Assembly (NCBI GenBank): GCA_009392295.1
Contig: VFGW01000017.1
Location: 145,872-209,871, forward strand
From: SAR202 cluster bacterium
GTDB taxonomy: Bacteria > Chloroflexota > Dehalococcoidia > Lucifugimonadales > GCA-2719675
DNA: 64,000 nucleotides
Direction of reading: 5' to 3'
Shown here: in pieces, positions 1 through 64,000 of the stretch
Layout of the letters: the number at the start of each line of letters is the position of its first letter
Numbering within the stretch: the first letter of the stretch is position 1
Notes under the pieces: generated by a model
The model's database searches: none
The model's input: only the letters and a program-made list of their open reading frames with translations
What the model was told of the DNA's origin: nothing
Made by a program: the position numbers and the translations under genes

Positions 1-111
1 TGATTTATTTAATAAGATTTAAAGATTGATTGCACAAGTACAAATTCTATCATTTAAGGCGAATTGTCTCAATGTTTTATTATTATTGAATATTCTGATA
101 TTGAGTAAAAT

Positions 112-963
112 TTACTTTTGTAACCAACGATTTACGTTAATGCCAGGAGCTTCAGATTTCATATCTTTAGGTTTATTGCCGCCATAAAAATCTCCTTTGC
201 GAGAATTTTTATCTTTGAAAAACGCTTTAATCTTGTCAGGTAATTGTTGAACTTGTTCACTAGGGAAATTTTCTACTTCTTTTACCGGACCGCCCCATTG
301 TGGTCTGTATGCAATAGCTAATAATTCACGTGTGTAATCTCCGTTATTTGGATAATTTCCGTGAAATGTTTTGTGATTTAATAGCACTGCTGAACCTGCT
401 TTTACTGGAACTTTTACTTCATCAGGATGACTTTCATATCTCAGATAAGGATTGCCCTCTGAATGTAAGCTTAAATGAGATCTAGGTATTACCCTAAAAG
501 GGGAAACATCTAAAGTTAAATCTTCCAAATAATTTAATACTCTTATTAGTACAGGACAACTTCCTTCATAACCGAAAATTTCAGAACCCCAAGGTTGCCC
601 ATCAGTGTGAAGCGCCATACCTGGGTGTCCAGGTTCAGATCGTGCATAAACATAACTCATTAAAACTAACTCATCTCCAAATAGTTTTTCTAGGAAAGAT
701 ATGGTGGGAGGATTAGCAATTAAATTTGTAATTTCACCTCCTAAGAATGCCATTTCGGAAGTTGTTCTTTGTCTTTCGGAATAATCAGCACCTTTGGTTC
801 TTACACCTTTAAGTTCATCTTGCAATGCTTTGATTTTGGATTCGCTAATTACATCTGGTAATACTACATAACCTTCAATTTCAAGCATTTTGACTTGCTC
901 TCCAAATGTTAATTTCGTCCAATCTCTATCATCTACCCGTAGATCTTTATATTTTGTTGACAT
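112..963 (-). CDS. Phytanoyl-CoA dioxygenase family protein (Fe(II)/2OG oxygenase)
   Basis: HTDG...H pattern and PhyH-like layout (ALHTDGQPWG ... LLNHKTFHGNYPN). Confidence 0.8.
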   Translation of the reverse strand: MSTKYKDLRVDDRDWTKLTFGEQVKMLEIEGYVVLPDVISESKIKALQDELKGVRTKGADYSERQRTTSEMAFLGGEITNLIANPPTISFLEKLFGDELVLMSYVYARSEPGHPGMALHTDGQPWGSEIFGYEGSCPVLIRVLNYLEDLTLDVSPFRVIPRSHLSLHSEGNPYLRYESHPDEVKVPVKAGSAVLLNHKTFHGNYPNNGDYTRELLAIAYRPQWGGPVKEVENFPSEQVQQLPDKIKAFFKDKNSRKGDFYGGNKPKDMKSEAPGINVNRWLQK

Positions 964-1041
964 ACTGTCTCCGTTTTTTCTAAGTTCAGGAAGGTGTTGT
1001 TAGGGATTATATTATCATTTAGTTTATACACACTCAATGGT

Positions 1042-2076
1042 TTATTTTGATGAGTATGGTTGCCAAGGTTTTAAATTTGAATTCTGTAATACCTCAGGAT
1101 TTACACATCCAGTTGGCCATTTACCAGATAATACAAGTGAAACTTCTACGCCCATCCTTCTGCGTCTTGCAGGGTCAAATCTACTAGATGCAGATGCAAC
1201 ATGAGGGGTTAAGATAACGTTTTCAAGTTTAAGTAACGGATTGTCTGGATTGGGGGGTTCTTTTTCCAGAACATCTAAGGCTGCGCCAGCGATCCAATTT
1301 TTTTCAATAGCTTCAATTAAATATTTTTCATCTACAGTGGAGCCTCTGCCATTGTTTACAAATAAAGCAGTATTTTTCATTGATTCGAAATGTGTTTTTG
1401 TCATCATTTTTTCTGTTTGTTGTCCTCCGGGAGCATGCATAGAGACTATATCAGATTGTGTAAGTAATTCTTCTAAAGACACAGGCGAAACACCATGATC
1501 AATCATTACAGTTTCTGATACGTAAGGATCAAAAGAAATAATATTTAATCCAAAGGGAGCAGCTCTTTTTGCAACAGACCTTGCTACATTTCCGAATGAA
1601 ATTAAGCCTAGTGTTTGTCCTCGTAACCTAGGAAATTCATATAAAAAATCCCTTCCTTTACTCCATTCATTTGATTTTGCCATTTTATCAAGTTTAAATA
1701 TACGTCTGTAGGCAGCCAAAATTAAGCAAAGTGTATGTTCTGCTACTTCATCTATAAATGTATCAGGTATATTTGTTACAGGTATCCCCTTATGTGTTGC
1801 AGCTTTTACGTCCATAGTGTCGGTTCCAACGCTACCCAAAGCAATAATTTGACACTTATTAAGTGAATTAATAATTTTTGCGCTAAATTTTCCATTTCCA
1901 AAGATTGCATCTGCATCCTTTGCCATTGAAATGAATTCGTCTTCTGAGTTATCTGGTGCTATGACAATTTCTTGATTTAATTTCGAAAATGATTCTAATT
2001 CAATTTTAAAATTATCATTTATGGCATTACTTTTTTCGGCTGAAGATTTAGGTGTAACAATTTTAAATTTTTCCAA
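1042..2076 (-). CDS. D-isomer specific 2-hydroxyacid dehydrogenase
   Basis: NAD-binding GLISFGNVARSVAKRA, NNGRGSTVDEKYL, LDVLEKEPPNPDNPLLKLENVILTPHVAS. Confidence 0.9.
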   Translation of the reverse strand: MEKFKIVTPKSSAEKSNAINDNFKIELESFSKLNQEIVIAPDNSEDEFISMAKDADAIFGNGKFSAKIINSLNKCQIIALGSVGTDTMDVKAATHKGIPVTNIPDTFIDEVAEHTLCLILAAYRRIFKLDKMAKSNEWSKGRDFLYEFPRLRGQTLGLISFGNVARSVAKRAAPFGLNIISFDPYVSETVMIDHGVSPVSLEELLTQSDIVSMHAPGGQQTEKMMTKTHFESMKNTALFVNNGRGSTVDEKYLIEAIEKNWIAGAALDVLEKEPPNPDNPLLKLENVILTPHVASASSRFDPARRRRMGVEVSLVLSGKWPTGCVNPEVLQNSNLKPWQPYSSK

Positions 2077-2197
2077 TTCACATCTCCATTAATTTAATAT
2101 TATATTAGTATTGTTGTATTTTAAGATATTTTTTGATAATAATTAATTTTGATGATATAAATATGATCTGCTATTTTAAGGAAGTTTTAATTTTTTT

Positions 2198-2941
2198 ATG
2201 AAATCGTTGTCTTTTATCTTATTATGTGCCGGGAAAGGATCTCGTATGGGAACTAAAGTCCCAAAGGTTCTTAATCATTTTTTAGGAAAAGAAATGGTGG
2301 TTCACATTTTTGAAGTAGTTAGAAAATTAACTCCTGAAGAAATTGTTCTTGTAGTACCTGAAGATTACAAAATGTTTGAAATATTGTTTGGAGACCAAGT
2401 TACATATTGTGTTCAAAAAAAACCTTTAGGAACCGGAGATGCTGTATTGCAGGCACTTAAAGTTCTTGATAGACCAAATGGTAGTTCAAAAGATGTGATT
2501 GTAATTAATGGAGATATGCCTAATATTAATTACAAAGTAATTCAAAATTTATATATTAAGCATATTAATGAATTCAATTCGATGACAATTACTACTTCGT
2601 TTGTTAAAGAGGCGTTTGGTTATGGTCGAATTTTAAGAAATATAAATGGTCAAATTGAAGAAATTGTTGAACAAAATGATTTGAACTATGAACAGGCTAA
2701 AATCAATGAAATTAATGCAGGATTGTATGCATTTAATTTTGATTGGATAAAAAATCATATTTTGTTAATTAATTCACAAGAATTTGGGGAATATCAATTA
2801 ACTCAGTTGGTTAAATTAGCATTTTTAAATCAGTTTAAAGTTGGCAATGTTGAAACTGATGAAAGAATCATTGCTGGTGTGAATACTTTAGGAGAATTGA
2901 AGAAACTAGAGCAATTAATATCTGGTGTTTATATTGAGTAA
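2198..2941 (+). CDS. NTP transferase, GlmU N-terminal-domain-like uridylyltransferase
   Basis: LCAGKGSRMGTKVPKVL, QKKPLGTGDAV, NGDMP; no left-handed beta-helix acetyltransferase domain. Confidence 0.8.
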   Translation: MKSLSFILLCAGKGSRMGTKVPKVLNHFLGKEMVVHIFEVVRKLTPEEIVLVVPEDYKMFEILFGDQVTYCVQKKPLGTGDAVLQALKVLDRPNGSSKDVIVINGDMPNINYKVIQNLYIKHINEFNSMTITTSFVKEAFGYGRILRNINGQIEEIVEQNDLNYEQAKINEINAGLYAFNFDWIKNHILLINSQEFGEYQLTQLVKLAFLNQFKVGNVETDERIIAGVNTLGELKKLEQLISGVYIE

Positions 2942-3006
2942 ATTTTTTTAAATTTGATTAAAATAGTATATAATAATTCTCAGTTACTTTTTGAAAAAGG
3001 AATTAT

Positions 3007-4254
3007 ATGGAAATTGATAGTACGATTGCCTGGTTGGTGATAATTTTATCATTGATTGGGCACTTATCACTCCTGTTAATTGGAAATAGTTTCGCTTTTG
3101 CAGATCCTGAAAACTTGGATCAAAACTCCACTGAAAAATCTTATGGTCTGATTACTGTTAAGGACAGATTCAGTTCAGCTTTTTTGTTTTTTAGGGTAAT
3201 TTTTCTGTTCTTAGCTGCATTTTTTTTATTGATAGGTTTTAGTTCTCCTATTTTTGGAAATTATTATTTAACTATTTTGGTTTGTATTGCTTATATTTTG
3301 ATTTCAAATTTTATTGTGGATTTGGTTTTGGTTTTCAATAGTAAATTAATAGCTAGATCTAGCTCTGGAATATCAAAAGTTGTTGTTACTTTTTTTGATT
3401 TAATAAGTAATTTTAATCGTACTATTTTGAAATTCATTTTTAAGAGTAAAAATATTTTACAAGACGATGATTTAGATGATTCATTGAGAGAAGTTAGTGT
3501 TCCTGTTGATAGTGTAGATAGTAGTATTGTTGAACATGAAATTGAAATGATTAAAGGGGTTGTGAGTTTAGATAGAATTACTGCTAGAGAAGTTATGGTG
3601 CCTCGTGTTGATATAGAAGCTTTATCTGTAGATACTCCAATCAATGAAATTGCAAAAAAAATGGCTAAATCTGGTCACAGTAGAATTCCTGTTTTTGATC
3701 CTGATTTAGATCATGTTAAAGGTATTGTTTATGCACGAGATATTTTGGTTTTGTTTAATAATGATGACCAAGTAGATAAAAAAATTAGTCCTCAAAAAAT
3801 TCGACCTGCTCTTTTTATTCCTGAATCTAAATCGTTATCTGAACTTTTATCTGAATTTAAAGATCTGAGAGTTCACATAGCTATTGTAGTAGATGAGCAT
3901 GGTGGGGTCTCAGGATTAGTTACAATAGATGACTTGTTGGAAGAAATAGTTGGTGATATACAAGATGAATTTGATTTATATGATTCTGATTTTGAAGTGA
4001 TTAGCAATAAAGAGTTTGTGATAGATGCACATATGACTTTAGAAAAATTATCAGAAATTTCAGGCGTGGGGATTGAAGGTGACGGATTTGATACTGTTGC
4101 TGGTTTTGTTTATTCAAAACTAGGTAGAATACCAAGCGTTGGTGATTTTGTTGATTTTAATCGAATAACCATTGAAGTCGTTGAGACTACCGGCAGAAGA
4201 ATTAAAAAATTAAAACTTACAGGGGATTTCCCGCAAGTCCTTACAAAGAAATGA
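3007..4254 (+). CDS. HlyC/CorC family CBS-domain transporter
   Basis: N-terminal TM segments, ITAREVMVPRVDIEAL, CBS pair (SGHSRIPVFDPDLDHVKGIVYARDIL; VVDEHGGVSGLVTIDDLLEEIVGDIQDE), CorC_HlyC C-terminus. Confidence 0.9.
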   Translation: MEIDSTIAWLVIILSLIGHLSLLLIGNSFAFADPENLDQNSTEKSYGLITVKDRFSSAFLFFRVIFLFLAAFFLLIGFSSPIFGNYYLTILVCIAYILISNFIVDLVLVFNSKLIARSSSGISKVVVTFFDLISNFNRTILKFIFKSKNILQDDDLDDSLREVSVPVDSVDSSIVEHEIEMIKGVVSLDRITAREVMVPRVDIEALSVDTPINEIAKKMAKSGHSRIPVFDPDLDHVKGIVYARDILVLFNNDDQVDKKISPQKIRPALFIPESKSLSELLSEFKDLRVHIAIVVDEHGGVSGLVTIDDLLEEIVGDIQDEFDLYDSDFEVISNKEFVIDAHMTLEKLSEISGVGIEGDGFDTVAGFVYSKLGRIPSVGDFVDFNRITIEVVETTGRRIKKLKLTGDFPQVLTKK

Positions 4255-4282
4255 AGAAACATATCTTTATTTAGGATGATTC

Positions 4283-5008
4283 ATGTCAAATCTTCATGGT
4301 AAAAACAAAGCTAAACATGTTGTAAGTTTATTTCGACGTATTGCACATAATTATGATTTGTTGAATACGTTGATGTCAGCTGGGCGTCACCATAGTTGGC
4401 GCAAACAAGCTGTTAAAATGTTGAAATTGCCAGAACAAAAAGAGGGTATTTCTTTAGACGTTGCTACGGGAACTGGAGATTTTTCTATTGAAATTTCTAA
4501 ACTAGAAAACGTCAAAAAAGTATTTGGAATAGATTTTGCAAAAGAAATGGTTGTTTTAGCTCATAAAAAATCACAAAAATTATCCACGATGAATCAGGAT
4601 TTTTTTTACTTACAAGCTGATGCATTATTTTTACCTTTTAGGAATGATGTATTTCAATATGTAACAATCGGTTTTGGTATAAGAAATTTTTATGATTTGT
4701 CGAAAGGATTAAGTGAAGTAAGACGAGTTCTTAAAGATGATGGTGAATTGGCAATCTTAGAAATTGTGAAACATGAAAAAAATATTTTCTCCAAGATATT
4801 TTTTAGATGTTTTGATTTTGCAGCTCCTTTATTAGGATACATTTTTGCTAGAGACAGAAGTGCCTATAAATATTTAACAAAATCTGCAGAAATGTTTTTT
4901 ACTGCTAATGAACTTACCAACTATATGGATAATCAAGGTTTCAAAATAGTCTCAAAAAAGTCCCTTGCTTTTGGTAATGTTTCAATTTTGATTTGTATGA
5001 AGAAGTAA
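4283..5008 (+). CDS. UbiE/MenG-type SAM-dependent methyltransferase
   Basis: RRIAHNYDLLNTLMSAGRHHSWRKQAVK, LDVATGTGDF, GFGIRNFYDLSKGLSEVRRVLKDDGELAILE. Confidence 0.9.
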   Translation: MSNLHGKNKAKHVVSLFRRIAHNYDLLNTLMSAGRHHSWRKQAVKMLKLPEQKEGISLDVATGTGDFSIEISKLENVKKVFGIDFAKEMVVLAHKKSQKLSTMNQDFFYLQADALFLPFRNDVFQYVTIGFGIRNFYDLSKGLSEVRRVLKDDGELAILEIVKHEKNIFSKIFFRCFDFAAPLLGYIFARDRSAYKYLTKSAEMFFTANELTNYMDNQGFKIVSKKSLAFGNVSILICMKK

Positions 5009-5011
5009 TTT

Positions 5012-6481
5012 TCAAGATCTAAGTTGTGGAAATAGTACTACTTCTCGAATCGATTTTTGGTTGGTTAAAAGCATTACTAGTCTGTCTATACCCAACCCTA
5101 AACCACCTGTAGGTGGCATTCCATATTCGATAGCTCGTAAGAAATCTTCATCTAATCTGTCAGCTTCTTCATCGTTGAAATTAATTCTCATTGATTCTTG
5201 TTCTTCGAACCTTTGCCTTTGGTCTATAGGGTCATTGAGTTCAGAGAAAGCATTACATATTTCCATTCCTGCTACAAAACCTTCAAATCTCTCAACAATT
5301 TTTGGGTTGTTTTCTTTCTTTTTGGCTAAAGGAGACATTTCAATCGGATAATCTACAAGAAATGAGGGCTGTATTAGTTTTGGTTCTACAGAATCTGATA
5401 ATAGTTTGTCGATTAAACCACCAAATGTTGTTTGATTACCTGTTTCAAGATTTTTGGACAACATTTCACTTTTAAGAGAGTCAATATTCGAGTGTTTTAA
5501 TATATCAATTTTAGTATGTTTATATATTTCATCAGGTAGATTTAATTTTTTCCAGGGGGGTTTAAAATCAATGATGTGTTCCCCAAAGTTTATTTGATAA
5601 GATCCTGTAATTTTAATTGCTACGGCTGCAACTAAACTTTCGACCATGGTCATTATTTCCTCATAATCTGTAAAAGCGGAATAGCTCTCCATCATTGTAA
5701 ATTCAGGATTGTGGTAATAATCTATTCCTTCATTTCTGAATACTCTACCAATTTCAAATACTTTATCTAGTCCACCTACGATTAGTTTTTTTAAATATAA
5801 TTCGGTAGCAATTCTTAGGTATAAATCTCGATTTAGTGAATTATGATGAGTTACAAAAGGTTTAGCCATAGCTCCAGCAGCTACTGGAACTAATACGGGA
5901 GTTTCTACCTCTAAGTATCCATTTGATTGCATGAATTGCCTAATTTCAGAAACGATCTTACTTCTGGTGATTGCAATTTTTCTAGATTCTGAATTAGATA
6001 TTAGATCTAGGTATCTTTGCCTGTATCGAGTTTCTGTGTCAGTGAGTCCATGCCATTTTTCAGGAAGAGTGTGCATCGATTTAGATAGAAGAGTTATTTT
6101 AGTGCATTCACATGTGATTTCATTTGTACGAGTTTTAAACATTTCTCCAGAAATTCCAATCCAATCACCTATATCTAAAGTTTCCAGAAAATTGTATTTT
6201 TCCTTTAATACATTTTTTCTCATTAGTACTTGTAGTTTTCCAAAACCATCTTGAATGTCAATAAAGGAAGCATTTCCCATTTTTCTGATTGCCATTATTC
6301 GGCCGGCACTAGAAACTTTTTCGGTCCTATTGTTTTTTTCAGTTGGATTTTCTTGTTCTAGTTTTTTAAATAAGTCGATGCATTCAATCGTGTTATGTGA
6401 TCTTGTATACCTAGGAGGGTAAGGATTAATTCCTTGTTTTTTTATTAAATTTAATTTATCTAATCTAGGGTTTTTGTTCAT
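5012..6481 (-). CDS. lysS: Lysyl-tRNA synthetase, class II
   Basis: OB fold plus RYRQRYLDLI, FEIGRVFRNEGIDYYHNPEFTMMESY, GGLGLGIDRLVMLLT. Confidence 0.97.
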   Translation of the reverse strand: MNKNPRLDKLNLIKKQGINPYPPRYTRSHNTIECIDLFKKLEQENPTEKNNRTEKVSSAGRIMAIRKMGNASFIDIQDGFGKLQVLMRKNVLKEKYNFLETLDIGDWIGISGEMFKTRTNEITCECTKITLLSKSMHTLPEKWHGLTDTETRYRQRYLDLISNSESRKIAITRSKIVSEIRQFMQSNGYLEVETPVLVPVAAGAMAKPFVTHHNSLNRDLYLRIATELYLKKLIVGGLDKVFEIGRVFRNEGIDYYHNPEFTMMESYSAFTDYEEIMTMVESLVAAVAIKITGSYQINFGEHIIDFKPPWKKLNLPDEIYKHTKIDILKHSNIDSLKSEMLSKNLETGNQTTFGGLIDKLLSDSVEPKLIQPSFLVDYPIEMSPLAKKKENNPKIVERFEGFVAGMEICNAFSELNDPIDQRQRFEEQESMRINFNDEEADRLDEDFLRAIEYGMPPTGGLGLGIDRLVMLLTNQKSIREVVLFPQLRS

Positions 6482-6486
6482 CGGAT

Positions 6487-6969
6487 TTATGATTGCTTTA
6501 TTTTTATTATGTTAAATTTGGATTTTCCTGAGGGAGTGTTGACAGTAATTTCATCTCCTACTACTTTTCCTAAAGCTGCTTTTCCTACAGGAGATTCTAC
6601 AGAGATTAAGCCTTCGGAAGGATTGGCTTCGGCACTACTGACTAGTTTATATGTCTTTTTAGAGTTTTTATTTGTTTGGAGCTTTAAAGTTATTATTGAT
6701 CCGAATTCAACATTTTTCTTATTTGACTTATGGGTGGGCGCAGGTAATAGAGTAGAAAGTATTTGTTTAATTTCAGATATTCTACCCTCAATGAATGCTT
6801 GTTCATTTTTTGCAGATTCATATTCAGCATTTTCTAGTATTCCACCCGTTTCGCTAGCATTACCTATAGTTTCAGCAATTATTTTTCTCATGTTGTTTTC
6901 TAATAAAAATAATTCATCTTCAAGGTTTTTTCTACCTTCTGCAGTCATATATTTGTTTGAATCATTCAA
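6487..6969 (-). CDS. greA: Transcription elongation factor GreA
   Basis: MTAEGRKNLEDEL...ISVESPVGKAALGKVVGDEITV; adjacent to lysS. Confidence 0.95.
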   Translation of the reverse strand: MNDSNKYMTAEGRKNLEDELFLLENNMRKIIAETIGNASETGGILENAEYESAKNEQAFIEGRISEIKQILSTLLPAPTHKSNKKNVEFGSIITLKLQTNKNSKKTYKLVSSAEANPSEGLISVESPVGKAALGKVVGDEITVNTPSGKSKFNIIKIKQS

Positions 6970-7019
6970 CTATATATTCTCCTGAAAAGTAACGTTAAAT
7001 TTTGATTTATGATGTTTTT

Positions 7020-7050
7020 AAATTTTATAGATTGACAAATTTTATAGATT
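7020..7050. repeat. 14-bp perfect direct repeat AAATTTTATAGATT separated by GAC
   Basis: Copies at 7020-7033 and 7037-7050. Confidence 0.8.
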
Positions 7051-7247
7051 ATTATCACTGTTGTAAATTAAGTTTAAGTTACTTTTTTAGAAATGTTAAG
7101 TTTTACTCTGTTTTTATAAAATTTTTAGAATTAGTTTAATTGTTTTTTAAAATTTTGAACAAAAATACCCTTCAACTTTATTAGTTGGCGTGTTAAATTC
7201 ACAACTGTTGTGATTTGAAATTACAATTTTATTGGCTTGGAAAATTT

Positions 7248-7805
7248 ATGAGTGTTAGATTAACAGGAGGAATGAAAAAGGGATTCCGTCTCAGGGTAGA
7301 CAAAAAATCCTCTTTAAGGCCTACTTCTGAAAAGGTTAGGTCTGCTGTTTTTTCGATGATAGGGTTGAAAGTTGTTGATGCTAAAGTGCTTGATTTATAT
7401 TCAGGTACAGGTGCATTTGGTTTTGAATCTCTTAGCAGAGGAGCTGATTTAGTGGATTTTGTTGAATTAGATGGAACTAAATGTTTTCAAATACGAAATT
7501 TTGCTAATCAACTTGGTTTTAGGGATGTTGTAAAAGTATATAGAGGTCACGCAGAAAAGAGGATAAAAAATTTCAATGGATATCAATTGATTTTTGTTGA
7601 TCCACCGTATGACCATGATCCTTGGAAAAAATTAATGGAAATCATTAGTCAAAATTGTATAGTAAAAGAGGGAGGGGTTTTGGTTGCCGAGCATTCAAAG
7701 ATGATGAAGATGCAAGACGAATATGGAATTTTAAAGAAAAAAATCAGCAAAAAATATGGAGATACTATGATTTCAATATACCATACAGGATTTGATCTAT
7801 GTTAA
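7248..7805 (+). CDS. rsmD: 16S rRNA (guanine(966)-N(2))-methyltransferase RsmD
   Basis: RPTSEKVRSAVFSMI, VLDLYSGTGAFGFESLSRGA, FVDPPYDHDPW; start taken at ATG 7248 (MSVRLTGG), not the TTG at 7215. Confidence 0.93.
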   Translation: MSVRLTGGMKKGFRLRVDKKSSLRPTSEKVRSAVFSMIGLKVVDAKVLDLYSGTGAFGFESLSRGADLVDFVELDGTKCFQIRNFANQLGFRDVVKVYRGHAEKRIKNFNGYQLIFVDPPYDHDPWKKLMEIISQNCIVKEGGVLVAEHSKMMKMQDEYGILKKKISKKYGDTMISIYHTGFDLC

Positions 7806-8266
7806 CAGGTATTTATCCAGGTAGTTTTGACCCTGTTCATAATGGACATTTGGATATAGCTTTACGGGCATCAAAATTGTTCGACAAGCTTATAGTTGGG
7901 GTTTATGACAAGCCTAAGAAAAACAATAAATTTAGTTCCAATGAAAGAACAGAGATGTTTAGAGTTGCAACTAAAGATGTAGATAATATTGAAGTTGTAC
8001 AGTTTACAGGATTGGTGACATCATTTGCACGAGAAATGGATGCGAGAATTATTGTAAGAGGTTTGAGGGCTGGATTTGATTTTGAGACTGAATTTGAAAT
8101 GGCTCTAATGTGGAGAAATCTTGACCCTGAGTTAGATATTATTTGTCTGATGAGTTCTTTAAAATACCAATTTATATATTCAAGTAGAATTAAGGAAGTT
8201 GCTGATTTGGGGGGAGATATTTCTAATTTAGTGCCCCGAAATGTTTTTAAATCTTTAAGTAAATAA
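7799..8266 (+). CDS. coaD: Phosphopantetheine adenylyltransferase
   Basis: GIYPGSFDPVHNGHLDIALRA, RGLRAGFDFETEFEMALMWRNL; overlaps the rsmD stop. Confidence 0.96.
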   Translation: MLTGIYPGSFDPVHNGHLDIALRASKLFDKLIVGVYDKPKKNNKFSSNERTEMFRVATKDVDNIEVVQFTGLVTSFAREMDARIIVRGLRAGFDFETEFEMALMWRNLDPELDIICLMSSLKYQFIYSSRIKEVADLGGDISNLVPRNVFKSLSK

Positions 8267-8309
8267 ATTGAATAGTGAAATAAATCAACAAAAATATGGA
8301 GGTAAATTT

Positions 8310-8939
8310 ATGAATTCTGTAGAAATGATTGAACAATTGAAATCAATGATATTGGGGACAACGAGAGTTCCAGGATTAAAAAATCGAGGTATGGTTGATT
8401 TAGATTCTTTAATGGATATAGTTGATGAATTGGAGAAAAATTTACCGGTTGAAATTCAGGAATCTAATGAAATTCTCAAGCAAAAAGATAGCATAGTTAA
8501 AAGTGCTATGATGGAAGCATCTAGGATGAGGGATGAGGTTCAGAAAGAAATGAATATACAGAAAGTAGATGCCCAAAAAGAAGTTGATGCAATGATGTTA
8601 AAAGCCAACGATGAGTATGAGTTGAAAATTTCTCATTCCGAGGTAATGGCTGAAGCAACAAAACGTGCAGAAGAGTTAAGTCAAGAGACCCAAAACGATT
8701 GTTCACAACTTAAGCTTGATGCTGAAAATGATTCAAAAAGAATTATTGAAGATGCTCAGAAAAAAGAAAAACAAATTTTGATGACAGCAGATAAATCATC
8801 TAAAGAAAAGAAAGATGGCGCTGATCAGTATGCTAGAGAGATCTTATTTCATTTAGAAGACAAACTATCATCCCAGCTTAATCAAATTCGTTTAGGAATC
8901 GATTCATTAACTGAAATTAAAGAAATAAAAATTTCTTAG
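8310..8939 (+). CDS. Coiled-coil DivIVA/ATP-synthase-B-like protein
   Basis: Long charged coiled coil; GGAGG at 8298-8302 supports ATG 8310 (MNSVEMIEQL) over the TTG at 8268. Confidence 0.65.
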   Translation: MNSVEMIEQLKSMILGTTRVPGLKNRGMVDLDSLMDIVDELEKNLPVEIQESNEILKQKDSIVKSAMMEASRMRDEVQKEMNIQKVDAQKEVDAMMLKANDEYELKISHSEVMAEATKRAEELSQETQNDCSQLKLDAENDSKRIIEDAQKKEKQILMTADKSSKEKKDGADQYAREILFHLEDKLSSQLNQIRLGIDSLTEIKEIKIS

Positions 8940-9054
8940 GTTTTTTTCAGGGTTTTCGAACAAACTTTTCATTGTTTAGATCGTAGTATTCTAGTTAGTA
9001 TGTGTCATTAATATTGTAATTTGAGTAAACTTAAACTAATTCATGGTGTAAAAA

Positions 9055-9777
9055 TTGTCTAAAATATTGTTGTTTTTAATTATAATTATGGCGTTTTCAA
9101 TTACTTCTTGTAGTAATGAAGTTTCTTCAAAAGGTGTTGTGGAAATTCCAATAGAAATATCTAAAGGGAAGATAGATTCTGAAATAACGCTCTCTCATAG
9201 AGATAAAGTAAAAATTACAGTAACTTCTGATCAAGATGGAGTTTTACATATCCATGGTTATGACATTAAGGTCGATGTATTTGAAAATAAATCTTCCGTA
9301 GTAGAGTTTGTTGCGGAAGCAACGGGTTTATTTAAATTAGCTTTACATGAAATGTCTGATGGTGATCATGATCATGATCATGGGCATAAAAAATCACATG
9401 GGGATAAAGAATATGATGAACATGGCGCTGTATTTAGTTCTAAAGTTTTAAATCCAAATGATAGTTTTTCTTTCAAAATTATTGAAAAATTTAAAGGTTC
9501 TACAATACCTTTTCATGACCACATGCAACATTCAGTAAAACCGGGTAACATTATTGTGACGAATGATTTGGGTGAATCTAGAAATGTAGTAATTCAAATT
9601 AACGATGGTAGTTTCACACCAAATCAAGTTACTGTTAACGTTGGAGAAATAGTAATTTGGGAAAATAATACTGGTAAAAAAGCTGCAATAACAAGTGGCT
9701 TGATGGGTGAATCTGATAATCATGAAGGTCATGAAAAAGAAGTTATAATTGGTAATATGAAAGTTTTGCCGAATTAG
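9055..9777 (+). CDS. Lipoprotein with cupredoxin-like domains and His-rich linker
   Basis: Signal with lipobox-like ITSC; HDHDHGHKKSHG stretch; DGSFTPNQVTVNVGEIVIWENNT; TTG start. Confidence 0.7.
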   Translation: MSKILLFLIIIMAFSITSCSNEVSSKGVVEIPIEISKGKIDSEITLSHRDKVKITVTSDQDGVLHIHGYDIKVDVFENKSSVVEFVAEATGLFKLALHEMSDGDHDHDHGHKKSHGDKEYDEHGAVFSSKVLNPNDSFSFKIIEKFKGSTIPFHDHMQHSVKPGNIIVTNDLGESRNVVIQINDGSFTPNQVTVNVGEIVIWENNTGKKAAITSGLMGESDNHEGHEKEVIIGNMKVLPN

Positions 9778-9783
9778 AAATTT

Positions 9784-11274
9784 ATGAATAAATTCGGATT
9801 ATCTATATTAATTCCTTTTTTTGTAACAATTTTATTGTTCCAAAATACTTATGCACATGGTTTTGGGGAAAGATATGATTTACCACTTCCTTTATATATG
9901 TTTATTGTTGGTGGTGCAGTTACAGTAGCAGTCTCTTTTTTATTAGTTTCGTTCTTTATGAAATTTGAATCTTCTATAAGTAGAAACTTTACATTTGTAT
10001 TTTTGGATTTATCTAAATTTGGTAGATTAAGAATTTCCAAGTTATTAATTTTTTTAATAAAGGTTTTGAGTGTTTTAATTTATTTTTTGATAATTTTGAC
10101 TGGAATTTTTGGGATTCAAAAGCCTTTAGAAAATTTTTCAGTTGTTTTTGTATGGATTGTTTGGTGGGTTGGAATTGGATATCTGGTAGCTTTTGTTTTA
10201 AATATTTGGGATATATTAAATCCTTGGTCTATAATTTACGATTGGATTTTTAAACCAATTTTAAAAATATTCAACATTTCTTCTAGTGGAATTTATTCCT
10301 ATGATTTTCGTAGATATGATGTTTTGCCAGCTTTGGTAATGTTTGTGATATTTTGCTGGGTTGAGAATGTATATTCTAATACTGATTCACCAGCGTTTAT
10401 TGCATTTTTAATTTTAGGATATTCTCTCGTAACTTTTTGTGGCATGTTTTTATATGGATCAAAAAATTGGTTAAATTATGGTGAAATATTTTCAGTATTA
10501 TTTGGATATTATTCAAAGTTCTCCGCTTTGAATTTCAATCGAGATGTTGCAGGAAAGCTGAGTATGACTTTAAGGCCATATGGCTTCGGTTTAATTGAAT
10601 CTAAATCTAGTTCGATATATACCACATTTTTAATAATAGTTGTTTTGTCAATGGTAACATTTGATGGATTGTCAGAAACGCCATTTTGGGTAAGTATGTT
10701 AAATTTTTTCTATCCATTTTTTGTTACAATTTTAGGAGAATATACTATTATAATTTTAACTACAATCGGAATGTTGATAGTTCCAGCTGTATTTATGTTT
10801 TTGTATTTTTTGACATGTTATTTTATGCTGAAATGCGCTAAATTTAACGAGATAGAATTTAATAATTGGAATGAAAAAGATTTTTTGCAAATTGGCAATA
10901 TTTTTATATTTACATTGATCCCAATAGCGCTTGCGTATAATTTGGCCCATTATTTTTCATTTTTATTAATTCAAGGGCAGTTAATAATTCCACTAATTTC
11001 TGATCCTTTTGGTTTTGGTTGGGATATATTTTCAACTGCAAATTATAAAGTAAATATTGCAATAATTAATGCAAAATTTGCTTGGTTTCTTTCTTTGTTT
11101 TCTATAGTAATAGGTCATATACTATCGATATTTATCGCACATAAAGTTGCATTTAATCAACTTAAAAATATTCATGTAGTTTTAAAAACTCAATACCCAA
11201 TGTTGGTTTTGATGGTTATTTACACGGCTACTAGTTTATGGATAATTGCTCAGCCTATTGTGGAAATGTCATAG
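9784..11274 (+). CDS. Polytopic membrane protein resembling FedB/fenitrothion hydrolase annotations
   Basis: AHGFGERYDLPLPLYMFIVGGA start and many TM helices; family name recalled, biochemical role unknown. Confidence 0.6.
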   Translation: MNKFGLSILIPFFVTILLFQNTYAHGFGERYDLPLPLYMFIVGGAVTVAVSFLLVSFFMKFESSISRNFTFVFLDLSKFGRLRISKLLIFLIKVLSVLIYFLIILTGIFGIQKPLENFSVVFVWIVWWVGIGYLVAFVLNIWDILNPWSIIYDWIFKPILKIFNISSSGIYSYDFRRYDVLPALVMFVIFCWVENVYSNTDSPAFIAFLILGYSLVTFCGMFLYGSKNWLNYGEIFSVLFGYYSKFSALNFNRDVAGKLSMTLRPYGFGLIESKSSSIYTTFLIIVVLSMVTFDGLSETPFWVSMLNFFYPFFVTILGEYTIIILTTIGMLIVPAVFMFLYFLTCYFMLKCAKFNEIEFNNWNEKDFLQIGNIFIFTLIPIALAYNLAHYFSFLLIQGQLIIPLISDPFGFGWDIFSTANYKVNIAIINAKFAWFLSLFSIVIGHILSIFIAHKVAFNQLKNIHVVLKTQYPMLVLMVIYTATSLWIIAQPIVEMS

Positions 11275-11342
11275 ATTTTAATACTTGTATGATAAACAAT
11301 AAGTTTGTATTCTATATTTATTAAGAAATTTAGAGGATAGCG

Positions 11343-12506
11343 TTGGGGTACTTTTTACCGAGATTAATTTTATTAATATCTTTCATAGATTTATTTTTTC
11401 ATTTTACAACAATTGCACGCTTTGCTGAATTGCTGCAATCATCTTCTTATATGATAGGTGTGATTGTTGCTATTTATTCTATTTCAAATTTTGCGGGAAA
11501 TTTAATTTCTGGAATAATTTTAGATCGATGGGGTAGAATTACTCCGGTAAAATTCGGATTGTTTTTTTCAAGTATTACGGTTGGATCATATTATTTTGTA
11601 AATTCCTCGATTCAATTGTTTGTTTTGCGATTATTGCATGGAGTTGGATCATCTGTTTTGGTACCTGGGGCATATGCAATGCTTGGAGATATTTTAAAAA
11701 ATCGCAATCATGGAAGAGTGATGGGGATCACAGGAGGGATAATTGCATTTTCTGCAATTTTGGGTTCATTGGCAGCAGGATTGATTTCAGAGTTTATTAG
11801 CGTTAGATCAGTTTTTATGATTGATTCTATCTTGCTGTTTTTTTGTTTTATTTTTTTGTTAATATATTCTAATAAGGTTAGCCAAAGTGATACTATTGAT
11901 TCAGGTAGAGAGTTTTTTTCAAAATCAAATAATTCTTTACTTGACGCTTTGGGGAACAAATTAATTATTAGCTATACTTCAATATTTTTTATGTCTGTTG
12001 GCGTAGGGTTGTTAGTAGGGAGGCTGTCTCTGGTATTCGAAGATAACGATATGTATAGAGGTATTAGTTTTACTATATATGCTTTGGTGGCTTTATTTGT
12101 AATGATTTCTCCAATAGTCAGAAATTATCATAAAACAAATTTGATTATTGTTGGTTTATTTTCATTATCTTTAAGTTTTTTAATTATTGCTTTAAATACC
12201 AATAATTTTATTTGGGTTTTTATTGCAATGATAATGTTTGGATTGGGGTATGGCGCCTTATTTCCTAGTGTAACTAGTATAGTTAGTGAAAATACTGATA
12301 AATCAATTAGGGGTAAAAGTTATGGGATATTGTATGCTTGTTATTCTATAGGTGTGGTGGTGGGGTCAAATTATGCGGGTTTATTAGAACTATTATTTGG
12401 GAATGATTTTTTTAATAATGGTTTTGAATTTTATTTAGCATTTGTAATTCTTTTATTAGGGGCTGTATTTACTTATTACTTCTCAAAATTAAATAATTCT
12501 GTATAA
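11343..12506 (+). CDS. MFS transporter
   Basis: Twelve-TM-like profile, GIILDRWGRITPVKFGL, MFGLGYGALFPSVTSIV; TTG start. Confidence 0.85.
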   Translation: MGYFLPRLILLISFIDLFFHFTTIARFAELLQSSSYMIGVIVAIYSISNFAGNLISGIILDRWGRITPVKFGLFFSSITVGSYYFVNSSIQLFVLRLLHGVGSSVLVPGAYAMLGDILKNRNHGRVMGITGGIIAFSAILGSLAAGLISEFISVRSVFMIDSILLFFCFIFLLIYSNKVSQSDTIDSGREFFSKSNNSLLDALGNKLIISYTSIFFMSVGVGLLVGRLSLVFEDNDMYRGISFTIYALVALFVMISPIVRNYHKTNLIIVGLFSLSLSFLIIALNTNNFIWVFIAMIMFGLGYGALFPSVTSIVSENTDKSIRGKSYGILYACYSIGVVVGSNYAGLLELLFGNDFFNNGFEFYLAFVILLLGAVFTYYFSKLNNSV

Positions 12507-12533
12507 TCCATTTTAATTAGGAAGTGTTTAATT

Positions 12534-13277
12534 ATGCGAAATTCAAAAAGATTCATAACGCCAAAGTTTCAAGAAGTTGAAATAGTACATAGGGAAGATG
12601 TTACAGCTGATTTGATGAAGCTTTGGGTTGAAAAACCAGATGGTTTTCAATTCAAGCCTGGACAATATTGTACAATCGGTTTGAATGGAGTTGAACGTGC
12701 ATATTCTATTGTATCAGCACCACATGAAGAAAATTTAGAATTATTTGTTGAGCTTGTGCATCCACCAGATGGAGTTTTCACACCCATGATTTGGGATACT
12801 GTTGTTGGAGATAAGGTTACTTGCAGATTTAAACCTAAAGGAATTTTTATTTTAAATAATCAACTTACTAATCATTTTTTAATTGCAACCGTTACAGGAA
12901 TTGTTCCTTATATAAGTATGATTAGAGATTATATACATAAAAATGAAGATAAAAACTTCAAATTCTTTATAGCTCATGGCGCTAGTTATATTGATGAGTT
13001 TGTTTATGATTTGGAACTTGAAGGATATGCTAAAAAATACCCAGACTTGGTTCAATATTTCCCAACTATTAGTAGACCGAACGAGTCAAAAAATGTTAGT
13101 TGGATAGGTTTGAAAGGAAGAGTAAATGATTTTACTCAATCGATGATAAATGATTTGAATTTAACTAATCAGGATACTGTTATTTATGTTTGCGGTCATC
13201 CAGGAATGATTGAAAATGTAAAGGAAAAATTGAATCCTCAGGGTTTTAAAGTCGTTGAAGAAAGGTTTTGGAAATAA
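12534..13277 (+). CDS. Ferredoxin/flavodoxin-NADP+ reductase family oxidoreductase
   Basis: FKPGQYCTIGLNGVERAYSIVSAP, IATVTGIVPYISMIRD, IYVCGHPGMIENVKEKL. Confidence 0.9.
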   Translation: MRNSKRFITPKFQEVEIVHREDVTADLMKLWVEKPDGFQFKPGQYCTIGLNGVERAYSIVSAPHEENLELFVELVHPPDGVFTPMIWDTVVGDKVTCRFKPKGIFILNNQLTNHFLIATVTGIVPYISMIRDYIHKNEDKNFKFFIAHGASYIDEFVYDLELEGYAKKYPDLVQYFPTISRPNESKNVSWIGLKGRVNDFTQSMINDLNLTNQDTVIYVCGHPGMIENVKEKLNPQGFKVVEERFWK

Positions 13278-13278
13278 T

Positions 13279-14007
13279 TTAATTTTGAATTTGATTAATT
13301 GCATCTTTTTGTATTATGAAAAGTTGATTAATTACTTCCGAACTTTTTTCAAGCATAGTGTCTAATTCAGATTTTGAAAAAGCTGCCTTTTCTGCTGTAC
13401 CTTGAATTTCCACGAATTCAAAATTATCATTCATTACTATATTAAAATCCACATCAGCATTAGAATCTTCTTGGTAATTTAGATCCACAATGATTTCGTG
13501 ATTAATTATTCCAACACTAGTTGCTGCAATTGCGTTTTTCAATGGATTTTGTACTAAAGTTTTTGATTTGATTTGTTTGAAAATTGCTTCATATAGTGCT
13601 ACATATGCTCCAGTGATTGAAGCTGTTCGTGTACCTCCGTCAGCTTGGATCACGTCACAGTCTAAAGTGATAGTTTTTTCTCCAATTATTGTTAAATCTA
13701 TAATTTGCCTTAAGGATCTTCCAATTAACCGTTGTATTTCACTAGTTCTACCTTGAATTTTACCCAATTTTGACTCTCTAGGAGTTCTTGTTGAAGTAGA
13801 TCTGGGTAACATAGAATATTCAGCTGTTAACCAGCCTTGTCCTGAATTTCTTAAAAATCTAGGTACACCATTTTCGATTGTTGCGGTACATAGAACACTA
13901 GTTTTTCCAGTTTGAATTAATGCAGAACCTTCTGCAAATTCTTGAACACCAGGTTGAATTTTAGTTTTTCTAAGTGTTGAATTATTTCTTCCTTCTAATC
14001 TAGACAA
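13279..14007 (-). CDS. rph: Ribonuclease PH
   Basis: EGSALIQTGKTSVLCTATIE, GQGWLTAEYSMLPRST, DCDVIQADGGTRTASITGAYVAL. Confidence 0.96.
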   Translation of the reverse strand: MSRLEGRNNSTLRKTKIQPGVQEFAEGSALIQTGKTSVLCTATIENGVPRFLRNSGQGWLTAEYSMLPRSTSTRTPRESKLGKIQGRTSEIQRLIGRSLRQIIDLTIIGEKTITLDCDVIQADGGTRTASITGAYVALYEAIFKQIKSKTLVQNPLKNAIAATSVGIINHEIIVDLNYQEDSNADVDFNIVMNDNFEFVEIQGTAEKAAFSKSELDTMLEKSSEVINQLFIIQKDAINQIQN

Positions 14008-14011
14008 CTTA

Positions 14012-14644
14012 TTAATCCCTTTCTATTACTCCATTTAGAAATATAGTTAATACTCCTTTGTTTGCAACATTTCTTATTTCACGCATTACTTCGCCTTTTT
14101 GATTTAATATAAAAGTTGTAGGCAATTGTAATACATTATATTCTCTTGTAATTTTACCTTCTGAGTCTGATGCTAATGTGTAAGATACATTAGTTTGTTT
14201 AGCAAAGGCTTTTGCAGTTGGAATTGGATCTGATACAGATATTCCAATAACAGTAACGTTTTTGTTTTTGAATTTTTGATGTATATCTTCAAAAAATGGC
14301 ATTTCCCATCTACAGGGTCCACACCATGATGCCCAAAAATTTAGGACTACTATAGAATTTTCAAAATCGCTGATTTTAATATTTCCTGAATCTAAAAGAG
14401 GTATTAGAGTATCATTAGCATTACTACGGGAACCAATTAATGTAGATTTTTTTAATATTGTAAATTTTTCAGAGACATTTTTTTTAGATGGAGTATTTTG
14501 GATTTTTATTGAATTTTTTTCATTTTGTCCAGATGGAGTTGTTGGGTTTGTATTTACTTGTGTTCGTGTAGTACATGTAATTGAAGAGATTACAAAAAGT
14601 ATGTAAATGACTACAAAATTGAATTTATAATATTTGTTATTCAT
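14012..14644 (-). CDS. TlpA/ResA-like thioredoxin-fold protein
   Basis: Membrane anchor/lipobox then VVLNFWASWCGPCRWEMPFFEDIH. Confidence 0.9.
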   Translation of the reverse strand: MNNKYYKFNFVVIYILFVISSITCTTRTQVNTNPTTPSGQNEKNSIKIQNTPSKKNVSEKFTILKKSTLIGSRSNANDTLIPLLDSGNIKISDFENSIVVLNFWASWCGPCRWEMPFFEDIHQKFKNKNVTVIGISVSDPIPTAKAFAKQTNVSYTLASDSEGKITREYNVLQLPTTFILNQKGEVMREIRNVANKGVLTIFLNGVIERD

Positions 14645-14649
14645 TTAAA

Positions 14650-15789
14650 TTATTTATATTTTGAAAAAGTTTCTTGCAGTCGTTCAATAATTATTTCCAT
14701 TTCGTGATCATCTATGTTAAATGGATCTATTCCGGTTTCATCTTGACCTGCAAGTGCTCTAATATAAATTCTTGGGTTTTTTTGCAGTAGAATTTCTTGT
14801 AATTCATCTCTATAGGGTCCTTTCCAGCCAGATTGGAATTTAATTATTGCCATAGGATTGAGGTAGTCATATTCATCTTCTTCTACACTCACTTTAATTC
14901 CAGGTACATCTTTTAATAAATCTACTACCATTTGAGACATTTTTCGAAATCTATCAAATTGAATTTTTTCATTTTCGGACACAAAGATTTCTAGAGCAGT
15001 GATCAGGCCTATAATTTCTTCTTTTGCTACTTTCATACTTCTTCCGATAAAAGGATTTGGGGAAGCATTTGCTGCACAAGCTTGGATTAAATTTTTTTTC
15101 CCAACTAAAATGCCTGTTCCTTGAGGCCCCCTTATACCTTTACCGCCACTAATTATGACTAGGTCAGCACCTAGTTCACTAAATTTTTTTAAATTAGCTC
15201 TGGGAGGGACTGTTGTTGCCGCATCAACTATGACAGGTAAATTGTTTTTATCAGCAATTTCTTTAACTTGTTTAAATGTTAATGCAGCACGTGAAGTATG
15301 GGGAGCTGATAAATATACAATAGCAGCAGTTTTCTCATTGATTGCTGCTTCCAGTTGCCATGGCAAGCATGTTCTTGCATGTCCAACAGAGATTAATTTT
15401 CCTCCAGCTATAGTATATGCTTGGTCGTAAGAAAATCTATGTGCATTTTGAATAATTATTTCATTTTTCATTCCTTCTGTATCAGGTAGTTTTGACATTT
15501 TTTTTGGATCATTTCCTGCAATACATGCTGCTGCTTGCAAAACTAATCCTGCAGCAGATCCACCGCAAACAAAACCTGCTTCTGAGTTTGTTAATTTGGC
15601 TAATATTTCTCCAGCTTTATGATTCAATTCTGCTAAATCAACCATGACGTTACTAGCTTCATTCATTGCTTCCGTAATTTCTGGCCTGAGTTTTGAACCT
15701 CCCCACTTAGTTGTAGTGCCAGAGGCGTTAATAATCGGCTGTATGCCAATTTTTTTATACACACCTGAAGTCTTAGTTGGATTGAGCAT
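14650..15789 (-). CDS. SelA-like PLP-dependent enzyme (D-glucosaminate-6-phosphate ammonia-lyase-like)
   Basis: INASGTTTKWGGSKLRPEI, ISGGKGIRGPQGTGILVG PLP-lysine region. Confidence 0.8.
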   Translation of the reverse strand: MLNPTKTSGVYKKIGIQPIINASGTTTKWGGSKLRPEITEAMNEASNVMVDLAELNHKAGEILAKLTNSEAGFVCGGSAAGLVLQAAACIAGNDPKKMSKLPDTEGMKNEIIIQNAHRFSYDQAYTIAGGKLISVGHARTCLPWQLEAAINEKTAAIVYLSAPHTSRAALTFKQVKEIADKNNLPVIVDAATTVPPRANLKKFSELGADLVIISGGKGIRGPQGTGILVGKKNLIQACAANASPNPFIGRSMKVAKEEIIGLITALEIFVSENEKIQFDRFRKMSQMVVDLLKDVPGIKVSVEEDEYDYLNPMAIIKFQSGWKGPYRDELQEILLQKNPRIYIRALAGQDETGIDPFNIDDHEMEIIIERLQETFSKYK

Positions 15790-15867
15790 TAGTTATATAT
15801 TCCTTATTAATAAAAGTAATTAATTTTCTGATTATATCATTTGGATTGATATTTTTTAGGATTGGAA

Positions 15868-16896
15868 TTATGTAATTAACATTGAATCTCCAAAAGAATA
15901 GAATCTGTAATTATTTTTGATGGCATTTTGATATGCAGAAAAAATATTTTCTTTCCCTGCCATAGCTGATACCATCATTAATAAAGTTGATTTGGGCAAA
16001 TGAAAATTTGTAATTAAACCATCCACAACTTTAAAGTTATATCCAGGCAAAATGAAATTTTTTGCTAATCCATTTCCAGGATTTAACGGTTTGCCAATTT
16101 GATCTATAGAATTTTCTAGTAATCGGGTTGTGGTTGTTCCAACAGCTATTATGCGATGTCCATTTTGTTTAGCAGTGTTAATTTTATCTGCAGCTAATTG
16201 GTTGATTTGCCATCTTTCAGGATGCATTTTGTGTTTTAATGGATCTTTTGAATAAATAGGCCTGAAAGTTCCAATTCCAATATGTAAAGTTACGAAAGCA
16301 AAATTTACTCCAATAGAATTTATTTTTTTTAAAATTTCTTCAGTAAAATGCAATCCAGCAGTTGGGGCAGCTATACTACCGTCGTGTTTGGCATATATTG
16401 TTTGGTATCGTTGTGAATTTTTGATATTAGTTTTAATATATGGAGGTAAAGGAACTACCCCAATTGTATTAAGATCAATATCCTCAAAAAATTGAATTAT
16501 TCTAGATCCGTCTGAAAGAGTTTGTTTTATCTTGATATCTACAGAAATTTTTTTAGTATCTAAATTAATTTTAATGTTTGAATTGTCAGGGATTTTTTTA
16601 CTGTTTTTGATTAAGCATTTCCAGTTTTTTGAGTCAATTTTTTCTGTAAGGAGAATTTCCAGATTTTTTTTAATATTCGGAGAATATCCTTTTATTTTTG
16701 CTTGTAAAACTTTAGTGTCATTAAAAACTAGTAAATCGTTTTTTTTCAGAAATTTTGTGATTTCATGAAATGTTGAGTGTTGAATTTCTCCTGAAATTTT
16801 ATTTAGAACCATTAATTTGGAAGTATCTCTGATAGATATAGGATGTTGCGCAATTAACTCTTGCGGAAGATTGTAGTCAAAGTCTGAAGTCAGCAT
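15868..16896 (-). CDS. queA: S-adenosylmethionine:tRNA ribosyltransferase-isomerase
   Basis: FDYNLPQELIAQHP, GSIAAPTAGLHFTEEIL, HIGIGTFRPI, GLITNFHLPKSTLLMMVSA. Confidence 0.96.
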   Translation of the reverse strand: MLTSDFDYNLPQELIAQHPISIRDTSKLMVLNKISGEIQHSTFHEITKFLKKNDLLVFNDTKVLQAKIKGYSPNIKKNLEILLTEKIDSKNWKCLIKNSKKIPDNSNIKINLDTKKISVDIKIKQTLSDGSRIIQFFEDIDLNTIGVVPLPPYIKTNIKNSQRYQTIYAKHDGSIAAPTAGLHFTEEILKKINSIGVNFAFVTLHIGIGTFRPIYSKDPLKHKMHPERWQINQLAADKINTAKQNGHRIIAVGTTTTRLLENSIDQIGKPLNPGNGLAKNFILPGYNFKVVDGLITNFHLPKSTLLMMVSAMAGKENIFSAYQNAIKNNYRFYSFGDSMLIT

Positions 16897-17856
16897 TTAT
16901 TTTTTATTTTCAAAATAAGAATTGATTAGATTAGGATATCCAATTATAAATTCGCTTATTGATAAAACTTTTTTCCCTTCTAATTGTAGTTTTTTTAATT
17001 CGAAAAAATTTGTTGAGGTAACAACGCCGATTGACTGATTTGGTAGTTCAATTATCATTCCTGGAGTTGATTTGCCTTTTGAATTATTATTATATTCGTT
17101 TCCTTCATGAATAATTATTCTTCTACCTTGCCAGTATGTGTAAGTACCAGGCCAGGGAGTGAAAGCTCTTATTTGATTTTTAATATACTGAGATGTATTT
17201 GACCAGTCGATTAAACCATCGGTTTTTTTAATTTTGGTGGTGATGGTTGCTTTTTGATTATCTTGAGGAATAGCTTTTATTTTGCCAGAAGCAAAATCAG
17301 GAAGAATTTTTTTTATAAGTCTACCTCCTATTTCGAAAAATATTTTTGTTAAATCAGATGCGTTTTGTTTTGAATCGATTAAGAATTTTTCTTGCGCAAT
17401 AATAGGTCCAGTATCCATCCCTGCGTCTAATTTCATTATAGATACTCCCGAATTATAATCTTCATTAAGTAAAGCAGTTGGAATGGGAGATGGGCCTCTA
17501 TATTTTGGTAGCAAAGAGGGATGTACGTTGATGCATCCTAGAGGAGGAATATCTAAAATTTTTTTTGGGAGAAGTATTCCGTAGGAGGCAATAATTGCGG
17601 CTTCGGGTTGTATTTTTTCGACTTTTTGAAAAATTGCTTCTGTATTGTGTTTGTTGAATTGAAATACAGGGATGTTGGTTTGTTCACAGTATGCCTTTAT
17701 GGGGTTTTCTACTGTCACATTTTTTCTTTTAATTAATTTATCTGGTTCTGTAAAAACTGCTAAAACTGAGTGATTAGAATTAAATAATTCTTTTATTATT
17801 GGGAGTGTGTACTCAGGGCTACCCATGAAAATTAATTTTAAAGAGTTAGGATTCAT
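16897..17856 (-). CDS. fmt: Methionyl-tRNA formyltransferase
   Basis: FMGSPEYTLPIIKEL, INVHPSLLPKYRGPSPIPTALLN, GVSIMKLDAGMDTGPII. Confidence 0.96.
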   Translation of the reverse strand: MNPNSLKLIFMGSPEYTLPIIKELFNSNHSVLAVFTEPDKLIKRKNVTVENPIKAYCEQTNIPVFQFNKHNTEAIFQKVEKIQPEAAIIASYGILLPKKILDIPPLGCINVHPSLLPKYRGPSPIPTALLNEDYNSGVSIMKLDAGMDTGPIIAQEKFLIDSKQNASDLTKIFFEIGGRLIKKILPDFASGKIKAIPQDNQKATITTKIKKTDGLIDWSNTSQYIKNQIRAFTPWPGTYTYWQGRRIIIHEGNEYNNNSKGKSTPGMIIELPNQSIGVVTSTNFFELKKLQLEGKKVLSISEFIIGYPNLINSYFENKK

Positions 17857-17965
17857 AACAATAAATAATAGTTGATTTCTTTGAACTCTTCTACATTTAT
17901 GGAATAGAAGGTTTTTATTTCTAATTATTTTTATATTGAATAGTGGGCTTTTTAATTTGTAATTT

Positions 17966-19252
17966 TTACCTGAATTTCATGATTAATTTTCTACCAACCC
18001 TAATAATATTTCCACTTTTTATTGTACTAGGCTTGAAGCTGGAATCTAAGGTTGCTTCGTTTAATTTAACAGCGTTTTGGGTAATCAAGCGTTTTGCTTC
18101 ACTAGAGCTATTAGCTAGTTTGATTTCCACTAAGAATTTTTGTAAAGATATTGACTTTATATTGGGTAAGTTAGATAAATTATAGATTTTTATATCATCA
18201 GGAATCACTCTGTGTTGTACAATATTTTGGAAATTCTTTTCGGCAATTATTGCCTGATTTTTATCATGAATTTCAGTGATAATTTTTTTTGCCAATAGCT
18301 TTTTAATTTCTATTGGATTAACTGAATGGGATTTTATAGCTTGATTAATTTCCATCAAATCTTTTTGAGGTGTATCAGTTAATAGCTCCAGGTATAGAAT
18401 AATCATTGATTTCTGGCCATCAATATATATTGAATCGTTGTGAATTTCTCTGTTGGTGTCTTTATGTTCTTTGGCAAAATCAGGTATTCGCATAATTTTT
18501 GTAAACATTTCTGTAGGCGTTTCAGATAATGCGATATGGTTATTTAAGCTTTTACTCATTTTTTTAACTCCGTCAGTTCCTGGTAATATTGGTACTAACA
18601 AGCATTGTTGTTGTCTATAACCCATTATGCCTTGTAATTCCCTGCCAACTAAAAGATTGAATTTTTGATCTGTTCCACCAAATTCTATATCTGAATTGAT
18701 TTCTATAGAGTCATAAGCTTGTAATAGAGGATATAGTAACTCAGTAATTGCTATTGGTTGGTTTTCTCGAAAACGTTTTGCAAAATCATCTCGTGCTAAA
18801 AATTGAGCTACCGTGAATTTACTTGTTAATTTAATTACATCGGCCAATGTAAATTTTCCAAACCAATCACTCTGTAATCTAACTTCTGTTTGATCTTTAT
18901 TAACTATTTTGAAAAATTGAGATAAATATGTTTTAGCATTGCTTTCGACTTGTTCTTTTGTAAGCATTGGCCTGGTAGCAGATTTGCCGCTGGGATCACC
19001 TATTTGAGCAGTCCAATCTCCGACTATAACAATTACTTTATGGCCCATGTCTTGTAGTTGCCTTAATTTTCTTAAGCCTACAGCATGTCCCAAATGTAAA
19101 TCAGGGGCACTAGGATCGAAACCCATTTTGAGTCTTAGAGGAGCTTGTTTTGTATTTTCTAGAAGTTTTTGAAATTCTTTTTTGACAATTACTTCGGCTA
19201 CTCCTCTTTCAAGGAAGCTTTTTGGAGTAATAATGTTTTCTGATTTTGTCAT
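17966..19252 (-). CDS. tyrS: Tyrosyl-tRNA synthetase
   Basis: GFDPSAPDLHLGHAVGLRKL, KKMSKSLNNHIAL, C-terminal S4-like domain. Confidence 0.96.
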   Translation of the reverse strand: MTKSENIITPKSFLERGVAEVIVKKEFQKLLENTKQAPLRLKMGFDPSAPDLHLGHAVGLRKLRQLQDMGHKVIVIVGDWTAQIGDPSGKSATRPMLTKEQVESNAKTYLSQFFKIVNKDQTEVRLQSDWFGKFTLADVIKLTSKFTVAQFLARDDFAKRFRENQPIAITELLYPLLQAYDSIEINSDIEFGGTDQKFNLLVGRELQGIMGYRQQQCLLVPILPGTDGVKKMSKSLNNHIALSETPTEMFTKIMRIPDFAKEHKDTNREIHNDSIYIDGQKSMIILYLELLTDTPQKDLMEINQAIKSHSVNPIEIKKLLAKKIITEIHDKNQAIIAEKNFQNIVQHRVIPDDIKIYNLSNLPNIKSISLQKFLVEIKLANSSSEAKRLITQNAVKLNEATLDSSFKPSTIKSGNIIRVGRKLIMKFR

Positions 19253-19262
19253 TTTAAAAAAT

Positions 19263-20213
19263 TTAATCCTGACTGTTGTTTAAAATTTCTCTTGATTTTT
19301 CAACGTCTAATTGTATTTGATTTTTCAGATCATTAGTACTTTGAAATTTAATTTCATCTCTTAATTTCTCTATAAATTCTACAGTAATGTTTTGTGAGTA
19401 AATATTTTCTTTAAAATCCATTATATATGTTTCTATTGAATATTTTTTCTCTTTGAAGGTTGGGGCTATTCCGATTGAAGTAGAAGAAAAATATTTTTTA
19501 CCATTTATATTGGAAAATGTTGCATAAATACCATTTTTAGGCTTAATAATATCTTGATGTATTTCAATATTTGCTGTGGGATATCCTAATTGTTTGCCTC
19601 TTGAAAACCCTTTTATTATTTTCCCTGACAGTTCGAAGTTTCTATTGAGAAAATTTGATATATTATGAACTTCTCCGGAAGAAATTATTTTTTTTATAAT
19701 AGATGAACTAACAATCACATTTTTTTGCTTATAAGGAGGTATGTGAGATGTAAAAAAATTATATTTTTGACCTAAATTGTCAATTTCTTTTTTAGTTCCA
19801 TGTCTGTTTTTACCCATTGCAAAGTCATATCCTAAAACGATAGTGTGAATATTTATTGTTTTTTTTAATGTTTGAATAAATTCTTCAGCAGTTAAACTAG
19901 CAATTGAGTTGTTGAATGTTATGGGGATAACAGAATCGATATTACAATTTTTTATTAATTGAATTTTTTTTTCTATATCATATATATATTTTGGTGAAAA
20001 ACTTGAATTTAATATGGTGTTTGGGTGGTTGATAAATGTAATTACAGTAGAATGTTGTGTGGTTTTAGAGGCAATATCATTTAATTTTTCAAATAAGTGT
20101 TTATGGCCTTTGTGAACACCATCAAATACACCAATCGTAAGTATAGTTTTTTGATTGTTTGTATATTGTGATATTTGTTTTGCTAATTCTTTTGGAGAAT
20201 ATGTTGAAGTCAT
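19263..20213 (-). CDS. ribF: Bifunctional riboflavin kinase/FAD synthetase
   Basis: TIGVFDGVHKGHKHLFEKL, GKIIKGFSRGKQLGYPTANIE. Confidence 0.95.
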   Translation of the reverse strand: MTSTYSPKELAKQISQYTNNQKTILTIGVFDGVHKGHKHLFEKLNDIASKTTQHSTVITFINHPNTILNSSFSPKYIYDIEKKIQLIKNCNIDSVIPITFNNSIASLTAEEFIQTLKKTINIHTIVLGYDFAMGKNRHGTKKEIDNLGQKYNFFTSHIPPYKQKNVIVSSSIIKKIISSGEVHNISNFLNRNFELSGKIIKGFSRGKQLGYPTANIEIHQDIIKPKNGIYATFSNINGKKYFSSTSIGIAPTFKEKKYSIETYIMDFKENIYSQNITVEFIEKLRDEIKFQSTNDLKNQIQLDVEKSREILNNSQD

Positions 20214-20428
20214 TTAATATAGTACGCTTGTGAATTTTAATTTTTTGTTAATTCACAAATCATATTTTTACTTCTTACAGTTTAACAGAATTTTTAAATC
20301 CCGTTTAATTGGAGTGATTTTTTGTTAGTAGATAATTGAGTAGTGAATCTTATTAATATATCTGATAATTTCTTTTTTAGTTTTAGTTAGTATTATTAAA
20401 TTTATTTTAGATGAGTTGTTTATATAGA

Positions 20429-20458
20429 TTGTATGTTTGTTTTTAACAAGACTATAAT
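20429..20458 (+). promoter_or_regulatory. Candidate sigma70 promoter upstream of thrB (TTGTAT-N18-TATAAT)
   Basis: Consensus -10 TATAAT at 20453-20458; weak -35; ATG at 20503. Confidence 0.4.
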
Positions 20459-20502
20459 GTTTAAGTTAGGGAAAATATTTTAGGTTGATTGGTTTTTGAT
20501 TA

Positions 20503-21402
20503 ATGACAAGTAAAAAAATTATTGTTAAATCGCCCGCAACTGCTGCAAATTTAGGTTCTGGATTTGATTGTTTGGCAATTGCATTGGATATTTTTAATAC
20601 TGTTTCAGTAGAAATTGGGGAGCAAAATATCCAAATTAGTGGGGAAGGTGAAAATGAACTGCCTAATGATGAAACTAATCTAATTTATCGTATGATTAAA
20701 TTAGTTATGGATAAATGGGGATATGATATTCCAAGGTTAACAATTACTTGTGATAATAAAATCCCTATTTCTAGAGGCTTGGGTAGTAGTTCTTCTGCAA
20801 TTATTTCCGGATTATTGATAGGAAATGAATTAAGTGGCAGGCAACTTGTAATGAAAGAATTGCTAGATTTAGGATCAGAGGTAGAGGGCCACTCAGATAA
20901 TATAGCAGCTACACTGTATGGGGGATTTCAAATTGTGGTTCAAGATAAAAAATTGAATTCTAATGTGGTAATTCCAAAGGATTTGACGGCTGTTTTATAT
21001 ATTCCCAAAGAACGTATTTCAACTGATGAAGCTAGATCTGTTTTGCCTGATTCACTTGGATATTCAGATGTGATTTATAACCTTGGTCGGGTTGCTTTAT
21101 TGATCAATGCATTTAATTCGGGAAATTTAAACGATTTAAAAATTGCAACTGAAGATAAATTACACCAAAAATATCGACAAACGATTTTCCCGTCGATGAG
21201 ACTAATTATTGATTCTGCAATAAACGCTGGTGCATATGGTGCATTTTTGTCAGGTTCCGGGTCTACTATTTTTGCTTTATGTAAGGGTAAAGAGATGACA
21301 ATTGCGTACGAAATGTTAGATGCAGCTTCTAAGGTAGGAATATTAGGAGATACTCTGGTTACTAAACCATCTTTGATTGGTTCAACGATTGATATATTAT
21401 AG
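20503..21402 (+). CDS. thrB: Homoserine kinase
   Basis: SPATAANLGSGFDCLAIAL, SRGLGSSSSAIISGL, GAFLSGSGSTIFAL. Confidence 0.95.
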   Translation: MTSKKIIVKSPATAANLGSGFDCLAIALDIFNTVSVEIGEQNIQISGEGENELPNDETNLIYRMIKLVMDKWGYDIPRLTITCDNKIPISRGLGSSSSAIISGLLIGNELSGRQLVMKELLDLGSEVEGHSDNIAATLYGGFQIVVQDKKLNSNVVIPKDLTAVLYIPKERISTDEARSVLPDSLGYSDVIYNLGRVALLINAFNSGNLNDLKIATEDKLHQKYRQTIFPSMRLIIDSAINAGAYGAFLSGSGSTIFALCKGKEMTIAYEMLDAASKVGILGDTLVTKPSLIGSTIDIL

Positions 21403-21429
21403 TAATAATGTTTTATTTGAGGTAGATTT

Positions 21430-22656
21430 GTGTCTTTAATTGTACAAAAATATGGTGGAAGTTCTTTGAAAACACCCAATGATATTCAAAGGGTTGCTAA
21501 TAGGATATTAAAGAAAAAAAATGAAGGTAATGATTTAATTGTTACTGTTTCTGCTATGGGTGATACTACAGATGATCTCTTAGATTTAGCAAATCAAGTT
21601 GCTGATCGTCCAAATCCTAGAGATTTAGATGTGTTGTTGTCTACTGGTGAATTAGTTAGTTGTTCTTTACTTGCAATTGCATTGAATAATTTGGGTGTAG
21701 ATGCTGTTAGTTTGAGTGGTTTTCAAGCTGGAGTGATGACAGATGATACACATGGTAGAGCACGTATTACTAATGTTGTTTCTGATAGAATTGAAAAAGA
21801 AATTTCAAACGGCAGAGTAGTTGTGGTGGCTGGGTTTCAAGGTATTACTGAAAATTTTGATATTACAACTTTAGGTAGACAGTCATCTGATATTACAGCA
21901 GTTGCAATGGCTGCTAGTCTTGGTGCTTCATTTTGCGAGATTTATTCAGACGTTGATGGTATTTATACTGCTGATCCAAGGCTTGTCACTACTGCTGTAA
22001 AATTAGATAATATAGGTTATGATGAAATGCTTGAACTTGCAAGTTATGGTGCTAAAATGGCACCTAGATCAATAGAGATGGGAATGAACCATCAGGTTCG
22101 AATAGTTGTTGCGTCTACATTTAATGAAAATAAAGGAACTTTGATTACAAAGGAATCTGAATTGGGAAATAATATAGGTGAAATTCAAAATAAAGTTCGA
22201 GGTATTGCTTCGGATACTAATGTAGCTAAGGTTTCCGTTTTGGGCTTAGAGCCTGGATTTACTACATCTGCTGAACTTTTTGAGAAATTAGCACAAGCTG
22301 ATATTAGTGTTGATGTAATTGTTCAAAATACTGGAGGCGCAGGCAAATCAGATATTACATTTACTGTTAAAAGAACAGATTTATATAAATCCTTAGATAT
22401 TGTGAATCAAGTGAAAGAAAGTATTGGTGCTGAGAAAATTCTAAGTTCTAGTAATGTTGCAAAAGTTACTATAGTAGGTGCTGGAATGCAAGATGCTCCA
22501 GGATATGCGGCAAAAATGTTTCGGGCAATTTCTGATCAAGGGATTAACATTGAAACGATTACTACTTCGGAAATAAGGATTACTTGCATTATTGATGAAT
22601 CTAGATTAAAAGATGCAGTTAAAGCGTTACATTCTACATTTGAGTTAGAGAAATAA
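21430..22656 (+). CDS. lysC: Aspartate kinase
   Basis: VQKYGGSSL, SDITAVAMAASLGASFCEIYSDVDGIYTADPR, tandem ACT domains. Confidence 0.96.
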   Translation: MSLIVQKYGGSSLKTPNDIQRVANRILKKKNEGNDLIVTVSAMGDTTDDLLDLANQVADRPNPRDLDVLLSTGELVSCSLLAIALNNLGVDAVSLSGFQAGVMTDDTHGRARITNVVSDRIEKEISNGRVVVVAGFQGITENFDITTLGRQSSDITAVAMAASLGASFCEIYSDVDGIYTADPRLVTTAVKLDNIGYDEMLELASYGAKMAPRSIEMGMNHQVRIVVASTFNENKGTLITKESELGNNIGEIQNKVRGIASDTNVAKVSVLGLEPGFTTSAELFEKLAQADISVDVIVQNTGGAGKSDITFTVKRTDLYKSLDIVNQVKESIGAEKILSSSNVAKVTIVGAGMQDAPGYAAKMFRAISDQGINIETITTSEIRITCIIDESRLKDAVKALHSTFELEK

Positions 22657-22658
22657 TT

Positions 22659-23369
22659 TTAGGGTATTTGTAGTAGTGATGATCCTTTTCCTATAATCCA
22701 GTAATGTATTAGGTATGCACCTGCTAAAATCATTGACAATTTCCCCAATATTTCTACGTGTTTCATAAATTTATTAATGGTAACTGAAACAGCTTCTTTA
22801 AAAAATATTGTTCCTAAGCTGGTAAGAATTAATACTGTTCCCATTCCAAGTCCATAAGCTATTGATCCTATAACAGTTTCTATGATTTTTCCTGAACTCA
22901 AAGATGTTCCAGCTATTAATCCTACAGCGACCAAAAATAGAGGTAGAGCACAACTTAAAGAAGCAATTCCATATCCTATACCAAATATATACATATTCCG
23001 TATACTTTGAGCGTTTCCGATGTTAATTTTGCTGGCACTTTGAATATATATGTTCGATTTAGTGATTAATAACCAAATTCCAAGTCCACATATTAATAAT
23101 CCCGTTAGGAGTCCAAAAAGTGGTAAGAATTTACCTATGAAATAGCCCCCGGCTACTAATATGATCCCAACAAAAGAAAAAAGGGTTACGAATCCGAGGG
23201 TTGATAACAAACCAAAAGAGATTCCATTCAGTGTTAAAGAAACTAAATTTTCTCCGGATTTATAAGTACCTAAGTGAAAACCTATATATGCTGGTAGCAT
23301 TGCAGCTCCACATGGGTTGAAGGCTGCAGCTATTCCAGAGAAAAATGCAAATATTAATGGTATATCCAT
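22659..23369 (-). CDS. CcdA/DsbD-type thiol-disulfide transmembrane protein
   Basis: FFSGIAAAFNPCGAAMLPAYIGF, YGIASLSCALPLFL, six-TM-like profile. Confidence 0.88.
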   Translation of the reverse strand: MDIPLIFAFFSGIAAAFNPCGAAMLPAYIGFHLGTYKSGENLVSLTLNGISFGLLSTLGFVTLFSFVGIILVAGGYFIGKFLPLFGLLTGLLICGLGIWLLITKSNIYIQSASKINIGNAQSIRNMYIFGIGYGIASLSCALPLFLVAVGLIAGTSLSSGKIIETVIGSIAYGLGMGTVLILTSLGTIFFKEAVSVTINKFMKHVEILGKLSMILAGAYLIHYWIIGKGSSLLQIP

Positions 23370-23497
23370 GTTTTTTTGTCTATTAAGAGTAACTTTGATA
23401 TTAGTTTTTAAATTTAGTATTCAGTTATAATATATTACTATAGAATAACTGATAATATATGCAAATATTTATTAAAATTTTTTGGAGTTAGATACCA

Positions 23498-25180
23498 ATG
23501 AGTCAAAAGCACTTAAATTTAAAAAAGAAAAGTAGTGTTGTTTCAGAAGGCCCAAATAGAGCACCTGCTCGCTCAATGTTAAGAGCTGTTGGTTTAAAAG
23601 ATGAAGATATGAGTAAACCTTTTGTGGCTGTTGCTAATCTTTCTAGTGATGTTACTCCTTGTAATGTTCATTTAGATAGATTAGCTAAAAAAGTGAAATC
23701 AGGTTTGAAAGATGAAAATTCTGTACCTTTTTTATTTGGGACAATTACAATTAGTGATGGAATTTCTATGGGTACTGAAGGAATGAAAGCATCATTGGTT
23801 AGTAGGGAAGTAATTGCTGATTCTATTGAAACAGTTTGTTTTGGCGAAAGTATGGATGGACTTGTTGTTGTTGCTGCTTGCGATAAGAATATGCCAGCTG
23901 CGGTAATGTCAATGGCAAGATTGAATATTCCCTCAGTTTTTGTTTATGGAGGAGCTATTTTACCAGGTAATTTTAAAGGTAAAGATATTAATATTCAGGA
24001 TATGTATGAGGCAGTAGGTGCGTATTCCCAGGGAAGTTTATCTTTAGATGATTTAATAGGAATGGAAAAAGTTGCTTGTCCGGGTGAAGGAGCATGTTCT
24101 GGAATGTTTACAGCTAATACTATGTCCACAGCAATTGAAGCTTTAGGGATGTCATTGCCTGGCGCTGCTTCTATTCCTGCAGTTGATCCAAGAAATGAAG
24201 AAGTTGCATATCAAGTAGGCCAAACAATGTACCATTTGCTTAAAGAAGATATTAAACCAAGAGATATTATGACTAAAGATTCTTTTGAGAATGCAATTAA
24301 AGTAGTTCTATCTATGGGGGGGTCTACAAATTCTGTATTACACCTGTTGGCTATTGCTCATGAGGCAAAAGTCAAAATTACAATTGACGATTTCGATAGG
24401 TTAAGTAGGAGTACTCCATATATAACTGATTTGAGACCAGGCGGAAGATATGTTATGTCAGATGTGGATCGAATTGGAGGAGTTAAAGTATTAATGAAAG
24501 AATTACTTAGCTCTGGCATACTCAAAGGTGATGTGATGACTATTACCGGTAAAACTTTAGAGGAAAATCTTAAAGATGTTCAAACAAAGCCTGATGGTAA
24601 GGTGATTTATAATGTTTCTTCCCCTCGTAGCAATACTGGCGGGCTGGTTATTTTGAAAGGAAATTTAGCTCCTGAAGGTGCTGTAATGAAAGTTGCAGGA
24701 ACAAAACATCTTAACCATTCTGGGCCTGCCAAAGTATTTGATGGCGAAAGGAAAGCATTTGAAGCTGTTACTTCTGGAAAAATACAATCTGGAGATGTTT
24801 TAGTTTTACGTAATGAAGGGCCAAAAGGAGGACCTGGAATGCAAGAAATGCTTGCCGTAACAGGTGCAATCATGGGTCAAGGATTGGGAGATAGTGTTTT
24901 ATTAATGACAGATGGCCGATTTTCCGGAGCTACATATGGACCAATGATTGGTCATGTTGCCCCAGAATCAGCTGTAGGAGGTCCTATAGGTTTAGTTCAG
25001 GATGGCGATATCATAAACATGGATGTTGAAAGCAGGTCTCTTAACGTGGATATCTCGGAGGATGAAATGCAAGAAAGGAAAAAAGCTTGGGAACCACCTG
25101 TGTCTAAGTACAAAAGAGGAGTTTTAGCAAAATATGCTAAGTTAGTTGGTTCTGCTTCCAAGGGTGCAGTTACAAGTTAA
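23498..25180 (+). CDS. ilvD: Dihydroxy-acid dehydratase
   Basis: [64 protein letters not shown]. Confidence 0.97.
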
Positions 25181-25458
25181 TATACATCCAAGGTGAATCC
25201 ACGGCCTTGTGGAGTTTCTTTAAAATCGAAAGTTGATTTTGTTAATTCTTTTGCTAATTCTTTATCTACTAGTAGGTTACATGCATTTTCTCCAAAAATT
25301 AAGTCGCTGGTTAATTTTTTGTCTTTTACTATTCCGAAGTCCCCAGGTCCAGTCCATAAAGGTTTTATAGCTAGTCTATAATATAAGCCTTTATCTAAAG
25401 GTGATTTTTTTAGCATTTTTTCCAGTTCGTTTATGGCAACTTGGCTGATTTTCAGCAT
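25177..25458 (-). CDS. HesB/IscA-like protein lacking the canonical cysteines
   Basis: HesB-like length and fold pattern; no CGC at C-terminus (ends [11 protein letters not shown]). Confidence 0.6.
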
Positions 25459-25464
25459 TATTTT

Positions 25465-26478
25465 TTATCCTTTAATGAGTTGAGAGCCTTTTACTAAGGC
25501 TTCTAATTTTAATTTAGTGATCCATCTAGGTAATTGTGAAAATCCACAATCGGGGTTTAAGAGGAGTTTTTCTGGAGGTCCAAATTTTAATATTTCCTCA
25601 ATTTTATTGGCAACATTTTCAGGAGTTTCTATATAGAATGATTTTACATCAATTACTCCGGCACTTAATTCAGTTTCAGGAGACAATTCTTGCCATATTT
25701 CGACTTCTTTAAGTTCTCTATTTGCAAATTCTAAAACTAATTGATTTGTATTTGCGTTATTTAAATTTGGAAACATCCATTTATAAGTGCGGTTTCCTCG
25801 AGGTCTACTTGATAGGTTTCCGAAGCAAATATGGAGTGCAATTTTTGCATGGACATCTTTTACTGTTTCATTGAACAATTTGATCCATTCGTCTAATTCT
25901 CCAGGTACTATTGCAAATGAAGGTTCATCGATTTGTATAAAATCCGCACCATTTTTAACTAATTCTTTTAGTTCTGAATTAATAATTTTTGAGAATTCCC
26001 AGGCTAAATCAAGCCTTTTTTTGTATATTTGATCTGGCCGGATATGAATGGTTAATGTTAATGGACCCGGACAAGTAACTTTTATTGGTTTATGTGTATT
26101 TTTTTTTGTATATAAGAATTCTTCAGTAATTCCTAATCCATTTGGTAGAGTGATTTTTTCTTTGCAAATATATCTAATATGAGAATCATATGATTTTAGG
26201 CCTGTTTTTCTTAGAGGTTCACGAATTTCAAGTCCTGTCATTTTTTTATAAAAACTTTGTATGAAATTATTGCGGCGCATTTCTCCATCGGTGATTATAT
26301 CAATACCTGCTCTAGTTTGATCAAGAATTGCTATATCAACAGCATCATCATATGTTTCTTTGATGTCTGTAATGCCATAATTTCCAGAATTAATTTCATT
26401 AATTGCTGACCACATCCAACTAGGATTTGCATGACTTCCAACAACAGTAGTTGGGATAATTGAACGGATTTTTTTCAT
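25465..26478 (-). CDS. MetE C-terminal-like (cobalamin-independent methionine synthase) family protein
   Basis: PTTVVGSHANPSWMW, GADFIQIDEPSFA, HICFGNL, LLLNPDCGFSQLPRW. Confidence 0.8.
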   Translation of the reverse strand: MKKIRSIIPTTVVGSHANPSWMWSAINEINSGNYGITDIKETYDDAVDIAILDQTRAGIDIITDGEMRRNNFIQSFYKKMTGLEIREPLRKTGLKSYDSHIRYICKEKITLPNGLGITEEFLYTKKNTHKPIKVTCPGPLTLTIHIRPDQIYKKRLDLAWEFSKIINSELKELVKNGADFIQIDEPSFAIVPGELDEWIKLFNETVKDVHAKIALHICFGNLSSRPRGNRTYKWMFPNLNNANTNQLVLEFANRELKEVEIWQELSPETELSAGVIDVKSFYIETPENVANKIEEILKFGPPEKLLLNPDCGFSQLPRWITKLKLEALVKGSQLIKG

Positions 26479-26650
26479 GTTTGTACTTAGTGATTATTCT
26501 TTAAAATCAATGAGTTTAATTATCAAATTTTAACCTTTATATTAAAATAGGTCTACTTATTGAATCAATTATATTATTAATTGAAAATTTAATTGATTAT
26601 GCTTGATAAGATGGTAAAATTATTGATGATATCTTTTTGGGGAGATTTAA

Positions 26651-26830
26651 ATGTTAAAAGATTTTCGACATAATGAAATACAAACTCGAAGAGCATTTTT
26701 AAAAACGATTTTGTTAAGTTTGGCTGGTACTTTATTCTTTGTGTCAGCTGCTAAACGTTTATTAAAATCAAAATCTAGTCAGCCTGTTTTTTTGAAAGAT
26801 TCAATTTTCAAACCAGCTTCTAAAAAATAA
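26651..26830 (+). CDS. 59-aa small protein with twin-arginine-like motif and TM segment
   Basis: Own translation: MLKDFRHNEIQTRRAFLKTILLSLAGTLFFVSAAKRLLKSKSSQPVFLKDSIFKPASKK*; GGGGAG upstream; absent from supplied track. Confidence 0.6.
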   Translation: MLKDFRHNEIQTRRAFLKTILLSLAGTLFFVSAAKRLLKSKSSQPVFLKDSIFKPASKK

Positions 26831-26849
26831 TTTTTTACTATGAGATATA

Positions 26850-27788
26850 TTAGTTGAGTATTTTTTGAAGATCTGAAAGGATTTCTTCCTTTGTAACAAA
26901 TCCTTCGTATTTTGCAGCTATTTTCTTTTGATTTATGATGAAAGTCCATTCGGAAGAAGGTAAATTCCAATCAAGTACTACTTGAGATAATTTTTTATTT
27001 ATTGGATTCCCTAATATTTTTTCAGGATTTTCATATAGCTCAACATGAATAAAAAACAAATTCAAGTTATCTGATTTTTGTATTTGGTCTATCACTTCAG
27101 TTTGAGGGCCACACGAACGTTCTATGCAGTATCCAGGGCTAGAAAATGTTACAATCACTGGTTTGTTTGAATTCACTGCGTTATCAAGGGAATTTTGATA
27201 TAAATTTGGAAAAATTTTTGATCCTGTTGATAATTCTTTTAAGGAATTTACATCGTTAATTGTTTTTGTTTTTGAAAGATTAGCATTTTTTCCAATTTTT
27301 GTTGTGTATTCAGCTTTTTTGACTTCGAATTCAATACTAGTACTTTGAGATATATTATTTTTTCCATCTATTATTTCAATCTGAGCATTCCAAATTCCAG
27401 GTTGGTCGAAATTGAAATTTGTGACATAAGATCCTTTAGGAAGGTTTTCCCATTGATAGAAATTAGGTTTTTGTTTTTGATGGATTTTATTTTGTGTTTG
27501 TTTTTCCGTGAATGAAGTTGAAATATACACAGTTTCGTTTGTGACAAACCCAGTTTTAGAAATTAAAAGGATAGCAAATCTTTGGTTTCCAACAGCTAAG
27601 TCTCTAGTAGATAAAATTGCTTTTAATCCATTTGAGGAATAATCACTTTCAATTTGAGGTGACATATCTAATCTGTGAGGAACTGTCGGTGATTCTGAAT
27701 TATTTATCCCACATGATATTAAAGCGTAAACAATTAAAATTATTATAAAATTGATATTAATTAATTTTTGTATCAACATAAGCACCAA
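26850..27788 (-). CDS. Lipoprotein with C-terminal thioredoxin-like domain (CX4C)
   Basis: Lipobox ALISCG; PVIVTFSSPGYCIERSCGPQTEVIDQIQ; overlaps upstream gene by up to 32 bp. Confidence 0.75.
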   Translation of the reverse strand: MVLMLIQKLININFIIILIVYALISCGINNSESPTVPHRLDMSPQIESDYSSNGLKAILSTRDLAVGNQRFAILLISKTGFVTNETVYISTSFTEKQTQNKIHQKQKPNFYQWENLPKGSYVTNFNFDQPGIWNAQIEIIDGKNNISQSTSIEFEVKKAEYTTKIGKNANLSKTKTINDVNSLKELSTGSKIFPNLYQNSLDNAVNSNKPVIVTFSSPGYCIERSCGPQTEVIDQIQKSDNLNLFFIHVELYENPEKILGNPINKKLSQVVLDWNLPSSEWTFIINQKKIAAKYEGFVTKEEILSDLQKILN

Positions 27789-28899
27789 AAGTTAAGGCAA
27801 AGAGAGAGAATTTTTCCTGAGAACTTATAGTCAATTCACCAGATTGTATTTCAGGTAAACTAATAATATTGTATAAATTTGCTTGATCAACATGAATATA
27901 AGATATACCATTTTCAGAGAATTTTATATCTGTTCCAGCTTGTGATTTAGTTAGATATTTGTTATTTAGCATTATTTCAATTTTTACAGATTCTTGATTT
28001 GATAATGGTTTAGTAACCATATTAACACTTCGGGCAAAAAATGGGATTGCTATGTAGCTTTCATGGATTGATTTAGAATTATTTGCTTTAGTAATATTTT
28101 GGGCTTCATTTAACCAATTTCCATGGAGATATATGAATTGATTCAAATGATTTCCAGGGTCTTTAAAATTGATTACTGAATCTTTTTGAGAATAATATTC
28201 ATTATTGTATATATATGGTGGAATTTCTTTTTGTTGGGCTAAGGAAAAATTTCTTACATATCCTGCGTAAAGTTCTCTGGTAACAGTTTGTAAATAATCA
28301 TTTGAAAATGCTCTGTGATCTATAGGCTTGATTGGATAATTACCTATAGGGATATGACTGATATTTTTTTTAGATTGAGATAATAATTCTCTAATTTTTT
28401 TTTCAGTTTGATTGTAATTACCTTCACCGAAGTATTGGAATTGGATTTTTCCGGTTTGATCAATTAAATATTTTGATGGCCAGTACATATTGTTAAAAGA
28501 TCGCCAAGTTGAATATTCATTATCTAAACCTACAGCATATTCGATTTTGTTTGATTCAACGAATGTTTTAACATTATTAATATTTTTTTCAAATTCGAAT
28601 TCTGGTGTATGAATTCCTATAACTACTAATCCTGAATCTTTATATTTTGAATGCCAGTCTTTTAGATAATCAAGTGTTCTAATACAGTTAATACAAGTAT
28701 ATGTCCAGAAATCTATTAGAACAACTTTACCTTTCAACGATTCCAATGTGAGGGGATTTGTATTTATCCAGTGCGAAATATCAGATATTTTTTGGGAGTT
28801 TTGATTTAATTTCAATCTGTTATCAGATTGATTATCTTCACATCCGTTTAAAATGAAAATAATTGTTATGCAAATCAAGATTGAAGTTAAATATTTCAT
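27757..28899 (-). CDS. DipZ C-terminal-like thioredoxin-family lipoprotein
   Basis: Lipobox ILNGCE; VVLIDFWTYTCINCIRTLDYLKDWHSKYKDSGLVVIGIHTPEFEFE; CBM-like C-terminus. Confidence 0.85.
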   Translation of the reverse strand: MKYLTSILICITIIFILNGCEDNQSDNRLKLNQNSQKISDISHWINTNPLTLESLKGKVVLIDFWTYTCINCIRTLDYLKDWHSKYKDSGLVVIGIHTPEFEFEKNINNVKTFVESNKIEYAVGLDNEYSTWRSFNNMYWPSKYLIDQTGKIQFQYFGEGNYNQTEKKIRELLSQSKKNISHIPIGNYPIKPIDHRAFSNDYLQTVTRELYAGYVRNFSLAQQKEIPPYIYNNEYYSQKDSVINFKDPGNHLNQFIYLHGNWLNEAQNITKANNSKSIHESYIAIPFFARSVNMVTKPLSNQESVKIEIMLNNKYLTKSQAGTDIKFSENGISYIHVDQANLYNIISLPEIQSGELTISSQEKFSLFALTFGAYVDTKIN

Positions 28900-28957
28900 C
28901 AGAATAAATCAACTCCACGCGTTAAATTTAACACACTTAATCATTTGTGCTTGAAAG

Positions 28958-29647
28958 CTATTTATTTTTGGTAAATTGAACTAAGTTCCATGCAGCAGGT
29001 AGCATCATAGATGCAACTACAAGTTTGATAGCATCGCCTGCAAGAAAAGGCCACAAACCCCATTCTAATGTTTTAGACAACCCAATACCTAGATTTATTG
29101 ATAGCCAAGGTAGTCCAAAAATATAAATGACTGTATTGCCAAGAAAAAGGGAAAGCAATAAATTAGATTTTCGATCCCAACCTTTTTCAGCTAATTTTCC
29201 AATTAAGTATGCAGCAGCAATAAAACCTAATATATAGCCCCCTGATGGCATACTCCATAAAAGATTTTGTGTTCCAGACCATGGAAATATGAAATGAAAT
29301 ACTCCTGAATCTCCTAAAGATGTTTTAATTGCTTCTGATCCTGGAGCAAATACAGGAAACAAAAACATTCCAATTAATGAGTATATTAGCATGCTTAATG
29401 CACCTTTTCTGCTGCCAAGTGCACCGCCAGCAAGTAACACGCCAAATGTTTGTCCAGTTATAGGCACAACGGTATATGGTATCCTGATTGCTATTTGTGC
29501 ACAAAGGGACATTAAAACAGCAAATCCTAAAATTAAAATTGATTCTCGTACGTAGATTCCATATTTTGAATTTAATCCAAAATTAGGGAAAAGTGCGTCT
29601 ACTAATACTTGCTGTTTAATTCCAGCTTGCATAATTATTACCTCCAA
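28958..29647 (-). CDS. bioY: Biotin transporter BioY
   Basis: RIPYTVVPITGQTFGVLLAGGALGSRKGALSML, GGYILGFIAAAYLIGKLAEKG, PFLAGDAIKLVVA. Confidence 0.93.
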   Translation of the reverse strand: MEVIIMQAGIKQQVLVDALFPNFGLNSKYGIYVRESILILGFAVLMSLCAQIAIRIPYTVVPITGQTFGVLLAGGALGSRKGALSMLIYSLIGMFLFPVFAPGSEAIKTSLGDSGVFHFIFPWSGTQNLLWSMPSGGYILGFIAAAYLIGKLAEKGWDRKSNLLLSLFLGNTVIYIFGLPWLSINLGIGLSKTLEWGLWPFLAGDAIKLVVASMMLPAAWNLVQFTKNK

Positions 29648-29666
29648 ATTTTAAACATTGTATTCC

Positions 29667-29695
29667 AATATCCATGAAATTTTAGTTTATGTCAA
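29667..29695 (-). promoter_or_regulatory. Candidate bioY promoter (TTGACA-N17-GATATT)
   Basis: Perfect TTGACA on minus strand at 29695-29690, GATATT 17 nt downstream, then GGAGG and ATG. Confidence 0.5.
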
Positions 29696-29801
29696 CAATT
29701 TGATGGGCTTAACGTGATGTTAATATATCTGCTGTTGAGGTGAAATTAAGAGTTTTTGATGTTAAATTATCAATATCATTTTTAGAAAGTTTAGGTGTTT
29801 T

Positions 29802-30899
29802 ATGAAAATCGTAGATGTAATAATGGAATCTTATGAATGGAAACGTCAAAATCCAATCAGAAATGGAATGTATGTATATGATACGGGTGGAATAGATTTA
29901 ATTAAAATTTTAACAGATGAAGGGATTACTGGAATTGGTTTGTCTCTTGGAGTTATGGGTAATGTAAATATTGGACAAACAATATTGAGTCATTTTAAAA
30001 AAGTGCTTATAGGTGAAAATCCATTAAATTCAGAAAAGATTTGGGATAATATGTGGCAACCTAAACTTGTTGGACGTAGAGGTATTACTACTAGAATAAT
30101 TAGCGGTATCGATATTGCTTTATGGGATTTAAAGGGTAAAATTTCAGGATTACCATTAAATAAACTACTTGGAGGATTTACAGATAAGATTCCTGTTTAT
30201 ATAGCTGGAGGATATTATCAGGAAGGTAAAGGGTTATCTGATTTAGCATCTGAAATGGAAGAAGCTGTTCAGTTAGGTGCTAATGCAGTGAAAATGAAAA
30301 TTGGTGGAGTTTCAATTAAAGATGATATTGAAAGGGTACGTGTAGTACGAGAAACGCTAGGAGGAAAAATTGATTTGATGGTTGATGCAAATTGTGCATA
30401 TAAACGTTATGATGCTATAAAAATAGCAAAAGAGATTGAAAAATATGACATCTTTTGGTTTGAAGAACCTATTAATCCTGATGATTACAAAGGGCATAAG
30501 ATTATTAGTCAATCTACAAGTATTCCAATTGCTACAGGAGAAAATGAATACACGAAGTTTGGGTTTCGGGATCTGATTGAACAAGGAAATGTTTCAATTT
30601 TGCAACCAGATGTATTAATTATGGGAGGCGTAACAGAGTTTATGAAAGTTGCTGCTATGTCTCAAGCTCATGAAATTCCTATAGCGCCTCATGGTAGCCA
30701 AGATGTACATATTCATTTGGTAACGGCAATTCCTAATGGGTTGATTTTAGAATATTATGCTGGAGCGACTGATCCAATGTACGGAAAAACTTTTAAATAT
30801 AATTTAGAAGTCAGAGACGGCTATGTACACGTTCCTGACAGGAGTGGTTTTGGTATTGAGGTTGATGAGGAAATATTATTGCCGTTTAGAGTTGCCTGA
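29802..30899 (+). CDS. Mandelate racemase/muconate lactonizing enzyme family protein
   Basis: SGIDIALWDLKGKISGLPLNKLLGG, AVKMKIGG, LMVDANCAY, WFEEPINPDD, TGENEY. Confidence 0.9.
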   Translation: MKIVDVIMESYEWKRQNPIRNGMYVYDTGGIDLIKILTDEGITGIGLSLGVMGNVNIGQTILSHFKKVLIGENPLNSEKIWDNMWQPKLVGRRGITTRIISGIDIALWDLKGKISGLPLNKLLGGFTDKIPVYIAGGYYQEGKGLSDLASEMEEAVQLGANAVKMKIGGVSIKDDIERVRVVRETLGGKIDLMVDANCAYKRYDAIKIAKEIEKYDIFWFEEPINPDDYKGHKIISQSTSIPIATGENEYTKFGFRDLIEQGNVSILQPDVLIMGGVTEFMKVAAMSQAHEIPIAPHGSQDVHIHLVTAIPNGLILEYYAGATDPMYGKTFKYNLEVRDGYVHVPDRSGFGIEVDEEILLPFRVA

Positions 30900-30901
30900 A
30901 A

Positions 30902-32164
30902 TTAATTAAATCTATTAAGAGAAAATGGTTTGGTATTGATTGTAGTTGGCTTTTCAGTAATTATTTCAGCAACTGTTAATCCAGTGATGGGACCTAATGT
31001 CATTCCTAATACTCCGTGTCCTGATGCAAATGTTAAATTTTTAACTTTTGAAGATTTTTCGATGATTGGTAATCCGTCTGGAGTAAGCGGTCGAAACCCG
31101 TACCAAATTTTTGATGTTGATATATGTTTGAAATATTCTTTTCGCAAATAATCTTGACCTGAATCAATAATTTTTTGAACCCTTTTTTTGTTTACAGAAA
31201 AATTTAATCCACTAAGTTCTAGTGTGCCTGCTAGTCTAAAAGATTTATCAGATAATGGATTTACGCCAACTCTTGCTTCAGCTAACATCATGGGAGTATC
31301 AATTTTATTTTCATCTTGAGGTATGGTGATGCTATATCCTTTTGCGGGTTGTATAGGCAGTTCACTTCCAATTATTTTGGAAAGTATAGGGCTCCATGCA
31401 CCAGCCGCTATTATTATGTGGTCAGCAGAAAAATCTTTTAGTTTAGTTTGTATTTTTACGATTTCATCAGATTGAATTTCAAATCCTGTAACTTTAGTAT
31501 TTTCCAGAATTTCTCCACCATTAGATGTTACTATTTTTGATAATTCTTTTACAAATTTTTGAGGATTAATGTGTGCGTCACCTTTTTTAAAGAGTCCACC
31601 TGCAATATCAGGTTTAACATGAGGATATGTGTCACAGATTTCTTTTGTTGACATTTTTTTGACTGATATTCCATTTTCTTCTAATAATTTGTATTTTTTG
31701 AAATATTGATTAAACATTTCTTTAGATGCAAATAAAGATAAGTTGCCGTTTTGAACGAAGTTACAATTTAAATTTTCTTCGTTAATTAATTTACTGTATT
31801 CATTAGCACTAGCAAGAGAAAAATCTATGCAAGTTTTCGTTACTTTTTTAATATTTTTTGGGTTGCAGTTTTTTGCAAAATTAAATAACCATCTAAATAA
31901 TTTTAAATCGAATTTTGGTTGGATATATAGTGGGTTTTGCTTTTGAAATATTGATTTGAATCCCATTTTAAGTGCTTCTGGGCTAGGTAAAGGAATACTA
32001 TGAGATGGAACTATTAGACCTGAATTTCCTGATGAAGCCCCGCTACTGATTTGATTTTGTTCAAGAACAGTTACTTGAGCACCAAATTTTTGGAGATAAT
32101 ATGCTGAACAAACTCCTATAACACCTGCGCCAATAATGATTACATTAGGCTTGCTATTTTTCAT
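30902..32164 (-). CDS. DadA-like FAD-dependent D-amino-acid dehydrogenase/oxidoreductase
   Basis: VIIIGAGVIGVCSAYYLQKFGAQVTVLEQ, GFRPLTPDGLPIIEKS, GHGVLGMTLGPITG. Confidence 0.88.
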   Translation of the reverse strand: MKNSKPNVIIIGAGVIGVCSAYYLQKFGAQVTVLEQNQISSGASSGNSGLIVPSHSIPLPSPEALKMGFKSIFQKQNPLYIQPKFDLKLFRWLFNFAKNCNPKNIKKVTKTCIDFSLASANEYSKLINEENLNCNFVQNGNLSLFASKEMFNQYFKKYKLLEENGISVKKMSTKEICDTYPHVKPDIAGGLFKKGDAHINPQKFVKELSKIVTSNGGEILENTKVTGFEIQSDEIVKIQTKLKDFSADHIIIAAGAWSPILSKIIGSELPIQPAKGYSITIPQDENKIDTPMMLAEARVGVNPLSDKSFRLAGTLELSGLNFSVNKKRVQKIIDSGQDYLRKEYFKHISTSKIWYGFRPLTPDGLPIIEKSSKVKNLTFASGHGVLGMTLGPITGLTVAEIITEKPTTINTKPFSLNRFN

Positions 32165-32167
32165 GTA

Positions 32168-34762
32168 TTATTCTCTTGGTTCTGAAAGTGATAAATGTTG
32201 ATTCACATCTATATTTTTGTATTCTGAAATTTTTCCATTTGGCCAAAAAACAGTTAGTGATTTGATTGATTTTGATTCTCCAAGACCAAAGTGTATTTTT
32301 GAAGAACTTTGGCTTGCTTGACCTACATTAGTATTGAGGTTTTTTATTTGTGTTCCATTTTCGGTTGATATATGTATTTGTGCTCCAATAGCATTTTTAT
32401 TAATTGATTTTCCTTCAAGTTTTAAATTCAACCAATTGTTTTGTGATTTACAACTATTGTGGAAGATTTTTAATGGTGCTTTGTATGGAGAAACTACTAT
32501 GTCTAAGCAGCCATCTAGGTCGAGGTCGGAATAGGCAACTGCATTGATTTGTGTATTATCTGAAGGGATATTTTCTGTTAAGATTGGGCTAAATTTTTCA
32601 ATATCTTCATTGATAGATAGTTGAATTGGTAATTGATTAGAGTTATTTGATTCTTGATCGTAATCAGGGGGGTTTTTTGAAATAAAAATATCATCATAAC
32701 CATCGTTGTTATAGTCAAAATTAATGGCTCCCCATCCAATTTTAAAGTGCCTGAAAAATGTTGCGAGAATAGGATTGTTGATTAAATTTACTTCTCCAGT
32801 TTCAGATATAACAATATTATTTCCGAAGTAGATTTTCTTTACTCTTGATTTTTGGTCAAACTCAGGACTCAATAGGAATTCTTTGTTGAATATAAGGTTA
32901 ATTTGTTTTTGGTTATTTAAAGTTTGAATTTGATTGATCCAAATTAATTGATTTAAAGTATTAGTATTAAGATTTTTGTAGATTATTACTACATCTAAGT
33001 TATTATCGGAATTTATATCTATTAAAGCAGGTTGGAGTATTTTTAGGTTATTATTTATATAATTAGTGAGATCATTTTTGATTGAATTGAATTCTTCAAA
33101 TTCATTGTTTTTAGTATTGATGAAAAGTTTGATTGAGTTGACTGGGTTATTGGTATGATTTGTGTAAATTAAATCTAACCAACCATCATTATTAATATCT
33201 CCCCACGCACATCCTATAGAATGGGAATTATCGTTTAGAATATTTGTTTTAGTTTTTGAGAATGTTCCATCTCCGTTATTTTTAAATAGCGTATTTTGGC
33301 CTTGATTGGTTACAAAAATATCTTCATCTCCATCATTATCATAATCTGCCGCACACCCACCTGTTCCCAAAGCATTTATGTCATAAGTATTAGATGATTT
33401 TGTAACGTTTAAGAAAGATTTATCACCTTGGTTATGGAATAATTCATTTGGTCCCTCACCGTTAATTATATAAATATCTTCAAAACTATCGTTGTCAAAA
33501 TCAAGTATGACAATTCCTGTATTGTTATAGTTTTGCAGGTTTGAATTAGTAGTGAAATTTACTCCTGAAGTTTCTGTGATATCAGAATAAGTATTGATTT
33601 TTGATTGCTGCATCTGTATTTTTAGTGGCTGTGTATCTTTCCATAAAATTGTCCCGACACCAAGAACTATGAGTCCACCGAGAAAGCCAATAATCCAAGT
33701 GGAAATTGCAAATGATGCTATTGATTTTTTAGGGAGAATACCAGCTAATCCCCAAAATGTGACAGGACCTGCTGCTGCAGCTGTAAAAAGTAATGTAGCT
33801 GCAGGTGCTGTACCCATTCCTAGCAGTAATAAAAGAGCAACTAAAGGTATTTCAAATAATAGGGGCACATTAATTAATATTCCAAAAGTTGCAGCGATTG
33901 CCAACCCAAGTAAATTATTTCCTAAATAAGTGTTAACAATTCCAGGGTTAAGCCATTGGATTGCGAGACCGCTTGCAAATCCTGCTACTATCATGATTGG
34001 ACCCATTCTAGTTAAATACCCTAAGGTGATTTTTGACCATTCCCTAAGAGTTTCTATGAAGATTGTTTTCCAAGGTAGTATGGATTCCAGAATAGTATTA
34101 TTTTCAACTATGTCAATTAAATCTTTTTGTTGGGGTTCTTTTTTGATAGTTAATGCAACTAATGGCGGTATAGTTAATGCACCGACTACTGCTAATATAA
34201 GCCTACTTAAACCAAGTAGTGGATTAAATACAAAGAACACCATTGATAAAGCAGGAATATTCATAGTGGCAGAACCTTGCACCATTCCAAGAGCACCTTC
34301 AACTCCAGCCCTTCTATGAAATGCCGATGAAACTGGTACAATACAAGCTGAGCATAGGTTCATTACAGGACCTGCAGCGGCCCCTTTTATAGTCCTTGAA
34401 AACCAGCTACCTGATTCGAAACCTCTAGTTGAATTTGGAGGGAAAATAAATGCTTCAGAAAGTCCTGCAATTACAAACGCAAAAGTCATTCCGACTGTAA
34501 CTAGACGTAAATATGTTGTTGAAAATGTTACCCATTTAGAAATGAAAGATGTTCCTTCTTCTCTTTCTATACAAAATCCTTGAAAACATTGTTGTCCTGG
34601 TGATGTGACTGCACTTAAATCTTCTCCAACAATATCTAATTTTGGCAGTCGATTAAAGGAGAAAAATAATGCTAATATAATAATAAATAATAGGATTCCA
34701 ATAAGTCTTTTTCTTCCATCATTAGTATTTGTTTTTAATTTTGATGAGATGTAGTTTTGCAT
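32168..34762 (-). CDS. YraQ/DUF318-like permease fused to FG-GAP/VCBS repeats and ASPIC/UnbV domain
   Basis: N-terminal permease (LCSACIVPVSSAFHRRAGVEGALGMVQGSATMNIPAL); DFDNDSFEDIYIINGEGPNELFHNQGDKSF and DYDNDGDEDIFVTNQGQNTLFKNNGDGTF; C-terminal WLNLKLEGKSINKNAIGAQI...VFWPNGKISEY. Confidence 0.85.
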   Translation of the reverse strand: MQNYISSKLKTNTNDGRKRLIGILLFIIILALFFSFNRLPKLDIVGEDLSAVTSPGQQCFQGFCIEREEGTSFISKWVTFSTTYLRLVTVGMTFAFVIAGLSEAFIFPPNSTRGFESGSWFSRTIKGAAAGPVMNLCSACIVPVSSAFHRRAGVEGALGMVQGSATMNIPALSMVFFVFNPLLGLSRLILAVVGALTIPPLVALTIKKEPQQKDLIDIVENNTILESILPWKTIFIETLREWSKITLGYLTRMGPIMIVAGFASGLAIQWLNPGIVNTYLGNNLLGLAIAATFGILINVPLLFEIPLVALLLLLGMGTAPAATLLFTAAAAGPVTFWGLAGILPKKSIASFAISTWIIGFLGGLIVLGVGTILWKDTQPLKIQMQQSKINTYSDITETSGVNFTTNSNLQNYNNTGIVILDFDNDSFEDIYIINGEGPNELFHNQGDKSFLNVTKSSNTYDINALGTGGCAADYDNDGDEDIFVTNQGQNTLFKNNGDGTFSKTKTNILNDNSHSIGCAWGDINNDGWLDLIYTNHTNNPVNSIKLFINTKNNEFEEFNSIKNDLTNYINNNLKILQPALIDINSDNNLDVVIIYKNLNTNTLNQLIWINQIQTLNNQKQINLIFNKEFLLSPEFDQKSRVKKIYFGNNIVISETGEVNLINNPILATFFRHFKIGWGAINFDYNNDGYDDIFISKNPPDYDQESNNSNQLPIQLSINEDIEKFSPILTENIPSDNTQINAVAYSDLDLDGCLDIVVSPYKAPLKIFHNSCKSQNNWLNLKLEGKSINKNAIGAQIHISTENGTQIKNLNTNVGQASQSSSKIHFGLGESKSIKSLTVFWPNGKISEYKNIDVNQHLSLSEPRE

Positions 34763-34773
34763 GGGAATAGATT

Positions 34774-34920
34774 TTATTTTTTTACCATTTTGATGATTAA
34801 AGATCTTATTTTGCTTCCGAAATCATCTTCATTATTTTTTGGAGGAATGATTATCCATAAAATTAGCATTAATCCAAAAATTGTACTAGGTAAAACTACC
34901 TCTAACCACCATTCAGGCAT
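34774..34920 (-). CDS. 48-aa small membrane protein upstream of permease fusion
   Basis: Own translation: MPEWWLEVVLPSTIFGLMLILWIIIPPKNNEDDFGSKIRSLIIKMVKK*; ends 11 nt before the next start; not in supplied track. Confidence 0.55.
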   Translation of the reverse strand: MPEWWLEVVLPSTIFGLMLILWIIIPPKNNEDDFGSKIRSLIIKMVKK

Positions 34921-35003
34921 ATTTATTTATCTTTCTTTTATAATGGAATTGATTTCAAGTTTGTAGAATAGTTATTATTTGATCACCTGAGTTAAAAATT
35001 GCT

Positions 35004-36275
35004 TTATCCCACGTAATTTGGATCAGATTGAAGTGATTCTTCGATTCTTAATAGTCTGTTATATTTAGCTGTACGTTCGCCTCTAGCAGGAGCACCTGAT
35101 TTTATAAATTTTGAATTTGTCCCTATAGCAAGATCCGCAATGAAAGTATCTTCTGTTTCTCCTGATCTATGACTAATGATTGTAGTGAAATTTGAATTTC
35201 GAGCAATCTTGATAGCTTCAAATGTTTCTTTAAGTGTGCCAATTTGGTTAGGCTTAATTAGAATTGCATTACTAGATTTATGTGAAATTCCATATTTTAA
35301 AGTTTTAGGATTTGTTGCATATAGGTCATCGCCTACAATAAGAATTTTCTCACCTAATTTTTTTGTCATTATTTTCCAACCATCCCAATCATCTTCTGTT
35401 AAACCATCTTCAATACTAAATATAGGATATTGTTCGATCCATTTGGAGTATTTTTCGATCATTTCTGTAGTTTTAAGAGTAACATTTTCTTTTTCAAGAA
35501 AATAATCTTGATTTTTATTAAGTAATTCAGATGCGGCAACATCTATTCCGATCACACAATCATTTCCAGGTATATAATCAGATTTTTTAATAGCTTCACA
35601 TATTATATCAATTGCATCTGAATTATTTGAAATATTAGGAGCAAATCCGCCTTCGTCTCCAACTGTAGCTTGAAATCCTCTTTCAGTGATGATTGATTTA
35701 ATTTTTTGATATATTTCAGATCCAATACGTATAGATTCTTGAAATTTTTGAGAATTAATAGGTATCAACATAAATTCTTGAAAATCTGTTGAATTAATGG
35801 CATGTTTGCCTCCATTTAGGATATTAAACATTGGAATAGGCATTGAAAGCTTATTTACTTGGTTTATTTCAGAGATGTATTTGTATAGAGGTATTGATTG
35901 ATTTTTTGCTCCAGCTCTTGCAACTGCCATTGATATACAAATCATTGTATTCCCACCCAAATTGGTCTTGTTGGGAGTGCCATCAATTTCCAATAACTTT
36001 TCATCAATCTTTATTTGATTTGAGATTGACATTCCTTTGATTTGAGGAAGAATTTCAGATTCAATTTTTTTGATTGCAACTAGTAATCCTAAACCACTAT
36101 ATCTATTTTGGTCTTGGTCTCGAATTTCTAAAGCTTCTCGGGATCCTTTACTTGCTCCTGATGGAACAGCTGCGCGCCCAATTAGGCCATTAGACAATAT
36201 TATGTCAACTTCTAATGCCGGATTCCCACGGGAATCCAGGATTTCTCTAGCTTTGACTTGTGAAATATTGCTCAA
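35004..36275 (-). CDS. eno: Enolase
   Basis: AREILDSRGNPALEVDI, GDEGGFAPN, SIEDGLTEDDWDGW, ILIKPNQIGTLKET, SHRSGETEDTFIADLA. Confidence 0.98.
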   Translation of the reverse strand: MSNISQVKAREILDSRGNPALEVDIILSNGLIGRAAVPSGASKGSREALEIRDQDQNRYSGLGLLVAIKKIESEILPQIKGMSISNQIKIDEKLLEIDGTPNKTNLGGNTMICISMAVARAGAKNQSIPLYKYISEINQVNKLSMPIPMFNILNGGKHAINSTDFQEFMLIPINSQKFQESIRIGSEIYQKIKSIITERGFQATVGDEGGFAPNISNNSDAIDIICEAIKKSDYIPGNDCVIGIDVAASELLNKNQDYFLEKENVTLKTTEMIEKYSKWIEQYPIFSIEDGLTEDDWDGWKIMTKKLGEKILIVGDDLYATNPKTLKYGISHKSSNAILIKPNQIGTLKETFEAIKIARNSNFTTIISHRSGETEDTFIADLAIGTNSKFIKSGAPARGERTAKYNRLLRIEESLQSDPNYVG

Positions 36276-36408
36276 ATTTTACACCTATATTTATTCAATT
36301 ATTTATATCATAAATTATTGTAAAATGAGAAATGTAATTATTAACAGTATTATTAAGTACAGTAAGTGTGAGATTTTCTTTTCAAAAACCTTGAATATAG
36401 GGAGTTAA

Positions 36409-37512
36409 TTATATATTTTTAGATATCAAGTCACCCATCTTAGATGTTGAGACAGTAATATCTTGATTCGAGGCAATATCAGCAGTTCTGTATCCTTGAG
36501 ACAGGATTTTTTTCACAGATTTTTCTATTGCTTTAGATTCTTTAGATAGGCCAAAAGAAAATTCAAGCATCATTGCTAAGCTTAAGATAGAGCCTATAGG
36601 ATTAGCTTTATTTTGACCAGCAATATCAGGAGCACTACCATGAATTGGTTCATACAAGAATGGGAATTTTGATTTATATTTAGACTTGTTGTTTGAATTT
36701 AAATTAGAGATGCTGGCTGAAGGCAACATACCTAATGAGCTAGAGATTATTGCTGCCTCATCTGAAATAATATCTCCAAAAGTGTTTTCAGATACTACTA
36801 CATCAAATGATTTTGGTTGGGAAATTAATTTCATTGCCATGTTGTCAACAAGAATGTGTTCAAGTTCAACTTCAGGATAATGATTGCTAATTTTTATAGC
36901 TAATTCTCTCCATAATCTAGAAGATTCCAGGACATTAAATTTATCTACTGAAGTTAGTTTTTTACGTCTTTGTTGAGCTAATTGAAATCCTACATTTAGA
37001 ATTCTTTCTATTTCTTTTTCAGTATATTTTAGAGTGTCAATTCCTCGTTGTCCTGTAGAAGTGTTCCATCTTTTTTTTGGTTTTGCAAAATATAGACCAC
37101 CAGTGAGTTCTCGTACAATTAATATGTCTACGCCTCTAATATATTTTGGTTTGATAGGACTTGAATTAATTAATGAAGGAAAAACTTTTACAGGTCTTAA
37201 ATTTGCAAATGTTTTTAATTTTTTTCTGAGTGCTAAAATTCCTCCTTCAGGGCGTACATTAAATGTGTTATTATCCCACTTTGGACCACCTACAGCACCA
37301 AAAAGTATTGCATCTGATTTTTCACACAAAATTTCTGTTTTTTGTGGGAAAGGGTTGCCTGTGCTATCTATAGCTGTTCCACCAATGAGTCCAAATTCTA
37401 TATCAAAAATATGATTAAATTTTTCTCCAATAATATTTAGACATTTGATAGATTCAGAAGTGACCTCAGGTCCAACTCCATCTCCTTGTAGGATAGCTAT
37501 TTTATATGCCAT
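36409..37512 (-). CDS. leuB: 3-isopropylmalate dehydrogenase
   Basis: MAYKIAILQGDGVGPEVTSE, VRELTGGLYFAKPK, FEPIHGSAPDIAGQNKANPIGSI-type ending (YEPIHGSAPDIAG); start moved to ATG 37512 because upstream track residues lie in a tRNA. Confidence 0.95.
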   Translation of the reverse strand: MAYKIAILQGDGVGPEVTSESIKCLNIIGEKFNHIFDIEFGLIGGTAIDSTGNPFPQKTEILCEKSDAILFGAVGGPKWDNNTFNVRPEGGILALRKKLKTFANLRPVKVFPSLINSSPIKPKYIRGVDILIVRELTGGLYFAKPKKRWNTSTGQRGIDTLKYTEKEIERILNVGFQLAQQRRKKLTSVDKFNVLESSRLWRELAIKISNHYPEVELEHILVDNMAMKLISQPKSFDVVVSENTFGDIISDEAAIISSSLGMLPSASISNLNSNNKSKYKSKFPFLYEPIHGSAPDIAGQNKANPIGSILSLAMMLEFSFGLSKESKAIEKSVKKILSQGYRTADIASNQDITVSTSKMGDLISKNI

Positions 37513-37540
37513 TTTTTCAATATTCCTTAATAATAAGATA

Positions 37541-37626
37541 TGGTGGGGAAGGGGGGACTCGAACCCCCACGCCATTATGACACATGATCCTAAATCATGC
37601 TCGTCTACCAATTCCGACACTTCCCC
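37541..37626 (-). tRNA. tRNA-Leu (anticodon UAG), encoded CCA
   Basis: Minus strand GGGGAAG...CATGA-TTTAGGA-TCATG...GGGGGTTCGAGTCCCCC-CTTCCCC-ACCA; class II variable arm. Confidence 0.95.
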
Positions 37627-37646
37627 AAATTAATATCAACTATGAT

Positions 37647-37652
37647 ATTATA
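37647..37652 (-). promoter_or_regulatory. Candidate -10 element of tRNA-Leu/leuB transcript
   Basis: TATAAT on minus strand, 20 nt before the mature tRNA 5' end. Confidence 0.45.
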
Positions 37653-37667
37653 CCTTAGCTAAGCATT

Positions 37668-40600
37668 TTGATTCACATAATAAAATCAAAAAAATCAAAG
37701 AAATTTTATTTCAACAAATTATTTAGAGGTGTTTATATTAATACGGATAAATTTTTAAAAGATATTTTATACTACAGATGTATTGGTCCGTTTCGTGGAG
37801 GTCGGGTTGTTGCTGTAGTTGGCGATCCTAAGGATGCAAATATATTTTATTTTGGAGCTTGTGCTGGTGGTGTTTGGAAAACGTATGATGGAGGCTTGTT
37901 TTGGGAAAATATTTCAGATAATTATTTTAATTCGGCATCTATTGGTGCGATAGCAGTTTCTGATTCAAATCCTAATATAATTTATGTTGGTACAGGGGAA
38001 GCATGTATTAGGGGAAATGTGACTACTGGTGACGGTGTATATAAATCAACAGATGCTGGCTTGACTTGGGAGAATATTGGATTAGAAAAAACCCGTCATA
38101 TTTCTAGGATTCGTATTCACCCTACAAATCCTGACTTGGTATATGTTGCTGCGTTTGGAGATGCTTTTGGACCAAATGAAGAGAGAGGTATATTTCGTTC
38201 TTCTGATGGTGGTCAGAATTGGGAAAAAATTTTATATAATTCACCGGATAGTGGCGCATCTGATCTTTCAATTGATTCAAATGATCCCAATATCTTACTT
38301 GCATGTTTATGGGAAGGTAGGCGTAGTTTTTGGGAAATGAAAAGTGGTGGAAATTATAGCGGATTATATAGATCAATTGACGGAGGTGATTCTTGGATTG
38401 AAATTTCACAAAAATCAGATCTGCCAAAGGGTGTTAAAGGTAGAATGGGGGTATCAATATCTCCTGCTAAACCTGGTAGGGTGTGGACTTTGATAGAATC
38501 TGAATTTGGGGGATTATTTCGTTCTGAAGATTATGGAGAAACTTGGGAAAAAATTAATCAAGACAAAGATATTAGAGACAGGCCTTGGTATTATACACAT
38601 GTTTTTGCTGATCCAAGTGATGAAGAAACAGTTTGGGTTTTAGCAAATAAAGCTTGGAAATCTATTGATGGGGGAAAAACTTTTACAGAAGTAGTAACAC
38701 CACATGTAGACAATCATGACATTTGGATTGATTCTAATAATTCTCAGAGAATAATTGAAGGTAATGATGGAGGAGCTTGTATTTCATATAACGGAGGTGA
38801 ATCTTGGTCTTCATTGTACAATCAACCAACCTCTCAGTTTTATTTTCTTGATACTGATAATCAGTTTCCTTACAGAGTCTACGGGACTCAACAGGATAAT
38901 AGTGCTGTAAGCGTTCCAAGTATGTCTGCTAAAGGTTCAATTCGCTGGGATGATTGTTTTACTGTTGGACTATCTGAGAGTGGGAAAATTGCCGTTAATC
39001 CAAATAACCCTAATATTGTCTATTCCTCTTATCCAGGTGGTGCTTTACAGAGATATGATCGTGAAACAGATCAAGTGAGATTAATTTCTGTTTGGCCTGA
39101 ATATGAACAAAATACTCCACCTGAAAAATTTAAATATCGGTTCGCTTGGGAATTTCCAATCATAATATCTGTTCATGATTCTAAAACGCTTTATGTTTCT
39201 TCAAATTTTGTTTTTAAATCAACAAATGAAGGTGAAAGTTGGGAAATAATTAGTCCAGATTTAACAAGAAATGATACTTCTAAGCAACAATTATCAGGGC
39301 CAATAACTTCGGAAGGAGTTTGGGCGGAAGTTTATGGCACTGTTTATGCATTGGCTGAGTCCAAATTTGATTCAAAAATTCTTTGGTCGGGTACAGATGA
39401 TGGTCTTATTCATATTACATATGATGGAGGTAAAACTTGGAAAGATATTACGCCCAATGACTTGCCTGAATATTCAATGATTTCATGTATTGAAACATCT
39501 AATTATAAGCCAGGAATTGCATATGTTGTTGCTTCAAGATATAAACTTGCTGACAATGTTTCAATTGTATATAAAACTGAAGATTTTGGAAAGAATTGGC
39601 ATAAGTTGACCAATGGTATTCCTTCTGACGAAGTAACTAGAGTTCTTCGAGAAGATTCTGAGGATTCAGAAATATTGTTTTTAGGTACTGAAAAAGGCAT
39701 ATACATTTCTTTTGATCAAGGAAGTTCATTTGAAACACTTCAATTAAATTTACCAGTTGTACCTGTTTATGATATTAAAATTAAAAATGATGAATTGATT
39801 GTCGCAACACATGGTAGATCATTTTGGATTTTAGAAGGTATTAATTTGTTAAGACAATTGAGGGTTGGAATTAACAAAGATAAGCCATTTTTATTTAAAT
39901 CATCTGATAAGATACGTACAGTTCAACAGCTCGGAGGTGGTTTGTCTGATATTAATACTGAAAGTTTTGGGAAGAGATATTCGTCAAAAATTTTTGGAGA
40001 ACCAGCTACATATATCGATAAAAAATTAAATTCGGGAGAGATTATTCAGGTTTATTTAGATGCAGGTCAAAATCCGCAGGAAGGCTTAAGTATAATTTAT
40101 TATGTGCCTGAAAATTTTGAGTCAGAACTGTCTATATCGATTATTGATTCTTCAAATCATGTAATACGAATTTTTAATACAGAAAATACAAAAACATTTT
40201 CCTTAAAACCAGGGTTAAATCGAATTGTTTGGGATTTGAAAAATGAAGAAATTCCTGAATTGCCAGACATTCCAGGAGGTCAAAGTCCTTTTATTGCGAA
40301 GGAGACTTCAATTTTGTTAATTCCAGGGACATATAATATTAGATTGAATGTAGGAGATGAATATTTTTATGAACAAAGCTTTAATTTTATACAAGATCCT
40401 AGGTCCAAAGTTTCTTTAGATGATTTAGTTTTGCAATATGACCTTCAGAAACAGATACAAGAAAAATATTTAGAAATTTTTCACAAGGTAAAGTGGTTTA
40501 GAAAAATTCGTGATGAACTTAGGCAAGTTGACGTGAAACAGATTAGTCAATACAAAGAAAATAACTTTCAAGAATCTTTAGATTTAATATTACTAAAATT

Positions 40601-40874
40601 ATCAGAAATTGAGAATGAAATAGTGCCTTTCAAATCATATTATCAGACTCCTCCTGTAGGTATTCCTGTGGGGATATATGGAAAATATAAAGAATTAAAA
40701 GGTGGAGTTTCTGGAGGAGATTATCGTCCTACTCAGCAATCGTACGAATTGTTTGAAGACTTAAATTTGAGACTAGAAGAAAAATTTTTAGAGATTGATA
40801 ACATCATTAAAAATGATATATTTGGAATATTTAAGATATTGAAATATATAGATATTTCAGATACTACTATATAA
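37668..40874 (+). CDS. BNR/sortilin-type beta-propeller (WD40/YVTN/BNR-like glycosyl hydrolase-annotated) protein
   Basis: Repeated S/T-x-DGG-x-x-W motifs (TYDGGLFWENIS, STDAGLTWENIG, SSDGGQNWEKI, SIDGGDSWIEI); start uncertain (TTG). Confidence 0.85.
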   Translation: MIHIIKSKKSKKFYFNKLFRGVYINTDKFLKDILYYRCIGPFRGGRVVAVVGDPKDANIFYFGACAGGVWKTYDGGLFWENISDNYFNSASIGAIAVSDSNPNIIYVGTGEACIRGNVTTGDGVYKSTDAGLTWENIGLEKTRHISRIRIHPTNPDLVYVAAFGDAFGPNEERGIFRSSDGGQNWEKILYNSPDSGASDLSIDSNDPNILLACLWEGRRSFWEMKSGGNYSGLYRSIDGGDSWIEISQKSDLPKGVKGRMGVSISPAKPGRVWTLIESEFGGLFRSEDYGETWEKINQDKDIRDRPWYYTHVFADPSDEETVWVLANKAWKSIDGGKTFTEVVTPHVDNHDIWIDSNNSQRIIEGNDGGACISYNGGESWSSLYNQPTSQFYFLDTDNQFPYRVYGTQQDNSAVSVPSMSAKGSIRWDDCFTVGLSESGKIAVNPNNPNIVYSSYPGGALQRYDRETDQVRLISVWPEYEQNTPPEKFKYRFAWEFPIIISVHDSKTLYVSSNFVFKSTNEGESWEIISPDLTRNDTSKQQLSGPITSEGVWAEVYGTVYALAESKFDSKILWSGTDDGLIHITYDGGKTWKDITPNDLPEYSMISCIETSNYKPGIAYVVASRYKLADNVSIVYKTEDFGKNWHKLTNGIPSDEVTRVLREDSEDSEILFLGTEKGIYISFDQGSSFETLQLNLPVVPVYDIKIKNDELIVATHGRSFWILEGINLLRQLRVGINKDKPFLFKSSDKIRTVQQLGGGLSDINTESFGKRYSSKIFGEPATYIDKKLNSGEIIQVYLDAGQNPQEGLSIIYYVPENFESELSISIIDSSNHVIRIFNTENTKTFSLKPGLNRIVWDLKNEEIPELPDIPGGQSPFIAKETSILLIPGTYNIRLNVGDEYFYEQSFNFIQDPRSKVSLDDLVLQYDLQKQIQEKYLEIFHKVKWFRKIRDELRQVDVKQISQYKENNFQESLDLILLKLSEIENEIVPFKSYYQTPPVGIPVGIYGKYKELKGGVSGGDYRPTQQSYELFEDLNLRLEEKFLEIDNIIKNDIFGIFKILKYIDISDTTI

Positions 40875-40887
40875 AAAATAAGAGATC

Positions 40888-41703
40888 CTATTTTTTAACA
40901 GCTACGATTTCTAGCCAATTTCTAGGTACAGTTTCGATAGCTAAATCTCTAAATGTTTCTTTTACAGCTGTTTGCAATGCAAGGCTAGCTTCTTTTAATG
41001 GTACTCCTGGCATTGCTCCTTCGATAAAGTCTTTAAATTCACTTATATCAAGCCATCCGCTTATAGGTACCATTACACGTGCAACATTTTGTTTTTGAAG
41101 AACGAATCCTTGTCTTTCTAGAATTTCTTGATATTCTTCAGGGGTTAAATGGATTCTGGATTCTACTTTGTTTTCTTTTTTAGGAAACATACCGTAATTT
41201 TTTTTCAGTATTTTTGCAGCTTTAAACATCCATTTTTTATAAAAAAGTAAACTGTCAGAAGGATGCGATCCTTCGTAAAAAGATGTATTGAATGCCAATT
41301 TACCACCTGGTTTTAATGTTTTAGAAATATTATCTATTAGAGAGTCTTTATCATTAATATAATGAATAGCATTACAAAAGAAGACAGCATCAACATTTTC
41401 TTTTACTGAATCTGCAACATTTTCAACTTGGCTTTGAATAAATTTTATAGCAGCTGTTTTAATTGAATTTAAATCTTGTTTAGCAATTTTCAGAGCTGAT
41501 GAAGAGTGGTCGATTGCAAAAATTATTGATTGTTTTGCACCAGTCATTTTTTTTGCAATTATTTTTGTGACTCCACCAGTAGCGCAAGCTAAGTCAATTA
41601 CCGTGGTGTCATTTGTTAGATCTGCAAGATCTACTAAATTTTCATTCTGTTTTTTGTAAAAATCATTATCGGCAAACTTTGAGAAACTGAAATCTTCTGA
41701 CAT
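40888..41703 (-). CDS. SAM-dependent methyltransferase
   Basis: VIDLACATGGVTKIIAKK, DAVFFCNAIHYINDKDSLIDNISKTLKPGGKLAFNT. Confidence 0.85.
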   Translation of the reverse strand: MSEDFSFSKFADNDFYKKQNENLVDLADLTNDTTVIDLACATGGVTKIIAKKMTGAKQSIIFAIDHSSSALKIAKQDLNSIKTAAIKFIQSQVENVADSVKENVDAVFFCNAIHYINDKDSLIDNISKTLKPGGKLAFNTSFYEGSHPSDSLLFYKKWMFKAAKILKKNYGMFPKKENKVESRIHLTPEEYQEILERQGFVLQKQNVARVMVPISGWLDISEFKDFIEGAMPGVPLKEASLALQTAVKETFRDLAIETVPRNWLEIVAVKK

Positions 41704-41751
41704 ATTTTTGCATCCTTAATATTTTGTTTTTACAGTCTAAGTCTATATTAT

Positions 41752-42651
41752 TTATGTTGATAAAGCACTGATTAAACTTTTTATTTTTTGTTTTTCAGTT
41801 TGACTTAGTGTTTTGAAAGGCTTAGTCATTTGATCGGAATTTAAAATTCCAAGATAATATAATCCAGCTTTAATGCAGGAAATTCCATTTTCACCAAGGT
41901 TCATAATTCTAACTGCTTTAGTCATTTCATTTTGTAATAATTGCATTTCAGATTTTTTTTGCAATAATCCGTTTTCCCAAGCTTTAACAAAAGTTTTTGG
42001 AATTAAATTTCCTAATCCTGGTATCACTCCGTCCACTAGAATGCCCTCAGTTAGTGCGGTCAAAAATGTACTTCCTATGAAGATGTTCATATCAACGTTA
42101 TTTGTATTTACAGATATTGACAAATTTGCAATATTTTCAAGGCTTCCACTACTATCTTTAATTCCAATGACAGTTTTTTCCATTCCTAATTGTAATGTTG
42201 TACTAGGAAGTATAACGTTTTTGACTGTAGATGGTATGTTATATACCCATAATTGGCTTTTTAATTCATCAGAAATATTTTGATAATGGTCAATAATTTC
42301 ACTTTGAGTATTTAAGTAATAAAATGGTGGTGTACAAGCTATTCCTGTAGGATTTAAATCAGCTACTTTTTTACCGAAATCAATAGAGTCTTGAGTTCCG
42401 GCACATGCAATATTAGCAATAATTGGGATTTTATTATTTGCGTATTTGATTGTTTTTTCAATTGATTGGAATCTTTGTTCTAGGGTAAGGTTTGCAAATT
42501 CTCCTGTAGTTCCGGATGCCCAAATTCCATGCACGCCAGATTTAATAAAGTAATCAATCAGTTTTTTCAATGATTTTGAATCTAATTCTCCAGATTCTGA
42601 TAATGGAGTAACAATTGGAACAATTATTCCTTTAATTTTTGATGTAGACAT
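41752..42651 (-). CDS. DapA/NAL-family aldolase (dihydrodipicolinate synthase family)
   Basis: GIWASGTTGEFANLTLEQR, VYNIPS, GIKDSSGSLENI Schiff-base lysine. Confidence 0.9.
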   Translation of the reverse strand: MSTSKIKGIIVPIVTPLSESGELDSKSLKKLIDYFIKSGVHGIWASGTTGEFANLTLEQRFQSIEKTIKYANNKIPIIANIACAGTQDSIDFGKKVADLNPTGIACTPPFYYLNTQSEIIDHYQNISDELKSQLWVYNIPSTVKNVILPSTTLQLGMEKTVIGIKDSSGSLENIANLSISVNTNNVDMNIFIGSTFLTALTEGILVDGVIPGLGNLIPKTFVKAWENGLLQKKSEMQLLQNEMTKAVRIMNLGENGISCIKAGLYYLGILNSDQMTKPFKTLSQTEKQKIKSLISALST

Positions 42652-42682
42652 TTACACTATTCTTTCTTGAAGTATTATATTC

Positions 42683-42952
42683 TTAATTTGCACCACCTCC
42701 GACCGCAGGAATGAAGTGTACTTCACTATTTGGGGCAACTTTTTCTAAAATTCCAAGAGGTGATATTTCGCCATCTACAGCTACAGAAATATTTGGTTTG
42801 ATTTTATGATTTTCCACGAGCCTACCTTTAACTCCTGGATACAATTTATCTATAGAATTTATGATGTCTCTCACATTTGATCCTGGAACTTCAATTCTCT
42901 GTTTACCAGAAGTCATATCAATCATTAGGCTAGGAATAAAAACTGTTGCCAT
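42683..42952 (-). CDS. MoaD/ThiS-family ubiquitin-like protein with C-terminal GGGAN
   Basis: VPGSNVRDIINSIDKLYPGVKGRL...VAPNSEVHFIPAVGGGAN*; overlaps upstream stop as TAATG. Confidence 0.85.
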   Translation of the reverse strand: MATVFIPSLMIDMTSGKQRIEVPGSNVRDIINSIDKLYPGVKGRLVENHKIKPNISVAVDGEISPLGILEKVAPNSEVHFIPAVGGGAN

Positions 42953-45162
42953 TATTTTTTTATAGATTCCATCAACAAACTTGGTTTGATTGGGAGTTGA
43001 TTTACACGTATTCCAGTAATCCTGTAAATTGCGTTAGCTATTGCTGCTGGCGGTGAAGTTATTGAAGCTTCTCCAACACCTCGAACTCCAAAAGGATGAG
43101 CCGGGTTTGGGACTTCAATAATTTCTGTATTTATCATAGGTAAATCTAGTGCCAAAGGCATTCGGTAGTCTAAGAAAGTGGGATTAGCCATTTCATAGGA
43201 GTCGTTATTATAAAAATATTCCTCGTTTAATGCCCAACCAATACCTTGTACGGTACCACCTTGCATTTGTCCTTCAACATAGTCGGGATGAATTGCTTTC
43301 CCAACATCTTGAAAAATAGTACATTTTACTATATCAATTTTACCTGTTTCTTTATCAACTTTTACATCAATGATATGCCCCGAAATCGATGGAGCAGCCC
43401 CAGATGGGTTAGTGGCTCCATTTGAAATTATAGGTCCTCCTGTATCATTTAGGTCTTTAGCTAAATTTTTAAGAGAAATGCTCAGGGATTTATCTTTTGT
43501 GCTGAATAGAATTCCATTTTCCATAGACACAGTTTTTGGAGATACGCCCCATATAGAAGCAGCTCTTTCAATTAAAGATTTTTTTAAATTTGTGGCTGCA
43601 ATATGACCAGCTACACCTGCTTTATATGTGACACTACTTCCGCCTGTTCCAGATGTATAACCTATTTTATCAGTATCTACTACAGAAGGAGTAACATCTT
43701 CAGCTTTAATACCCAAGACTTCAGCAACCATCATTGCAATAGAAGCCCTAGAACCACCAATATCAGTTGAACCTTCAATTAGATTGATTCTACCATCAGG
43801 ATGTACGCTAAGGTTAATAGAGGAGGGTCCAGCTCCATTCATCCAAAATCCAATAGCAACTCCTCTGTTGATGTCGGTAGCTTCAGGTAAAGGTTCATTA
43901 TAGTGAGGATGTTTTTTCATTGCATTGAGTACTTCAATGACTCCAATACTAGGGTGCTTTGGGCCATCAGCTCTTCTTACCCCCTCTTTTGATGCATTTA
44001 TTAACCTGAATTCAATTGGGTCCATTTCAAGCTTTTCGGCTATTTCATCTATTACAGTTTCTGTGCCAACGTTTGAATTAGTTGCTCCGGGAGCGCGGTA
44101 AGCTGATGTTGAAGGCTTGTTAACAAGAACATCATAACCATTAATAAGTACGTTTTCTATATCATAAGTAGCAAATGCACATAGAGCTCCAGCTGAGACT
44201 ACACCACCAGGGAAAGCTCCATCTTCGTAGGCCAAAGTTGCTTCTGCAGCTAAAATTTTACCTTCTTTTGTAGCTCCAATTTTAATTTTAATGTTAGATC
44301 CAGGTGTAGGACCAGTTGATTCGAATTCTTCTTTTCTTGTGTGTACAATTTTTACAGGTTTACCAGTTTTTTTGGATAATAATGCTGCAACAGGGCAAGC
44401 GTAAGGATCAAATTTTGCGCCAAATCCACCACCAATTTCCATAGGGGTAGTTTTTATTTTTGAAGGATCTAAGTGTAAAATTTCTGCGGTTCTGCCCCTA
44501 ATATCAAAAGAGCTTTGTGTACTGACCCAAATATTAACTTTTTCATCTTGAACTGATGAATTCCAATCAACAGTTGCATTATGAGGTTCAATATATCCTT
44601 GATGAACTGTTGCAGTATCAAATGTTCTTTCTACAATTACATCAGATTTTTCAAATCCTTTTTTAATGTTTCCCAATTCATGTTTTACATGGTTAGAAAT
44701 ATTATTTTTTTTAGTTTCATCAATTAATGGAGATGAGGGGTCTAAACCTTCTGGTGCAGTCAAAATAGCTGGGAGAATTTCATATTCCACATTAATCAGT
44801 TTTAATGCTTCTTCAGCGATATGGTGATTGATAGCAGCAACCCCTGCAATAGGATGTCCCTTGTACAAGACTTTGGTTTTAGCCATTATTGCATCTTTTT
44901 CTTTAGTCCAATTTGTTTGAGGTAAATCTTGTGATGTTACGATAGCTTTAACTCCATCCATATTTTCAACAGCTGAAGTATCAATACTTAAGATTTTGGC
45001 ATGGGCATGGGGGCTTCTTAGTATTTTGCCAAAAAGTAGCCCAGATATGGAAAAATCAGCACCATATAATGCTTTCCCAGTCACTTTATCATATCCATCG
45101 TGGCGTATAGGTCTCGTGCCTATTACTTTATATCCGTTAGTTGAGTTAGAACCTTTAGTCAT
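42952..45162 (-). CDS. Xanthine dehydrogenase/CoxL family molybdopterin-binding large subunit (copy 2)
   Basis: GKALYGADFSISGLLFGKILRSPHAHAKI, GGFGAKFDPYA, AYRAPGATNSN, GVRGVGEASITSPPAAIANAI. Confidence 0.93.
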   Translation of the reverse strand: MTKGSNSTNGYKVIGTRPIRHDGYDKVTGKALYGADFSISGLLFGKILRSPHAHAKILSIDTSAVENMDGVKAIVTSQDLPQTNWTKEKDAIMAKTKVLYKGHPIAGVAAINHHIAEEALKLINVEYEILPAILTAPEGLDPSSPLIDETKKNNISNHVKHELGNIKKGFEKSDVIVERTFDTATVHQGYIEPHNATVDWNSSVQDEKVNIWVSTQSSFDIRGRTAEILHLDPSKIKTTPMEIGGGFGAKFDPYACPVAALLSKKTGKPVKIVHTRKEEFESTGPTPGSNIKIKIGATKEGKILAAEATLAYEDGAFPGGVVSAGALCAFATYDIENVLINGYDVLVNKPSTSAYRAPGATNSNVGTETVIDEIAEKLEMDPIEFRLINASKEGVRRADGPKHPSIGVIEVLNAMKKHPHYNEPLPEATDINRGVAIGFWMNGAGPSSINLSVHPDGRINLIEGSTDIGGSRASIAMMVAEVLGIKAEDVTPSVVDTDKIGYTSGTGGSSVTYKAGVAGHIAATNLKKSLIERAASIWGVSPKTVSMENGILFSTKDKSLSISLKNLAKDLNDTGGPIISNGATNPSGAAPSISGHIIDVKVDKETGKIDIVKCTIFQDVGKAIHPDYVEGQMQGGTVQGIGWALNEEYFYNNDSYEMANPTFLDYRMPLALDLPMINTEIIEVPNPAHPFGVRGVGEASITSPPAAIANAIYRITGIRVNQLPIKPSLLMESIKK

Positions 45163-45192
45163 GAGTTAATCTCCAGCAATATAAAAGTAATT

Positions 45193-47493
45193 TTATAACT
45201 TTCTATTGTTTTCATTAATTGTTTTAAGTACAGCTTGTGGATTCATAGGAAGAACTTCCATTCGAATTTTTGCTGCATCAGAAATTGCATTAGCTATAGC
45301 TGCAGGAGGAGCTACTATATTTACTTCTCCAACTCCTCTGACACCAAATGGATGCCCTTCATTAGGCACTTCAACAATCACTGTGTTAATCATTGGTAGG
45401 TCTAGTGACGTTGGCATTCTATAATCTAGTAAGGAATTATTTGACATTTTTGCGTTTCTATCCATGTAATATTCTTCGTTTAATGCCCAGCCTATACCTT
45501 GAACAGTACCACCTTGCATTTGTCCTTCAACATAACTTGGATGAATTGCTTTGCCACAATCTTGAACGCAAGTAACTTTAAGGATTTGAGTTTTACCAGT
45601 TTCAGTATCAAGTTCAATATCAACAATTAAGCCTGCGAAGGATTTACCTACACCTTTAGGATCTACAGTACCTTGCCCCATGATAGGCCCACCAGAACCA
45701 TTCATCTCTATTGCCAATTCTTTAAATGTCATGGACTTATTTTTCGATCCATTTGTATTTAAAACTCCATCATTCATTGAAACCAAATTAGAATCTACGT
45801 CCCAAATCAATGCTGCACGTTCGATCATTTTGTTTTTCAAATCTTTAGCTGCTTCATATGCAGCCCAACCTGTAGCAAAAGTAGTTCTGCTACCACCAGT
45901 TCCAAATGTGTAACCAATAGAATCAGTATCTACAACTGAAGGATGTACATCTTCAGCTTTAATTCCGAGTACTTCTGCAGCTTGCATTGAAATTGAGGTC
46001 CTTGACCCTCCTATATCAGGAGATCCTTCAGTAAGGTTTACTGTACCATCTTGATTTAATGCTAAATTGACTGATGATTGTAATCCTGCATTCATCCAAA
46101 ATCCTACAGCTACACCTCTTCCTCTTATTTTGTTTTGGGTTTTTGGTTTGCTTAAATCAGATTTGTAATGGGGATCGTTTTTCATTGCTTCAAGTACTTC
46201 AGTTAAACCAATATTATGAAATTTTGTTCCATCAGTTGCTCTTGTACCTTCATTTGATGCATTCATCAATCTGAATTCGATAGGGTCAATATTTAATTTA
46301 TGAGCTAATTCATCAATAATCGTTTCACTTGCAAATTCTGCATTTGTAGCACCTGGTGCACGATAAGCCGCAGTTTTTGTTTTATTTACAAGTACATCAT
46401 AGCCATCAACAGATTGATTAGGTATATTGTAAGGTGCAAAAACACAAGCAGCGGCAGCAGCTACAGGAGAACCAGGAAAAGCTCCAGCTTCATATTTTAA
46501 TACTGCTTCTGCAGCAACAAGTTTTCCTTCTTTTGTAGCACCAATTTTAACTCGAATATTAGATCCAGGCGTTGGTCCAGTTGCTTCAAGTTCTTCAGAA
46601 CGTGTCATAACGATTTTTACAGGACGGCCAGTTTTTTTAGAAAGAATAGCCGCAACTGGTTCTAAATAAGGTTCAAATTTCCCTCCAAATCCTCCGCCAA
46701 TTTCTAGAGGAGTAAGTTTTACAGCGCTCAAAGATACATTTAACACTTCAGCTGTAGCATCTCTAACATTGAAGGGACCTTGCGTTGTGTTCCATATGTG
46801 TATTCTGCCATCATCTCGCCAGTGTGCGACACAATTGTGAGGTTCAATGTATCCTTGATGTACAGTAGATGTGTTGAATTCTCTTTCTATAACTATGTCA
46901 GATTCATCAAATCCTTTATCGACGTCACCTAGTTTATCTTGTAAGTGTTCAGCAATATTTGTTTGAGAATTGAGTTTTTCACCCAACTCAGTTGTTCTTA
47001 AGTCCTCTTGTATTATTGGTGCATTTGCTTTCATAGCTTCAGGTGCAGTAATAACAGCATCAAGCACTTCATAAGATATTTTTATTGCTTTACAAGCTTC
47101 TTCAGCTATGTGTACATTGGTTGCAGCAACAGCTGCAATAGGTTGACCCTTGAATACAGCTTTTTCTGTTGCCATGATTCCTTCACGAAGATATTTTAAA
47201 TCAGTTGATAGTTCTCCTAAAGTAACCTTTCTGTCTTCACCGTCAGAATTTGCTGTCTCAGGCAGATCTTTTCCGGTGATGATTGCTTCTACACCATGAA
47301 TTTTTTCTGCACTAGACGTATCAATGCTTATTATTTTGGCATGTGCGTGTGGGCTTCGTAATATTTTCCCAGATAACATTCTAGGCATCGAGAAATCAGC
47401 CCCATATTGTGCTCTTCCGGTAACTTTATCAGTTCCATCGTGCCTAATAGGCCGAGTTCCTATTACTTTAAATTTGTTATTTTTTGTAGTCAT
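45193..47493 (-). CDS. Xanthine dehydrogenase/CoxL family molybdopterin-binding large subunit (copy 1)
   Basis: GRAQYGADFSMPRMLSGKILRSPHAHAKI, GGFGGKFEPYL, AYRAPGATNAE, GVRGVGEVNIVAPPAAIANAI. Confidence 0.93.
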   Translation of the reverse strand: MTTKNNKFKVIGTRPIRHDGTDKVTGRAQYGADFSMPRMLSGKILRSPHAHAKIISIDTSSAEKIHGVEAIITGKDLPETANSDGEDRKVTLGELSTDLKYLREGIMATEKAVFKGQPIAAVAATNVHIAEEACKAIKISYEVLDAVITAPEAMKANAPIIQEDLRTTELGEKLNSQTNIAEHLQDKLGDVDKGFDESDIVIEREFNTSTVHQGYIEPHNCVAHWRDDGRIHIWNTTQGPFNVRDATAEVLNVSLSAVKLTPLEIGGGFGGKFEPYLEPVAAILSKKTGRPVKIVMTRSEELEATGPTPGSNIRVKIGATKEGKLVAAEAVLKYEAGAFPGSPVAAAAACVFAPYNIPNQSVDGYDVLVNKTKTAAYRAPGATNAEFASETIIDELAHKLNIDPIEFRLMNASNEGTRATDGTKFHNIGLTEVLEAMKNDPHYKSDLSKPKTQNKIRGRGVAVGFWMNAGLQSSVNLALNQDGTVNLTEGSPDIGGSRTSISMQAAEVLGIKAEDVHPSVVDTDSIGYTFGTGGSRTTFATGWAAYEAAKDLKNKMIERAALIWDVDSNLVSMNDGVLNTNGSKNKSMTFKELAIEMNGSGGPIMGQGTVDPKGVGKSFAGLIVDIELDTETGKTQILKVTCVQDCGKAIHPSYVEGQMQGGTVQGIGWALNEEYYMDRNAKMSNNSLLDYRMPTSLDLPMINTVIVEVPNEGHPFGVRGVGEVNIVAPPAAIANAISDAAKIRMEVLPMNPQAVLKTINENNRKL

Positions 47494-47972
47494 TAGTTAA
47501 CCCTCATTTTTTCGGCGGCATCCAAGACTGCTCTAACTATTTTGTCATAACCTGTACATCTACAAAGATTTCCTGCTAGCCAAAAGCGTACGTCTTTTTC
47601 AGTAGGGTTTGGATTTCTTTCTAAGAGAGCTTTACTGGCAACTATGAATCCAGGTGTACAAATTCCACACTGAAGAGCTGCATTTTCTAGGAAAGCTTTT
47701 TGTATTGGATGGAGTTCGTCTTTATATGCTACGCCTTCTATAGTGTTAACTTCTTTACCATCAACCTCAACACCAAAAACTAAGCATGAATCAACGATTC
47801 TGCCATCTAGATTTACTGTACATGCGCCACAATTACCATCATTGCAACCTTCTTTAGATCCGGTGAGACCCACGATGTCTCGCAGACATTCTAGAAGACT
47901 TTGCCTAGGCTCACATAAAAATTCAACCTCTTCGCTATTAATTGTAGTTTTAACGTGAATTTTTTTAGACAT
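47493..47972 (-). CDS. Molybdenum hydroxylase [2Fe-2S] subunit (CoxS-like)
   Basis: GCNDGNCGACTVNLDG, QCGICTPGFIVASKALL, LAGNLCRCTGYDKIV; TAATG overlap with next gene. Confidence 0.96.
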   Translation of the reverse strand: MSKKIHVKTTINSEEVEFLCEPRQSLLECLRDIVGLTGSKEGCNDGNCGACTVNLDGRIVDSCLVFGVEVDGKEVNTIEGVAYKDELHPIQKAFLENAALQCGICTPGFIVASKALLERNPNPTEKDVRFWLAGNLCRCTGYDKIVRAVLDAAEKMRVN

Positions 47973-47978
47973 ATTGAT

Positions 47979-48854
47979 TTAATTACCTCTTGCTCTTTCT
48001 GTAGCAATTTTTAATGTTCTTCTAGTTAAAACATCACACAGATGTTTTCTAAATTCGATAGTACCTCTCATATCCGTAATAGGAGTAGCTGCATTTTTCG
48101 CAGCTTCACCAGCTATTTTTAGAGTGTCTTCGTCTTCGATTGATTTGCCAATTATTTTTTCTGCATCGGAAACTAAAATTGGTGTAGGCCCCACCGATGC
48201 TAAAGCAACTTTAACAGATTTAACAATATCACCATCTAGAGAAATTGAAGTTCCTACTCCCACAACCGCTATATCCATCTCGTTTCTAGGTATGAATCTA
48301 AGATATGAGCTACCAGAGCCTTTACTTGGAGCTGGTATGTGAATAGATATCAATATTTCTCCATTTTCAAGGACTGATTTACCGGGTCCGGTACAAAAAT
48401 CTTCTACTTTTAAGTCTCTAGAGCCATTTGGACCATCAACTTTGCAAGTTGCATTAAGTGCTATAAGTGTTGGGATAGTATCCCCACTAGGTGCAGAATT
48501 ACAAAGGTTTCCTCCTACAGATGCCCTGCCTTGGATTTGAATACCTCCAACTAGAGAAGTTGAATCTTGCAATGCAGGATATGATGCTGTAATTGATTCA
48601 TTGTTATATATTTTATACATAGGAACAGCAGATCCTAATGTTAAACCTTTTGAATCTAGATTTATTTCATTTAATTCAGGAATATTTTTGATATCTACCA
48701 CGACGTCGGGATTGCCAATTCTTTCAGGGGCGGCTCTGAGCTGTACTATTAAATCTGTACCGCCTGCCATAGCTCTAGCAACAGTATTTTTATTAGAAAG
48801 CAGTGCAACAGCTTCTTTAATTGAATTCGGGCTTGCATAATCTATCCATTTCAA
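47979..48854 (-). CDS. Molybdenum hydroxylase FAD-binding subunit (CoxM-like)
   Basis: ARAMAGGTDLIVQLRAA, GRASVGGNLCNSAPSGDTIPTLIAL, FCD...PGKS. Confidence 0.93.
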   Translation of the reverse strand: MKWIDYASPNSIKEAVALLSNKNTVARAMAGGTDLIVQLRAAPERIGNPDVVVDIKNIPELNEINLDSKGLTLGSAVPMYKIYNNESITASYPALQDSTSLVGGIQIQGRASVGGNLCNSAPSGDTIPTLIALNATCKVDGPNGSRDLKVEDFCTGPGKSVLENGEILISIHIPAPSKGSGSSYLRFIPRNEMDIAVVGVGTSISLDGDIVKSVKVALASVGPTPILVSDAEKIIGKSIEDEDTLKIAGEAAKNAATPITDMRGTIEFRKHLCDVLTRRTLKIATERARGN

Positions 48855-49116
48855 TGGCCCACTCCTTAATCTTTATGGTTATCCAACATCGGTTTAGATG
48901 ATATTGATTGTTTAATAAAATTAAATGCATTAAGTTACTAATACATTTTATTGATTTAGTTAACGTTCAAAGTATATATTAAAATATAAATTTTTCAATA
49001 TACAAATCGTTGATTATAAATGGTTTTTGTTTTTGAAATCAGTTTGGGTTTTTGATTTGTATTGGACTCTATTTTTATAGTATGTTTTATTAAGATGTTT
49101 AATATAGGTAGTTGCG

Positions 49117-49521
49117 ATGAAAATTAATAAAAAAGAATTAATGTTAATACAGGAACATGCAAAATTTGAAAATCCAAATGAATGTTGTGGGATTTTGGGC
49201 GGAAAGGATAATCATATTACGGATGTTTATCAAATTGATAATGTAGTTGCTAGCCCAACTAGATATTTAATGGATCCTGAACAACAATTGAAAGCTACGA
49301 AAGACTTGGAAGACAGAGGGTTGGAGATAATAGGATTTTATCATTCTCATACTAATTCAGAAGCTTATCCCTCAAGTACTGATGTTAGGTTAGCAATTCA
49401 AAGTGGCTGGTTAGACATTTTATATATTTTAATTTCAGTGAAATATTCAGAAGTTAAAGCATTTAAAATTGAATCTACTGGAGAGATTATAGAGGAAGAT
49501 GTGGTAATCTGTGAGGATTAA
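49117..49521 (+). CDS. JAMM/MPN+ (Mec/M67-type) zinc metallopeptidase
   Basis: NECCGILGG, FYHSHTNSEAYPSSTDVRLA = HxH-x7-S-x2-D. Confidence 0.9.
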   Translation: MKINKKELMLIQEHAKFENPNECCGILGGKDNHITDVYQIDNVVASPTRYLMDPEQQLKATKDLEDRGLEIIGFYHSHTNSEAYPSSTDVRLAIQSGWLDILYILISVKYSEVKAFKIESTGEIIEEDVVICED

Positions 49522-49553
49522 ATTACTAATAACAGTTTAGGAGAAATATATAT

Positions 49554-50864
49554 ATGGTTTTTGAGAATTCTATATTCCCAATAACATCAGAGGTAAATTC
49601 AGTTGACCATTTGGTTTTAGGCGGATGTGATGTTACAGATTTGATGGAAGAATTTGGATCTCCCCTTTATGTTTACGATGAAGTAACTTTGAGAAGTATG
49701 TGTAAAGAGTTTGTTTCAGAATTTTCCAATTTGTATTCTGAGTCTAGTGTGTTGTATGCTGCTAAAGCGTTTCTTAATCCTGCAATAGCAAATATTGTAA
49801 GAGAGGAAGGCTTGGGTATGGATGTTGTTTCTGGAGGAGAGTTAGCTGTTGCAATTAATTCAGGGTTTCCCGCAGATTCAATATATTTTCATGGTAACAA
49901 CAAAACAAGAGACGAGCTTGAATACGCTATTCAAGAAGGTGTTTCTAGGATAGTAATTGATAGTTTTCATGAGATAGATTTGTTAGAAGATATTTTGGCT
50001 TCAAAGAATTCATTTCAAGATGTAATGATCAGGATATCACCTAATGTTGATCCTCATACTCATATAGCTACGACCACGGGGATTTTAGATAGTAAGTTTG
50101 GTTTTGCTATTGAGACGGGAGATGCTGCTAGAGCTATTCGTCAGTTACTAAAATCTCAAAGATTAGATTTAGTTGGAATTCATTTTCATCTTGGATCTCC
50201 AATTTTTGAATTAGAACCATATGAATCAGGGGTCAGGACTATTTTAAAATTCTTACAGCCTTTTATAAAAGAAGGTTTGAATCTTAGAGAATTTAGCCCT
50301 GGAGGAGGATTTGCTATTGGTTATCTTAGTCATAAATTGCCACCTTCAATTAAATCTTATGCGCAAGTCATTGTAGAATCAACCAAGAAATATTTATCTG
50401 AATTAGGATTTCATTCTCCAAAATTAATTGTTGAACCAGGTAGGTCAATAGTAGGTAGAGCTGGTGTTGCTCTTTATACGGTTGGGGCAATCAAGGATAT
50501 TCCTGGCGTTAGAAAATATGTTTCGTTAGATGGAGGTATGGGAGATAATATCAGGCCTGCTTTATATGATGCAGAATATGAAGCTGTAATTGCTAATAAA
50601 ACTTCTTTGGAAAATGAAGAAGTTGTGACTTTGGCTGGTAAATATTGTGAATCTGGAGATATATTGATCAGAGATATAAAGTTGCCTAAACTAGTTTCAG
50701 GAGATATAGTTGCGATTCCTGCTTCAGGTGCATATGCACCATCTATGGCAAGTAATTATAATTTGAATCCACGCCCCCCAATTGCTTTAGTAAATGAAGG
50801 TTCTGCTAAACTGATTCGTGAAAGAGAAACATATCAAGATATGATTAAAACGGACAAAATGTAA
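49554..50864 (+). CDS. lysA: Diaminopimelate decarboxylase
   Basis: SSVLYAAKAFLNPAI, GMDVVSGGELAVA, FSPGGGFAIGY, EPGRSIVG, CESGDIL. Confidence 0.95.
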   Translation: MVFENSIFPITSEVNSVDHLVLGGCDVTDLMEEFGSPLYVYDEVTLRSMCKEFVSEFSNLYSESSVLYAAKAFLNPAIANIVREEGLGMDVVSGGELAVAINSGFPADSIYFHGNNKTRDELEYAIQEGVSRIVIDSFHEIDLLEDILASKNSFQDVMIRISPNVDPHTHIATTTGILDSKFGFAIETGDAARAIRQLLKSQRLDLVGIHFHLGSPIFELEPYESGVRTILKFLQPFIKEGLNLREFSPGGGFAIGYLSHKLPPSIKSYAQVIVESTKKYLSELGFHSPKLIVEPGRSIVGRAGVALYTVGAIKDIPGVRKYVSLDGGMGDNIRPALYDAEYEAVIANKTSLENEEVVTLAGKYCESGDILIRDIKLPKLVSGDIVAIPASGAYAPSMASNYNLNPRPPIALVNEGSAKLIRERETYQDMIKTDKM

Positions 50865-50892
50865 ATATTGCTCTTTCAAAGGAAATTAAAAT

Positions 50893-51903
50893 ATGTGGAA
50901 GACTGTAAATCATGATTTGATTACTGAAAACTTGGTTAACAGTTTCCATTCTGGTAATATTGGTCACTCATATTTGATAACTGGCGAGACTAGTGTTGGC
51001 AAAACTACTTTGGCTTTTGATATGGCAAGATTGTTTAATTGCGAATCAACAGAAAAGCCATGTGGTAATTGTTCTCAATGTATAAGAATAGAAAGATGCA
51101 TTCACTCGGATATTAGGCACATCATTCCAAATTCTAGTACAGATTTTATAGGAATCAATCAGGTTAAAGAATTGAAAACTGAAGTTTTCCTTAAGCCTTA
51201 TGAAGGTAAAAATCGAGTTGTGATTATTGAGCAAATTGACAGATTGACCAAAGAAGCATCTAATTCTTTATTAAAAATCCTTGAAGAACCTCCGGATAAT
51301 GTGATTTTCATTTTATTAACTAACAAATTTAAATCTGTTTTATCAACTATTGTTTCAAGATGCAGAATATTAAGATTGAAACCTACTAGTATTAGTTATG
51401 TGACCCTTTTTCTTGCAAATAATTTTGATTTAAATGAAGAAATGATTCAAGAGATTTCATCTATGTCTGAAGGTCGAATTGGTTGGGCAATTAATGCTGC
51501 TAATAATTTTCAAATTGTGGAGAATTTGAAATTAGAAATAAATAATATAAATTACATAATTAATTCAAGTATTGATGAAAAATTCAAATATGTGGACAGT
51601 TTAGTTTCTGAATATAGTAGTGACAGGAATTCTCTTCCTGTTAAATTGCAATTATGGATAGATTTTTTAAGAGATTTGATTTTTTATAAATCAGGATTTT
51701 ATACAAGATTAAAATTTTCAACAATGAAGAAATCATATGATGGAATTAGCAGTCAAATTTCATACTCGAAAATTGTTGAATTGATAGGAAATTTAGATTC
51801 AATCAATCAGTATTTTGATAACAATGTTAATCCTAAATTACTTTTAGAAAGATTTGTTTTAGATTTGCCGGAACTTAAAGCCAATTATAATGATGTTTAT
51901 TAG
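50893..51903 (+). CDS. holB: DNA polymerase III delta' subunit
   Basis: HSYLITGETSVGKTTLA, zinc module CGNCSQC...C, LLKILEEPPDNVIFILLT, STIVSRCRIL. Confidence 0.9.
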   Translation: MWKTVNHDLITENLVNSFHSGNIGHSYLITGETSVGKTTLAFDMARLFNCESTEKPCGNCSQCIRIERCIHSDIRHIIPNSSTDFIGINQVKELKTEVFLKPYEGKNRVVIIEQIDRLTKEASNSLLKILEEPPDNVIFILLTNKFKSVLSTIVSRCRILRLKPTSISYVTLFLANNFDLNEEMIQEISSMSEGRIGWAINAANNFQIVENLKLEINNINYIINSSIDEKFKYVDSLVSEYSSDRNSLPVKLQLWIDFLRDLIFYKSGFYTRLKFSTMKKSYDGISSQISYSKIVELIGNLDSINQYFDNNVNPKLLLERFVLDLPELKANYNDVY

Positions 51904-51908
51904 CAAAT

Positions 51909-53501
51909 TTATAAATCGTTTAATTTAATGAAATGTTTTGGTGGTATCGGTTCATGAATTTCTTTGAAAGTTTCGTGGAAATAGTGTAGTAAATCAGTTG
52001 CTATCATTGTTTGCTGAGTTAGTTTTTTTGAGGTTATCATTCCTGTTTTTCCATGTAAATATGTTGCTAGTTTCGCAGATTGAAATATTGGGATTTTTTG
52101 GGCCATTAAACCTGCTAATATTCCAGATAATACATCCCCGGTTCCTGCTTTTGCAAGTCCGGAATTTACGTGAGGACTTATAGCGATTTGATTTTTTTCG
52201 GGAGATGAAATTACTGAGAATGCACCTTTCAATAAGATTAGGATTCCCCATTTATCTGACAATTTTTTTGTTATTTCAAATTTTTGAGAATTAATTTTTT
52301 GAATTGGGTATTTAGATAATCTAGACATTTCTCCAATATGAGGCGTTACTATTGTAGGGCTTTTGAAATTTTGCCACCATTTAGATTTTAATGTTGATAA
52401 AAAATTTAATCCATCGGCATCAATTATTGTTGGAGGAAGTTTTTCACCATGAAATAAAATTTCATTCAGCATTGCTTGCGTTTCATTTTCTTGTCCCAAT
52501 CCACATCCTATTAAAAATGAGTCATAAGTAGGCATGATATTTAGGATTTCTTCGGCAGCTTGCTTGGAATGAACTCCAGATGAAGATTCAGAAAGAGGTA
52601 TTAATGTGGATTCAATTGAGTTAATAGAAATTGAGTTGATTATACTTTTGGGGGCACAAATTGTTACTAGTCCAGCTCCAGATCTATATGCGGCATTTGC
52701 AGCTAAAGATGCAGCTCCTAAATATTTTTTTGATCCAGCAAGAATTAAGACTTTCCCAAAATTTCCCTTGTGTCCAAAATTGGATCTTTTTGGTAAATTG
52801 TTTCTAACCCAATCTTTAGTAATAAATTCAGTTGGAATGTATTGGTTTTTAGAGAGATTTTTTGGTATGCCAATATCTGTTAGGTATATTTCTCCTGAGG
52901 CTTTGAGTCCTTGAGAAAATAATGTGCCAATTTTTGGAAGTCCAAAACTTACAGTGAAATCTGAATCGATGGAGGATTGATCAACTGAACCTGTGTTCGG
53001 ATTCAATCCTGAAGGGAAATCTGCAGAGAAAATGATCGGGGTTTTATCTGTTGTTGAATTTAATTTTTTGATTTGATCAAGGATAGATTTCATAAACCCA
53101 GATATTGGCCTGTTTGTTCCTGTACCTATGAGTGCATCAACAATTATATCTGCTGTTGATATGAATTGTTTTAATATTTCAGTGTTTTCGGTTTTTTTAG
53201 GGTTGAAATATTGAATTTTCGAATTTTTTTTTGTGATATTGAATTTGTTTTCGGATGAAAAGATTATTTTGCATTTTGCACCCCAAGATAATAAATGTTT
53301 AGATGCTTCTAATCCGTCTTCTCCATTTTTTCCTGATCCAATTAAAAAAATTATGTTTGAGTTTTTTACATTTTTTATGTTTTCTTTAATGATTTCAGCT
53401 AATATCAGACCTGCTTTATGAATTAAATCTGTTTGTTTTATTCCGTTATTAATAGCGGAATTTTCAATTTTTTTCATTTGGCTAGAAGTGACAATTTTCA
53501 T
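51909..53501 (-). CDS. nnr: Bifunctional NAD(P)H-hydrate epimerase/dehydratase
   Basis: YjeF_N (IFLIGSGKNGEDGLEASKHL, DALIGTG) and carbohydrate-kinase domain (TPHIGEMSRL, NSGLAKAGTGDVLSGILAGL). Confidence 0.94.
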   Translation of the reverse strand: MKIVTSSQMKKIENSAINNGIKQTDLIHKAGLILAEIIKENIKNVKNSNIIFLIGSGKNGEDGLEASKHLLSWGAKCKIIFSSENKFNITKKNSKIQYFNPKKTENTEILKQFISTADIIVDALIGTGTNRPISGFMKSILDQIKKLNSTTDKTPIIFSADFPSGLNPNTGSVDQSSIDSDFTVSFGLPKIGTLFSQGLKASGEIYLTDIGIPKNLSKNQYIPTEFITKDWVRNNLPKRSNFGHKGNFGKVLILAGSKKYLGAASLAANAAYRSGAGLVTICAPKSIINSISINSIESTLIPLSESSSGVHSKQAAEEILNIMPTYDSFLIGCGLGQENETQAMLNEILFHGEKLPPTIIDADGLNFLSTLKSKWWQNFKSPTIVTPHIGEMSRLSKYPIQKINSQKFEITKKLSDKWGILILLKGAFSVISSPEKNQIAISPHVNSGLAKAGTGDVLSGILAGLMAQKIPIFQSAKLATYLHGKTGMITSKKLTQQTMIATDLLHYFHETFKEIHEPIPPKHFIKLNDL

Positions 53502-53513
53502 TTTGTTTTCAGA

Positions 53514-53885
53514 TTAAATAGAAGTTTTTTCAGCTATAGCAAAAGCTATAGCAAATTCTTTAGAATGTGAGATTGAAATTGATATATTTTTAATTCCAAG
53601 CTTTTGGGATTTTTCTAAAGCTCTATTATGTAATTTAACTGAAGGTTTTTCACCAGGTTTTCGTATAGTTTCAATATCTTTCCATCCTACACCTTTAATG
53701 CCGGTTCCAAGAGTTTTCATTACAGCTTCTTTTACTGCAAATCTAGCAGCTAGACGATGGGGTTTGTTTTTGCAAAAATCTAATTCGTTTTTAGTGTAAA
53801 TTCTCGTTAAAAATTTGTCTGGGAATTTTTCAAGGACTGATTTAATTCTATTGATTTCTATTATATCAATTCCATTAACAATCAA
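53514..53885 (-). CDS. acpS: Holo-[acyl-carrier-protein] synthase
   Basis: NGIDIIEINRI, LAARFAVKEAVMKTLGTGI, ISISHSKEFAIAFAI. Confidence 0.94.
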   Translation of the reverse strand: MIVNGIDIIEINRIKSVLEKFPDKFLTRIYTKNELDFCKNKPHRLAARFAVKEAVMKTLGTGIKGVGWKDIETIRKPGEKPSVKLHNRALEKSQKLGIKNISISISHSKEFAIAFAIAEKTSI

Positions 53886-54161
53886 ATTTTGATGCTCCGT
53901 ATTTGGGAAATATATAGGTTTGGTTTTTGTAAATATATTATCTTATAACGAGGTAGATATTTCAAAGTATTAGGAATTCAATAAAAAAAATTAACTAATA
54001 GTATAATACGTCTATGTCGTTCTATGTTGATTTATAAAAATATTGGACTGAATGTTTTTTAAGTTTGATTATGAAAATATTAGCTATGTTTCTAGAAAAA
54101 CTTAAGTACAGAAGTGTGAGAGAGCTTTAGTAGAATAATTTTTAAAAAGTTTGGAATTTTA

Positions 54162-55046
54162 ATGGATACTCAGATAATAGATGGAGTTAGACTTGCAAAT
54201 AAAATCCGTTTGCAAATTTCGGATAAGGTAAAAAATCTTAAAGAAAAAACAGGGGTCATTCCTGGTTTGGCAGTGATTTTAGTTGGTAATGATCCGGCTT
54301 CTAATGTTTATGTAAAATCTAAACAAAAAGCTGCTAAAGATATTGGCATGAATGCAACTGATTATTTGTTATCTGACACAGTGAATGATTCTGATGTGAT
54401 TGAATTAATTCATAATTTAAATAATGACAAATTGGTGCATGGAATTTTAGTTCAATTACCTTTGCCCAGCAATTTGTCAAAGACAAAAATTATTGATTCG
54501 ATTGATCCAAATAAAGATGTTGATGGATTGCATGTGGTTAATATGGGTAAATTAATGTCTGGGATGCAAATTTTTCCTCCTGCAACTCCATATGGTATTC
54601 AAAAAATTCTTTTGGATTCAGGGATTTCTGTAAATTCAAAACATGTAGTAGTTTTAGGTAGAAGCGAGATTGTTGGAAGGCCTATTTCTATTTTGATGTC
54701 ACAGAAAGGAATAGGCGGAGATGCTACAGTAACAGTTTGTCATAGCCAAACTCAAAATATTGAAAGTATTACCCGGCAGGCAGATATATTAATTGCAGCA
54801 ATAGGTCGGCCAAATTTTGTTACAGGATCAATGGTTAAAGATGGTGCAGTTGTTATAGATGTTGGAATTAATCGTGTGTCCGATATTAATAAAAAAAGAG
54901 GTTATAAATTAGTGGGTGATGTTTTTTTTGAAGAAGTACGGGAAAAAGCATCTGCAATTACACCTGTTCCAGGTGGTGTAGGCCCGATGACAATTGCGAT
55001 GTTATTAGAAAATACTTTTCAAGCTGCATGGATTAGTAGTTTATAA
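54162..55046 (+). CDS. folD: Methylenetetrahydrofolate dehydrogenase/cyclohydrolase
   Basis: VGNDPASNVYVKSKQKAA, GILVQLPLPSNL, KDVDGLHVVNMG, VVLGRSEIVGRPISILM, PVPGGVGPMTIAMLLENT. Confidence 0.97.
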   Translation: MDTQIIDGVRLANKIRLQISDKVKNLKEKTGVIPGLAVILVGNDPASNVYVKSKQKAAKDIGMNATDYLLSDTVNDSDVIELIHNLNNDKLVHGILVQLPLPSNLSKTKIIDSIDPNKDVDGLHVVNMGKLMSGMQIFPPATPYGIQKILLDSGISVNSKHVVVLGRSEIVGRPISILMSQKGIGGDATVTVCHSQTQNIESITRQADILIAAIGRPNFVTGSMVKDGAVVIDVGINRVSDINKKRGYKLVGDVFFEEVREKASAITPVPGGVGPMTIAMLLENTFQAAWISSL

Positions 55047-55066
55047 TATTTGGCTCTTTATTGAAT

Positions 55067-55096
55067 TTGTTTAATTGAATTAATTGGTGTTATACT
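55067..55096 (+). promoter_or_regulatory. Candidate promoter upstream of 55148 ORF (TTGTTT-N18-TATACT)
   Basis: -10 TATACT at 55091-55096; strong AGGAGG near 55137-55143. Confidence 0.35.
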
Positions 55097-55147
55097 GATC
55101 TATATAGTATTATTACGTTAATGCGTTATTTAACATAGGAGGATTTC

Positions 55148-55363
55148 GTGGGGAATGATCAATGGCCTGAGTGCCAAGCATGCGATACTGGTAGTAGTCT
55201 TTTGCCTTTATCTGACTTTGGAGGACAAGGTGCTTCCATACATTATAAAGCTTGGGTTTGTAGTAAACCTGAATGTGGTTTTAACATTAAGATTAGAAAC
55301 GGTGATGTTTATCTAAATGAACCTATTGGAAGTGGTTCTTCCCATTCACCTAGGATTAGGTAA
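55148..55363 (+). CDS. 71-aa zinc-ribbon-like small protein
   Basis: GTG start after AGGAGG; CQAC and CSKPEC pairs. Confidence 0.65.
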   Translation: MGNDQWPECQACDTGSSLLPLSDFGGQGASIHYKAWVCSKPECGFNIKIRNGDVYLNEPIGSGSSHSPRIR

Positions 55364-55371
55364 TTTTTAAT

Positions 55372-55875
55372 TTATACTGAAACTAGAAAAGGCTTCCATT
55401 CTTTTATGTTTTTGCTTTGAAGTATGTAATTTGAGTTTATATTTGGTTTTTTTGCCTTATTTATAAGCTTCATTTTAGCTTCTTGTGGTGTATATCCAGC
55501 TTTTTTATGATTACATTTAATGCAGGCAGCAACTACATTTTCCCAAGTATGTTTTCCACCTCTAGATTTTGGAATTACGTGGTCTAATGTGAGTGATTCA
55601 GATGATATCCCACAATATTGGCAAGTATTTTTATCTCGGAATAGAACTCCTTGTCTAGATATTTTTTTCGGATGAATTGGTTTGTGAATGTATGACATCA
55701 GCCTGATTACAATTGGAATATTAAAAGATTTTGATGGGGATTTGATGAATTCCTTACTATGAACTGTGGATTCTGCTTTTTCTAATAGTATTAGCGCTAG
55801 AGCTCTCTTAACATTGCATATATTTAAAGGTTGGTAGTTTTGATTGAGTACTAGTACAGGGTTTTGAGTAATCAA
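55372..55875 (-). CDS. HNH endonuclease family protein
   Basis: RDKNTCQYCG, LTLDHVIPKSRGGKHTWENVVAACIKCNHKKAGYTPQEA. Confidence 0.93.
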   Translation of the reverse strand: MITQNPVLVLNQNYQPLNICNVKRALALILLEKAESTVHSKEFIKSPSKSFNIPIVIRLMSYIHKPIHPKKISRQGVLFRDKNTCQYCGISSESLTLDHVIPKSRGGKHTWENVVAACIKCNHKKAGYTPQEAKMKLINKAKKPNINSNYILQSKNIKEWKPFLVSV

Positions 55876-55891
55876 ACTAAGGAACTTTCAA

Positions 55892-56491
55892 TTATTTATT
55901 ATTACTTAAAAAAAGTTGAATTGATGTTTTAAAGTCATTAGGAATTAATCCAAAAGTGCTAGCAGGTATTTTTTGAACTATTTTCAGCGTATTTGTGGAA
56001 AGAAATGAATTAGCAATATTATTTTCAATATCTTTATTTACCTTAAGAAATTGAATTTCTTTATTAACTATATTAGAAACAGAATTTTTTGGAAGTTCAA
56101 AATCATAAGTAAATCTTGTGATTCCTACAATTATTATTGAACAAATTAATGTGCCTATCAATAAGCCTAAAATAATTCCTCCAATTTTATCTATTATATT
56201 TGAAAAACCTAACGTAGCAATACTAAGTACGGGTTTAACTATTTTATAGCTGTAATTAAATACCATCATTGTAGCTAGAATTATTAGACTATATGATATA
56301 ACTGTGATGATAGTATCATTTCTAATTGATTGGGAAATAATCTCTCCTAGGTGTGGGCTAAATTGCCCGGCAAAGAGCCAGCCCAAAAATATTCCTCCAA
56401 TAGAAAATGTTGTTCTTAGAATTCCGATTTTCATTCCACTGTATGCTGATAAAAAAATTATCACCAGAAGGACATAGTCAATTGAATTCAT
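55892..56491 (-). CDS. CvpA family membrane protein
   Basis: IDYVLLVIIFLSAYSGMKIGILRTTFSIGGIFLGWLFAGQ and IDKIGGIILGLLIG. Confidence 0.8.
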   Translation of the reverse strand: MNSIDYVLLVIIFLSAYSGMKIGILRTTFSIGGIFLGWLFAGQFSPHLGEIISQSIRNDTIITVISYSLIILATMMVFNYSYKIVKPVLSIATLGFSNIIDKIGGIILGLLIGTLICSIIIVGITRFTYDFELPKNSVSNIVNKEIQFLKVNKDIENNIANSFLSTNTLKIVQKIPASTFGLIPNDFKTSIQLFLSNNK

Positions 56492-56657
56492 TATGTAATC
56501 CTAGATTTATTAATAAAAGAAATTTATATTGTTTCAGAGAGTTTATCATAATACAATTCAAATAGAATAGGTGATATGTTTTTACCAAACTAAAGTAATA
56601 GAAAATAAAGATTTATTATTGACGGAATTTTATAAAAATAATTATATCGATAACAAG

Positions 56658-57962
56658 ATGCATAGAAAAATTTTGTTTATAGCAGTTCCTTTAATTTTGT
56701 CTAATCTCACAGTCCCTTTACTTACATTTGTGGATACTGCAATGATAGGACATTTAGGAAACGTTTCTTATTTAGGTGGAATTACTGCTGGAGCTACTTT
56801 ATTTACTTTAATTTATGGGAATTTTATTTTTCTAAGGATGGGAACAACAGGGTTATCTGCACAGGCATTTGGAGCAAGGGAAAATAATGAATTATCTAAT
56901 GTATTTTCCCGATCAATTTTTTTGGGATTATTAATTGGATTATTAATAATTGTTTTTAGGGATGCAATATTTACTTTGTTTATGCCCGTTTTAAGTTTAA
57001 GTGGTAATGTGGGTGAATCTTCAGCAAATTATATGTCTATAAGAATTTTTAGTGCTCCGGCAGTTTTAATGAATTTTGGAATAATAGGTTGTTTGATTGG
57101 AATCCAAAAAACAAAAGTGGTTTTGATTATTACGTTTTTGGTTAATGGTTTGAATGTTATTTTAGACTATGTATTTGTAGTTTTTTACAAAATGGATGTT
57201 TCTGGTGTTGCTCTGGGAACTTTAATTTCTGAATGGGTTGCTTGTATTTTTGGATTGATTGTATTTGCGATGATTTTCAAAAGATTTAACATGAGATTAT
57301 TTGATATTAAACTGTTTTCAAAAGAAGAATTTTTGAAATTATTCAATTTAAATTTCGACATTTTCATTCGGACGTTTTGCTTGGTTGCCACACATATTTG
57401 GTTGATCAATCGAAGTTCAAATCTAGGAGATTTAGTATTGGCTGCAAATGGAATTTTGTTGAATTTTGTTTATATTTCTGCATTTTTTGTTGATGGATTC
57501 GCTTTCACGACAGAAAGTTTGGTGGGAGAAGCTAAAGGTGCAAAAGATGGAACTATGTTTAAGCGATATGTTATTAATTCAACAATTTGGTGTGTTGTTT
57601 CAGGAATGTTTTGTGTCATATTTTTTGGGGTTTTTGGTGCTAAATTAATTGCATTACTTACTGATATAGTAGCGGTAAAAGAAGTGTCTAATGAATATTT
57701 GCTATGGGTGATTTTGCTCCCTGTTATATCAGCATTTAGTTACCAATTAGACGGTATTTTTACTGGTGTAACTAGGACAAGAGACATGAGAAATGGTGCA
57801 ATAATTTCATTTTTTGTTTTTATTATTTCAACAATAATTTTTATTCCAATATTCGCAAATCATGGATTATGGCTGGCGTACATCTTATTTATTTTGGTTA
57901 GAGCCATTACTTTGGCATTAAGATTTCCAGCTTTACAAAGAGAAATAATTTTGTTTAAATGA
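56658..57962 (+). CDS. MATE family efflux transporter
   Basis: ILFIAVPLILSNLTVPLLTFVDTAMIGHLG, GTTGLSAQAFGA; start taken at MHRKI (56658), track start 56571 possible. Confidence 0.88.
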   Translation: MHRKILFIAVPLILSNLTVPLLTFVDTAMIGHLGNVSYLGGITAGATLFTLIYGNFIFLRMGTTGLSAQAFGARENNELSNVFSRSIFLGLLIGLLIIVFRDAIFTLFMPVLSLSGNVGESSANYMSIRIFSAPAVLMNFGIIGCLIGIQKTKVVLIITFLVNGLNVILDYVFVVFYKMDVSGVALGTLISEWVACIFGLIVFAMIFKRFNMRLFDIKLFSKEEFLKLFNLNFDIFIRTFCLVATHIWLINRSSNLGDLVLAANGILLNFVYISAFFVDGFAFTTESLVGEAKGAKDGTMFKRYVINSTIWCVVSGMFCVIFFGVFGAKLIALLTDIVAVKEVSNEYLLWVILLPVISAFSYQLDGIFTGVTRTRDMRNGAIISFFVFIISTIIFIPIFANHGLWLAYILFILVRAITLALRFPALQREIILFK

Positions 57963-57995
57963 GCTGCATCTATACGCCTTTCTAGGAATTAATAA

Positions 57996-58277
57996 ATGTT
58001 TAATGAAATCAAGAAAGCTTTTGATTTGTTATCTGATGTAGCAAATTATTTTCTTTCATTTTCTTTAATTTTTGTAATTGTTTTATATATTTTATCTGTA
58101 TTTTTTTTCGGGATATGGGGGTTATTTTGGGTTATTTCATCTAGTTTGGAATTTGGTTTTAAATTTTTAATTTTTTCAATTGCTTTTGTGTTCTTTTTGC
58201 TTGCTGGATGGGTTATTTGGAAACAAATTCAGATAAAGAACAATGAAGAGGAAAATATTAAGGAGATAGAGTATTGA
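57996..58277 (+). CDS. Small membrane protein, unknown
   Basis: Two hydrophobic segments; overlaps start of the YbjQ-like gene. Confidence 0.55.
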   Translation: MFNEIKKAFDLLSDVANYFLSFSLIFVIVLYILSVFFFGIWGLFWVISSSLEFGFKFLIFSIAFVFFLLAGWVIWKQIQIKNNEEENIKEIEY

Positions 58278-58588
58278 TTATTGTAACAACTAATAAAGTT
58301 GAAGGTAGGGAAATAAAAAAAGTTTTGGGTCTTGTTCAAGCTAGTAGTGTAAGAGCTAGAGCGATAGGTAGAGACATAACAGCTTTGTTTAAATTGATGG
58401 CTGGTGGAGAAATCACTGAATACACTAAGTTGTTGGCTCAAACTAGAGAACAATCTTTGTCTAGGTTAATTTCCGAAGCTGAATCTAGAGGTGCAAACGC
58501 TGTGGTAGGTGTTAGATTTGTTACTTCTACTGTAGCTCAAGGTGCTTCAGAAATCTTGATTTATGGAACTGCTGTAGAGTTGGGTTAA
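58274..58588 (+). CDS. YbjQ/UPF0145 family protein
   Basis: MIIVTTNKVEGREIKKVLGLVQASSVRARAIGRDI ... ESRGANAVVGVRF. Confidence 0.88.
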   Translation: MIIVTTNKVEGREIKKVLGLVQASSVRARAIGRDITALFKLMAGGEITEYTKLLAQTREQSLSRLISEAESRGANAVVGVRFVTSTVAQGASEILIYGTAVELG

Positions 58589-58591
58589 TAA

Positions 58592-58990
58592 TTATTTTTT
58601 TGGTTTTCCCCAAATAATCAGAAGTTTTAGTTTTTTGTTGCTAGTGTTTGCAAATCCATGGTCAATATTTTGTGGAATTAAAATTGCATCACCAGAGGTT
58701 ACAGAGAATTTTTCTTTTCCAACCCACATTTCCCCAGAACCTTCTATGAAATAATAAAATTCTTCCAAGGCACTGTTGCCACTATGATGATGCATTCCTT
58801 CACTAGATCCAGGTGATAGTTCCCAGATTTGTGTTTTTATAGGTAGTTTAAGTTCCTCATCAAATAATTTACAAACATCAAAAGTTCCTTCTCCATTGTG
58901 ATGTGCTGGAATTTGATTAATATCTTTTGAATCATTTTGTTTGTAGAAGTTCATTTGGATTTTGGAGAATTTTTGTGATTTTTTTGACAT
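58592..58990 (-). CDS. Cupin domain protein
   Basis: SSEGMHHHSGNSALEEFYYFIEGSGEMWVGKEKFSVTSGDAILIPQNIDHGFANTS. Confidence 0.9.
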   Translation of the reverse strand: MSKKSQKFSKIQMNFYKQNDSKDINQIPAHHNGEGTFDVCKLFDEELKLPIKTQIWELSPGSSEGMHHHSGNSALEEFYYFIEGSGEMWVGKEKFSVTSGDAILIPQNIDHGFANTSNKKLKLLIIWGKPKK

Positions 58991-59096
58991 CGATTACATT
59001 TATTTATTATTCCTAATAATAAGTAAAATGCGTCATAATTATTTAGATATTTTTTACATTTGGGGCATTGATTTTTCATTTATATATTTTCGGAAA

Positions 59097-60434
59097 TTAT
59101 GGTTTGATTACGGTTCCATCAGCTCTTCGTGTTGGACCCCAGGAGCCACCGTATGCTCTTTCTTTATATGGGAATTTTGAGGCCATTTTTTCATCAATAT
59201 CTATACCTAGTCCAGGTTTTTGATTCGGCCACATATATCCATTTTTAACTTCTGGAAAACCAGGGAACATTTCCAATGTATTTTGACCTGGAATTGCATA
59301 TTCTTGGATTCCAAAATTGTGATTATTGATATCTAACATTAAATTTGCTGCATGCCCTACAGGTGATGTGTCTCCAGGTCCGTGCCATGCAGTTCTTATA
59401 TTAAAAAGTTCAGACATTGCAGATATTTTTTTTGCTGGAGTAATGCCACCTATTTGAGACATATGGAATCTAATGAAATCGATAAGTTGATTTTTAATTA
59501 ACGGTATATATTCATGCTGGTTATTCCATAATTCACCCATAGCAAGTGGAGTTGAACATTGATTTCGAACTATTTTGAAATACTCTGAATCTTCAGGGCT
59601 AAAAAGATCTTCTAAGAAAAAGAGTTCGTATTTTTCAACTTCTTTTGCAAACCATATACCCATAATTGGAGGTATTCTTTCATGAACATCATGAAGCATT
59701 TCGAAATTCCATCCGATGGTATTTCTTAAATGTTCAAAAAGATTTAATGCTGACCTAACGTAAGGTCTAGGTTCAAAAATACCAGATGGAGATGCTTCAA
59801 TCAAACTAGTATTTTTTGATTTTTGGTACTTTAAATTTTCTTTTTGTTTTGTTACCCAAGAGGTTATCCATTTTGGTCCTTTAAAATTTTTTTTATTTAA
59901 ATTCTTAATTTGTTTTGATCCATAATTGGAGGTTAAGCCTGGCGTAGCTACTTGAACTCTAATATAGTGGAATCCTTTTTCTATAAATGACCTAGCATTA
60001 TCTTCAACTTCTTTAGGGTCTGAACCGTTTGCGTGAACATATACAGCTGCAGCTTCTCTGGATCTTCCACCTAATAAATCATAAACAGGCATTTGTGCAA
60101 TTTTTCCTTTGATGTCCCATAACGCTTGATCAATTCCAGAAATTGCATTGTTTAATACTGGTCCATTCCTCCAGTATGCGGAAACATTACTGGTTTGCCA
60201 GATATCTTCTATGTCATTAACATTTTTACCTAATAAAAAAGGTTTTAAATAATCATTAATCGCTGAATATACTGCAGTAGGTCTTTGTGTAAATGTTGCA
60301 TCTCCTACACCATATAATTCCGGCTCAGATGTTTCAATTTTTACTGTAACTAGTCTGGTGTTGTTTGGTTCAGTTAAAAAAGTTTTAATATTTCTAATAG
60401 TTATTTCATTTTTCATTGTATATTTATTTGTCAT
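59097..60434 (-). CDS. Enolase-superfamily RspA/mannonate dehydratase-like protein
   Basis: YWRNGPVLNNAISGIDQALWDIKGKIAQMPVYDLLGGRSREAAAVYVHANG, EMLHDVHERIPP, FLEDLFSPED, RTAWHGPGDTSPVGHAANL. Confidence 0.9.
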   Translation of the reverse strand: MTNKYTMKNEITIRNIKTFLTEPNNTRLVTVKIETSEPELYGVGDATFTQRPTAVYSAINDYLKPFLLGKNVNDIEDIWQTSNVSAYWRNGPVLNNAISGIDQALWDIKGKIAQMPVYDLLGGRSREAAAVYVHANGSDPKEVEDNARSFIEKGFHYIRVQVATPGLTSNYGSKQIKNLNKKNFKGPKWITSWVTKQKENLKYQKSKNTSLIEASPSGIFEPRPYVRSALNLFEHLRNTIGWNFEMLHDVHERIPPIMGIWFAKEVEKYELFFLEDLFSPEDSEYFKIVRNQCSTPLAMGELWNNQHEYIPLIKNQLIDFIRFHMSQIGGITPAKKISAMSELFNIRTAWHGPGDTSPVGHAANLMLDINNHNFGIQEYAIPGQNTLEMFPGFPEVKNGYMWPNQKPGLGIDIDEKMASKFPYKERAYGGSWGPTRRADGTVIKP

Positions 60435-60885
60435 ATGTAACAGATTTAGCCCATGTCCATCCTTCTTCTCCAGTAGATATTACACGTACCTTGATTAGCC
60501 CAACGGGGAATCTTCTAAATGGCGACCCATCACCTTTGTCATATTGAGTATTTAAGCATCTGGCTTCATCAATGATTTCAACTTTTTCTCCAGCTTTTAA
60601 TTGAGATCCAATAGATGAAATTACACAGAATTCTTCCTTGGTAGCAGCCCAACTTCCCTTTGATACAGAGAATTGCTTCAATTCAAAAGAAGACCATAAT
60701 TCAAAAGGTAAATTTGTTTTAATATCAAGTGACTTACTAGCAGCACCACCACCAAATTTTGCTCCAGAATCTGAGTTCATAGTCACTGTTGGTTCGATAA
60801 GGGTACCTGTTTGGGTTGAAATGCTTGAACTACATCCAATGATTATTGATATAGAAAAAACAAATAATATTAAAAATATTTTGAT
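60424..60885 (-). CDS. SH3-like lipoprotein, tandem paralogue 2; proposed ATC start
   Basis: Frame extends upstream of track start through a lipoprotein signal (KIFLILFVFSISIIIGCSSS); ATC at 60885-60883 aligns with the ATG of paralogue 1; GEEGWTWAKSV SH3-like end. Confidence 0.6.
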   Translation of the reverse strand: MKIFLILFVFSISIIIGCSSSISTQTGTLIEPTVTMNSDSGAKFGGGAASKSLDIKTNLPFELWSSFELKQFSVSKGSWAATKEEFCVISSIGSQLKAGEKVEIIDEARCLNTQYDKGDGSPFRRFPVGLIKVRVISTGEEGWTWAKSVTYDK

Positions 60886-60912
60886 TTTATTACCTAACCT
60901 TTTTGCTGTTTA

Positions 60913-61401
60913 TTATGGAGAGAAATTAACTGCCTTTGTCCAAGTCCAGCCCTCTTCTCCAGTATCAATTACTTTAATTTTAACTAATCCTACAATATAG
61001 TGTTTGGGTGAGCCATCGATGGTATTAATTCTTGAGTATAAGCAAGTACTTTCGTCAATTATTTCAATGTTAGAATTTACATTCAATTGTTTTCCTGAAA
61101 TCTCCTCTACTACACAAAATTCTGCTTTTGCAGAAATTCCGGTACCAATAGTTCTTTGGCTGATCATTTCGTTTTTATAAGAATCCCATAGGAGTAATGG
61201 TAATTGGATTTTTATATCTTGTTTTTTGTTAGCAGATGTACCGCCAAACTTTCGATCTCCTATAGAAATTGTGACTTCAGGTTGTTTGATTATTCCTGTT
61301 TGGATACCGGATTGTTTTTCTGAAGATGAGCATGCTAAAATCAGGAAAATAAATGAAATTAGCGTAGATATTATTAAACTTTGTGCATATTTATTTTTCA
61401 T
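60913..61401 (-). CDS. SH3-like lipoprotein, tandem paralogue 1
   Basis: MKNKYAQSLIISTLISFIFLILACSSS lipobox; KFGGTSANKKQDIKIQLPLLLWDSY, GEEGWTWTKAVNF. Confidence 0.8.
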   Translation of the reverse strand: MKNKYAQSLIISTLISFIFLILACSSSEKQSGIQTGIIKQPEVTISIGDRKFGGTSANKKQDIKIQLPLLLWDSYKNEMISQRTIGTGISAKAEFCVVEEISGKQLNVNSNIEIIDESTCLYSRINTIDGSPKHYIVGLVKIKVIDTGEEGWTWTKAVNFSP

Positions 61402-61532
61402 TTTATGATTCTTTAGGATGTTAATTGATTAAATATAATATTTTTACTAGAGTTTAAACTTTTTTGTTTCAATTTGTAAACAACAAAAAGATTGGGCATT
61501 CGAAAAACATTTGTAGAAACTTTGGCTTTATA

Positions 61533-61943
61533 ATGAAATTAATTTTTAATATCAGTTATTTGCTTTGCTTTATAGTTTTATTTACTAGCTGTTCAAAAAA
61601 AGTTGATTCTGCAGATGTGGTTCAATCGATTCCTAAAATTAATACTGAAAGCAAAGAAGAAGCTCTTGCTAAACATTTAAATGAAATTGGATCTGTAATG
61701 TATGGAGCATTTTGGTGTCCATATTGCAGTCAACAGAAGAAGATATTTGGTAAAAATTTTATATATATAAAATATGTTGAGTGTGATCCCAGAGGTGAAA
61801 ACTCGAATTTCAAATTATGTGAGTATAAGGAAATTAGAAAATATCCTACGTGGGAAATTTATGGAGAGAGATTTGAAGGAGTTTTGAGTTTAAGTGAATT
61901 GGAAGAAATTTCTAATTTCAAGGGGTCAAATTTTTCATATTAA
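61533..61943 (+). CDS. Lipoprotein thioredoxin domain resembling VKOR-fused thioredoxin
   Basis: Lipobox FTSCS, MYGAFWCPYCSQQKKIFG...YVECDPRGENSNFKLCEYKEIRKYPTWEI; start taken at 61533. Confidence 0.8.
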   Translation: MKLIFNISYLLCFIVLFTSCSKKVDSADVVQSIPKINTESKEEALAKHLNEIGSVMYGAFWCPYCSQQKKIFGKNFIYIKYVECDPRGENSNFKLCEYKEIRKYPTWEIYGERFEGVLSLSELEEISNFKGSNFSY

Positions 61944-64000
61944 TTGTCATGTTTAATAAAAATTCTCTCTAAAATTTTTTCTATAGTTGTAAAATGTTTT
62001 TCCCAATAATTTGGCAAAGTTTCTATCCAAATCAAGAAGATTTTTTTGTTAGAAAAATTGATTGTTAGTATTCCTCTTTTTTCTTCAGAATTTAAAGTGT
62101 AATTCGATTTATAGTTGATTTGATAACTTGGATTGGTTCTGTAAGAAAAAGCCCAGTTTCTTTCCGTAATATTGGAATTTGTTAAGTTTATTTGATTTGC
62201 ATAATTTTCTAAGGATAAATTTTTAGCATCAACAATATCTTTTACTTCAACACTGATTGTTAATTCACCGTTTGGTTCATATATAAAAAGATCCATGTTG
62301 TTTATTTCTCCAAGCATGTAGTTTGGGGGAACAGATATTGAATATTGGTTATATTTATCGAGAAAATTGTAAATTGTGAAAGAAGATTGCATATATTTCA
62401 AAATTTGTTTATATGTAGAATTTTGACTGTATAATTCTGTAGGTAAAAATATGGATATTTGAATTAAATTTTTCCCAGATAGGTACCATAAAACTTCCGA
62501 GTCAATTTTCATGTCATTTTGTTCGTATTTCATATTAAACAAAATGTAAGGATTTAAACTTTTCTGGAAATTACTAGTAGTATTTTTTAATTCTACAATT
62601 TCACATTTAGTAGTATTTTCTGGACAATTAGGTTGCCAGTCCTTATGGTAGGCTTCGATAGCAGGATATTTTTCAACATCCACATTGAAAGTTGCAATAC
62701 TCATTCCAATATTTGATTCTTCAAATCTGGATTGGAGAGTGTCAGGATGGAACCAAACGAATTCGTTGTCTGACAAGTCAGTTTTCCAACTTTTTGGGAA
62801 ATGAACATTGTACCAAAATTCTGGATTTTTGAATAAGGAATAATTTGTAGTTGCATTAGATTTTTTTGATATGATTTCGATATCTTGGTTAAATTTAAGG
62901 TTTTTTAGAATCAAATCAATTTCATCTGAAATTGATTTCCATTCCGAGTCTTCACTTTCAGTATGGATTTTATATCCATAATTGTTATGGATAAAGAAAT
63001 AGTCAGTTAGAATGAAAGATTCAGATGAATTTTGATAATTTTTTCTCTTAGTTATTGCCCATGTTTCTAGTCCGTTACCTACATAATAATTATATGAAGA
63101 TAGAAATTCGTAGGAGATATTTTGATTATTAGGATTTAATTCTGTATTTATACTTGCGTATTGATATTTTGTTAAATTATTTGGTACAGGTTCGGATTTA
63201 ATCGATATTTCACCTGAAGTTTTGGAATTTACTATTAATGTGAACTCATCAGAAATTTTGTATAGAGTCCAATTTTCAGGAATTGAAATAGAGTATGGAA
63301 ATGACTGGTTGATATATTTGGTTTGAATTTTCCCAGATATAGCATCTTTTGTTGAAGTTAATTCTTCTCCTTTCATAAATTTTTGAATCTTAGAGATTGC
63401 CGAATCTATTGATATAGCATAATTAATTCCAATTGCATCTAGGGATCTAGAAGTATTTATTCCAATTACTTCACCTTGTAAATTTATCAGTGGGCCGCCA
63501 CTATTTCCTGGGTTAATTGCAGCGTCAGTTTGTATAGCATCTAAGTTACCAATTGAATTATTTCTAATTCCTGAAATAAGTCCTCTTGTAATACTTGGAA
63601 GACCTCTCAGATTAAGGGCGTACCCTATTGCTAATACTGGTTCTCCAATTTTTATTTTTTTTGATGAACCAAATTTTACAGGAGATAAGTTGGGTTTATT
63701 AATTTTTAAAAGTGCAATATCATCGTTTGAATCTTTGTTGATAACATATGCCAAATAGCTAGTAGAGTCATTCAGTGTGACTGAAACTACTGATTTTCCG
63801 GATACTACATGGGCGTTGGTTACAATGAAACCATTTGAAGAAATTATGAACCCAGTACCTGCTCCGGATCTAGTGTTGATTCTAACAATTGATTTATTTA
63901 AACTATTAAATATTTCAGGTATTGTAGGGTTTTTTAGTATATTGTCAGTAGGAGTAGGAGTAGGAGTAGGAGTAGGAGTAGGAGTAGGAGTAGGAGTAGG
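61940..64000 (-). CDS. HtrA/DegP-like trypsin protease with repeated C-terminal domains (5' end outside window)
   Basis: Frame is open from the window edge: NTRSGAGTGFIISSNGFIVTNAHVV (His), DSNDDIALLKI (Asp), NPGNSGGPL (Ser); supplied track starts at an internal Met (63754). Confidence 0.92.
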   Translation of the reverse strand, partial: PTPTPTPTPTPTPTPTPTDNILKNPTIPEIFNSLNKSIVRINTRSGAGTGFIISSNGFIVTNAHVVSGKSVVSVTLNDSTSYLAYVINKDSNDDIALLKINKPNLSPVKFGSSKKIKIGEPVLAIGYALNLRGLPSITRGLISGIRNNSIGNLDAIQTDAAINPGNSGGPLINLQGEVIGINTSRSLDAIGINYAISIDSAISKIQKFMKGEELTSTKDAISGKIQTKYINQSFPYSISIPENWTLYKISDEFTLIVNSKTSGEISIKSEPVPNNLTKYQYASINTELNPNNQNISYEFLSSYNYYVGNGLETWAITKRKNYQNSSESFILTDYFFIHNNYGYKIHTESEDSEWKSISDEIDLILKNLKFNQDIEIISKKSNATTNYSLFKNPEFWYNVHFPKSWKTDLSDNEFVWFHPDTLQSRFEESNIGMSIATFNVDVEKYPAIEAYHKDWQPNCPENTTKCEIVELKNTTSNFQKSLNPYILFNMKYEQNDMKIDSEVLWYLSGKNLIQISIFLPTELYSQNSTYKQILKYMQSSFTIYNFLDKYNQYSISVPPNYMLGEINNMDLFIYEPNGELTISVEVKDIVDAKNLSLENYANQINLTNSNITERNWAFSYRTNPSYQINYKSNYTLNSEEKRGILTINFSNKKIFLIWIETLPNYWEKHFTTIEKILERIFIKHDN
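63948..64000 (+). repeat. GTAGGA hexanucleotide tandem repeat encoding a (Pro-Thr)n linker on the minus strand
   Basis: Nearly 9 perfect units, continuing past the window edge. Confidence 0.95.

Follow-up and report, generated by a model that had tools for sequence, protein, structure and literature searches.

What reads the second of two adjacent lipoprotein genes when no usual start codon precedes its signal peptide? The question is raised by a pair of paralogues, copy 1 and copy 2, in the window, the 64,000-nucleotide stretch of DNA analysed here, which lies within contig C17 of a 1.45-Mb draft genome (G000) of a marine-type Chloroflexota bacterium, from a metagenome assembly. Copy 1 ends with TCT CCA TAA TAA and the same frame continues as ACA GCA AAA AGG TTA GGT AAT AAA ATC AAA ATA TTT, remaining open from the ATC at 60885-60883 through to the stop codon of copy 2 (60426-60424). 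The first in-frame ATG, GTG or TTG of copy 2 is the GTG at 60786, well 3' of the lipobox cysteine codon. The original prediction, of tandem lipoproteins in one frame across TAATAA with no canonical start ahead of the second lipobox, was therefore correct in sequence, frame and all coordinates. Few bacterial start codons are rarer than AUC. The features of the locus and the evidence for them are as follows.

60913 to 61401, minus strand: copy 1 lipoprotein, 162 amino acids, with an ATG start at 61401 and TAA at 60915-60913; an orthologue is present in the sister genome G001.
60910 to 60915, minus strand: tandem stops TAA TAA closing copy 1 (second TAA at 60912-60910), read from the sequence.
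60892 to 60895, minus strand: AGGT, Shine-Dalgarno-like, 6 nt 5' of the ATC, from duplex energy and the anti-Shine-Dalgarno CCTCC in 16S rRNA.
60883 to 60885, minus strand: ATC, putative start of copy 2, aligned with an ATG in the sister species.
60424 to 60885, minus strand: copy 2 lipoprotein, 153 codons, from the open frame and family profile matches.
60885 to 60835, minus strand: signal peptide of copy 2, with the lipobox cysteine codon at 60834-60832.
Residues 87 and 110 of copy 2, minus strand: conserved cysteine pair.
59097 to 60434, minus strand: enolase-superfamily, sugar-acid dehydratase-like gene; the nearest NCBIfam models, ManD and the D-galactonate dehydratase family, are below cut-off.

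As in bacterial lipoproteins generally, the lipobox of copy 2 (IIIGC) ends a hydrophobic signal. In its longest reading the enolase-superfamily gene shares 11 nt with the end of copy 2, and both the gene order and the overlap are kept in a sister species (G001), the sole other genome of the same genus that was compared. There, copy 1, copy 2 and the enolase-superfamily gene follow one another in identical order at the syntenic locus, and copy 2 starts AAGGAG-TATAA-ATG AAA ATA TTA compared with AGGT-AATAAA-ATC AAA ATA TTT in the window. The ATC aligns with the sister ATG, and codons 2 and 3 (AAA ATA) are identical. Since the sister orthologue begins ATG AAA ATA, the ATC of copy 2 amounts to a one-base start-codon difference, and the proposal that it occupies the ancestral start position is borne out by the ATG at the aligned codon. 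The AUH start (where AUH denotes AUU, AUC or AUA) is thus not conserved in copy 2. The gap between the two copies is 27 nt here and 35 nt in the sister, where the frames differ, which means that the common frame is not conserved either; on this sequence comparison it is true of the window yet incidental. In the search for a second strain of the species, a scan of genome contigs returned the sister species only and a pattern scan of viral contigs returned none. The sister also has a third, divergently oriented family member beside the pair (L005:2719-3189, plus strand) that is missing from the window, pointing to a recent gain or loss.

A survey of 210 orthologous pairs between C17 and contig C3 of G001 identified copy 2 as the only gene for which the window genome alone is without a usable start. 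A trypsin-like gene (61940-63754) that was also flagged as start-less was rejected as a contig-end effect. Another start-less reading frame, C17:70370-71425 (L086), is one that we take, from its sequence, to be prfB-like and consistent with the programmed frameshift of RF2.

Copy 2 has the character of an intact gene that has been under purifying selection. It is ∼81% identical to the sister orthologue, with no stop and no frameshift relative to it, and the distance from the Met1 position to the lipobox is that of the orthologue. Over the 136 codons of the mature part the dN/dS is 0.127, versus 0.200 for copy 1 (copy 1 gives 0.215 over all against its G001 orthologue). The signal region evolves quickly, with 11 nonsynonymous and 1 synonymous differences over 16 codons (numbers too small for interpretation), and it is hydrophobic still. 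The original prediction had raised the prospect that relatives might show decay of copy 2, but copy 2 of the relative is intact and that of the window is without decay beyond its start codon. Neither of the marks of a pseudogene, further disabling changes or relaxed selection, was found, a result that a very recent loss would also give. Because most of the divergence may predate the start change, the dN/dS values speak for a copy 2 that used to function and shows no visible decay, rather than for its current expression.

The signals for initiation at the ATC are ordinary ones. The 16S rRNA of the window genome carries a matching anti-Shine-Dalgarno, CCTCC, with which the copy 2 sequence pairs at −4.5 kcal/mol versus a median of −5.3 kcal/mol for 142 ATG genes of the contig, and 17% of random sites pair as well. 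Strength and spacing (6 nt) are therefore unexceptional, and the site is weaker than the AAGGAG of the sister. Copy 2 hence presents the features of a gene with an AUH start, namely an AUH codon at the Met1 position, no canonical start that would give the full product, and a Shine-Dalgarno sequence at suitable spacing.

The original prediction had listed four options without ranking them: non-AUG initiation, stop readthrough, start loss and a base error. Non-AUG initiation emerged as the best supported, by the Shine-Dalgarno sequence, the purifying selection and the AUH starts found elsewhere in the lineage, while readthrough found no support. We consider that copy 2 is probably a working gene whose output is lowered by weak initiation at AUC. 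Counting against this reading are the single genome of the species, the ATG of the sister, the extreme rarity of retained AUG-to-AUC switches and a dN/dS that mostly predates the change. Among 61,358 ancestral AUG starts, taken from annotated starts, one retained switch to AUU and none to AUC was reported (PMC5622118).

The alternative with the most to be said for it, although we regard it as unlikely, is that copy 2 was silenced too recently for decay to have set in, either generally or in the assembled strain alone. The start change would then be the whole of the defect seen, a paralogous family of 25 copies would make one of them dispensable, and neither dN/dS nor the frame would register so young a loss; the Shine-Dalgarno sequence is still there, however, and copy 2 is free of further decay. 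Decay is, moreover, rare on C17, since no interior nonsense or frameshift change occurs in ∼202 orthologues, whose apparent stops all fall at gene ends or in upstream sequence. The same orthologues bear on a base error in the draft metagenome assembly, the real codon being ATG, which is improbable. In its favour are the single draft genome, the sister ATG and the fact that the finding was chosen for its odd start, while C17 contains no N and none of the 25,712 single-base routes to a stop in 56,473 interior codons has been used. As start-destroying changes are 18 times fewer than these routes, ∼0.03 (at most ∼0.16) random start losses are expected, an estimate that assumes that errors and decay strike starts and interiors alike. 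Given that assumption of equal rates, and a finding selected for its start, the calculation only lowers the likelihood of a base error.

Two further alternatives remain. Initiation at the GTG at 60786, the first canonical in-frame start, would yield a short cytoplasmic protein with no lipid anchor, and we regard it as very improbable: the signal would be lost together with a lipobox cysteine that is invariant in the aligned family, the sister protein begins 33 residues earlier, and the region encoding the signal remains open and hydrophobic. Readthrough of TAATAA to give a fusion of copies 1 and 2 is scarcely credible even though both are in one frame here, as it would have to pass two consecutive TAA codons rather than a single leaky stop, the frame is not shared across the 35-nt gap of the sister, and an intact lipoprotein signal that is N-terminal in every relative would become internal to the fusion.

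For the favoured reading, initiation at AUC, we propose the following mechanism. The start codon of copy 2 would have changed from ATG to ATC, the direction being that suggested by the sister, and the AUC would be read at low efficiency by initiator fMet-tRNA, guided by the AGGU Shine-Dalgarno sequence 6 nt 5' of it. Coupled reinitiation, by ribosomes fresh from termination at the copy 1 stop ∼27 nt upstream, probably assists. The product would be the same lipoprotein at a reduced dose, and its output would be expected to be sensitive to the level of IF3.

Initiation of this kind has precedents. In Listeria the ATC start of rnhC and the ATT start of infC are experimentally confirmed, and changes of the rsbW start from ATG to ATA or ATT lowered synthesis but did not abolish it (PMC13068326). 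In S. aureus, ccpN (AUA) and cvfC1 (AUU) give ∼10% of the AUG output in poor medium, and infC starts with AUA (PMC13009471). Like these Listeria (rnhC and infC) and S. aureus genes, copy 2 is an intact gene with an AUH codon at its N terminus, a normally spaced Shine-Dalgarno sequence and no canonical alternative, so that reduced initiation is expected. It differs from them in that its AUH codon is not conserved (the sister has ATG), in having many paralogues and in being known from sequence alone, and its Shine-Dalgarno sequence is unlike the extended ones described for S. aureus AUH starts. The rsbW mutants resemble it in another respect, a one-base change that turns ATG into AUH in the downstream member of an adjacent gene pair; these, however, came from selection in the laboratory, with a known benefit and a demonstrated residual synthesis. 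They also indicate that conservation of the AUH codon, although typical of infC, does not define the class.

AUH starts are apparent at other genes of the lineage. In the 210-pair survey recF had no ATG, GTG or TTG in either species; AAGGAG is followed after 6 nt by ATA at the codon for RecF Met1 (in the window genome L090:2420-2422, plus strand; G000:C17:142420), and the ATA is found in both species. Across the order, AUA, AUC or AUU stands at Met1 in 22 of 50 readable genomes, the call requiring that no canonical start occur in the stretch lying 25 to 7 codons 5' of the RN[YF] motif. The 22 loci are L090, G001:C3, L115, L118, L119, L122, L123, L125, L126, L129, L132, L133, L135, L136, L140, L141, L144, L146, L149, L152, L153 and L159, and a GGAG or GAGG motif often lies just 5' of the AUH codon. 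The remaining readable genomes have ATG, GTG or TTG at Met1 (20), a canonical start nearby (5) or a mixed pattern (3). Outside the order there was no AUH recF among the 25 that were readable of the 30 best-scoring recF loci of a phylum search (Fisher p 2.4e-5 for 22/50 versus 0/25, a value that overstates certainty because the genomes are related by descent and the outside sample was non-random). Since ATG, GTG, TTG, ATA, ATC and ATT alternate at one recF codon, the pattern is what a start codon would be expected to give, and an internal isoleucine would not. For infC (L108 and L109, minus strand) the apparent start lies 7 nt after AGGAG and is ATT in the window genome and ATC in the sister, so ATC is already a likely start in the genus, and several further infC genes within the order also look as if they start with ATA or ATC. 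The recF pattern is more novel than the AUC start of copy 2, which joins already known AUH-start genes; no paper linking recF with an AUU start codon was found in the literature searched, which is not proof of novelty.

The lipoproteins themselves belong to a family numbering ∼25 in the window genome and ∼40 in the sister (both 1.4-Mb genomes) that is absent from 77 other genomes of the order, and hence confined to the genus among the 79 searched. From the two genomes 66 members were collected, one of them cut by a contig end; of the 65 complete ones, copy 2 alone has no ATG, GTG or TTG ahead of its lipobox. Members stand alone or as pairs in neighbourhoods of diverse metabolic genes. In an AT-rich genome, one other member (1489-1983 of L039, minus strand) has a run of ten G directly 5' of its TTG start, which may be a phase-variable ribosome binding site.

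The label SH3-like, given to these proteins in the original prediction, has moderate support. Their matches to Pfam and NCBIfam families all stay below cut-off (Pfam SH3_3 appears at an E-value of 0.07 in one of 56 members), and neither a PDB sequence search with the family nor a viral fold library gave anything useful. AlphaFold2 run on the family alignment (pLDDT 86.6) predicts a protein of beta structure with a likeness to SH3 barrels in its second half, and Foldseek matches it to the Src and Fyn SH3 domains with a probability of up to 0.97 and a best rmsd of 1.5-1.8 over 57 columns, although all E-values exceed 0.1. The likeness to bacterial SH3-like domains (SH3_3/SH3b) thus lies in a small beta barrel predicted for the C-terminal part; unlike those domains, the family has two invariant cysteines besides that of the lipobox (three in all, in 56 aligned members), no Pfam or NCBIfam match above cut-off, and a restriction to one genus. 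A binding role facing the cell surface or periplasm is only a guess.

The recF starts suggest that AUH initiation is under-annotated in this order. Callers that accept only ATG, GTG or TTG would place the start of copy 2 at GTG 60786, 33 codons late, and so lose the membrane anchor. We put forward tentatively, as an idea about which we remain somewhat doubtful, that the order may use AUH initiation as a recurrent dosage control, at recF in nearly half of its genomes and at infC in several, with new AUH genes such as copy 2 still arising, and that gene callers would in consequence systematically mis-start or miss them. If initiation at AUC is true of copy 2, the change from ATG to ATC, set beside a sister that has ATG, would be a natural single-base experiment in dosage.
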